Source: a virus
IMG/VR virus record: IMGVR_UViG_3300044641_001857
Coordinates: 1 to 32,152 of that record
Direction: 5' to 3' (one strand)
DNA length: 32,152 nucleotides
The notes beneath the pieces were generated by a model. That model searched no databases, was not told where the DNA came from, and worked only from the letters and a program-made list of their open reading frames with translations. Positions 1 to 32,152 of this stretch are shown piece by piece. Every line of letters begins with the position of its first letter. Within the stretch, counting starts at the first letter, position 1. The position numbers and the translations under genes are program-made.

Positions 1-127
1 TCGTTAAAACGCTTCTCTAGTTCTTTAAATACTGCGAAGGCTTCTAGGCTTGAAGTAAAACCTAAATCTACGTTTCTGATTACTAAATCAATTTGATTTT
101 GAATAACGTTAATTGAATCGGTAGTTA
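1..127. repeat. Terminal direct repeat, left copy
   Basis: These 127 bases are identical to positions 32026-32152. An exact repeat at both contig ends, lying inside one open reading frame that reads through the join, is the signature of a circular or circularly permuted genome assembled with an overlap of that length. The unique genome length is then 32,025 bp. A true physical terminal repeat is possible, but the exact odd-number length is more typical of an assembly k-mer overlap. Confidence 0.95.
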
Positions 128-182
128 AACTTACACCGTTGTAGTTTTCTTCCATGTACTGTTGTTCTTCTCTATTTTGCAT
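1..182 (-). CDS. Unknown recombination-operon protein, N-terminal part (gene split by contig ends)
   Basis: The start codon is ATG at 180-182, preceded by the A-rich leader CTTTAAAAAATAGAAATC and 12 nt downstream of the ERF gene. The frame runs off the left end and resumes at 32025, ending at 31731. The joined gene has 477 nt and encodes 158 residues, beginning MQNREEQQYMEENYNG. It is predicted to be soluble and largely helical, with a motif FTRTEGRKQFDFSNIAEW in the middle and a helical stretch rich in K, E and N after it. It lies between an ERF annealing protein and SSB, so a role in recombination or nuclease inhibition is plausible from context only. No family is recognised with confidence. 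Confidence 0.85.
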   Translation of the reverse strand, partial: MQNREEQQYMEENYNGVSLTTDSINVIQNQIDLVIRNVDLGFTSSLEAFAVFKELEKRFN

Positions 183-194
183 GATTTCTATTTT

Positions 195-683
195 TTAAAG
201 TAATAATAACGCTTTATTTTGTAATTCTGTTAACTCAAAACTTGCTTTAAGTTTCTCAACTGTATAAGTACCTTGTTTAATTGTTTCTAATGCTTTCTCA
301 AATCTAGTATTATCGATTAATTCTTTACGTTGTGGCTGACTTGCTAATTGACCGTCGTCGTCTTGTGCTTGCATTGACAGTAAACTCTGTAAAGTGTATC
401 TTCTAAAGTAAGTAATAGCACTTCCCATTGACTGAGGTGTTCCCCCTATTGGTAAATCAATATAAGACTCAATCATTTCTTTACTTTCAGCATCTACTAT
501 TCTAGTGTACACCTTACCGTTTTCTATTGGTTGTAATAGCACTAAACCTTTATTTAATAGGATTGTTTCAACTGTTTCAATTAATGCGTTAATATCAACG
601 TATTTGTTTTTGAAATGTGGATTAGTTGCATTCTTTGTCGCTTTACCAATCTCTTTTTTGGCTTCTAAAATTTTCTTATACAT
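195..683 (-). CDS. erf: ERF-family single-strand annealing protein
   Basis: A 162-residue protein of the Essential Recombination Function superfamily, which anneals complementary single strands during phage recombination and end joining. The N-terminal half shows the family features: NPHFKNKYVDINAL near residues 21-34, and GSAITYFRRYTLQSLLSMQAQDDDG near 87-111, including the typical aromatic-R-R-Y and acidic D-D-D-G ending. The C-terminal third is variable and helical. It is the first gene after the terminator at 745-771 and has its own promoter at 705-734. Its partner SSB is two genes further on across the contig join, which supports a recombination operon. Confidence 0.88.
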   Translation of the reverse strand: MYKKILEAKKEIGKATKNATNPHFKNKYVDINALIETVETILLNKGLVLLQPIENGKVYTRIVDAESKEMIESYIDLPIGGTPQSMGSAITYFRRYTLQSLLSMQAQDDDGQLASQPQRKELIDNTRFEKALETIKQGTYTVEKLKASFELTELQNKALLLL

Positions 684-704
684 ATTATTTCTTATTAGTT
701 TCTA

Positions 705-734
705 CAAATGTAATATAATTTATTTAACTACAAA
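705..734 (-). promoter_or_regulatory. Bacteroidetes-type promoter for the ERF operon
   Basis: On the minus strand the -7 box TACATTTG (705-712) matches TAnnTTTG, and a TTTG (731-734) lies 18 nt upstream, within the 17-23 nt spacing known for flavobacterial promoters. The predicted transcription start is near 698-700, about 16 nt before the ERF start codon. It lies directly after the terminator that closes the late genes. Confidence 0.7.
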
Positions 735-744
735 CTATCTTTAA

Positions 745-771
745 TAAAAAAAGAGTAAATTTCTTTACTCT
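745..771 (-). terminator. Rho-independent terminator after the lysis genes
   Basis: A perfect 8-bp inverted repeat, AGAGTAAA and TTTACTCT with a 4-nt loop (752-771), is followed in the minus-strand direction by a U-run (745-751). It lies between the last late gene (M15 peptidase, ending at 809) and the ERF promoter, separating late from early transcription. Confidence 0.85.
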
Positions 772-808
772 CTTAAAACTAAATAGAAAATATGCGTTGT
801 AAAGATAG

Positions 809-1222
809 TTATTTTATTACTAATAATTGATTTCTGTTAGGTCTTTTTGTTGTAAATGATACGTGACACCATTGATAGCCAAATTCATTAATTAATTGGT
901 CAAATTCTAGGTTATCTCTAATCCAATCATGTATCTTTTTATTCTCTGCAACACTACCGGCATCTATGTCGATTGCTTCACCTTTACAATGTTGCGAGGA
1001 CAAACTCCCTTTGACTGCACGATTAAGGTCTTTTCCCCTGTAAAAACTGTTTATTCTAAGTGGTTTACCGTACCATTCTCGTAAAGGTTCAAAGCATTTT
1101 TCAGCTACCGTCATCATAGCTTTTAAATGTTCTAATGTAGGTTCATTTTTAATACCTAATCTTTGAGCAGTTGCTGAAAATGTAGCTTCTTTAAATGTTA
1201 TATGTTTACTAATGTTCTCCAT
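809..1222 (-). CDS. Endolysin, peptidase M15 (D-Ala-D-Ala carboxypeptidase-like)
   Basis: A 137-residue zinc peptidase expected to cleave the peptide cross-links of host peptidoglycan at lysis. The M15 metal-binding pattern is complete: SQHCKGEAIDID (residues 76-87) gives the first His (H78) and Asp (D85), and WCHVSF (118-123) gives the last His (H120). The protein is a single catalytic domain without a signal peptide or cell-wall-binding domain, so it needs a holin or other route to the periplasm. It is the last gene of the late region, follows three small membrane-protein genes and is followed by a terminator. Its start overlaps the 25-codon gene upstream. Confidence 0.9.
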   Translation of the reverse strand: MENISKHITFKEATFSATAQRLGIKNEPTLEHLKAMMTVAEKCFEPLREWYGKPLRINSFYRGKDLNRAVKGSLSSQHCKGEAIDIDAGSVAENKKIHDWIRDNLEFDQLINEFGYQWCHVSFTTKRPNRNQLLVIK

Positions 1223-1286
1223 TATCTATATTTTTTAGAATCATAGCAGTAGTTAAAATCAAAAACACTGCGATTAGTTCAACCAT
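1209..1286 (-). CDS. 25-residue single-span membrane peptide, lysis-associated
   Basis: The frame encodes MVELIAVFLILTTAMILKNI followed by DNGEH. Residues 3-17 form one hydrophobic segment and the tail is short and polar. Its ATG overlaps the stop of the holin-like gene (TAATG) and its end overlaps the M15 peptidase start by 14 nt, so it fills the gap between two lysis genes and is positioned for translational coupling. Candidates are a small holin, antiholin or holin helper; no family is recognised. It is real only if translated, and the evidence is gene packing plus hydrophobicity. Confidence 0.5.
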   Translation of the reverse strand: MVELIAVFLILTTAMILKNIDNGEH

Positions 1287-1492
1287 TATTTTAAAGTCTT
1301 TTGAGCGTGGTAAACTGCCTGTGTACCGAATACTGCACTAACTGTTTGTAAAGCTATTTTAATTAATGGTCGTGCATCAACTAAACCACTTTCAGCAATT
1401 GTTAAACTTGCCACCGATAAAGCAGTAGCAATTCTACCAGCTATTTTGTGTTTACGAGGTGTAGGCTTCTTAATGTTTTCTATTATATTCAT
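1286..1492 (-). CDS. Putative holin
   Basis: A 68-residue protein with a basic N-terminus (KKPTPRKHK), a moderately hydrophobic segment IAGRIATALSVASLTIAESGL, then IALQTVSAVFGTQAVYHA, ending in a basic tail. One or two membrane passes are possible. Size, charge pattern and position directly upstream of the M15 endolysin suggest a holin that lets the endolysin reach the periplasm. The hydrophobic segments are not strong, so other membrane-associated lysis functions remain possible. Confidence 0.5.
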   Translation of the reverse strand: MNIIENIKKPTPRKHKIAGRIATALSVASLTIAESGLVDARPLIKIALQTVSAVFGTQAVYHAQKTLK

Positions 1493-1518
1493 AATTAATA
1501 AATTAGTTATATTTTACG

Positions 1519-1803
1519 TTATTTTTTTTTTATTTCGTCTACTAATACTTTGAAATACTCTGAGTTAGTTCGTATAGTGTTGTCCATGTGTGTTAGCTTA
1601 TCTTCAAAGCGTTTAAAACGTTCTTCAAATAGTTTCTCTAGTTGCTCGTGGTTATGGTCTTTAGATGCTTTAATTTGATTAACCTCTACTTCTAATTTGA
1701 TTAAGTTATCGTGGTTTTTAGCGTGGCTAGTAAATAACCTAGCAATTGCACCGACTATTACTGCACTTATTATACCTACAACTGTTTTTTCAAATTCATT
1801 CAT
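1519..1803 (-). CDS. Membrane-anchored coiled-coil protein, putative lysis accessory
   Basis: A 94-residue protein with one N-terminal membrane segment ([17 protein letters not shown], about residues 8-24), followed by a long charged helix with heptad-like spacing (about 28-90). This layout resembles phage holin accessory or haemolysin-like small proteins and could also fit an inner-membrane spanin subunit. It overlaps the upstream gene by one base (TAATG type) and stands two genes before the endolysin. The function is inferred from topology and context. Confidence 0.5.
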
Positions 1804-2024
1804 TAGATAAAAGGATTTTCAATTACTGGTGGAACATATTCAAACTCAGTTAAATCTAGCAAGTAATCAAAGGTAGTATTTAATAATTCTGATTTATCAC
1901 TTTCACTTAAAAACAAAAACCAATCGTTATTAATATCTTGAACACAATTAAAAAAAGTATTTTCATTGTAGAACACTCCTTGAATAGCGTTCTTTTGTTC
2001 TATTGTTAATTTATAACCTACCAT
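1803..2024 (-). CDS. Hypothetical protein
   Basis: A 73-residue acidic soluble protein with several aromatic residues, including [16 protein letters not shown] in the middle and [13 protein letters not shown] at the end. It overlaps the end of the tail-fibre-like gene by 7 nt and touches the next gene by one base. It probably belongs to the fibre region, perhaps as a fibre chaperone or small tip component, but nothing in the sequence identifies its role. Confidence 0.7.
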
Positions 2025-2827
2025 GTTGGAATTGATAATGTAGTTAATAATGTTTCAATGCAAGTTTTAAGATTGGCTACTTGTGTAGAATCTAAACCGT
2101 CCATTCTACCGTAAATAGATATTTTACGTGAACTTAACCAAGTTGGAGTTCCATTTCCATTTTCAGCTCCAAGATAATCTTGTTGAATAGTTTGTATAGT
2201 TGAAACTTGTGTATCAGTCCCCAACAAAGTAGACTTATTATAAAGTTTAGTGACATTGGAAGAAGTACGAGAAATTAATTGTAAACCTTTTGTTGTACCT
2301 GAGTTTGCAAATGATTGCCAAGCATTAATAGAAAGACGACCATAAAAAACACCACTATATTTAGGTAAAAGATTGTCTCTTGTTGTTGTGGCATCTGAAC
2401 CGATTTCGATTCCTAATTGATCGCTATCAGTTTGAGAGTAAACAAATAACGTCTTACTATTTAAAGAAGCTGAACTATTAGCAATAAAACCCGTTTGAGC
2501 AAAAGCACTTGTGCCGTTTCCTTGCATTCCATGACTATCATAACTCCAACCACTTGACAAAGTTAATACATTTGAAGCTGGTGAAAATAGATTATATTTT
2601 ACTTTCGTAGAATCACCTAAGAATCCTAAGTATAAATACTTACCTAGTGTCCAAAGTGAATGATATTTTAAATCTAAAACAAATTGATTGATAGCGTTCT
2701 TTTGACTTACATCTGTTAAAGTTGAATTAGCCGTGAAATACGCTTGAGCATCTGCATCTATTGCAACACCACCACTTAATTTAGTGGTAGCACCTATTGA
2801 ACTATATCCGTAGCCTACACCGTACAT
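2018..2827 (-). CDS. Putative tail fibre / receptor-binding protein
   Basis: A 269-residue protein rich in S, T, N and G with a short glycine- and tyrosine-rich N-terminus, a helical segment around AYFTANSTLTDVSQKNAINQF (about 29-49), and a long beta-rich remainder with patterns such as NVLTLSSGWSYDSHGMQGNG. The composition and predicted jelly-roll-like beta character are typical of phage adhesins. It is one of three consecutive structural genes just before the lysis genes, a usual place for receptor-binding proteins. No enzymatic motif is visible. Confidence 0.65.
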   Translation of the reverse strand: MYGVGYGYSSIGATTKLSGGVAIDADAQAYFTANSTLTDVSQKNAINQFVLDLKYHSLWTLGKYLYLGFLGDSTKVKYNLFSPASNVLTLSSGWSYDSHGMQGNGTSAFAQTGFIANSSASLNSKTLFVYSQTDSDQLGIEIGSDATTTRDNLLPKYSGVFYGRLSINAWQSFANSGTTKGLQLISRTSSNVTKLYNKSTLLGTDTQVSTIQTIQQDYLGAENGNGTPTWLSSRKISIYGRMDGLDSTQVANLKTCIETLLTTLSIPTW

Positions 2828-3096
2828 TATCCGATAACTAAAGCAACTGAACCACTAGTTAAAGTAACTCCACTAAATAGAACACCTAACCCCGTAATAT
2901 AAGCACCTGCTTTAACTGCAGTTGCAGGAGTTGAGATATAACTAGATTTAACATCTGTTCCTGCTACTTTAATAGCACTAAACACCGTATCTTCTAATAC
3001 TAAAATACCTGCAATTACTTTAGTTACTGCTGTTGTATCGTTGCAAATGTAAACTCCTTTACTTGCTACTAATTTGTCTATGTTTGGTAAACTCAT
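2827..3096 (-). CDS. Putative small tail or fibre structural protein
   Basis: An 89-residue beta-rich protein of low charge (MSLPNIDKLVASKGVYICND at the start, then alternating V, T, S, A and G). Its stop overlaps the next fibre gene by one base. Composition matches decoration or fibre-tip proteins. It sits between two fibre-like genes, so it is probably a virion component that helps host attachment. Confidence 0.55.
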   Translation of the reverse strand: MSLPNIDKLVASKGVYICNDTTAVTKVIAGILVLEDTVFSAIKVAGTDVKSSYISTPATAVKAGAYITGLGVLFSGVTLTSGSVALVIG

Positions 3097-3109
3097 TTTA
3101 TTTTATATT

Positions 3110-3553
3110 TTATTGGTAAACTCTTATTTCTAAACTTGCAGAATTTAATTTACTGTCCACTCCAGTATTACTAGCATCTATTGTTTGAACTAAAACAACA
3201 TTATCATTCGACCTTACAGAATAACCAGTAACAGAAGCACCAACATAGTTAAGCGTTAATTGTGCAAATGTTTTTGAAGCAGTAAACGCACCAGTCAAAG
3301 TACCGTTATAATCTCCACTAGCACTTCTTGCCCAAACTATTGTACCAATTGTATTTTCTAAAACTGTAACAGTAGGTGCAGAAGTCCCGCTTTGTGAAAT
3401 TAAAGCAGAATAAACTTTATAAGGTCTTAAGTATTCAGAATTAACTTTTTTAGTATCGTATGTTGAACCGTTATAAACTGAAACCTCTACAAAATCAGTC
3501 GCTTTAATTGGTACACTACTAGTTGTTAATTCACTTATTCTTTGATTGCTCAT
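3110..3553 (-). CDS. Putative tail fibre protein with virion-attachment N-terminus
   Basis: A 147-residue protein. Residues 1-42 (RISELTTSSVPIKATDFVEV through YDTKKVNSEYL) resemble the short N-terminal module by which many phage fibres join the virion; a related pattern is at the start of the larger fibre gene at 8760-10052. The rest is beta-rich, alternating hydrophobic and T/S/N residues. It lies first in the distal fibre group after the connector gene. Role inferred from composition and position. Confidence 0.6.
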   Translation of the reverse strand: MSNQRISELTTSSVPIKATDFVEVSVYNGSTYDTKKVNSEYLRPYKVYSALISQSGTSAPTVTVLENTIGTIVWARSASGDYNGTLTGAFTASKTFAQLTLNYVGASVTGYSVRSNDNVVLVQTIDASNTGVDSKLNSASLEIRVYQ

Positions 3554-3620
3554 CTTTTTCTAACTTCTTTAATAATAACGTTATTTTCTTTAAGTTGTTA
3601 TTTTTAGCTTCTTTTTTCAT
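3531..3620 (-). CDS. Small basic peptide between connector and fibre genes
   Basis: A 29-codon frame encoding MKKEAKNNNLKKITLLLKKL followed by EKDEQSKNK. It starts in an ATGA overlap with the connector gene stop and ends 23 nt inside the next gene, filling an otherwise untranslated gap. It is very basic and probably a single amphipathic helix. Lysine- and asparagine-rich frames arise easily in such A-rich DNA, so this may be only a coupling leader. Confidence 0.35.
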   Translation of the reverse strand: MKKEAKNNNLKKITLLLKKLEKDEQSKNK

Positions 3621-4117
3621 ATTAACCAACTTGTAAAATTAGTATCATGGTCTGGGTAAGTGTCATCATTTGAATTACTGTTATACTCAGGAAATGAAGA
3701 TTGATTAAAACTCATATAACGAATAAACCTTTCTGTATAATGTTGTGCCAAACTAGTTTCTTTATCAATTAAAAAGTCTATTTCTGTTTTTTCTACGTTA
3801 CTAGCATTTTCAGAACTATGTTTGAATATACCTTTAGCGTTAATCGTATAACTCGCAAATGGTAACCACTCGACCATGCTCCAATGAATTAACATCGGAC
3901 GTACATAGTTAGTTAATAAAGACAAATAGTTTCCACTTAAAGTATTTGCTACTATATCAGCTTTTAGCTTGTTGAATAAATCAGTACCTAAATAATTAGC
4001 TATATGAATCTCTTGTGCAATCTTTACGTACTGAATAAACATATCAGTATCTATGTTGCCGTTTAAGCTAGTATGCTTAACTAAATCTGTTCTATTTATT
4101 AATAGTGCTTCTGCCAT
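3617..4117 (-). CDS. Putative head-tail connector (DUF6712-like)
   Basis: A 166-residue, mainly helical protein. The features FIQYVKIAQEIHIANYLGTDLFNKL (about residues 27-51) and NYVRPMLIHWSMVEWLPFASYTINAKGIFKHSSENAS (about 69-105) recall a family often found beside portal genes in Bacteroidetes phages, annotated from memory as DUF6712 and thought to act as head-completion or adaptor protein. It lies 2 nt downstream of the portal gene, which fits a connector that closes the portal vertex after packaging. Confidence 0.6.
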   Translation of the reverse strand: MAEALLINRTDLVKHTSLNGNIDTDMFIQYVKIAQEIHIANYLGTDLFNKLKADIVANTLSGNYLSLLTNYVRPMLIHWSMVEWLPFASYTINAKGIFKHSSENASNVEKTEIDFLIDKETSLAQHYTERFIRYMSFNQSSFPEYNSNSNDDTYPDHDTNFTSWLI

Positions 4118-4119
4118 CT

Positions 4120-5889
4120 TTATTTAACGTCTGAGGGTAAATTTTTATTTCTAGGACTAAATCCTTTTAAAGGTAAGTTTTTAGGATAAATAGAAACTTC
4201 GTAAGGATTAGTAACTTTAAAACCTTTTATTTCTGCTGCTCTAGTTCCAATTTCTTCGTAACCGTTTTCCATTTTGTTCAAGTCTAACATCATTGTAACA
4301 CGTTGCCATTTATGTGAACATCTCGCTCCACCCTTAAACTTAAATATATCGTAGTAATCACTTCCAAACTCTCCAAATCCTGCATTAACTTTCTTTGTTG
4401 CCATTGCTTCTACATCTTCTTTACGATATAGTTTGTTGGCGTTCATCATTACTTTGCAAAACTCTCTTTCGGGTGTTGGGTTACCCGTATATTTATATCT
4501 TACTTTAAAATATTTTTCTTTAACTAACTTGTCTTGTTCACTCTTTTGTGTAGGATTAGCACTACCCGTTGAAACTAGATTAATTGCTTTTTGAATAAAA
4601 GATAATTTAACCTCTTGTAATTTACTTTCAACCTCTTGTAAGTGTGTGTTTAATACTTCTTCATCTTCTTGTACTGCTTCACGTTCATCAATTACTATCC
4701 AACCCTCTTGAATTTCGTCTTCTGCTAAATCAATAATCTGTTGTAATTCGCTTTTTTGTTCGCTTAATGTTGTGTCTTGTGCAATTGCATCTTCTTTTTT
4801 AGCAAATTGGTCTTCAAATGGATTCAATCCCTCAAAATATAACTTTAAACTAATGTCGTTTACTGCTAATATCTTAGATATTGCATCCGTAATAAGTTGT
4901 TGAAATGGTTTAATTACTAGGTTATCAAATATAATCAATGAATTTTTTAACTCATCAGCGTTTGAACTGAATCCCGTACTTGTAGCAATACCAAAAATTA
5001 AAGGACTTGTAACGTTGTGAGCCAACATAATTTTACGCATACATTCCTCTGACAAGTAGTTATAGTGTGCAGGTGCTTCATTTAATGGAATAGACTCAAT
5101 AGTTGTTGCATTATCCTTATTCTTATTGAATGAATAAACGATTTTCTTACCTTTTGAACCAGTTAATTTAGCGTTCGCTTTACGTTCTATATCTCTACGT
5201 TGTTCTTCTGTACCCGTACCACCTACGAAGTTAACTACCATTGTAGGCGAAAACCCGTTTTGAACGTCATTAATTAAGTAATCAGCTATTTCTTCTTCCA
5301 TTACGGTATAAGGTAAACCACCCGTATAGTCAACATTAGCGTAATACTTCATACCAACCGAATAAGGTTTAACATAAAGTATTTCAATGTCCGACTTTCC
5401 AAAACCAAAAGCATCTATTCTTTTAGGTACAAACTTTCTTACATCCTCCCAGTTATCCGAGTAATAATACGCTTCAATGTCGCCATCTTGATTACACTTT
5501 TCAGCACGTAATAAATGAACTGGAATATGATATGCCTTTAAAACTTTAGTTCTACTTTTGTCGTAGTGTACTTGTATAGCACATTGACCTAATTGCTTAA
5601 TCTCAACACACAACTTTCTAATGTCATCACTACTTATCAAAGTAACTAATTGAGCATACTCAGCAGGTTTTTTATTAGCATCTAAAGCCGTTAATCCTTT
5701 CCCGTAAATAAGTCTAGTAATGTTGTTTATTACAGCGTTATTTGTAGCTGAATTTACGTGCCTATCAATTAAGAATTGAAAGTAGTTATTATCCTCGCCA
5801 TATTCAACCCAGTCTTCACGTGTACTTTCGTTAATAATCGGTGCTTTATATTCAGCTAGATTGATTACTTGTATTTTTTCGTTATCCAT
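4120..5889 (-). CDS. Portal protein with C-terminal head-morphogenesis-like extension
   Basis: A 589-residue protein. The first about 400 residues have portal character as in other Bacteroidetes phages: DWVEYGEDNNYFQFLIDRH, INNITRLIYGKGL, a region with tunnel-like features (AHNVTSPLIFGI, then NADELKNSLIIFDNLVIKPFQQLI). The portal forms the dodecameric DNA channel at one capsid vertex. The last about 110 residues (EFCKVMMNANKLYRKEDVEAM through DIFKFKGGARCSHKWQR) resemble the MuF-like head-morphogenesis tail with its conserved C and H. Oddly, it is placed after the capsid and tail genes instead of next to the terminase. Confidence 0.75.
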   Translation of the reverse strand: MDNEKIQVINLAEYKAPIINESTREDWVEYGEDNNYFQFLIDRHVNSATNNAVINNITRLIYGKGLTALDANKKPAEYAQLVTLISSDDIRKLCVEIKQLGQCAIQVHYDKSRTKVLKAYHIPVHLLRAEKCNQDGDIEAYYYSDNWEDVRKFVPKRIDAFGFGKSDIEILYVKPYSVGMKYYANVDYTGGLPYTVMEEEIADYLINDVQNGFSPTMVVNFVGGTGTEEQRRDIERKANAKLTGSKGKKIVYSFNKNKDNATTIESIPLNEAPAHYNYLSEECMRKIMLAHNVTSPLIFGIATSTGFSSNADELKNSLIIFDNLVIKPFQQLITDAISKILAVNDISLKLYFEGLNPFEDQFAKKEDAIAQDTTLSEQKSELQQIIDLAEDEIQEGWIVIDEREAVQEDEEVLNTHLQEVESKLQEVKLSFIQKAINLVSTGSANPTQKSEQDKLVKEKYFKVRYKYTGNPTPEREFCKVMMNANKLYRKEDVEAMATKKVNAGFGEFGSDYYDIFKFKGGARCSHKWQRVTMMLDLNKMENGYEEIGTRAAEIKGFKVTNPYEVSIYPKNLPLKGFSPRNKNLPSDVK

Positions 5890-6221
5890 TAATCTAAAAT
5901 TATGAAGTCATTTGATGTAGTTGTACTTGTGTACACATCTTTATTTATTGTATAGTCTGAAATAGTCTGATTAGTACAGTATATTTTATCAATATAAACT
6001 GGTGTAGTTGAGTTTAAAACCTCTAACCTATATGTATGCTCCTCAATTAGTGAGAAAGTAGCCGTAATCGTATGGTAATAGCTTACATTAGTTGAACTAG
6101 TAATGGCTACCGTAGTAGTTACATTCGTTTGTTCATCCGTTATAGTCATAGTTGTATAAGTATCACTTCTTGGAATGAAACTAAATGTTTGAGCAGTATT
6201 TTGTTCTCTTAAAACTATCAT
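5889..6221 (-). CDS. Hypothetical small structural protein
   Basis: A 110-residue beta-rich protein, threonine-rich, with TYRLEVLNSTTPVYIDKIYC and INKDVYTSTTTSNDFIILD at the end. Its stop overlaps the portal start by one base. An AAACGTTT element lies 7 nt before its ATG and a terminator lies between it and the upstream major tail gene. Its position between major tail and portal suggests a virion or assembly protein; no family is assigned. Confidence 0.7.
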   Translation of the reverse strand: MIVLREQNTAQTFSFIPRSDTYTTMTITDEQTNVTTTVAITSSTNVSYYHTITATFSLIEEHTYRLEVLNSTTPVYIDKIYCTNQTISDYTINKDVYTSTTTSNDFIILD

Positions 6222-6228
6222 ATCTTTA

Positions 6229-6236
6229 AAACGTTT
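6229..6236 (-). promoter_or_regulatory. AAACGTTT palindrome 7 nt before a late-gene start
   Basis: The 8-bp palindrome AAACGTTT ends 7 nt upstream of the ATG at 6221. The same element is found at nearly the same distance before the genes starting at 17681 and 8509, and a seven-of-eight match stands before the start at 10629. It may be an operator, a phage promoter part or a translation element. Confidence 0.45.
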
Positions 6237-6255
6237 AAATCAATAATTTGTTAAA

Positions 6256-6287
6256 TAAAAAAGGCTACCTAATTAAAGATAGCCTTT
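6256..6287 (-). terminator. Rho-independent terminator after the major tail gene
   Basis: An 8-bp stem AAAGGCTA / TAGCCTTT (6260-6267 with 6280-6287) has a 12-nt loop and a U-run on the minus-strand 3' side. It lies 20 nt downstream of the major tail gene stop and would lower transcription of the genes that follow. Confidence 0.8.
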
Positions 6288-6307
6288 CGTGTAGTAGTAG
6301 TTAATTA

Positions 6308-6856
6308 CTAAGAAGTAACAATAGTAGCAGAACTAAATAAAGTCGCTAATGTTGCCTCAGTTGAACAATTCAAATGATTTGCTGGTATTCTTTCCATTCC
6401 AGTAAATGTAAGTTTATAACCGTTAAAATCTCCCATTTGAACACCGTTTTCAATTGATGCTTCTGTAACATCCATTCCAAACTCTAAACCAGCTAAGAAG
6501 TATTGCCCTTGCCTATTTCTTACAACAATGTGTGGTCTACCGTAAGATAATAATTTAACCATCTTAGTAGTAGCTACATCTTGTTTTTTCAAGTCAATAG
6601 TCAAAGTTTGCTCAAAGTAAGTTGTTCCGTTATCTCTTGAAGAAACACCTTTTTGATTAAATGAGTTATTACCTTTTAAAGAAAACTTATAAAGGTTAGT
6701 AATATTGTTTACATCAGTAATCATATCCGTAGAAGTTCCGTCGTACGTTAAATCACTTTGCATAGTAGGATTGAAGTTTGCAATGTAAATGATGTCAATA
6801 CCACCTACCGCATCTTTACAACTCTCTGCTCTACCGTTTGCTAAATCACAAGCCAT
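6308..6856 (-). CDS. Putative major tail (tube) protein
   Basis: A 182-residue protein starting MACDLANGRAESCKDAVGGI, a start that recalls a conserved flavobacterial phage structural protein. It has mixed beta structure (YKFSLKGNNSFNQKG, TYFEQTLTIDLKK, GYKLTFTGMERIP), fitting a tail-tube fold that stacks in rings to form the siphovirus tail. It is placed directly after the major capsid gene and is flanked on both sides by strong terminators, as expected for an abundantly made virion protein. Exact role is inferred, and an alternative head structural role is possible. Confidence 0.6.
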   Translation of the reverse strand: MACDLANGRAESCKDAVGGIDIIYIANFNPTMQSDLTYDGTSTDMITDVNNITNLYKFSLKGNNSFNQKGVSSRDNGTTYFEQTLTIDLKKQDVATTKMVKLLSYGRPHIVVRNRQGQYFLAGLEFGMDVTEASIENGVQMGDFNGYKLTFTGMERIPANHLNCSTEATLATLFSSATIVTS

Positions 6857-6881
6857 AATTTTAAAATTTTATTTATTAAAC

Positions 6882-6909
6882 AAAAAAGGGAAGGCATTTA
6901 ACCTCCCCT
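6882..6909 (-). terminator. Rho-independent terminator after the major capsid gene
   Basis: In minus-strand RNA, AGGGGAGG (6909-6902) pairs with CCUUCCCU (6894-6887) through eight pairs including one G-U, with a 7-nt loop, followed by a U-run (6882-6887). It lies 27 nt after the capsid stop codon. Confidence 0.8.
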
Positions 6910-6935
6910 CTTAAATACTAATTATCAGTTAGTTA

Positions 6936-7892
6936 CTAATTTGCGGCGTTAGTAATTCCGTATGTGACGATATCTCCTACTGAGTGGTAACCAACTCCAG
7001 CAGTTGCTCTCATAACGAAACGTACATTTTCAGAACCATCTAAGTCTGCCATATCAATCACTTTTACCAAGTTTTGGTCATTCATCAAACCAGTCGCAAA
7101 AAACAAGTTATCTACTGTTGTAGCGATTGCAGTGTTAGAAGCTAAACCATTAGCAACAAAGATTTTTACACCATCAAAAGAAAGGTCTGCTACGTTTTGA
7201 TACCATTGTGTACCTTGTGCATTTGAACCGTTAGCACCTAATCCTGAAGCTCCAAAACCTCCTAATGCTCTTACGTATGCTCTAGCGATATTTTGAGAAA
7301 CATAAATGTATAAATCTTCACGCCCGTAAAGTGCAGCAGGAATTGCATCAACAATTTTACCTAACTCAGCAATAACATTTGAAGCTGTAACAGTTGTACC
7401 AGCAACCTCATTAGCAGTAGGTAAAGCAGCATCAGCAGTTAATTGAGTCATGAATCCATCAATTGAACCAGAAGTACCAGTTGCTCCAGTCCAAATTGCA
7501 GACTCAACTTGTGCAGATACTTTCTCTAAAATGTAAGCGATTAAGAAATCAGAAAAGTTTTTTGGTAAAACATCGTGTGCTGACATTCCCATTGACTCAG
7601 CTTCCCAAGTTGAATGAAAGTCTTTTTTACACAATTGTAAATTAACTTGTAATTCTTTAGGTGTTAATACTTTCTCGTTTAAAGTTACTGTTGAAGTAGC
7701 AGTAAAATCACAAGAAGCATCCTTTAATAAACCATCAGTTAACAATCTGTGTAAAGGAGTTTTGTATTTAACGTTTGGTAAAATTGTAATTTTTCCACTT
7801 GATAAAGTGTTACCGCTTAATAAAGCAGCTTTAACGTACATTGCTGAATCTTGACCAGCATACGAACTCGTAATTGTTGCAGTAGTTGCCAT
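6936..7892 (-). CDS. Major capsid protein
   Basis: A 318-residue protein with HK97-fold-like features: an N-terminal arm, LTPKELQVNLQLCKKDFHSTWEAESMG (about residues 76-102), LIAYILEKVSAQVESAIWTG (about 117-136), and a C-terminal domain ending in SENVRFVMRATAGVGYHSVGDIVTYG. Length and alanine/glycine/threonine-rich composition match small siphovirus capsids. It is preceded by the putative scaffold gene with an 11-nt gap and followed by a strong terminator, consistent with very high expression. The protease two genes before the scaffold may trim the scaffold or capsid arm. Confidence 0.85.
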   Translation of the reverse strand: MATTATITSSYAGQDSAMYVKAALLSGNTLSSGKITILPNVKYKTPLHRLLTDGLLKDASCDFTATSTVTLNEKVLTPKELQVNLQLCKKDFHSTWEAESMGMSAHDVLPKNFSDFLIAYILEKVSAQVESAIWTGATGTSGSIDGFMTQLTADAALPTANEVAGTTVTASNVIAELGKIVDAIPAALYGREDLYIYVSQNIARAYVRALGGFGASGLGANGSNAQGTQWYQNVADLSFDGVKIFVANGLASNTAIATTVDNLFFATGLMNDQNLVKVIDMADLDGSENVRFVMRATAGVGYHSVGDIVTYGITNAAN

Positions 7893-7903
7893 TTATTTAT
7901 TAT

Positions 7904-8509
7904 TTATTTGTTGTTGTAAATAGTGTTTAAAATTCTATCTCTTGAAGATAGTTGTTGATTAGAAGATAACTTAACTTGTTTAACTTCGTTTTTATTTTCA
8001 GGATTGAAAGTAATAGGTTTTGGAGTTTCTTCCAATACTACCTCTTTAACCTCCTCTTTTAGTTTTAACTGTTCTTTAAGTTCAGTAATTTCTCTCTTTA
8101 ACTCTTCCATTTCTGAGAAATACGTTTCTTTAGATACTGTTTCAACTGTTTTCTTAGCTACTTGTGGTGCTTCAACTGATGCCTCAACTGGCATTTCAGC
8201 TTCTGGTGCTTCTGCTGGTGCTTCTTCTTCTTTTGCCTCAGGTGCTTTAATTTCTCCAATGATACCATCTTCGTAAATTTCCAACATATTACCATCCTCA
8301 AGTTCGTACTCTCCAATAGGCATTGGTACATTTCCATTTTCTGAAACAATGAAAATTTCTTTTCCAACTTCTAAGGCATCGAACTCTAAAACAGTAACAC
8401 CATCAGCAAGTTTCATTTGTGCTAATTTTACCTCCATTTGTTCTAACTTTAATTTCACGTTGAATTTTTGCTCTAAAAACTCTCTAACGCTTTTTAATTT
8501 ATCTTTCAT
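7904..8509 (-). CDS. Putative capsid scaffolding protein
   Basis: A 201-residue acidic protein with an N-terminal helix (residues 1-35), a small beta segment (VTVLEFDALEVGKEIFIVSENG), an A/P/E-rich linker (about 89-120), then a coiled-coil helix rich in E, K and L (about 128-158), and a short basic C-terminus (QLSSRDRILNTIYNNK). This layout is typical of scaffolds: coiled coil for multimer formation and a C-terminal capsid-binding tail. It lies immediately before the major capsid gene. Confidence 0.65.
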   Translation of the reverse strand: MKDKLKSVREFLEQKFNVKLKLEQMEVKLAQMKLADGVTVLEFDALEVGKEIFIVSENGNVPMPIGEYELEDGNMLEIYEDGIIGEIKAPEAKEEEAPAEAPEAEMPVEASVEAPQVAKKTVETVSKETYFSEMEELKREITELKEQLKLKEEVKEVVLEETPKPITFNPENKNEVKQVKLSSNQQLSSRDRILNTIYNNK

Positions 8510-8517
8510 TATACTTG

Positions 8518-8525
8518 AAACGTTT
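8518..8525 (-). promoter_or_regulatory. AAACGTTT palindrome 8 nt before the scaffold start
   Basis: The element AAACGTTT ends 8 nt upstream of the scaffold ATG (8509). It belongs to the same set as 6229-6236, 17689-17696 and the near match at 10636-10642. Confidence 0.45.
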
Positions 8526-8546
8526 AGTTAATTACTCTGTTATATA

Positions 8547-8747
8547 TCAACCTCTTTGAGTTACAATTGTACGCTCTGTATTCGTGTTTGTAACGTTTGA
8601 AATTGTATGCTCTTGTAATGCTCCAATTCCTTGTGCTTGTAAAGTACCATCGCAACATTCTTTTGAATATGTGCCATCCTCACAAATGCAACCTCTATTT
8701 CCACCTTGTGGACTTGTAAGGCTTTCTGTTTTCTTTTTTCTTCCCAT
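8547..8747 (-). CDS. Small cysteine-rich virion-region protein
   Basis: A 66-residue protein with a basic N-terminus (MGRKKKTE) and a compact motif GNRGCICEDGTYSKECCDG (residues 16-34) holding four cysteines as CxC...CC, then a polar tail. The cysteine cluster could bind a metal or form disulfides. It lies between the fibre and scaffold genes. Similar short CEDGTYSKECC-type proteins are, from memory, found in flavobacterial phage structural regions, without known function. Confidence 0.65.
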   Translation of the reverse strand: MGRKKKTESLTSPQGGNRGCICEDGTYSKECCDGTLQAQGIGALQEHTISNVTNTNTERTIVTQRG

Positions 8748-8759
8748 TTTTATTATATA

Positions 8760-10052
8760 TTAAACTAAAATTTTAACTACTGAAAAATTTAAATCTGAAA
8801 CTCTCACATCTGTTTGTTGACTATTTTTAACGAATAACTCAACGTAATCGTTTGTAACTAAATCAATTTGATATTGAGTAGAACCTGGATGTTCTTGGTT
8901 AGACGTTGACGTTCTAATTGTCATTTCTGAATTTGGTAATATTGTACCGTTTTTGGCTATGCCTATACTAATGTTTTGATTACTTGCTCCCGCTCTAACT
9001 GCAGTATTTACAGTAACTAAAAACGAAGTGTTAAAAGCTCCCGTATAAGTTAGCCTATTATTTGAATGTGTAAATTTAGAATTGTTTGAGTCTGCAGTTG
9101 TTGTGCCTAATGCCTTTACCCATGTGTTAACGTTTATTACTCCTATTGGTGTGTCTGTTGTATTGTTAACCATGTAATAAAAACCTCTTGTAGTTGTGTT
9201 CGCTATACCTACACAATTGGTAAATAAAGTTTTATTAGATGTTTGAGTAACTCCACTGATATAAGTACCGCCACCCGAAAAATTTACAGTATCTAAAATA
9301 TATCTTTCGTCGCTAATCGTTGCAGAAGTTGAAACGTTTATAGATGTTTCCCCTGACAATGTAACAAATGAAGAGTATATAATTCTAAAACGTCTTGAAA
9401 CGGTCAATGTACTTGCTAATGTAATAGCAGTTCCACCCGTTGAACAATCAAATAAACAGTTTCCAAAGGCAATTGTTCCAATACTTCCGTTGAATGTCAT
9501 TCCCGCAGAATTAAGAAAAGCACTATCCCCCATTACAAAGTTAGTATAGTCTTTAATCGTTCCAATAGTTGGACAATCTACGAAGTTAATACCAAACCAA
9601 TCTAAAGCAGTTGTAACTCCATCGCCGTCTAAGTTAAATACTGTACTATGCGTGAATGATATATTTCTAATAGGTAAAGAGTAAACCGAAGTAATTAATG
9701 CAGTTGATGAATTTAGCCCAGTCGATTTTAAATAACAGTTTTCAGAACTTGCTCCTAGTATTACAGTATTCAATCCACATACTAAACGGTCACCTAATAA
9801 ATCTACTGTTGTAGTAAAAAAATAAGTAATTGTATTTTCTAAAGTTATAACTCCACCACTAGCAGTTGGTAAATCTGATTTACTAGAAACGAAAACTATA
9901 TTCCCACTAGATATTGCACTAATGCCAGAAGCGAAATTACTATACAATATTTTCTTTGGAACGTCAGAATCTGCAGCATCTAAATAAATGCTTTCAGTAC
10001 CGTCTAAAGTGGTTACGTCTTTATACCTTACAAAATACGGTATTTCACTCAT
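8760..10052 (-). CDS. Putative virion fibre or spike, beta-helix with C-terminal jelly roll
   Basis: A 430-residue protein. The N-terminus (YFVRYKDVTTLDGTESIYLD through ADSDVPKKILYSNFAS, residues 6-42) looks like a fibre attachment module. Residues about 60-290 have repeating short beta strands with N, S, T and G turns, like right-handed beta-helix spikes (ENCYLKST, FGNCLFDCST, NKTLFTNCVG). Residues about 325-430 (SKFTHSNNRLTYTG to the end) resemble a TNF/C1q-like jelly roll used for trimer formation or receptor binding. It is unusually placed between protease and scaffold, so a head fibre is as plausible as a tail spike. Confidence 0.65.
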   Translation of the reverse strand: MSEIPYFVRYKDVTTLDGTESIYLDAADSDVPKKILYSNFASGISAISSGNIVFVSSKSDLPTASGGVITLENTITYFFTTTVDLLGDRLVCGLNTVILGASSENCYLKSTGLNSSTALITSVYSLPIRNISFTHSTVFNLDGDGVTTALDWFGINFVDCPTIGTIKDYTNFVMGDSAFLNSAGMTFNGSIGTIAFGNCLFDCSTGGTAITLASTLTVSRRFRIIYSSFVTLSGETSINVSTSATISDERYILDTVNFSGGGTYISGVTQTSNKTLFTNCVGIANTTTRGFYYMVNNTTDTPIGVINVNTWVKALGTTTADSNNSKFTHSNNRLTYTGAFNTSFLVTVNTAVRAGASNQNISIGIAKNGTILPNSEMTIRTSTSNQEHPGSTQYQIDLVTNDYVELFVKNSQQTDVRVSDLNFSVVKILV

Positions 10053-10629
10053 TAATTAAGTTTTCTATTTCTTTGATTAATTCATCCGTTTCAGAAAGTT
10101 GCTCACTCGCTTGTACTTCTGCTTCTTTATATTTACCCTCAATTGAGAAACCTTTGTACTCTCCATTCTTAACACGTACCCACTCGCTATCGTTGTAAAC
10201 TTTCATCTTTACTATCCAACTTCCTACGGGTGCATTAAGGTTATAAATATTTGATTTATCTTGTTTAGAATCTTCAACTATCCAACTTTCAATTACACTT
10301 ACACCCTCAACATCTCTTTCATGTTGTGAAGTAATTTTATTTAGGTTTAGATTCTTCATGAAAAGTTCATTTGTCTTTTCAATAGTTTGAGCCGTGAAAT
10401 AAATATTAAACTCCTCACCGTCTATGTTACGATAAATCTTTTTATCAGGCACTAATGCAATACCTACAACCTCTCTTTTTTCTTCGTTTGTAACCTTTAA
10501 CTCAATCTCATGACTAGACAAATAAATAAAGTCCTCTTGTATTGCAGGCTTATCTACTAGACTAATTGCGAAGACTCCATCTACGTTTTCATCCTTAATT
10601 ATCATTTCAATATCTTGTATCTTTTTCAT
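10045..10629 (-). CDS. Prohead protease, XkdF-like
   Basis: A protein of 194 residues if started at the ATG at 10629, which lies 4 nt after the tape-measure stop and 7 nt after an AACGTTT element; a longer start at 10647 is possible. The pattern GVFAISLVDKPAIQEDFIYLS, VVGIALVPDKKIYR, FNIYFTAQTI, TSQHERDVEGVSVIESWIVED and KNGEYKGFSIEGKY matches the XkdF family of putative phage serine proteases. The conserved H in SQHE and S in GFSIEG are candidate catalytic residues. Role: cleavage of scaffold or capsid precursor during head maturation. The gene overlaps the fibre gene by 8 nt. Confidence 0.75.
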   Translation of the reverse strand: MKKIQDIEMIIKDENVDGVFAISLVDKPAIQEDFIYLSSHEIELKVTNEEKREVVGIALVPDKKIYRNIDGEEFNIYFTAQTIEKTNELFMKNLNLNKITSQHERDVEGVSVIESWIVEDSKQDKSNIYNLNAPVGSWIVKMKVYNDSEWVRVKNGEYKGFSIEGKYKEAEVQASEQLSETDELIKEIENLINE

Positions 10630-10633
10630 ATCT

Positions 10634-12409
10634 CTAAAACGTTGCATTTCTTAATCTGTTTCTATCTAATTGTTGTTGTGATGTCATTTCACTACTTACA
10701 ACAAACGCTTGAACTGGTGCTAAATTTCCCAACTGATTTTGTCCGTTATTACCTACTATATTAAAGTTCGGAGTTATTACAGTTGAACTACCACCCATAG
10801 CACCACCACTTGAAGAGCCACCTCCACTAAATGAACCTCCACCACCACTTGAAGCACCTCCACCTTGAAATTGTTGTGAAGCTATTTTTTTAACGTTTAC
10901 TAAACCTGCCGTTATTGCAGCACCAGCAGCAATAAAACTAAATGGAGGAGGAGAAGAAGCTAATGCCATATTAGCAGCCTTATAAGTATCTATAACTGCA
11001 CTCGCTATATTGATAGCCTTTTGAATTTTAAATGCTCTCTCTTGTTGTTTTGCACTTTTACCAGCAAATAACTCAGTAAGGTTTGAAATCATTGCAAGCG
11101 TATTTTCTACACCTTGAATTTGATTTGCTCTTAATTGTTTTTTAGCTTCTTCTTTCTTTCTTTCTTCTTCTAATTCTCTTTCGTTTTGTAACTTAATATA
11201 TTCTAAATAATCACTAGCTATTTTCTTTTTAGTATTATCTGCATCTACATAGTTTTGTTTTATAGTATCGTTGAAGTTTTTATCTCTATCTTTTGCACTA
11301 TTTAAAAATGCTTCTTCATTTTTTGCATCTTCTAAATCTTGTTTTTGCTTTTCCTCTCTTGCAATTTTATCAGCTTCCTCTTTTTGTTTTCTTCTTTCTT
11401 CTGCTCTTTTTCTTCTTTCTTCCTCTGCCTTTTCTTGCTTATCTCTTAATGCTTCTGCTTTGTCTGCATCAGCTTCAGCATCTGCAACCATTTTGGCATT
11501 AGAAGCATCTCTCCATTTATCGTAGGCTTCTTGTTCTTTTTTAGATGCTGCATTAACTTCTTCAACCGTTGCTAAATCTTTTTTTCTTAACTCCTTTATT
11601 TTATCATATGTCTTTTGAGTTTCAATATAGTTTTGATATAGTAATTTAACTTGCTTTTTTGCTGCTTCTTCTTTTATTTTAGTTAACTCCTCTTCACTTG
11701 CACCTCTCTCTCTTGCATAAGCAATGTCTAGTTTAGAGTATGTTTCTATATCTTTAGAAGATTTTGCAAGTATATCTTGTTGTTTTTCTAAAGTTTCATT
11801 TAAATCTGATGCAGTTACTTGTGCTTCTTTTTGTGAGTTAACCAATAAATAAAATGCACCTACTAAAGCCGTAACACCTGACACAATTAAAAGTATAGGA
11901 TTTGCAGCCATTACAATATTCAATACCCTCATTGCAGCAGCACCAGCAATTTGTGCAGCAGTTAAAAGTTTTTGACCTATTGCAGTTTTTCCAATTACCG
12001 CAGCTAAGTTTGTGAACGAATCTTTTGCAGCCATTACTGAGTTTAATCCCTCACTTAATGCCATTGCACTTTGAACTTTTAATAATGTAGCTTCAACATC
12101 TTTAGATTCTACACCTACTAAACCCATAGCACCTTGTACTGCACTAAATCCACCAGCAACACCTTGTAACGCTCCACCTAAAGCATTAAATTTAGCATCA
12201 GGATTAAAGGCATCAGTTAACGCTTTTGCATCTCCAATAGCATCTTTTAACTGTGCTGCTTTTTTTGCTGCTTCTGTTGCTTGTTCTGATGTTGCTCCAA
12301 ACTTTTCTGCAAGTGTTTCTACTTCTCTTTGTGCTGCTTTAAGTTGTTGTTTAAGATTACCTACACTTTCAACTTTTATGTCTAATTCAATCTCTTTTTT
12401 AATAGCCAT
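10634..12409 (-). CDS. Tail tape measure protein
   Basis: A 591-residue protein that spans the tail lumen and sets tail length. It begins with a coiled-coil region (LKQQLKAAQREVETLAEKFG), followed by an alanine- and glycine-rich hydrophobic region with likely membrane-inserting segments (IAGAAAMRVLNIVMAANPILLIVSGVTALVGAFYLL, about 155-190), then long charged helices rich in K, E, A and R (about 240-440), and a glycine/serine-rich tail around residues 535-560. This is short for the family and suggests a short siphovirus tail. It follows the tip genes, which is an unusual order. Confidence 0.9.
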   Translation of the reverse strand: MAIKKEIELDIKVESVGNLKQQLKAAQREVETLAEKFGATSEQATEAAKKAAQLKDAIGDAKALTDAFNPDAKFNALGGALQGVAGGFSAVQGAMGLVGVESKDVEATLLKVQSAMALSEGLNSVMAAKDSFTNLAAVIGKTAIGQKLLTAAQIAGAAAMRVLNIVMAANPILLIVSGVTALVGAFYLLVNSQKEAQVTASDLNETLEKQQDILAKSSKDIETYSKLDIAYARERGASEEELTKIKEEAAKKQVKLLYQNYIETQKTYDKIKELRKKDLATVEEVNAASKKEQEAYDKWRDASNAKMVADAEADADKAEALRDKQEKAEEERRKRAEERRKQKEEADKIAREEKQKQDLEDAKNEEAFLNSAKDRDKNFNDTIKQNYVDADNTKKKIASDYLEYIKLQNERELEEERKKEEAKKQLRANQIQGVENTLAMISNLTELFAGKSAKQQERAFKIQKAINIASAVIDTYKAANMALASSPPPFSFIAAGAAITAGLVNVKKIASQQFQGGGASSGGGGSFSGGGSSSGGAMGGSSTVITPNFNIVGNNGQNQLGNLAPVQAFVVSSEMTSQQQLDRNRLRNATF

Positions 12410-12557
12410 TTTTCAACGCTTTAATTTTTCTAACTCCTTGCTTGTAATTACCGATTACCGTAGTTTCAATTTTAAACTTTCCTTTTGCAATATCTATATA
12501 TTCACTTTCACCGTAAAAGTTAGATATTTGTAATAGTTGAATTAATTGTGCTATCAT
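12399..12557 (-). CDS. Hypothetical 52-residue protein before the tape measure
   Basis: The frame begins with ATG overlapping the stop of the tail-tip gene (ATGA) and ends 11 nt inside the tape-measure gene. It encodes MIAQLIQLLQISNFYGESEY at the N-terminus and ends in KQGVRKIKALKNGY. It fully occupies the 144-nt gap between two large tail genes, and the tight overlaps at both ends support a real gene. It is amphipathic at the N-terminus and basic at the C-terminus; it may be a tail assembly factor. No family is recognised. Confidence 0.65.
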   Translation of the reverse strand: MIAQLIQLLQISNFYGESEYIDIAKGKFKIETTVIGNYKQGVRKIKALKNGY

Positions 12558-14929
12558 TGTTTTTGTATTATGTAAGTGTAATATTTGTCACCTGTTCCAT
12601 CTTCAAAAGTATATTCGATTTCTAACTCGATTACTTTATCTTCACCTTGCTCTGTTATTCTATTAGAAAACGTTTCAGAAACTCGTGTGTTACCATCTTC
12701 CGTTATTCTACCGTAGTAAACATTTGTATCTGTTGGAATCGTAATATCTACATACTGTTCACTCGTAATTGTACTTGGTGAAATAGTTACGCCTGGTGTT
12801 GTTGTTGCTATGCTTGCACTCTTAACAAAGTTTGGAAAAAGTATTTGTGTGTTTACTACGCTTGTTGGTTTACCCGTTGTTATAGTTGGCTTTGCTTTAA
12901 TTGGTCTAAAATCATTTATTAATTCTAGATTAACTTCACCGTTTGTTAACTTACTATTCATTTGGTTAATGATATATCTCTTATCTCTAATAACTAACCT
13001 ATCATTTAGTTTTAGTGTTGTAAGTATGCTTAATGGTAAAATAGTTTTAACGTTTGTAATTCGATTCTTTTTGTTAAATAAGTTAGATAAGTAACCGTAG
13101 TAATATGTTGCAAATTTACCTTGTGTAATAGGCACGTTTAAAAGACTTGAATTATCACTTCCCCAATTTAACGAATAGTTAGTTGAGTACTGTTTCATGT
13201 CTTGACCAAACGGCATATAAGTACTAAGTGTATTTGTAGTCGTACCGTTATAAAACTTTATAGATGTAGCTTGTTGGTCATACATATAAAGCAAAATAGG
13301 TTTAGGTATGTAAGGTTTAAAGTCTGGCTTTTTAGTTAAGCAATAACCAACTTGTGTCATCGTACCGTTAAACTCCGAATGCAATAAGTTTTCAAAAGGC
13401 ACTTTAATTTGATAGTCAGCACCATCGTAGTTGTAAGTATTATTTAAATCACCGTATTCTTTACCGAATAAATCAAAAAACTCTCTATTCATGAAAGATT
13501 GACTTTGCTCATGTTCAAACTTAATTGTCTTATAAAGTGGAACTCTTGAAACGCTTATTTCTTCGGTAGTTGTATATTTAGTTATATCTATAATTCGCCC
13601 TTTATTATACCAATCCTCTAAAGGCTCAATTTGAAATATAGTTTTACTTTTAGCGTAACACGTTAAATTAAAGTTTTTGAATATACCTGCAAGGAAATCA
13701 TAAACAGTCATATCAGGCATTAATGAAGATAAGCCGATTGAACCTGCGCTTAATGTCTGATTTGCATTGTAACCAGTTAAAAAATATGTGTCCATATCAA
13801 ATGAACCATAACCAACATCAGGTATGTTATATTTCTCAACTTTTTGATAATTATAATAACTATCAAAATTAAAACCACTATTTGCTCTTATGATACATTT
13901 TATAACATGAGTATTTCCACTTGCAGTTGTTGTATTTATTGTTCTAACATTATAAGTATTATTACCACTTCCATTTATGGTTGTTAATAATGTTCCATTT
14001 TCATAAACATCTATAGAATAATTTACATTTAAATCTGTTGCATTAAATATAACTAATTCTAATTCTATAGACGCTTCAATTATTGACGCTGCAAAATTAG
14101 ATTCTTTCAGTGTTACAGTATCATTTACTATATCCATTAATTCATATCCTAAAAATTGGTCTAAGTAATTTTCGTAATCTATAATGTCAATAGTTTTTGG
14201 GACTGTTAATACTTCAAAACTTTCTTTATTCTTACAATATAAAAAGCAATTAGTAAATCTTTTATCAGTTAAAAACAAACCTTGAAAATCTAAACTAAAT
14301 TTATTCTCAATTGCTTCAAAGATTTTAGATATTTTTAAAGCAGGAAATAACTCGGTGTAGTTTATCTTGCCACCCGTAGTACTTATATCTGTACTTGTTG
14401 CATCTCCATAAGTCCACAACCTTTGTGAAGTAATTAATGGGTATCTTACGTCTACATCAGTAGTATTTGTTATTGCAGTTTGTACATCAGCGCCCGTGTA
14501 AGGAGCATCTACAAAAGTAAAATCTAAATCTTTTAACTTAGTGTCCCCAAACTTATCTTTTAATGAAAGTGTTTCGCCATAAAAAGTAATCGAATAGTTT
14601 TCGTTTTGGTTATTCTTAACTATTGCTTTTTCTAATTGAATTTTGCCCGTTCTAAATGGCATATAATCAATTTCAATGTAAGCGTTTCTACGTAGGTTAT
14701 GGTCTAGTAAAGTATCTACATCATTATTGTAAAAGTGTTCAAATATTTTATTATTAACAACACTAGAGGGTACTGTAAAAGACTGTGAATAGTCTGTAAA
14801 TATTTTACTAATATCATTAATGTTTTGTATTGAACTAGATACTGTAATTTCTTCATCATTAAACAATTCTATTTTAGAGTAGTTTCCACTATTCTCAACC
14901 GTTTCAATATATAAGTCAACCTTTCTCAT
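12554..14929 (-). CDS. Putative tail tip / baseplate hub protein
   Basis: A 791-residue beta-rich protein. The region NINDISKIFTDYSQSFTVPSSVVNNKIFEHFYNN (about 36-69) recalls a large conserved tail protein of Bacteroidetes phages. Central parts are rich in N, T and Y. The C-terminus (about 690-791) has an Ig-like beta pattern (TTTPGVTISPSTITSEQYVDITIP). It shares a TAATG junction with the upstream gene and lies next to the tape measure, suggesting a tail hub or adsorption device. Function is inferred from context; no catalytic motif is seen. Confidence 0.6.
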   Translation of the reverse strand: MRKVDLYIETVENSGNYSKIELFNDEEITVSSSIQNINDISKIFTDYSQSFTVPSSVVNNKIFEHFYNNDVDTLLDHNLRRNAYIEIDYMPFRTGKIQLEKAIVKNNQNENYSITFYGETLSLKDKFGDTKLKDLDFTFVDAPYTGADVQTAITNTTDVDVRYPLITSQRLWTYGDATSTDISTTGGKINYTELFPALKISKIFEAIENKFSLDFQGLFLTDKRFTNCFLYCKNKESFEVLTVPKTIDIIDYENYLDQFLGYELMDIVNDTVTLKESNFAASIIEASIELELVIFNATDLNVNYSIDVYENGTLLTTINGSGNNTYNVRTINTTTASGNTHVIKCIIRANSGFNFDSYYNYQKVEKYNIPDVGYGSFDMDTYFLTGYNANQTLSAGSIGLSSLMPDMTVYDFLAGIFKNFNLTCYAKSKTIFQIEPLEDWYNKGRIIDITKYTTTEEISVSRVPLYKTIKFEHEQSQSFMNREFFDLFGKEYGDLNNTYNYDGADYQIKVPFENLLHSEFNGTMTQVGYCLTKKPDFKPYIPKPILLYMYDQQATSIKFYNGTTTNTLSTYMPFGQDMKQYSTNYSLNWGSDNSSLLNVPITQGKFATYYYGYLSNLFNKKNRITNVKTILPLSILTTLKLNDRLVIRDKRYIINQMNSKLTNGEVNLELINDFRPIKAKPTITTGKPTSVVNTQILFPNFVKSASIATTTPGVTISPSTITSEQYVDITIPTDTNVYYGRITEDGNTRVSETFSNRITEQGEDKVIELEIEYTFEDGTGDKYYTYIIQKQ

Positions 14930-15984
14930 TATAATACGTTATTTAAAGTGTTGTAGTTATAATCAAATTCTAAAGTGTAGTTGATAGTTTTTGAATTAAT
15001 AGACTTGAATTTCTCAATAGATTTAGTTTTTAACCTTACAGGCAAATCATTTAATAAAATCCTTTCACTAAGCATTATTTCTTGAATAGTGTTTTTAAAG
15101 TTTTCATTTACCCACCCCGTATTAACTCTAATACTTTCTTTTGCGTTCGTGTTAAAAGTTTTAGTTTGTCCCTCTCTATATGAATAACTAGGTAAAAAAT
15201 CAGGCATTAAATTATATTCAGTATTTTGAATTTCGATATTATCAAAACTCGCTTTAAAAAACCACTCTCTTTGCCATGCTCCGTACTTGTTAACAAAGTC
15301 AATTGGTAATGGTGTGTATTTACATTCCTCAATAGGTCTGAAATAGTACGTTCTTAAAACTACATTTGAAGCGTTAAGAATCTCTAACTTGTTTCCATCT
15401 GCCCAATATGTACCATTAACTCTATGAAGCGTTTTAATGCCTGTTACAGCAAAAGTAAATGTACTCGTTACACCACTAACTAGATTAGTGTATTTAACTT
15501 TCTCGCCACTTGTAACCTCTAATGTAATATCACCTGCCTTAGTATTTATGTAAGTTAAGTCAGAATCATAGTAATAATAATACGTACCCTCGTCTAGTAA
15601 GTATTGACCTCTATCATAATTGTAACCTTGTACGTATTCACTATAACCATCAAACGCATAATAAGTAGTTGTATCTAATAAAGTAGACGTATTCTTATAT
15701 CGTTTAATTTGCACGTTACAGAACGCCTCACTATTTACCGTACCACCTACTGAATTATAATTTAAAGACGGATTAATAAACTTAATGTACTCTCTAATTA
15801 AAGGTGAAACATTATACAACGTTTGCAAGTTAGTACTGCTTGGTATTGCTTTACTAAGTGTGTATTGTGGTGAACTTGGTACACTTCCTGAGTTCCACAA
15901 AAAGACCTCTATTTTACTACTTGTTTGTAATGCTTCGTTAACCTCTATAATGAAAGGCGACCTTGAAAAAATTCTGTTACTCAT
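14929..15984 (-). CDS. Putative distal tail protein
   Basis: A 351-residue beta-rich protein starting MSNRIFSRSPFIIEVNEALQ, with Y-rich middle segments (TYYYYYDSDLTYINTKAGDI) and a C-terminal domain ending ILLNDLPVRLKTKSIEKFKS then NYTLEFDYNYNTLNNVL. Gene order directly upstream of the large tip protein suggests a Dit-like or tip-scaffold protein. The start overlaps the HK97-gp10-like gene by an ATGA junction (4 nt). Confidence 0.55.
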   Translation of the reverse strand: MSNRIFSRSPFIIEVNEALQTSSKIEVFLWNSGSVPSSPQYTLSKAIPSSTNLQTLYNVSPLIREYIKFINPSLNYNSVGGTVNSEAFCNVQIKRYKNTSTLLDTTTYYAFDGYSEYVQGYNYDRGQYLLDEGTYYYYYDSDLTYINTKAGDITLEVTSGEKVKYTNLVSGVTSTFTFAVTGIKTLHRVNGTYWADGNKLEILNASNVVLRTYYFRPIEECKYTPLPIDFVNKYGAWQREWFFKASFDNIEIQNTEYNLMPDFLPSYSYREGQTKTFNTNAKESIRVNTGWVNENFKNTIQEIMLSERILLNDLPVRLKTKSIEKFKSINSKTINYTLEFDYNYNTLNNVL

Positions 15985-16493
15985 TTCTTTGGTGTTTGTA
16001 ATGTGAAATCAAATAAATCTAATACTTCTAATCCGAACTTTTCAATTAGTTCATCTGGTAAAGTCTTAAATGCTTGTTCAAATGGTTTAGTTAAAAATAA
16101 ACTCGGTTTAATACCTTTGTTGAATATAGAACGTGCTATCATAAACTGTAAAGATTTACGACTTATAAACTTTCCATTTTTATCACGTGGTGCTATACCT
16201 TTCCTAACTATCCATTTATCTAATTTGTTAGGTGGTGGCATCTTTGATTTATACGAATAAGGTGTGTTGTACTTTACTTTTGTACCACTTACACCTTTAT
16301 CTTGAAAGTGTCCGTACTCCTCCATCTCAATAGATAATTCAAAAGAGTTTGTAGATACTTTTACATTACCTTTTAAACTATCATAAAGGCTTTTAGAACT
16401 ATTCTTTTTTAGACGTGTTAAGTTTGACTGTGCTTTTTTAATTACATAGTCTGTAAATCGTTTTAATTCCTTTTCTACTTCATTGCTTAACAT
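15981..16493 (-). CDS. HK97 gp10-like tail completion / head-tail joining protein
   Basis: A 170-residue basic protein with an N-terminal helix (VEKELKRFTDYVIKKAQSNL), KKNSSKSLYDSLKGNVKV, then beta strands FELSIEMEEYGHFQDKGVSGTK and a region of basic residues including IARSIFNKGIKPSLFLTKPFE. The patterns (EYGxFQDKGVSGT and a late IxxGxKPxxFL) are those of the HK97-gp10-like family involved in tail completion and head-tail joining. It overlaps the following and preceding genes by 4-7 nt, as expected for a tail operon. Confidence 0.7.
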   Translation of the reverse strand: MLSNEVEKELKRFTDYVIKKAQSNLTRLKKNSSKSLYDSLKGNVKVSTNSFELSIEMEEYGHFQDKGVSGTKVKYNTPYSYKSKMPPPNKLDKWIVRKGIAPRDKNGKFISRKSLQFMIARSIFNKGIKPSLFLTKPFEQAFKTLPDELIEKFGLEVLDLFDFTLQTPKK

Positions 16494-16942
16494 ACAGTCA
16501 TGTCTGGAAAGAAGTTAATATCTAATGTCATTGTGCAACCTGCTATGTAATTCTCAAACCTTTCTTCAAATGGCTCAACGCTTGGTGTACCATCAACAAT
16601 ATATCCACTATCAACTAAAGAACCGTGTCTTAATTGTTGGTAAAGTCTATTCAATGTTAGTAAAGCAGTATTGATTACATATTGCTTATTGTCGTTTCCT
16701 TTGAATACATCCGTTACTTCTGCTTTCGATAAGTCAACAACATCCATTGCAAGTATAGAAAGGTTACACTTAATTACATTGTCTACAAATTGGAATGAAT
16801 TAACTATAATATGCGATAAAGGGAACATAGTAGTTTTAGCCAAATCGATATCGAATAAACTTCCCTCTGTTACCGTATTAACAAATTCGTCTGCTTCTAA
16901 CTGTGTACGAATTGCGTCTATTATTTGTAAGTGTCCTTTCAT
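16487..16942 (-). CDS. Putative tail terminator / tail completion protein
   Basis: A 151-residue protein with a helix-strand start (MKGHLQIIDAIRTQLEADEF) and strand-rich middle (FPLSHIIVNSFQFVDNVIKCNLSILAMDVVD), ending in GCTMTLDINFFPDMTVC. Size, fold tendency and place before the gp10-like gene suggest the gpU-like terminator that caps the finished tail tube. The start is in an ATGA overlap with the stop of the frameshifted chaperone frame (16939), which supports translation of that frame. Confidence 0.55.
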   Translation of the reverse strand: MKGHLQIIDAIRTQLEADEFVNTVTEGSLFDIDLAKTTMFPLSHIIVNSFQFVDNVIKCNLSILAMDVVDLSKAEVTDVFKGNDNKQYVINTALLTLNRLYQQLRHGSLVDSGYIVDGTPSVEPFEERFENYIAGCTMTLDINFFPDMTVC

Positions 16943-17681
16943 TCCTTAAATATTTCTTGTCTTTGTTTCTTATAAGTTAACCATGTTAAGCATTGATGAA
17001 TGGAAAGTTTTGTAACTTCATCGAATCTTCTAACATCTCCTTGAGCGAGTTCATATATACTTGTATACCATCCCCATTGTTTTGCAAATTGAGTTGCTCC
17101 ACTAAAATCTCCTGCTGTTTCTTGCTCATTTTCTTCATCTCCTGACTCAAAAAGGTAGGAATAGCTTTCAACAATTGTTGACCTAAAGTCCAAAAAAAAA
17201 CCTGTGCAGCAAGTACAATTGATAGTGGTGCATATTGCATAACCTCTGAATAGTTTAAAGCACTTTGATATGGTTCTATTTCGTATTTATCACCTTTCTC
17301 TTTAACTATTGGTCTATACATTACTGCCATAGCTTTGTGAAGCGTGTTAACGTCTTGTAAATACTTTTCCAAATCGATATACTCTCCACTTGTAATGTTT
17401 TCTAAATCGGTTATAAATCCAAATTCTTTACCTTGTATCTTGAATCTAGTTTTAAATTCATTCTTTGCTTTGAATAAAGCGTTAAAATGATTTGTAAGGT
17501 TTAAAATATCCTTTTGCTTTATCTTAACTATTTCTTTTAATTCAATGCCACAAAACCTTTCAACTAATCTTTGCCCTATATAGTCTTCATCTTCACTTCC
17601 TTTTACATCGTCAACAAATTGTTGGTAATGTAGCAAAGGAACTTCATTCAAACTTTCGGGAATAATTAACTCTAATTTCAT
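16939..17681 (-). CDS. Tail assembly chaperone, frameshifted long form (GT-like)
   Basis: Ribosomes that slip back one base on the T9 tract (17192-17200) leave the 231-residue frame after residue 163 and continue for 84 codons to the stop at 16939, giving about 247 residues. The -1 extension (LDFRSTIVESYSYLF, then QFAKQWGWYTSIYELAQGDV, then FDEVTKLSIHQCLTWLTYKK) is protein-like, has no good start codon of its own, and overlaps the zero frame by about 208 nt. This matches the G/GT arrangement of siphovirus tail chaperones, where the long form bridges tape measure and tail-tube protein. It is an inference from sequence; the efficiency is unknown. Confidence 0.7.
16986..17681 (-). CDS. Tail assembly chaperone, unshifted short form (G-like)
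   Basis: A 231-residue mainly helical protein. The first 163 residues are shared with the frameshifted form; the zero-frame tail (FWTLGQQLLKAIPTFLSQEM then KKMSKKQQEILVEQLN to LQNFPFINA) is also plausible protein. It follows the terminase gene and precedes tail completion genes and would help tape-measure folding and tail-tube assembly without being in the virion. An AAACGTTT palindrome stands 7 nt before its ATG. Confidence 0.75.
   Translation of the reverse strand: MKLELIIPESLNEVPLLHYQQFVDDVKGSEDEDYIGQRLVERFCGIELKEIVKIKQKDILNLTNHFNALFKAKNEFKTRFKIQGKEFGFITDLENITSGEYIDLEKYLQDVNTLHKAMAVMYRPIVKEKGDKYEIEPYQSALNYSEVMQYAPLSIVLAAQVFFWTLGQQLLKAIPTFLSQEMKKMSKKQQEILVEQLNLQNNGDGIQVYMNSLKEMLEDSMKLQNFPFINA
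17192..17200 (-). other. T9 slippery site for -1 programmed frameshift
   Basis: The minus-strand sequence reads GTT TTT TTT TGG in the zero frame. A one-base backward slip of both tRNAs on the uniform T run keeps full pairing and gives TTT TTT TTG GAC in the -1 frame, which is open for 84 codons. A run of nine identical bases could also permit transcriptional slippage. Confidence 0.7.
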
Positions 17682-17688
17682 ATTATTT

Positions 17689-17696
17689 AAACGTTT
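17689..17696 (-). promoter_or_regulatory. AAACGTTT palindrome before the tail chaperone gene
   Basis: The core is part of a perfect 12-bp palindrome TTAAACGTTTAA (17687-17698) in the 31-nt gap between terminase and chaperone genes. The core ends 7 nt before the ATG, as for the copies at 6229 and 8518. Confidence 0.45.
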
Positions 17697-17712
17697 AATT
17701 TTATTATTTGTA

Positions 17713-18921
17713 TTATCGTATAAAAGGTAGACTATTTTGGTTTTCGTTTATTTGATAAGTTACTGCATAACGTAAAGCATCTAAAGCGTGGTTGTATTTA
17801 TCAATAGGCGTTTCACTCTTTTTTTCTAACCAACAATAGTTGTTTAACTCTTTGATTAAGTCAATACTACTTTCGTCAATTACTAAATCGTAATCTTGAA
17901 TTAATGCAATACCAAACCGAACTGAATCTGCACCCTTAACTGCTGGCTCGATATTAAGTCCCCTATCTTGTAACTCGTTTATTAATCTAGGCTCTGCACA
18001 ATCAGCAATTATTAATGAATCATTCGCAAATGTTTTGTTAAGTTCATATACTTGTGAAGTGGTTAAATGTGTCTGATAAATATGTAACCTTACATAGATT
18101 ACTTTTTTATCCGTATCAATTGAAGTTTCGATTAATGTTGTCGGGTCATTACTAAACCCAAAATCCTGACCAAATATACTTGGATTAACTTCTATAAACT
18201 CGCCTACTTTCCAATTAGTAAATATTACACCCTCTGCTTTATCTAGCCACCCTCCTAAAATAGTATGCTTATACTTCTCAGGTCTACGTTTCTTTACGTC
18301 TAGGACTTGATTTAAGAAACTTTCAGAAAGGTTTTCTATATTATCCTCATACGTGGTGTGAATAAACGTTGTGTCGCCTTTTGTCGTATTGCTTCCTGCT
18401 TCAATTCCTTTTGCTTCAAAGAACTTTTGATATATAAAATGCTCTTTCGTTGCAGGATTTAAGACTAATATAACTCTATTTTGTTTTAGTTGACTACGAA
18501 TAGATAAGTCAATCTTATCAAATACATCTTCATCTGTTAGCTCCTCTGCTTCATCTAGTACCCATGTCGTAACTCCTGACAATGATTTAAGATTAGCCGT
18601 TTGATTACCACTAGAAGTCTTTAAACCTCTAAACAATATCTTTGAACCTGTCTTTAAATTTACTATTTCATCCTTTGTTATATAGAAATCGTTTTGCAAT
18701 CCTGCTAATTCAATCTTCTCAATGAACTCGGGAATAATTGAAACGTGAGCCGATGTTAATGTATATCTAGTAAATAGTATAACGTGACCCACTTCGTACG
18801 TTAGAAGCTCTAAAAATACGGTTAAACCGAATGATTTACCACTACCACGACCTCCAGTTATTACATAGTAACGTGAATCACTTGCAAATAATGGAATATA
18901 CTTTTTATTTAAACTTAACAA
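17713..18921 (-). CDS. terL: Terminase large subunit
   Basis: A 402-residue DNA-packaging motor of the Terminase_3 type. The ATPase domain has Walker A GGRGSGKS (23-30), Walker B VLDEAEE (121-127) and a coupling-motif-like LNPATKE (154-160). The C-terminal RNase H-like nuclease has the acidic residues expected: D253 in GQDFGFSNDP, D307 in IIADCAEP, and D374/D381 in DKYNHALDALRYA. It docks on the portal, cuts concatemers and pumps DNA into the prohead. It overlaps the small subunit gene by 17 nt. The length is typical. Confidence 0.95.
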   Translation of the reverse strand: MLSLNKKYIPLFASDSRYYVITGGRGSGKSFGLTVFLELLTYEVGHVILFTRYTLTSAHVSIIPEFIEKIELAGLQNDFYITKDEIVNLKTGSKILFRGLKTSSGNQTANLKSLSGVTTWVLDEAEELTDEDVFDKIDLSIRSQLKQNRVILVLNPATKEHFIYQKFFEAKGIEAGSNTTKGDTTFIHTTYEDNIENLSESFLNQVLDVKKRRPEKYKHTILGGWLDKAEGVIFTNWKVGEFIEVNPSIFGQDFGFSNDPTTLIETSIDTDKKVIYVRLHIYQTHLTTSQVYELNKTFANDSLIIADCAEPRLINELQDRGLNIEPAVKGADSVRFGIALIQDYDLVIDESSIDLIKELNNYCWLEKKSETPIDKYNHALDALRYAVTYQINENQNSLPFIR

Positions 18922-19177
18922 GTTCTTTAATATTGATATCGTTTATTGTTATTGTATTGTCAACTGTTTCTTTTGGTTTACCAAATAGATGTTCACTAAT
19001 AAATATTTGCCCTCTTTGACTTTCTAATAATGTATGAACTAATTTTTCTTTTGCTTCAAATTCAGTATCTACTTTATAGAATGTTTTTAAAGCATTTGCA
19101 AATAATGTATTTACTTTTTCTTCATCTGCTTTACTCTTTCTACCGTTGCCTGGTATTGCTCCTCCTTTTCCTGCCAT
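18905..19177 (-). CDS. terS: Terminase small subunit
   Basis: A 90-residue protein with a basic glycine-rich N-terminus (MAGKGGAIPGNGRKSKADEE), a helical central region and HLFGKPKETVDNTITIND near the C-terminus. The start and the LFGKP motif are typical of small terminase proteins that recognise packaging sites and present DNA to TerL. It overlaps terL by 17 nt. It is shorter than most, so assignment rests on both motif and position. Confidence 0.75.
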   Translation of the reverse strand: MAGKGGAIPGNGRKSKADEEKVNTLFANALKTFYKVDTEFEAKEKLVHTLLESQRGQIFISEHLFGKPKETVDNTITINDINIKELVKFK

Positions 19178-19196
19178 TGTTTTTAGTATTGTTTAA

Positions 19197-19433
19197 TCAA
19201 TTCACAACTTGTGCCTCTTCTATATCTTCTGTAAACATTCTTACAAAGTCATCCTTTGATATTATTGTTACTTCATCCCTTTCGCTTTCTATGTTAAATA
19301 CTTTGTAACCTTTGTATTTTTCCTTATTGTAGAATGCTAAACCAAAGCAAAGTAAATAAAACTCTTTATTCTTTTGCTCTTGTGGTATCTTTTTAATTAG
19401 CTTCTTAAATACTCTCTCTACTTCTAAACTCAT
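19197..19433 (-). CDS. Hypothetical protein
   Basis: The start chosen is ATG at 19433 (MSLEVERVFKKLIKK), 1 nt after the lipoprotein stop, giving 78 residues; a start at 19484 would overlap the lipoprotein gene by 50 nt. The protein has a helical N-terminus, a hydrophobic middle (KEFYLLCFGLAFYNKEKYKGYKVF), and an acidic tail (DDFVRMFTEDIEEAQ). It lies just before the terminase genes. No family is recognised. Confidence 0.6.
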   Translation of the reverse strand: MSLEVERVFKKLIKKIPQEQKNKEFYLLCFGLAFYNKEKYKGYKVFNIESERDEVTIISKDDFVRMFTEDIEEAQVVN

Positions 19434-19434
19434 A

Positions 19435-19683
19435 TTACCAATTATTAACGTTTGTAATACAGTAATCACTTCCTGGATGAGCATTCATCCAATCTCCTTG
19501 TTGAAGATAAAATCTTTTTTCGTTACCACTACAACTGTTTCTAATTACTACTGAATAGTCTTGTACGTTGTCGCTTACTACTAAACCACAGTTACAAATT
19601 TCTTGTGGCTTGTTTGGTTTAATCTCATCTTTTTTGCAGCTTAACGCAATTAGTGAAATAAGTATTAATAATTTAGTTTTCAT
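19435..19683 (-). CDS. Predicted surface lipoprotein, possible superinfection-exclusion factor
   Basis: An 82-residue protein with a clear lipoprotein signal: MKTKLLILISLIALSC, with lipobox ending at C16 or thereabouts. The residues after the acylated cysteine are KKDE, resembling the K-(D/E)2 type lipoprotein export signal that sends Bacteroidetes lipoproteins to the cell surface. The mature part has four further cysteines (CNC, NSCSG, DYCI) that could form disulfides, and conserved-looking NSCSGNEKRFYLQQGDWM. Phage lipoproteins of this size often block receptors against superinfection (for example Llp of T5), but that role is an inference. It overlaps the upstream gene by 11 nt. Confidence 0.75.
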   Translation of the reverse strand: MKTKLLILISLIALSCKKDEIKPNKPQEICNCGLVVSDNVQDYSVVIRNSCSGNEKRFYLQQGDWMNAHPGSDYCITNVNNW

Positions 19684-19930
19684 CTCTTGGTATTTCTTTT
19701 AACATTTTCTTTAAAATTAAGTATTCTCTTTTACTTAATCTTTTTTCTGGAATCATTGTATAACTGTTATCGTTATGCTTATGTATTCTTATAATTAAAT
19801 CTTCTTTTAATGCTTCTAATTCACTTCTAAGTATTCCGTTTTCATATTTAAGCGTAGAAAGTTCTATTTCTGTTTTATTAAACATTATAACAAAATCATT
19901 AAAACCAATTTCTTTTACTTTAGTTTTCAT
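19673..19930 (-). CDS. Hypothetical coiled-coil protein
   Basis: ATG at 19930 (MKTKVKEIGFNDFVIMFNKT) gives 85 residues and an 11-nt overlap with the previous gene; a start at 20002 is possible but would overlap by 83 nt. The middle (ELSTLKYENGILRSELEALKEDL) has coiled-coil spacing and the C-terminus is basic (RLSKREYLILKKMLKEIP). Function unknown. Confidence 0.55.
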   Translation of the reverse strand: MKTKVKEIGFNDFVIMFNKTEIELSTLKYENGILRSELEALKEDLIIRIHKHNDNSYTMIPEKRLSKREYLILKKMLKEIPRDEN

Positions 19931-20309
19931 ATTCGTTGTATATCTTTTGCATATTACCGATAAACTCTCTCCAACAACTTCCACATTGAGTTGGTTCTTC
20001 ATTCACTCCGAATACTCTATTGTATATCGTTAAGAATTTAATTTGCTCACTTGGGTTAATTGCTTCTCTATGTTTAACCTCAAAGAAGTTAGTTAAAAAG
20101 TTATATTCGTCTTCTACTAAACACGAAAGTTTTTTGTAAGGGAATAATTTATTTAGCTTCTCTTTACGTTCATCGCATTTACAGTCATCGCCAAGAATAA
20201 ACTTTGCTACTTTATCAATACCAGTTGCTTTTAAAACTTTCTCTACTGTATCACCTAATCCTTTTGATGCTTCTATTTGCTCTTTTGTTCTTCTTACTCT
20301 CTTTGCCAT
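19920..20309 (-). CDS. Conserved Bacteroidetes phage protein, function unknown
   Basis: A 129-residue protein with a basic start (MAKRVRRTKEQIEASKGLGD) and the segment TVEKVLKATGIDKVAKFILG then DDCKCDERKEKLNKLFPY (about 36-57), which from memory recurs in proteins of many Bacteroidetes phages upstream of terminase. Cysteines occur as CKC, CLV and CGSCW near the C-terminus, possibly metal-binding. It is placed between the sigma-like factor and terminase. Confidence 0.65.
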   Translation of the reverse strand: MAKRVRRTKEQIEASKGLGDTVEKVLKATGIDKVAKFILGDDCKCDERKEKLNKLFPYKKLSCLVEDEYNFLTNFFEVKHREAINPSEQIKFLTIYNRVFGVNEEPTQCGSCWREFIGNMQKIYNEYEN

Positions 20310-20314
20310 TTGTT

Positions 20315-20854
20315 TTATATTAGTTCGTAATCTTTGTTTAAATAATCCTGATAGTGTTCACCTACATTTTCTTTTAACTTTTGTTTACATCGTTTTAAAG
20401 TTGTAAATATAGTCATGTAATGAATGTTTGACTTGTCTGCAATTTTTCTTATGCTTAATTTCTTTTGTGTGTAAATATCAAAAGTTAGTTTGTCGAATGG
20501 ATGCCATGTTAAACTCTCTTCTTCTATTAACCTAGTTATGTTTTCGTAGGCTTGTTCTTCTTCGTTGGTGCTTTCTTCATTGGTTAAGAATCTACACTCA
20601 TCAATCGGTAACTTCTTTTTAATTAAAACCTTTTTGTATCTATCAAAGTCGCCATGTAACGTTCTTAATATCATGTAAACGTATGAACGGTTAACTTTAC
20701 CATTATTAACGCATTTATCGATATGGTTACACCTAATAACTTTCATGTACATTTCTTGTACTATATCTTCGCTGAATGTATGCTCTCCGAACTTTTCAAC
20801 TATTGCTACCCATTGTTTATGTTGTGCAGCAAGTATGTTAATTTGATTTACCAA
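20315..20854 (-). CDS. Sigma-70-family-like transcription factor
   Basis: A 179-residue protein with two sigma-like blocks. Residues about 24-40 (FSEDIVQEMYMKVIRC) match the core-binding region 2, and about 130-170 (FDIYTQKKLSIRKIADKSNI through HYMTIFTTLKRCKQKLKE) form a helix-turn-helix like region 4 that reads the -35 element. It probably directs host RNA polymerase to late phage promoters and stands immediately before terminase and structural genes. The start is TTG at 20854, overlapping the 37-codon gene by 7 nt; the next ATG would remove region 2, and a stop lies seven codons upstream. Confidence 0.7.
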   Translation of the reverse strand: MVNQINILAAQHKQWVAIVEKFGEHTFSEDIVQEMYMKVIRCNHIDKCVNNGKVNRSYVYMILRTLHGDFDRYKKVLIKKKLPIDECRFLTNEESTNEEEQAYENITRLIEEESLTWHPFDKLTFDIYTQKKLSIRKIADKSNIHYMTIFTTLKRCKQKLKENVGEHYQDYLNKDYELI

Positions 20855-20961
20855 AACAGTTGTATAAATTGTTCAAACATCATTGTCTTATTAGCACCTT
20901 TTAGGTAGATACCGTAAACTATCTTACGTACTTTCTTTGGTAGTTGCTTACTTAGTTTCAT
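20848..20961 (-). CDS. Small basic protein before the sigma-like gene
   Basis: The frame encodes 37 residues, MKLSKQLPKKVRKIVYGIYL then KGANKTMMFEQFIQLFW. Its ATG overlaps the stop of the 61-codon gene (ATGA) and its stop overlaps the sigma TTG start by 7 nt. It fills the gap exactly and may couple translation into the weak TTG start. It is basic at the N-terminus and hydrophobic at the C-terminus; function unknown. Confidence 0.55.
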   Translation of the reverse strand: MKLSKQLPKKVRKIVYGIYLKGANKTMMFEQFIQLFW

Positions 20962-21143
20962 TTCTTTGTTTTAAAATCTTTGTAGAACTTTAAAATATGT
21001 AAATACATTTCGTTTATATACTCTGACTCGTCATACATTAACATACATGATTTATGAAAGTCTTGAAACGTTCCGTAATCAGTTATAATCCAACGTCTTA
21101 ACGGCAATTGAAGTATTTGTTTAAGAAGTTCTCTGTTTTCCAT
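20958..21143 (-). CDS. Hypothetical protein, first gene after a promoter
   Basis: A 61-residue protein, MENRELLKQILQLPLRRWII then an aromatic, acidic region (YGTFQDFHKSCMLMYDESEY) and a basic end. The -7 box at 21148-21155 ends only 4 nt before the ATG, so the message may be leaderless. The gene opens the cluster with the sigma-like factor and terminase. Function unknown. Confidence 0.65.
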   Translation of the reverse strand: MENRELLKQILQLPLRRWIITDYGTFQDFHKSCMLMYDESEYINEMYLHILKFYKDFKTKK

Positions 21144-21147
21144 GAAG

Positions 21148-21176
21148 CAAATATAATTATTTTTTTATATTACAAG
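21148..21176 (-). promoter_or_regulatory. Promoter for the sigma / late region, possibly leaderless
   Basis: On the minus strand TATATTTG (21148-21155) matches TAnnTTTG and CTTG (21173-21176) lies upstream with 17 nt between TTG and the -7 box. The 14 bases TATATTTGCTTCAT are the same as in the promoter at 31249. Start of transcription is expected about 5-7 nt after the box, which coincides with the AUG at 21143. Confidence 0.55.
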
Positions 21177-21255
21177 CACAATTTTTTGAGCAATATTTAA
21201 TTTTCGTATTTGATTCAAATTCTTTGTTACAGTTTTTACATTTGTTAACTATCAT
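21157..21255 (-). CDS. Small zinc-ribbon protein
   Basis: A 32-residue protein, MIVNKCKNCNKEFESNTKIK then YCSKNCACNIKK. It has CxxC (C6, C9) and CxxxC (C22, C26) plus C28, the spacing of a zinc ribbon such as those at the N-termini of HNH/NinG-like proteins. It overlaps the 65-codon gene by 11 nt. Its end is just before the promoter at 21148-21176. It was found by reading the gap; the cysteine spacing makes a chance frame unlikely. Confidence 0.65.
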   Translation of the reverse strand: MIVNKCKNCNKEFESNTKIKYCSKNCACNIKK

Positions 21256-21442
21256 AATCGTGTGTTATTTCTACTTCATAACCTAACTTCTCTAATATAC
21301 CTTTCACAATTGTTGAAGTATCTTCATTTCTAAATTCTAGTTCTTCACCATTAACTGTTGTTATAGTTCCGTAGTCATCGCAACAACCATCACCACACTT
21401 ATACCAGTATTCACTAAAATGTATTTTAACCTTGTTTTTCAT
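21245..21442 (-). CDS. Hypothetical protein with CGDGCCDDYG motif
   Basis: A 65-residue acidic protein: a strand-like start (KVKIHFSEYWYKCGDGCCDDYG, three cysteines), then GTITTVNGEELEFRNEDTST and VKGILEKLGYEVEITHDYDS. The C-rich motif after YWYK suggests a metal-binding or redox site. Similar YWYKCGDGCC proteins occur, from memory, in Bacteroidetes phages without known role. Confidence 0.65.
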   Translation of the reverse strand: MKNKVKIHFSEYWYKCGDGCCDDYGTITTVNGEELEFRNEDTSTIVKGILEKLGYEVEITHDYDS

Positions 21443-21557
21443 CCTTTTCTTTTAAATATATTTCAATCATTTTTTCAATACTTAAATCAATATACTTATG
21501 ACCATGTAGTTGAAACCATCTAAAAAATCTAAATAATTGTTTCGCTTCTGTATTCAT
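21426..21557 (-). CDS. Hypothetical 43-residue protein
   Basis: The frame encodes MNTEAKQLFRFFRWFQLHGH then KYIDLSIEKMIEIYLKEKDEKQG. It starts 29 nt inside the end of the zinc-ribbon gene and ends 17 nt inside the next one, filling the 86-nt gap. Composition (helical, charged C-terminus) is protein-like. The longer overlaps make it less certain than the other small genes. Confidence 0.45.
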   Translation of the reverse strand: MNTEAKQLFRFFRWFQLHGHKYIDLSIEKMIEIYLKEKDEKQG

Positions 21558-21783
21558 TTTCTATAAATTTTATTACTTGTTCTTTTGTTTCAAATTTTTC
21601 AATAACAAATTTCTCTATCTCAAAGTTAAAGTATATTACTGATAAGTCTTTAATTGACTTTTCTAAGTAGCATTTCTTACAACCTTTGCACGTTCCTAAA
21701 TCTGCTTTTATTTGATACTTTCGTCTATCAATACTAAAATCGGTTAAAGGCTTTTCATTCTTACAGTAAAAACATTTCTTCAT
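21529..21783 (-). CDS. Zinc-ribbon protein
   Basis: An 84-residue protein. The N-terminal half carries CFYCKNEKPLTDFSIDRR (CxxC at residues 4-7) and GTCKGCKKCYLEK (CxxCxxC), the pattern of a treble-clef or HNH-type zinc finger without visible catalytic histidines. The C-terminal half is an acidic helix. It overlaps ninG by an ATGA junction. A nucleic-acid-binding role beside NinG is plausible. Confidence 0.65.
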   Translation of the reverse strand: MKKCFYCKNEKPLTDFSIDRRKYQIKADLGTCKGCKKCYLEKSIKDLSVIYFNFEIEKFVIEKFETKEQVIKFIENEYRSETII

Positions 21784-22298
21784 AATTGCTTTATCTTTTG
21801 TTTATACGTTTCTATTATTCCTTTTAATTCATCTACCGTAAACTTTCTAGTTAATTGTGAATCTACCGTTAACTTTTCAAATGCTTCGTAACCTATTCGT
21901 TTTAAAAGGTTTTCTCTAAATGGAATTAGATTACCACTTAAAAAAGTGTTGCAATGCTCACAACCACTAAAAACATTATTCTCATCGAATCTAACGTTAT
22001 AATGTCCACCAGCTGAATAGTAATGTGAAGCGTTAACCTTTTTCATGTTATTTGAACCACAAGCAATACAAGGCTTTCCTTTATCTCTTTCTCTTATGAA
22101 TCGATTAAACACTTGTTGAGCAAGTTTAAGATAGTCTTGAACTGTTAATAAATCTTCTTTTACTTTCTTCTTTCTTTCGTTCCATGCTTTCAACTTAGTT
22201 TGTTCTGCAAAGTGTTTTATACATTCATCGTTTACCATGCAGTATTTTTGATTAAACCATTTAGGTTCAAACTTTTGTTTACAAATTTTACACCTCAT
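21780..22298 (-). CDS. ninG: NinG (Rap) recombination protein
   Basis: A 172-residue protein of the lambda NinG/Rap family, a structure-specific endonuclease that acts on branched recombination intermediates. The N-terminal zinc ribbon (MRCKICKQKFEPKWFNQKYC) is followed by a helical part, then the family signature KPCIACGSNNMKKVNASHYY, GGHYNVRFDENNVFSGCEHC and NTFLSGNLIPFRENLLKRIG, an HNH-like metal site with conserved H, N and C residues. It fits with the ERF and SSB genes as a recombination system, though located in a separate cluster. Confidence 0.9.
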   Translation of the reverse strand: MRCKICKQKFEPKWFNQKYCMVNDECIKHFAEQTKLKAWNERKKKVKEDLLTVQDYLKLAQQVFNRFIRERDKGKPCIACGSNNMKKVNASHYYSAGGHYNVRFDENNVFSGCEHCNTFLSGNLIPFRENLLKRIGYEAFEKLTVDSQLTRKFTVDELKGIIETYKQKIKQL

Positions 22299-22561
22299 AA
22301 CTCTCTAATAAAATCACAATCGTTATCTAAAAAATTCAAGTGTATTCCTATTTCATCCCCAAAGGCAAAACTCCAAACAATAAGCTCATTTAATTCGTCT
22401 GATGTCATATCTAAAGTTGAAACATTAGGATTGAATCCTGCATACTCTTTTAAAAATTTATCTACTTCGTTAATAGTTTTTGAATCTCTTAACTCTATTA
22501 GTCTAGTATGTATCTTTTCAAGACAAATGCCTTTATAGAATTTAATTAATCTTTTATTCAT
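22295..22561 (-). CDS. Hypothetical protein
   Basis: The start at 22561 (MNKRLIKFYKGICLEKIHTR) gives 88 residues; two more codons are possible from 22567. The protein is mainly helical, with NEVDKFLKEYAGFNPNVSTLDMTSDELNELIVWSFAFGDE in the middle and an acidic end. It overlaps ninG by an ATGA junction. No family is recognised. Confidence 0.65.
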   Translation of the reverse strand: MNKRLIKFYKGICLEKIHTRLIELRDSKTINEVDKFLKEYAGFNPNVSTLDMTSDELNELIVWSFAFGDEIGIHLNFLDNDCDFIREL

Positions 22562-22907
22562 AATCATTTATATTTTCAATCCAACCACATTTATTTTTTC
22601 TTAATTTAAACGAACAAGCGTCTAATATGCTTTCATTCATTATTTTTAATAAACCCGTTTCAAATATAAAATGCTCGTTTTTACTTAATCTAAAATCTTC
22701 ATTAAACCAATACTCTTTTATATATCTTTCTCTCCATTCAGGATAACTACAAAGATAGAATTTAATTAGTTTATAGTTGCTTCCGTAATGTTTAAGTCTT
22801 AAAGAAATATTTTTTGTATAACCAAACTTTAATACTGGTAATATTTTACCATTATTTTTAACATATGTTTTTACAATATATAAACCTTGATTTTTTAATT
22901 CTGCCAT
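22554..22907 (-). CDS. GIY-YIG-like protein (T5orf172 / MUG113 type), putative nuclease
   Basis: A 117-residue protein with GLYIVKTYVKNNGKILPVLK then FGYTKNISLRLKHYGSNYKL (about residues 8-46), which resembles the GIY-YIG core of the T5orf172/MUG113 group: the L-Y-I-V-K strand, F-G-Y-T, and R-L-K after it. A later E (in NEHFIFETGLL) could be the catalytic acid. Such domains are found in homing or repair nucleases. It may equally be an inactive, DNA-binding version. Confidence 0.55.
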   Translation of the reverse strand: MAELKNQGLYIVKTYVKNNGKILPVLKFGYTKNISLRLKHYGSNYKLIKFYLCSYPEWRERYIKEYWFNEDFRLSKNEHFIFETGLLKIMNESILDACSFKLRKNKCGWIENINDYE

Positions 22908-22908
22908 C

Positions 22909-23196
22909 TTATTTGCTTATTGTGTTTCTAACTTCTTCGCCTAGTTGTTTTCTTAATTTATATTTATAACCTCTTAAAGTTTCGTTTTCCTCTTGTAAGC
23001 GTTGTCTACATCGTCTTATAGTTTCGGGACTTGTTAACTCTCCATTTATTAACATATCTAAAAATTCTTTTTTATCTTCTATATAGCGTGAATCTTCAGA
23101 CCATATAATTGATATTAATAATCTATCGCAATCTCTTGCTTCTTTGTTAGTTTCTAATATATTTCTAACTCTATTTTTTACTTCGTTGTTTATCAT
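22909..23196 (-). CDS. Hypothetical helical protein
   Basis: A 95-residue charged helical protein. The C-terminal part (SPETIRRCRQRLQEENETLR then GYKYKLRKQLGEEVRNTI) resembles a C-terminal motif found, from memory, in several Bacteroidetes phage replication-region proteins of unknown function; it could bind nucleic acid. It overlaps the upstream 57-codon gene by an ATGA junction. Confidence 0.65.
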   Translation of the reverse strand: MINNEVKNRVRNILETNKEARDCDRLLISIIWSEDSRYIEDKKEFLDMLINGELTSPETIRRCRQRLQEENETLRGYKYKLRKQLGEEVRNTISK

Positions 23197-23366
23197 TTAT
23201 CTATTTGTTTTAATTCATCAATAGTACTAATTATTTTGTAAGGTTGAGCTACTATAAAGCCACAAAAACTTTTTTCTAATCTTATCCAACCTTTAATAAA
23301 GTAAATATTGTCTGCTATTACTTCTTTATAAAATCCGTTTTCTATTAAATATTTTTCTGTTAACAT
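23193..23366 (-). CDS. Hypothetical 57-residue protein after the primase-helicase
   Basis: The frame encodes MLTEKYLIENGFYKEVIADN then IYFIKGWIRLEKSFCGFIVA and a basic end ELKQIDK. It begins 3 nt after the primase-helicase stop and ends in an ATGA overlap with the next gene. The alternating strand pattern suggests a small beta-rich domain. It was found by reading the 173-nt gap and is very likely a real gene. Confidence 0.75.
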   Translation of the reverse strand: MLTEKYLIENGFYKEVIADNIYFIKGWIRLEKSFCGFIVAQPYKIISTIDELKQIDK

Positions 23367-23369
23367 ATC

Positions 23370-25127
23370 TTAAAATTCTAAATTTGGTTTAATACTATTT
23401 TCGCTATTTACTTTTAATATTCCTGTTCTTATTTCGTCAACTGTATCAAATGGACTTGTGCCATTAACATAGTATCTATTTGTTTTTCTTTGATAATTAA
23501 TTCCTATAATGTCTTGTGGAATACCCACTAATTTTTGTTTTTTAATCTTCTGACTTCCAAATATTACCTCTGTAGAACTAAAATCTAATGCTCTTTCTGG
23601 TCGCCAAACATATAAAACATTGTCTGCTTTGTCTGCAAATGTACCTCCACCTTTAATTCTGTTAACATCTGGTCTTAAATAACGTCCTTTATTGTCTTTT
23701 TGTGGTGTAACTTGGTGGGCTACTAATTGAGTAGTTATATCATTTTCAACTGAAAATCTTTTTAATTCACTCATGAAACGTGAAATATATAAATCTTCTC
23801 TTTCTCCTGACTTTAATTTATGTTCGACTGTATTATAAGGGTCAATAATTAAACATCTTATACCTTGCTTTCTTATTAAGTATTTAGTTTTTTCAAATAT
23901 AGTATTTAATTCAAAGTCTTTTTCTGGATATATAACATAAAAATGATTTGCAATAAATTGTGATGCTTCAATATATTCTGCTTCTGTCATTTGATTTGAT
24001 TTGAAATAAGGGTCTGAACTTTTACCTATAAATATTTCAATTAAGTTATCATAAAAATCATTTACTGGTGTATTCTCAGGACTAAATATAGCGTATTTCC
24101 ATCCCTCAAAATATGCTTTTAAAACACAAAGACTTTCTAAAAATAAACTTTTTCCCTCATTTTGGTAACCAGTCCAAACTGTAACCTCTCCACTTCGCCA
24201 AGTCCATGCGTTATCTATTTCGTTAAAATAAGTTGTAGTACCTCTCGTTTTTCCATGTCTAAATGTATCTAACATATTATCGAATACATTATCTAAACTG
24301 AAAATACCGTTTATTGGCACATCTAAAGCGTTTTTAACGCATTCTTTTAGTTTATTGATACCATACTTCAAAAGATAATCGTTTGCGTCTTTAGAATCGC
24401 TAAAATCAACTACACTACATTTTTCTGCTCCAAAACGTCTTATTAACTCATCTTTTAATCTTCTACCGTTTTCATCGTTATCTGTTGCAATATAAATTTT
24501 TTCAGCATTTTCAAATAGTTCATAACAGTTTGTAATACATTCCAGCTTCTTATCTATGTTTTTATCGTTTACATTTGGAGCTCCCTGATTAACCGAAGTA
24601 ACATTTTTAAATCCAGCAACCTCAAAAGCTAAACAGTCGAACTCTCCCTCACAAACTATTAATTCTTTTTGATTAATACATCTATCGTAATTAAACATTA
24701 TAGCTTCTGCATCTTTTGCCTGTCTAAAATCTTTTTCTTTAATGAAACGTTGTTTATAGTTTATTAATTCGCCATTTCTTAAATAAGGAAATATAATACT
24801 TTGACCGTCTTTAGACATTACAATCTTATTTTCATTTACTACGCTTTGAGTTATCCCTCTATCGGTAAATAATTTCAATGCTTCATCTGATAGCTTAGTA
24901 AAGTTTGTTTTTGTTGGTCTTTGATACATAGGTTTAAATTCTTTTTGTTTAACACATCCACTCCATCCACACTTATGACAATTAAATAAACCATCTATTA
25001 AATTTATTGATAAACAAGTATCTTTATAATTTGTTTTACCTAGTTTTAAGCAGTTAGGACATTGTACCTTTTGCTCTGGTCTATTTCCTTTTGGACTTAT
25101 GCCTATATTTAAAAATTCATTTATCAT
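23370..25127 (-). CDS. Bifunctional primase-helicase (T7 gp4-like)
   Basis: A 585-residue replication protein. An N-terminal zinc ribbon (C23xxC26, C50xxC53), then a TOPRIM primase core (LIVCEGEFDCLAFEVAG, 156-172, and YIATDNDENGRRLKDEL, 212-228), and a C-terminal RecA-fold helicase with Walker A GYQNEGKS (320-327), Walker B LIIDPYN (426-432) and a LVAHQVTPQ motif (468-476) similar to DnaB H3. It primes and unwinds DNA at the fork. It overlaps the initiator gene by an ATGA junction, so the two are likely made together. Confidence 0.93.
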   Translation of the reverse strand: MINEFLNIGISPKGNRPEQKVQCPNCLKLGKTNYKDTCLSINLIDGLFNCHKCGWSGCVKQKEFKPMYQRPTKTNFTKLSDEALKLFTDRGITQSVVNENKIVMSKDGQSIIFPYLRNGELINYKQRFIKEKDFRQAKDAEAIMFNYDRCINQKELIVCEGEFDCLAFEVAGFKNVTSVNQGAPNVNDKNIDKKLECITNCYELFENAEKIYIATDNDENGRRLKDELIRRFGAEKCSVVDFSDSKDANDYLLKYGINKLKECVKNALDVPINGIFSLDNVFDNMLDTFRHGKTRGTTTYFNEIDNAWTWRSGEVTVWTGYQNEGKSLFLESLCVLKAYFEGWKYAIFSPENTPVNDFYDNLIEIFIGKSSDPYFKSNQMTEAEYIEASQFIANHFYVIYPEKDFELNTIFEKTKYLIRKQGIRCLIIDPYNTVEHKLKSGEREDLYISRFMSELKRFSVENDITTQLVAHQVTPQKDNKGRYLRPDVNRIKGGGTFADKADNVLYVWRPERALDFSSTEVIFGSQKIKKQKLVGIPQDIIGINYQRKTNRYYVNGTSPFDTVDEIRTGILKVNSENSIKPNLEF

Positions 25128-25810
25128 TCGTAATAAGATTTATAATCGTTTTTAACGGGTGCTAAAGATACATTATTTTCTAATTCATCAAAATATTGCA
25201 TTGTATTTGATAAAGTTGTTTTCCAATTCTTAATATCTACATCTTTACCTTTTCTATTTACTTGCCAATTATTAACTAACCATGCATTATATTTAAACTT
25301 TACTTGCTCGGCATTAACATTTGATTTTAATGATAAAGCATAAGCCACAAACTCATCGATAGATGGTATAGTTTTATTTTCTTTTTCTTCTTTTATTTCT
25401 TTTCTTTCTTCTATTGGTATCGTCTGCGTTTCGTCTGCGTTTCGTCTGCGTTTCGTCTGCGTTTCAACTTCGTTTTCTTTTGATTGATAAGTATCGTAGT
25501 TACAAACAGTTAGCCGTGTCGTAACCGTTTCACTTTTTAACTCAATCATATTGTCTTTTTTTAATAATTCTAAGAAGCGTTTAACTGCTGATTTATCCCA
25601 ACTCCATCTTTTACCCCAATTTTCTAAAGACTTAATACTCTCTCCTCTATTGATATGTATTAACTTTCCTTTGATAATTGTTTTAGCTGGTGTAAAATTA
25701 ACATTTAATAAAATATCGTTCCAAGCCTCAAATTTAGAAAACTTTCTTTTTTCCGTATATAACCAATGATTAGTTATAGAACGGTGTAATTTTATCCATC
25801 CTATTTCCAT
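25124..25810 (-). CDS. Replication initiation protein, O-like with winged-helix N-terminus
   Basis: A 228-residue protein. Residues 1-105 (MEIGWIKLHRSITNHWLYTE, NRGESIKSLENWGKRWSWDK, FLELLKKDNMIELKS) have the layout of a phage initiator winged helix. A charged linker (about 110-148) contains ETQTKRRRNADETQT, coded by four 11-bp DNA repeats. The C-terminal part (PSIDEFVAYALSLKSNVNAE to MQYFDELE) resembles a DnaD-like or helicase-loading region. Gene order, directly before the primase-helicase, supports a lambda-O/DnaD role in recognising the origin and loading helicase. Confidence 0.8.
   Translation of the reverse strand: MEIGWIKLHRSITNHWLYTEKRKFSKFEAWNDILLNVNFTPAKTIIKGKLIHINRGESIKSLENWGKRWSWDKSAVKRFLELLKKDNMIELKSETVTTRLTVCNYDTYQSKENEVETQTKRRRNADETQTIPIEERKEIKEEKENKTIPSIDEFVAYALSLKSNVNAEQVKFKYNAWLVNNWQVNRKGKDVDIKNWKTTLSNTMQYFDELENNVSLAPVKNDYKSYYE
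25420..25463. repeat. Four tandem 11-bp direct repeats inside the initiator gene (putative iterons)
   Basis: Four perfect copies of TCGTCTGCGTT lie head to tail with no spacers. They are more G+C-rich than the surrounding DNA. Because 11 is not a multiple of 3, the repeat is read in all three frames in turn and encodes a single 11-residue period (ETQTKRRRNAD). Iterons inside the initiator gene are the known arrangement of the lambda origin, so this is a candidate origin of replication. Confidence 0.7.
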
Positions 25811-25812
25811 TA

Positions 25813-26031
25813 CTACTTCATTTTAGCTTGAATATGTAATAATACACCGATAAACCTATGTAACTCTTGTTTATCTAAAATAATTGGTAAATCGGAATTT
25901 TCTGAATTATTTTTTAAAGAAATCAATAAACCTTTTAATTTATTATCTTCTTCCATTTCGGCAATGTTTACACTACCAGAAATACATCTCATTTGATGTG
26001 TCATTGTTTTGATTAAATCTTGTTTTTTCAT
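25813..26031 (-). CDS. Hypothetical protein
   Basis: A 72-residue protein (MKKQDLIKTMTHQMRCISGS, then acidic and basic helices ending FIGVLLHIQAKMK). It lies 20-25 nt downstream of the terminator-like end of the structured RNA and 2 nt before the initiator gene. Its expression may therefore depend on read-through of that element. No family is recognised. Confidence 0.6.
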   Translation of the reverse strand: MKKQDLIKTMTHQMRCISGSVNIAEMEEDNKLKGLLISLKNNSENSDLPIILDKQELHRFIGVLLHIQAKMK

Positions 26032-26053
26032 TTTAAATTAATTTATTTTAAAC

Positions 26054-26145
26054 ATAAAAAACCCCACAAATCATAAAGGGTCTCACGTCTTTAATCATTG
26101 TAGGGTTTCAATTTCCTTGAGTTACTATGTTGTGAGACCGTAACC
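26054..26145 (-). ncRNA. Structured small RNA or attenuator with intramolecular kissing loops
   Basis: RNA read from about 26145 to 26054. Hairpin 1 is GUUAC/GUAAC (26144-26140 with 26125-26121), whose 14-nt loop contains GGUCUCAC (26139-26132). A small UCAA/UUGA hairpin follows. Hairpin 3 has an 11-bp stem AAACCCUACAA / UUGUGGGGUUU (26108-26098 with 26069-26059), a symmetric UGAU/UGAU internal loop, a 5-bp inner stem UAAAG/CUUUA, and a 10-nt loop containing GUGAGACC (26086-26079), the exact complement of the hairpin 1 loop. A U6 run ends it like a terminator. A promoter lies just upstream. No known class is recognised. Confidence 0.75.
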
Positions 26146-26150
26146 GTATG

Positions 26151-26179
26151 CAAATATAGTAATTTATTTTAAATGCAAT
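26151..26179 (-). promoter_or_regulatory. Promoter of the structured RNA
   Basis: The -7 box TATATTTG (26151-26158) and an upstream TTG (26176-26178) with 17 nt between them fit the flavobacterial consensus. Transcription would begin about 6 nt downstream, near 26145, exactly where hairpin 1 of the RNA begins. Confidence 0.65.
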
Positions 26180-26184
26180 ACTTT

Positions 26185-26400
26185 TTATAAAAATAATTCG
26201 TTTTCATAAAGTAGTTCATGTAATTTAGTTCTAACCTTTTCAGCTATTGCAACCTCATTTTCATCGTCTGAATGCTTATATATGTTTCTATAATGGTTGT
26301 CTAATTCAGTAACTAACATTCGCCATTTAAAACCATTTAAACAGTCGTTAATATCTTCTGACTCCTCTATTTTATCAAATTCAAATATTACTTTTGCCAT
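26185..26400 (-). CDS. Hypothetical acidic protein
   Basis: A 71-residue protein, MAKVIFEFDKIEESEDINDC then LNGFKWRMLVTELDNHYRNI and a charged helical end. The pattern of a short strand followed by a DINDCLNG turn and an aromatic helix is, from memory, common in small Bacteroidetes phage proteins near replication genes. Function unknown. It lies 3 nt after the phosphoesterase stop. Confidence 0.65.
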   Translation of the reverse strand: MAKVIFEFDKIEESEDINDCLNGFKWRMLVTELDNHYRNIYKHSDDENEVAIAEKVRTKLHELLYENELFL

Positions 26401-26403
26401 ATC

Positions 26404-27522
26404 TCAGAAAATTGTAGTTAATCGTGCAACCTGACCAAAGTATTTATGGAATATAAAACCCTCAATAGCTAGTGGTGAATGTTGATAACCTTGTTTATGA
26501 TGCCAACTATCTGCTGGACTTGGCGAACGTAAAGATTCTAGTTGAACACTCATAACATCTTTACTTGTTTTATGGTGTACGTGGTGCGTAAACCAATAAC
26601 GGTGTTTACATCTATGCCAATTTTCACTTGCTTCATGGCACATAAGTAATGGTAAATCACTAATCTTTGCAGTATCTCCATGAGTTGTACCTATTAAATT
26701 GCTGCCATAAACACTGTATTTTCTGCTTGAAGGCGTTCGATTAAAATACATATTCGGATGGTCATTAAACCAACTATAAAGTGAGTCCATTAAGAAGAAT
26801 CCACTCATTTCATCATGGTTTGAAACGTTATAAACTATTTCTAAATCTGCTATTAATACTAATGTTTCAATTATATCTATGTATAACTGCTTAGCCATTA
26901 TAAAAGCATCGAACCATTTTAAATGTGTATCTTGTTGAGTACCTTTAGTAGTTTGATTTTTAGTGTTATCTGTGTTTAATATGTCGTTACCAACTATTAA
27001 AATAATTTTATCAATGTTAAAACCTTTTGACTTTTCTATAATACTAGCAACTCCATCTTTAACACGTTTAACTGCTATTTGTGAATTATATTCCTCTCCA
27101 GTTTCAAATGCTGAACATAACTTATTAATATGTACATCTGCTGGATTTATAAATAAACAATGAGTATCTAGTTTACTAGTATTTCGATTTATTAGAATGT
27201 AGTTAGGTTTTATTTCTTTAACTGAATTTATGAAGTCATCTTTAAACTCTTCATAGTTAAACTTATCTTCACTTCCTTTTACATTAATTGAGTAGTTTTT
27301 TCCTTTATACCAATAATGTTTTACTTTTTCTGGGTCTATTCCTACTTTATCGCATTCGTCTAATATACCTTTATCGACTCTGCTACTAATTAGCCTTGCA
27401 ATATTTCGCCTAACATTATCGTTAAATTCAATATTTAGTTCTTTACACATTAAACGAGCCACTTCTCGCTTTGAATTATTTGACTTATATAACTCCAATA
27501 TTCTGTCGATATTCTCAACCAT
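26404..27522 (-). CDS. Metallophosphoesterase with N-terminal helix-turn-helix
   Basis: A 372-residue protein. Residues 1-48 (DRILELYKSNNSKREVARLM and following) form an HTH-like DNA-binding segment. From about residue 120 the calcineurin/Mre11-type metal-site pattern appears: PADVHINK, then VGNDILNTDN, VSNHDEMSG, GTTHGD and THHVHHKTSKD, giving D, H, N and H ligands in the usual order. Together these suggest a sequence-directed phosphodiesterase or nuclease acting on DNA in replication or recombination. No SbcC-type partner is present. A terminator lies only 20 nt before its start. Confidence 0.75.
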   Translation of the reverse strand: MVENIDRILELYKSNNSKREVARLMCKELNIEFNDNVRRNIARLISSRVDKGILDECDKVGIDPEKVKHYWYKGKNYSINVKGSEDKFNYEEFKDDFINSVKEIKPNYILINRNTSKLDTHCLFINPADVHINKLCSAFETGEEYNSQIAVKRVKDGVASIIEKSKGFNIDKIILIVGNDILNTDNTKNQTTKGTQQDTHLKWFDAFIMAKQLYIDIIETLVLIADLEIVYNVSNHDEMSGFFLMDSLYSWFNDHPNMYFNRTPSSRKYSVYGSNLIGTTHGDTAKISDLPLLMCHEASENWHRCKHRYWFTHHVHHKTSKDVMSVQLESLRSPSPADSWHHKQGYQHSPLAIEGFIFHKYFGQVARLTTIF

Positions 27523-27541
27523 AGATTAAAAATTAATACAT

Positions 27542-27573
27542 AAAAAAAGCAACGCTAACTTAATAACGTTGCT
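27542..27573 (-). terminator. Rho-independent terminator before the phosphoesterase gene
   Basis: A perfect 7-bp stem AGCAACG / CGTTGCT (27549-27555 with 27567-27573), 11-nt loop, followed by a U7 run (27542-27548) in the minus direction. It closes the small-gene cluster that begins at the hammerhead leader. No promoter is seen between it and the next start codon. Confidence 0.8.
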
Positions 27574-27597
27574 AAATTAAATATATTTATTAACAAA

Positions 27598-27705
27598 TTA
27601 CTTTTTAGTTAATTCTTTTATCTTTTTTTCTAGTTCTTTTTTCTTTTTATCGCTTACATATAATTTGCAAGTTTCTAAAGTTTTAATTAAATATTCAAAT
27701 TTCAT
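27598..27705 (-). CDS. Small lysine-rich protein
   Basis: The frame encodes MKFEYLIKTLETCKLYVSDK then KKKELEKKIKELTKK (35 residues), a likely charged helix. It overlaps the DUF3310-like gene by 11 nt and ends 25 nt before the terminator. The lysine-rich tail lowers certainty because A-rich DNA yields such frames easily. Confidence 0.45.
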   Translation of the reverse strand: MKFEYLIKTLETCKLYVSDKKKKELEKKIKELTKK

Positions 27706-28066
27706 GCTCTTTTAAATAAAGTTGTATAACTGCTATTGACTTCTCTAAATCTTCTTTAAAGTTTCCTTTCTTTTCTGCTCTCTCTAGGCGTTTAACTATA
27801 TCAAATAAATAAGTATTCCAACCTCTTTCTTGTGCTACCTTGTAAAGTGTTCCTTTGCTATTGTCGTAGTGTTTAGGTGTGTTTATTTCGCTTGTTTCTT
27901 CGCTAGTTTCTTCAATTAAATCATATTGATTAACGTCAAAGCTAACCCCGTAGTACCCGAGGGGGTAGATTACTTCGTTACTTTCGATTACTGTACCCGT
28001 AAATTTATCCTTATTTAACTTGGTTACTTTAACTTTAAATTTTAGTTCTTTGTGTATTCCAATCAT
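27695..28066 (-). CDS. DUF3310-like protein
   Basis: A 123-residue protein. The N-terminal half (FKVKVTKLNKDKFTGTVIES, YPLGYYGVSFDVNQYDL) is a small beta domain. The C-terminal half (NTPKHYDNSKGTLYKVAQER, NTYLFDIVKRLERAEKKGNF, EDLEKSIAVIQLYLKE) matches the DUF3310/SaV-like pattern of P-x-H-Y, F-D-I-V-K-R and R-A-x-K-K-G followed by D-L-x-K-A. This family is common in phages; a nucleotide-kinase relation has been proposed, and its role is unsettled. Confidence 0.7.
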   Translation of the reverse strand: MIGIHKELKFKVKVTKLNKDKFTGTVIESNEVIYPLGYYGVSFDVNQYDLIEETSEETSEINTPKHYDNSKGTLYKVAQERGWNTYLFDIVKRLERAEKKGNFKEDLEKSIAVIQLYLKEHEI

Positions 28067-28326
28067 AATTCAAAAAATTGTCTAAGTTTTAATTTAACGT
28101 TGTTTTGTTCTTCAATGCTTTGTATATCTGCATTATCTATTAATCTACTATCTGCTTTAATTAGTTTTTTAATTACCGTTTTAATGTTATTTGCTAAATG
28201 CTTATCTATTATATCATCTCGCATTTGTTCATCGTTTAAAACATCTTCTAAAAAATCAGCTAATACTGGCATCATTATACATGAAGCAAATAGTTTTTTA
28301 TGGTTTGTTTCAATCATATTCTTCAT
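28063..28326 (-). CDS. Hypothetical helical protein
   Basis: An 87-residue protein with a start at 28326 or at the fourth codon (28317). It is helical with alternating acidic and basic stretches (FLEDVLNDEQMRDDIIDKHL, NNIKTVIKKLIKADSRLIDN). It overlaps the DUF3310-like gene by an ATGA junction. No family is recognised. Confidence 0.65.
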   Translation of the reverse strand: MKNMIETNHKKLFASCIMMPVLADFLEDVLNDEQMRDDIIDKHLANNIKTVIKKLIKADSRLIDNADIQSIEEQNNVKLKLRQFFEL

Positions 28327-28396
28327 TTTTATAGTAACCTAACTCTCTCAATATTTTGCAATGTTCATTCTTTAATAGTCTGAAATACTTTTGCAT
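28310..28396 (-). CDS. Possible 28-residue peptide
   Basis: The frame encodes MQKYFRLLKNEHCKILRELG then YYKNEEYD. It begins 7 nt after the membrane-protein gene and ends 17 nt inside the next gene (8 nt if that gene starts at its fourth codon). It fills a gap of 77 nt but has no further support. Confidence 0.35.
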   Translation of the reverse strand: MQKYFRLLKNEHCKILRELGYYKNEEYD

Positions 28397-28403
28397 TTTG
28401 ATA

Positions 28404-28649
28404 TTACCTTTTCGCTTTCTTATCATTTTCTAACCAATTAAAATAACGTTCTTCTTTTTCCAAATCTTCAACTACTTCTTTAATATCCATTTTAGGATTG
28501 ATAAAGCTATCTGTTCTAGGTTTTAAATAGTCATCTGTTAACTGTTGTAGTTCTTTACGTTGCTCTATACTTGCTAAAACTATCCAAATAAATATAACTA
28601 TCAGTCCAAATAATGCAGTCAATAACGCTGCGATATACATTACTTTCAT
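28404..28649 (-). CDS. Single-span membrane protein
   Basis: An 81-residue protein with one strong N-terminal membrane segment (YIAALLTALFGLIVIFIWIVLA, about residues 5-26) and a charged cytoplasmic helix (SIEQRKELQQLTDDYLKPRT to KKAKR). It is in the early region, between an HTH protein and unknown genes, so it is not a lysis gene by position. A role in host takeover or superinfection defence is possible, but nothing identifies it. Confidence 0.65.
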   Translation of the reverse strand: MKVMYIAALLTALFGLIVIFIWIVLASIEQRKELQQLTDDYLKPRTDSFINPKMDIKEVVEDLEKEERYFNWLENDKKAKR

Positions 28650-28888
28650 TTTACTTCGTTTAAAAATTGTTTAACCTTGTTTAAATTCTCTTGTTTAAAG
28701 TCTATTTTGTAATTCATCCATAAACTTAAAGACGTTCTACATATTCCTAACTCGTTTGTTAGTTGTTTATTTACGATATAAGAACCTTTCTCTCCTTTAG
28801 AATAGTATTTACTTATTAGCTTATAAATGTCCTCTCTAATCGCTTTATTTTCAATTCTTGTTTCTTCGCTTATTCCTCCCGTTTTCAT
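28646..28888 (-). CDS. Helix-turn-helix protein, putative transcription regulator
   Basis: An 80-residue protein. The region YIVNKQLTNELGICRTSLSL then WMNYKIDFKQENLNKVKQFL fits a Cro/XRE-like HTH: a first helix, turn with G-I-C, recognition helix RTSLSLWMN, and a closing helix. The N-terminal 30 residues are charged. It could repress early promoters, but no operator was identified. It overlaps both neighbours by 4 nt. Confidence 0.6.
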   Translation of the reverse strand: MKTGGISEETRIENKAIREDIYKLISKYYSKGEKGSYIVNKQLTNELGICRTSLSLWMNYKIDFKQENLNKVKQFLNEVK

Positions 28889-29109
28889 ATATTTAATTTT
28901 TCAATTTCTTTATAAACTTCATCCCAATATTTTCTATGTGTTGAATTTAATCTATCCCAACCTTTATAATCTTCATCTAATGCAGAAGTTTGTATAATCT
29001 CATCAATACAAAGTAATGCACATTTAAACGCTTTACGCTCTCCATCGCTAGTGTTATCCATTCTGAACATTTCTATTAATTCAGCAGCTTTGTTTTTAAT
29101 TCTTTCCAT
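28885..29109 (-). CDS. Hypothetical helical protein
   Basis: A 74-residue protein, MERIKNKAAELIEMFRMDNT then KAFKCALLCIDEIIQTSALD and STHRKYWDEVYKEIEKL. Such short helical proteins with an E-L-I-x-x-F start and C-A-L-L-C-I-D-E-I-I core are frequent in Bacteroidetes phages and prophages. Function unknown. It shares a one-base junction with the previous gene. Confidence 0.65.
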   Translation of the reverse strand: MERIKNKAAELIEMFRMDNTSDGERKAFKCALLCIDEIIQTSALDEDYKGWDRLNSTHRKYWDEVYKEIEKLNI

Positions 29110-29336
29110 TACTTATTAAATTTATCATTATAATACATTTCTCCAGTGTATGTGTAGCCATACGTTACAATTGAATTTGGATTACTTTTAAGTCTTTGCT
29201 TATCTCCATGAGCTTCAATTATTTGTTTCTTTTCCATTTCTTCAGCTTGATTCCAACATTCAAAGTTATGCTGAAAATCAGCTTCAGAGTATGGTTCAGA
29301 TATAAGATTATCTAATAACCACTCTATTGCTGTCAT
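29109..29336 (-). CDS. Hypothetical protein
   Basis: A 75-residue protein, MTAIEWLLDNLISEPYSEAD then FECWNQAEEMEKKQIIEAHG and a Y-rich end (TYGYTYTGEMYYNDKFNK). The start TAIEWL and the A-x-E-M-E-K-x-Q-I-I motif are, from memory, very common in phages of Bacteroidetes, with no known role. It is in TAATG overlap with the upstream 56-codon gene. Confidence 0.7.
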   Translation of the reverse strand: MTAIEWLLDNLISEPYSEADFQHNFECWNQAEEMEKKQIIEAHGDKQRLKSNPNSIVTYGYTYTGEMYYNDKFNK

Positions 29337-29506
29337 TACTTACTATGTTTAATTATCATTAATCTATCGTACAAACTTGAATTGAAGCTACCTGACTGCT
29401 CCCACCATAATTGAGATACTGATTTAGTAACTCCATTATTTTTAGGAATGTAAACGTTTTCACTCCAATCCGCTTTTTTTACTGTTTTAGTTTTAAATAG
29501 TTTCAT
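29336..29506 (-). CDS. Hypothetical 56-residue protein
   Basis: The frame encodes MKLFKTKTVKKADWSENVYI then PKNNGVTKSVSQLWWEQSGS and a basic end. It starts 3 nt after the DnaA-domain gene and ends in a TAATG overlap with the next gene. The gap between the two longer genes is filled exactly, and the W/Y content argues for real coding. Function unknown. Confidence 0.7.
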   Translation of the reverse strand: MKLFKTKTVKKADWSENVYIPKNNGVTKSVSQLWWEQSGSFNSSLYDRLMIIKHSK

Positions 29507-29509
29507 AAT

Positions 29510-29872
29510 TTAAAATTTAGTTCCGTTAATAAATGTATTTTTTAAGTCGGTGTTTAGTTCATCCGTTACCTCTGTAAAGTATTTATCGTTATAACCTTTA
29601 TAATTGTCAATGCTTCTTACTGCGTGTAATACGGTAGCGTGATTTTTACCTCCACAAATATCGCCTATTTCTTGAAGTGTTAATTTAGTATTCTTTTTTA
29701 AATACCAACAAATCAATTGACGTTTAAATACTAATTCTTTTTTTCGGTTAACAACACAAATACTGTATTTTTCTATTAACTCTTTAACTCTTGCTAATGC
29801 TTGACTAGTGTATTTTGCATCATCTGTAAGCATCATTATTCTGTAATTCGCTGGTAACATAAATTTATACAT
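29510..29872 (-). CDS. Stand-alone DnaA domain IV-like DNA-binding protein
   Basis: A 120-residue protein. Residues about 31-90 (IEKYSICVVNRKKELVFKRQ, LICWYLKKNTKLTLQEIGDI, CGGKNHATVLHAVRSIDNYK) match the C-terminal DnaA-box-binding domain of the bacterial initiator, including the family signature GGxxHxTVLHA. The ATPase domain is absent. It could bind the host or phage origin, steer replication to the phage, or regulate transcription. It overlaps the next upstream gene by 8 nt. Confidence 0.85.
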   Translation of the reverse strand: MYKFMLPANYRIMMLTDDAKYTSQALARVKELIEKYSICVVNRKKELVFKRQLICWYLKKNTKLTLQEIGDICGGKNHATVLHAVRSIDNYKGYNDKYFTEVTDELNTDLKNTFINGTKF

Positions 29873-30050
29873 TTTTACTTTCTTTTAGTTCTTTTAAATC
29901 TTTTATAAATTCTTTTGTCGCTATTATTAAAGCTCTATATTTTAATCTAGTTTCTGAATCTGAAATATGAGTACATTGTTTTATTTCATTCTCATAAGTT
30001 TCAATTCGTTTTTCGTATTGGTTAATTAACCAGTCTTCATTAAATCTCAT
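29865..30050 (-). CDS. Hypothetical helical protein
   Basis: A 61-residue charged helical protein, MRFNEDWLINQYEKRIETYE then EIKQCTHISDSETRLKYRAL and a K/E-rich end. It may form a coiled coil. It overlaps both neighbours by 8-11 nt. No family is recognised. Confidence 0.6.
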   Translation of the reverse strand: MRFNEDWLINQYEKRIETYENEIKQCTHISDSETRLKYRALIIATKEFIKDLKELKESKNV

Positions 30051-30249
30051 AATATGGCTTTATTTGTTCAACAATCATTTGTACTAAATCATCTAAATCC
30101 CTTTCTAATAAAGAAATAATGTTTTGCTCACTACCATCTAAATAAATAGCGAATAATTCAACGTGGTCAATATCTCCGTAGTTGCTTTGTTCTACTTCAA
30201 ACTCTACTTCTAATTCTACTTCTTTAAAATTTACTGTTCTACTTTGCAT
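30040..30249 (-). CDS. Hypothetical acidic protein
   Basis: A 69-residue strongly acidic protein (VNFKEVELEVEFEVEQSNYG, LLERDLDDLVQMIVEQIKPY). Small acidic early proteins sometimes mimic DNA or bind basic host proteins, but nothing proves it. The ATG is preceded by the leader CTAAAAAATAGAATT, part of the A-rich start motif seen at several early genes. Confidence 0.6.
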   Translation of the reverse strand: MQSRTVNFKEVELEVEFEVEQSNYGDIDHVELFAIYLDGSEQNIISLLERDLDDLVQMIVEQIKPYYEI

Positions 30250-30253
30250 AATT

Positions 30254-30469
30254 CTATTTTTTAGTAATTAAATAACTTGAAGTGTATAACCAACCTAATG
30301 GAGTATTACCTGATTTGCTGTAAATAGTATTATCATCAGCTGAAATTAAGTAGCAATTTCCTTTTATTTCTCTAATAAAAGCATTTTGACAAAAATATTT
30401 TGTTTGCCAATTTTGAGTTACATTTGTTTCAACGTTTACTCTATCTCCAATTTTCAATTCTAATTCCAT
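30254..30469 (-). CDS. Hypothetical beta-rich protein
   Basis: A 71-residue protein: MELELKIGDRVNVETNVTQN, then CQNAFIREIKGNCYLISADD and a C-terminal part with W and Y. The repeated strands and an early G-D-R-V turn suggest a small SH3-like barrel. Preceded by the A-rich leader CTAAAAATAGAAATT. Function unknown. Confidence 0.6.
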   Translation of the reverse strand: MELELKIGDRVNVETNVTQNWQTKYFCQNAFIREIKGNCYLISADDNTIYSKSGNTPLGWLYTSSYLITKK

Positions 30470-30480
30470 AATTTCTATTT

Positions 30481-30795
30481 TTAGTTATTTATTTTATAAA
30501 CACATATTGTATTATATCCATTAAAATTTCTTTCGATTTCTAATTTAAAATTTCCATCTATATATAAAGCTATATATCCATTAATTGTTTGAGTAAATTT
30601 TTGACATTTTTCTTTATCTTGTATTAGTCTATCCATGACATGATTAAAAATAACTGTATTATTATTGCTACTAATTATTTTATAAGGATTATTTATAGCC
30701 TTACCAAAATGTATTTTTGTTCTATTGCTTCCTGATATATTAAATTCAGTATTATTATCATCAGCGAATTTTTTAATTTTTTGTAAAATGTTCAT
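30481..30795 (-). CDS. Hypothetical protein
   Basis: A 104-residue N- and K-rich protein, MNILQKIKKFADDNNTEFNI then alternating strands to YNTICVYKINN. It is very A+T-rich compared with its neighbours, which could mean recent acquisition or weak selection. No family is recognised. Confidence 0.6.
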   Translation of the reverse strand: MNILQKIKKFADDNNTEFNISGSNRTKIHFGKAINNPYKIISSNNNTVIFNHVMDRLIQDKEKCQKFTQTINGYIALYIDGNFKLEIERNFNGYNTICVYKINN

Positions 30796-30807
30796 ATTTT
30801 CTAATTT

Positions 30808-31092
30808 TTAGTTTGATATACCTATACCGTATGAATAGTCTCTTGACATTTCATAACCTTTCCAATATTTATAAACTGTCTTTGAAGCGTTTATTTCATC
30901 AAAATAAACAGTTTCTTTGTAAAACTCATTCCATTCGCTTTGAATACTTCTTAACTTTTCTTGGTAATATTCATAAGCAATAGCAGATATTTCTTTTAAA
31001 TTATCTATTTCAGCTACTTTTTTAATACTTGCAATATCTGATTTATATAATTCGTATTGCTCAACTGCTTTGTTAAATGTCATCATTTCCAT
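30808..31092 (-). CDS. Hypothetical protein, first gene after the hammerhead leader
   Basis: A 94-residue helical acidic protein, MEMMTFNKAVEQYELYKSDI then a long helix and aromatic end (YKYWKGYEMSRDYSYGIG). Starts at 31092, 31086 or 31083 are all possible. It is the first gene of the second early unit, 20 nt downstream of the ribozyme. Function unknown; gene context suggests a role early after infection. Confidence 0.65.
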   Translation of the reverse strand: MEMMTFNKAVEQYELYKSDIASIKKVAEIDNLKEISAIAYEYYQEKLRSIQSEWNEFYKETVYFDEINASKTVYKYWKGYEMSRDYSYGIGISN

Positions 31093-31111
31093 AATTTATA
31101 TTTTTTAGTTT

Positions 31112-31164
31112 AATCTTTTCGTTCTTTTGAACTCATCAGTTAAGGCACACACCTTAAGAAGATT
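31112..31164 (-). ncRNA. Type III hammerhead ribozyme in the 5' leader of an early operon
   Basis: All conserved core bases are present in minus-strand RNA. Stem III is AAUCUU (31164-31159) with AAGAUU (31117-31112), including the A15.1-U16.1 pair. C17 is 31158, the cleavage site (NUH triplet UUC). Stem I is UUAAGG (31157-31152) with CCUUAA (31145-31140), loop UGUGUG. The core CUGAUGA is 31139-31133. Stem II is GUUC (31132-31129) with GAAC (31124-31121), loop AAAA. G12A13A14 is 31120-31118. Stems I and II are closed and stem III open, hence type III. Cleavage would separate an about 86-nt leader from the coding part. Not tested. Confidence 0.88.
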
Positions 31165-31165
31165 T

Positions 31166-31214
31166 GGTAAACATCGCTACTGTAATTTCGCTTGTATCTT
31201 GTATAATGCTTACC
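31166..31214 (-). promoter_or_regulatory. Leader hairpin directly upstream of the hammerhead
   Basis: GGUAAGCAU (31214-31206) pairs with AUGUUUACC (31174-31166) over nine base pairs including one G-U, with a 31-nt loop. Its foot is one base away from ribozyme stem III, so the two could stack. It may protect the 5' fragment, shape the ribozyme or hold a regulatory loop. Confidence 0.6.
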
Positions 31215-31248
31215 TCAGAAATAAAGAACGTTTTCTCGTTGTATGAAG

Positions 31249-31281
31249 CAAATATAGTTATTCTTTTTTGTAATTAACAAA
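31249..31281 (-). promoter_or_regulatory. Promoter of the hammerhead-led early operon
   Basis: The -7 box TATATTTG (31249-31256) is preceded by TTTG (31278-31281) at 21 nt, an optimal Bacteroidetes arrangement. Transcription should start near 31243, leaving an about 150-nt leader before the first start codon. It lies just after the terminator that ends the SSB unit. Confidence 0.75.
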
Positions 31282-31313
31282 CTTTAATCACATTATTTTT
31301 AATTATTTTGCAT

Positions 31314-31343
31314 AAAAAAACCTAACTCATTACAAGCTAGGTT
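31314..31343 (-). terminator. Rho-independent terminator after SSB
   Basis: In minus-strand RNA a 9-bp stem (31335-31343 with 31319-31327, one G-U pair) with a 7-nt loop is followed by a run of U (31314-31320). It lies 24 nt after the SSB stop codon and separates the recombination operon from the ribozyme-led operon. Confidence 0.8.
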
Positions 31344-31366
31344 CTTAAAAGTTAAATTATTTTAGA

Positions 31367-31654
31367 TCAAAAAGGAAGCGAGTCGTCTTTTTTAGGATCA
31401 TTTGCTACATTTTCAACTTCCTTTTCAGCTACTTTAATAACGTTGTCCGTCCAAACTACTTTACCATTTGCAATATATTGCTTTGGCGTTTTAGCATCTC
31501 TTTCGTCTTTTGTTTGACTATACGCCATACTTACATTGTTACCATACTTTGTTTCATCATTGATAAATATTTGTGTATTTAAATATTTACCGTCTACTAA
31601 TCTACCTTTATCTACCTTTGATAAATCAATACTTAAATTTAAAATTGCTGACAT
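31367..31654 (-). CDS. ssb: Single-stranded DNA-binding protein
   Basis: A 95-residue protein with strand-rich OB-fold-like character (ILNLSIDLSKVDKGRLVDGK, LNTQIFINDETKYGNNVSMA, KQYIANGKVVWTDNVIKVAE) and a linker leading to the acidic tip DDSLPF, like the DDDIPF tail by which SSBs recruit replication and repair proteins. It is short for the family. It protects single-stranded DNA and works with the ERF annealing protein of the same operon. Confidence 0.8.
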   Translation of the reverse strand: MSAILNLSIDLSKVDKGRLVDGKYLNTQIFINDETKYGNNVSMAYSQTKDERDAKTPKQYIANGKVVWTDNVIKVAEKEVENVANDPKKDDSLPF

Positions 31655-31730
31655 TACTTTTATTTATTTAAATTATTAAAAATGTGTTCTATTGAAAATG
31701 GAAGTTTTTGCACCTATACCGATTAATTTA

Positions 31731-32152
31731 TTACTTGTTTTTAACTGCTAAACTACTTTTGCTAAACGTTACGATAGGAACATCTAAAACCTCCCCTGTT
31801 TGTTCATTAAGCGAAGATATATTATTCTTTTGATTTTCGTACACCGATTTGTATTTATTCTCAATTTGCCTTAAGTTTTCTTTTGCTTCGTTCCATTCTG
31901 CAATATTACTAAAATCAAACTGTTTTCTTCCCTCCGTTCGTGTGAAAGTGTATGAACCGATTTTAAACGTTTTGTCGTACTTTTCTGATTCATTGTAAGC
32001 CAATGTATCAATTTGTTTTTTCGCATCGTTAAAACGCTTCTCTAGTTCTTTAAATACTGCGAAGGCTTCTAGGCTTGAAGTAAAACCTAAATCTACGTTT
32101 CTGATTACTAAATCAATTTGATTTTGAATAACGTTAATTGAATCGGTAGTTA
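31731..32152 (-). CDS. Unknown recombination-operon protein, C-terminal part (gene split by contig ends)
   Basis: This is the remainder of the gene that begins at 182. Positions 32026-32152 duplicate 1-127. The reading frame is open to the right-hand end with no ATG inside the window, and joining the ends restores 158 codons. An apparent internal start at a TTG (32003) is not needed. The end reads KSVYENQKNNISSLNEQTGE then VLDVPIVTFSKSSLAVKNK. The stop is 76 nt before the SSB start. Function unknown. Confidence 0.85.
   Translation of the reverse strand, partial: TTDSINVIQNQIDLVIRNVDLGFTSSLEAFAVFKELEKRFNDAKKQIDTLAYNESEKYDKTFKIGSYTFTRTEGRKQFDFSNIAEWNEAKENLRQIENKYKSVYENQKNNISSLNEQTGEVLDVPIVTFSKSSLAVKNK
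32026..32152. repeat. Terminal direct repeat, right copy
   Basis: Identical over 127 bases to positions 1-127, and in the same reading frame of the junction gene. It shows that the contig can be closed to a circle. Confidence 0.95.

Follow-up and report, generated by a model that had tools for sequence, protein, structure and literature searches.

A type III hammerhead in the leader of a phage replication operon

What would a tailed phage gain from a hammerhead placed between a promoter and the first gene of its replication operon? The question is raised by a viral DNA of 32,152 nucleotides (positions 1 to 32,152 of IMG/VR record IMGVR_UViG_3300044641_001857; hereafter the window, meaning this whole stretch), in which the original prediction had described a type III hammerhead in the leader of an early operon.

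The locus and its hammerhead

The window carries the genes of a tailed phage, including a terminase, a tape measure, a DNA exonuclease, a DnaD-like loader, and a primase/helicase sharing 50% identity with its counterpart in Tenacibaculum phage JQ. An exact 127-bp direct repeat occupies the two ends (1-127 and 32026-32152) and, together with relatives that cross the junction, indicates that the record is probably complete and circularly closed or permuted, with a length of ~32,025 bp.

The predicted promoter is present where it had been placed and consists of TTTG (31281-31278), 21 nt, and TATATTTG (31256-31249), with identical spacing in two relatives (L018 and L169); this TTTG-N21-TATATTTG arrangement is presumably of the Bacteroidetes type. 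In combination with the JQ-like primase/helicase, it points to a host among the Flavobacteriia. A second copy of the promoter region (21123-21166, minus strand; 83% identical over 44 bases, ending in TATATTTGCTTCATG) directly precedes a small gene, with no ribozyme there. Upstream of the promoter, the hairpin that follows the ssb-like gene keeps its position in most close relatives and was not flagged by an automatic terminator scan; as a putative terminator, it may insulate the leader from upstream transcription. Downstream, the first gene of the operon has no PHROG match, is identical in two relatives (L011 and L012), and is replaced by other genes at the same place in L018 and L169. It is followed by a replication-initiator-like gene, an exonuclease, the DnaD-like loader, and the primase/helicase, and since the operon carries replication genes it is presumably early. 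The hammerhead lies between the promoter and the start of this first gene, in agreement with the original prediction (Table 1).

Table 1. Features of the promoter, leader, and hammerhead in the window
Feature	Position	Strand	Basis
Upstream 95-aa gene, phrog_24909 (unknown function)	31367..31654	-	acidic DSLPF-type tail as in ssb-like proteins
Intrinsic-terminator-like hairpin AACCTAGCT...AGTTAGGTT + T run	31314..31342	-	direct reading; after ssb-like gene
Bacteroidetes-type promoter (presumed), TTTG-N21-TATATTTG (-33/-7)	31249..31281	-	consensus and spacing as in L018, L169
Leader hairpin P0, 10-bp stem GGTAAGCATT / GATGTTTACC, conserved loop	31166..31214	-	pair changes over 4 sequences
Hammerhead ribozyme, type III	31112..31164	-	core complete; R1 71 bits; two compensatory stem II changes in L169
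Stem III 5' strand AATCTT	31164-31159	-	direct reading
C17	31158	-	direct reading
Predicted cleavage site	31158/31157	-	hammerhead core
Stem I + loop TTAAGG-TGTGTG-CCTTAA	31157-31140	-	direct reading
Core CTGATGA	31139-31133	-	direct reading
Stem II + loop GTTC-AAAA-GAAC	31132-31121	-	direct reading
Core GAA	31120-31118	-	direct reading
Stem III 3' strand AAGATT	31117-31112	-	direct reading
Predicted processed-mRNA 5' untranslated region	31093..31157	-	inferred from cleavage site and ATG at 31092
First gene of downstream operon, 94 aa, no known family	30808..31092	-	ORF list

The coordinates and bases originally given for the element proved exact. The core (CUGANGA...GAA, A15.1-U16.1, and H17, not G) is complete in the window and in four relative contigs, and it joins three stems of 6 bp (III), 6 bp (I), and 4 bp (II). 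With stem III open and loops capping stems I and II, the topology is type III, as had been called, on the sense strand of the operon. For the isolated element, the minimum free energy fold is the hammerhead secondary structure, and its folding energy is unremarkable (z -1.4). Adding the leader places this fold 2.4 kcal/mol higher than the most stable one predicted, a difference that is ordinary for the family (median, 2.1). The UGUGUG and AAAA loops co-occur in many copies whose stems differ, a pattern that would be consistent with contact between loops I and II. Judged on its sequence, this is an authentic type III hammerhead of canonical form, and the observation is confirmed at that level.

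The P0 hairpin ends 1 nt before stem III. Over four sequences its stem shows one compensatory pair (G-C to A-U), two one-sided changes, and one mismatch (L011), and its loop is nearly invariant among the window and the relatives. From the cleavage site to the ATG there are 65 nt. A six-codon frame (31174-31154, minus strand; ATG/GTG then TTT AYC AAA TCT TMT TAA) runs across the cleavage site; its conservation in the relatives may be due to chance. Matches in the leader to the Rfam families CAESAR, L10 leader, and a microRNA were sub-threshold and were taken as chance.

Relatives and the wider phage family

Covariance models, which the original prediction had named as a check, gave outcomes that depended on the model. 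The Rfam search produced no match at the gathering cut-off, and under permissive settings RF00008 (Hammerhead_3) scored 24.4 bits against a cut-off of 48.5 bits (E 0.007 for 501 bases, 0.45 for the window). A model built from 48 type III hammerheads of other phages, from which this phage and its relatives were excluded (R1), gave the element a score of 71 bits (E 5e-20), its sole match in the window. As none of the type III copies from the 14 phage loci tested reaches the RF00008 gathering cut-off either, the low score limits the reach of the Rfam model, not the identity of the RNA. Within the R1 family, 98.5% of cells are paired, compared to 37–48% in sliding controls, and 13 of 15 pairs have changes on both sides, values that partly reflect selection in that the rows were picked by a detector requiring stems.

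Using the 95-aa gene upstream of the promoter as the query, 54 relatives were found in viral contigs. R1 located the element at the same leader position in 3 of these loci (L011, L012, and L018) and in L169 (67.8–71 bits), and detected none in the other 51. The four contigs with the element represent three distinct sequences. In many close relatives (L003-L010, L013, L014, L019, and L020), the terminator and promoter lead to a short leader without a ribozyme; since most close relatives lack the element, it is not essential. Where present, it belongs to a unit of ~127 nt that extends from AACGTTCTTT to GATTAAAC and in which the window and relatives share 90% identity in the leader and 92.5–100% in the hammerhead, compared to 48–65% in the 5' flank; the downstream genes are not the same in the window, L018, and L169. 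With its diverged flank and differing next genes, the conserved unit behaves like a module that this promoter can acquire or lose. Covariation in related phages, a further check that had been proposed, was found in stem II, where L169 carries two compensatory changes (GUUC/GAAC to GUCU/AGAC, among four distinct sequences). Stems I and III are invariant, the cleavage site holds C or A, each of which is permitted there, and the core is kept throughout the carriers.

Beyond these relatives, R1 had no match in Tenacibaculum phage JQ, Flavobacterium phages 11b and sniff9-2, Cellulophaga phage phi19:1, or two other phage records. The bacterial genomes searched for the leader unit yielded none, and when phage records were searched for DNA similar to this region, only AT-rich or promoter-length matches came back.

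A search of 2.9 million viral contigs for a hammerhead half-pattern (CTGATGAGTTC-N3-8-GAACGAAA) returned 110 stretches, compared to 2 for the reversed pattern of equal composition and stem. A script recognized complete hammerheads at 99 of the 105 distinct sites (76 type III and 23 type I), compared to only 3.8% of half-pattern sites with shuffled flanks. Based on simple ORF calls in the fetched contigs, intergenic type III copies mostly lie between co-directional genes (58 of 68), at a median of 33 nt past the stop codon and ~25 nt before the next start. The 34 nt preceding stem III fold strongly (mean, -11.2 kcal/mol; z -3.1), and 79 of the 109 type III copies have a hairpin ending ≤3 nt from stem III, compared to 2 of 40 type I copies and 48 of 339 random positions. 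When copies were grouped into clusters at 75% identity, a strong abutting hairpin was present in 36 of 60 type III clusters versus 2 of 35 type I clusters, and in 30 of the 36 the gap to stem III was 0 nt. These hairpins are unlike one another in sequence; they could protect the upstream 3' end or stack on stem III. In the window, P0 follows the same type III layout of hairpin, hammerhead, and start codon, with a larger loop.

Sampled records of 38–96 kb mostly hold 3–5 hammerhead copies each. Among L059-L166 (e.g., L066, L115, and L163), which are uncultivated phages of ~40–65 kb, 3–5 type III copies fall within a few kb, and in L163 type III hammerheads occur upstream of recombination genes. 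Phage type I copies (L081, L084, L091, and others) often overlap or touch the upstream stop codon (approximately -5 to 5 nt), unlike the type III copies. Type III hammerheads found with R1 also occur in Patescibacteria bins (L174, L186, L193, L194 [Saccharibacteria], and L184 [Parcubacteria]), perhaps as prophages or misbinned phage contigs.

From this layout it is tentatively proposed, at somewhat less than even probability, that in tailed phages a hairpin stacked on a type III hammerhead ~25 nt before a start codon may serve as a standard unit of RNA punctuation in place of terminators and promoters, leaving a protected 3' end upstream and an mRNA with a 5'-OH and a hairpin cap; the version in the window follows a promoter. 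Open-access papers yielded no published description of the hairpin-hammerhead layout, and one may exist elsewhere.

Predicted processing of the leader and competing readings

For the window, the reading that we consider probable is that a canonical type III hammerhead cuts the nascent early transcript co-transcriptionally, unaided and unregulated, and gives an mRNA with a 5'-OH and a hairpin cap. Transcription would start near 31243, and the RNA would fold P0 first and the hammerhead next. We infer self-cleavage of the window element from its family; the cut would fall between 31158 and 31157. The upstream product would be a leader of ~85 nt that ends in a hairpin and a short tail bearing the 2',3'-cyclic phosphate. 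The downstream product would be the replication-operon mRNA, in which the stem I hairpin itself carries the 5'-OH, at U31157. Such products, a leader RNA and a 5'-OH mRNA ending in stem I, had been anticipated in the original prediction and would follow from the sequence. The 5'-OH hairpin end should be resistant to decay initiated from a 5' phosphate, and cleavage would fix the translation leader of the operon mRNA. In other phages, an intergenic hairpin and hammerhead would divide long transcripts into mRNAs with protected ends; in the window the unit follows a promoter and does not lie between genes, so the upstream product would be just a leader.

The released leader could instead be the functional product, a stable small RNA that acts in trans through its conserved loop and whose 3' end is trimmed by the hammerhead. 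The conservation of the leader relative to its 5' flank, the nearly invariant loop, and the differences between relatives in the first downstream gene would suit such an RNA. With only four related sequences, however, the leader conservation is explained equally well if the unit spread recently; no target was identified, and the hammerhead occurs in other phages that do not have this leader. Overall, a trans-acting leader appears unlikely.

Likewise unlikely is a regulated ribozyme, in which the leader segment CGUUCUUU (31230-31223) pairs with AAAGAACG (stem II and core) and holds the hammerhead off until a signal arrives, perhaps one bound by the P0 loop, whose near invariance would accord with such a role. 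Consensus folding of the four leaders favours the CGUUCUUU/AAAGAACG helix, and when folding begins just before CGUUCUUU the switch helix beats the hammerhead by ~4 kcal/mol in three of the four. Yet the preference amounts to 2.4 kcal/mol when folding begins near the transcription start, a gap that 72 of 200 shuffled leaders match, and an 8-nt leader match arises in 157 of 2000 shuffles. Further, L169 alters stem II and breaks the helix without compensation. With the helix broken in L169, and with both its length and its energy gap matched by shuffles, the leader-controlled switch is unsupported.

A decayed or chance hammerhead-like sequence, inactive as a ribozyme, would fit the Rfam score below the curated cut-off but is very improbable given the 71 bits from the held-out R1 model, the invariant core in all relatives, the compensatory changes in stem II, and the fact that the same cut-off misses every other phage copy tested.

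The preferred reading remains unregulated self-cleavage of the leader. The window offers a clean, compact hammerhead in a fixed leader, and since some close relatives have none, the leader can be compared directly with and without the element. The phage type III copies as a group share a precise layout of hairpin, hammerhead, and start codon.

Comparison with known hammerheads

The window element is a member of a large, mostly unannotated family of phage hammerheads that precede start codons, a kind that is already known. Since the default Rfam cut-off misses the phage type III copies, routine annotation underestimates their number. The original suggestion that a type III form in a Bacteroidetes phage mRNA leader would be new is not supported, as Perreault 2011 (PMC3088659) found all three types in prophages and De la Pena 2020 (PMC7761336) states that all three topologies are reported in phages. 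The role of hammerheads in phages was described as still open in De la Pena 2017 (PMC6155905).

According to Perreault 2011 (PMC3088659), types I, II, and III are common in bacteria and prophages, and clusters of sense-strand hammerheads border prophage genes, for which processing of long phage RNA into single-gene mRNAs was proposed; the passages searched make no mention of an abutting hairpin in type III copies. The same paper, a precedent for phage transcript processing and for cleavage in vivo, also describes HHphage of haloviruses HF1/HF2. It precedes the first ORF of an early polycistronic transcript by 13 nt, and the 5' end mapped for that transcript is ≤3 nt from the cleavage site. HHphage resembles the window element in occupying the first-gene leader of an early, replication-related polycistronic phage transcript, and in the proposal that cleavage in vivo sets the mRNA 5' end, which is likewise proposed here. 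It differs in its atypical core with insertions and its archaeal host, whereas the window element has a canonical type III core and 65 nt between cleavage and start. The sTRSV-type hammerheads of plant satellites (RF00008) share the type III topology, the core, and the short loops I and II; they process the multimers of circular RNA replication, whereas the copy in the window sits in the mRNA leader of a DNA phage.
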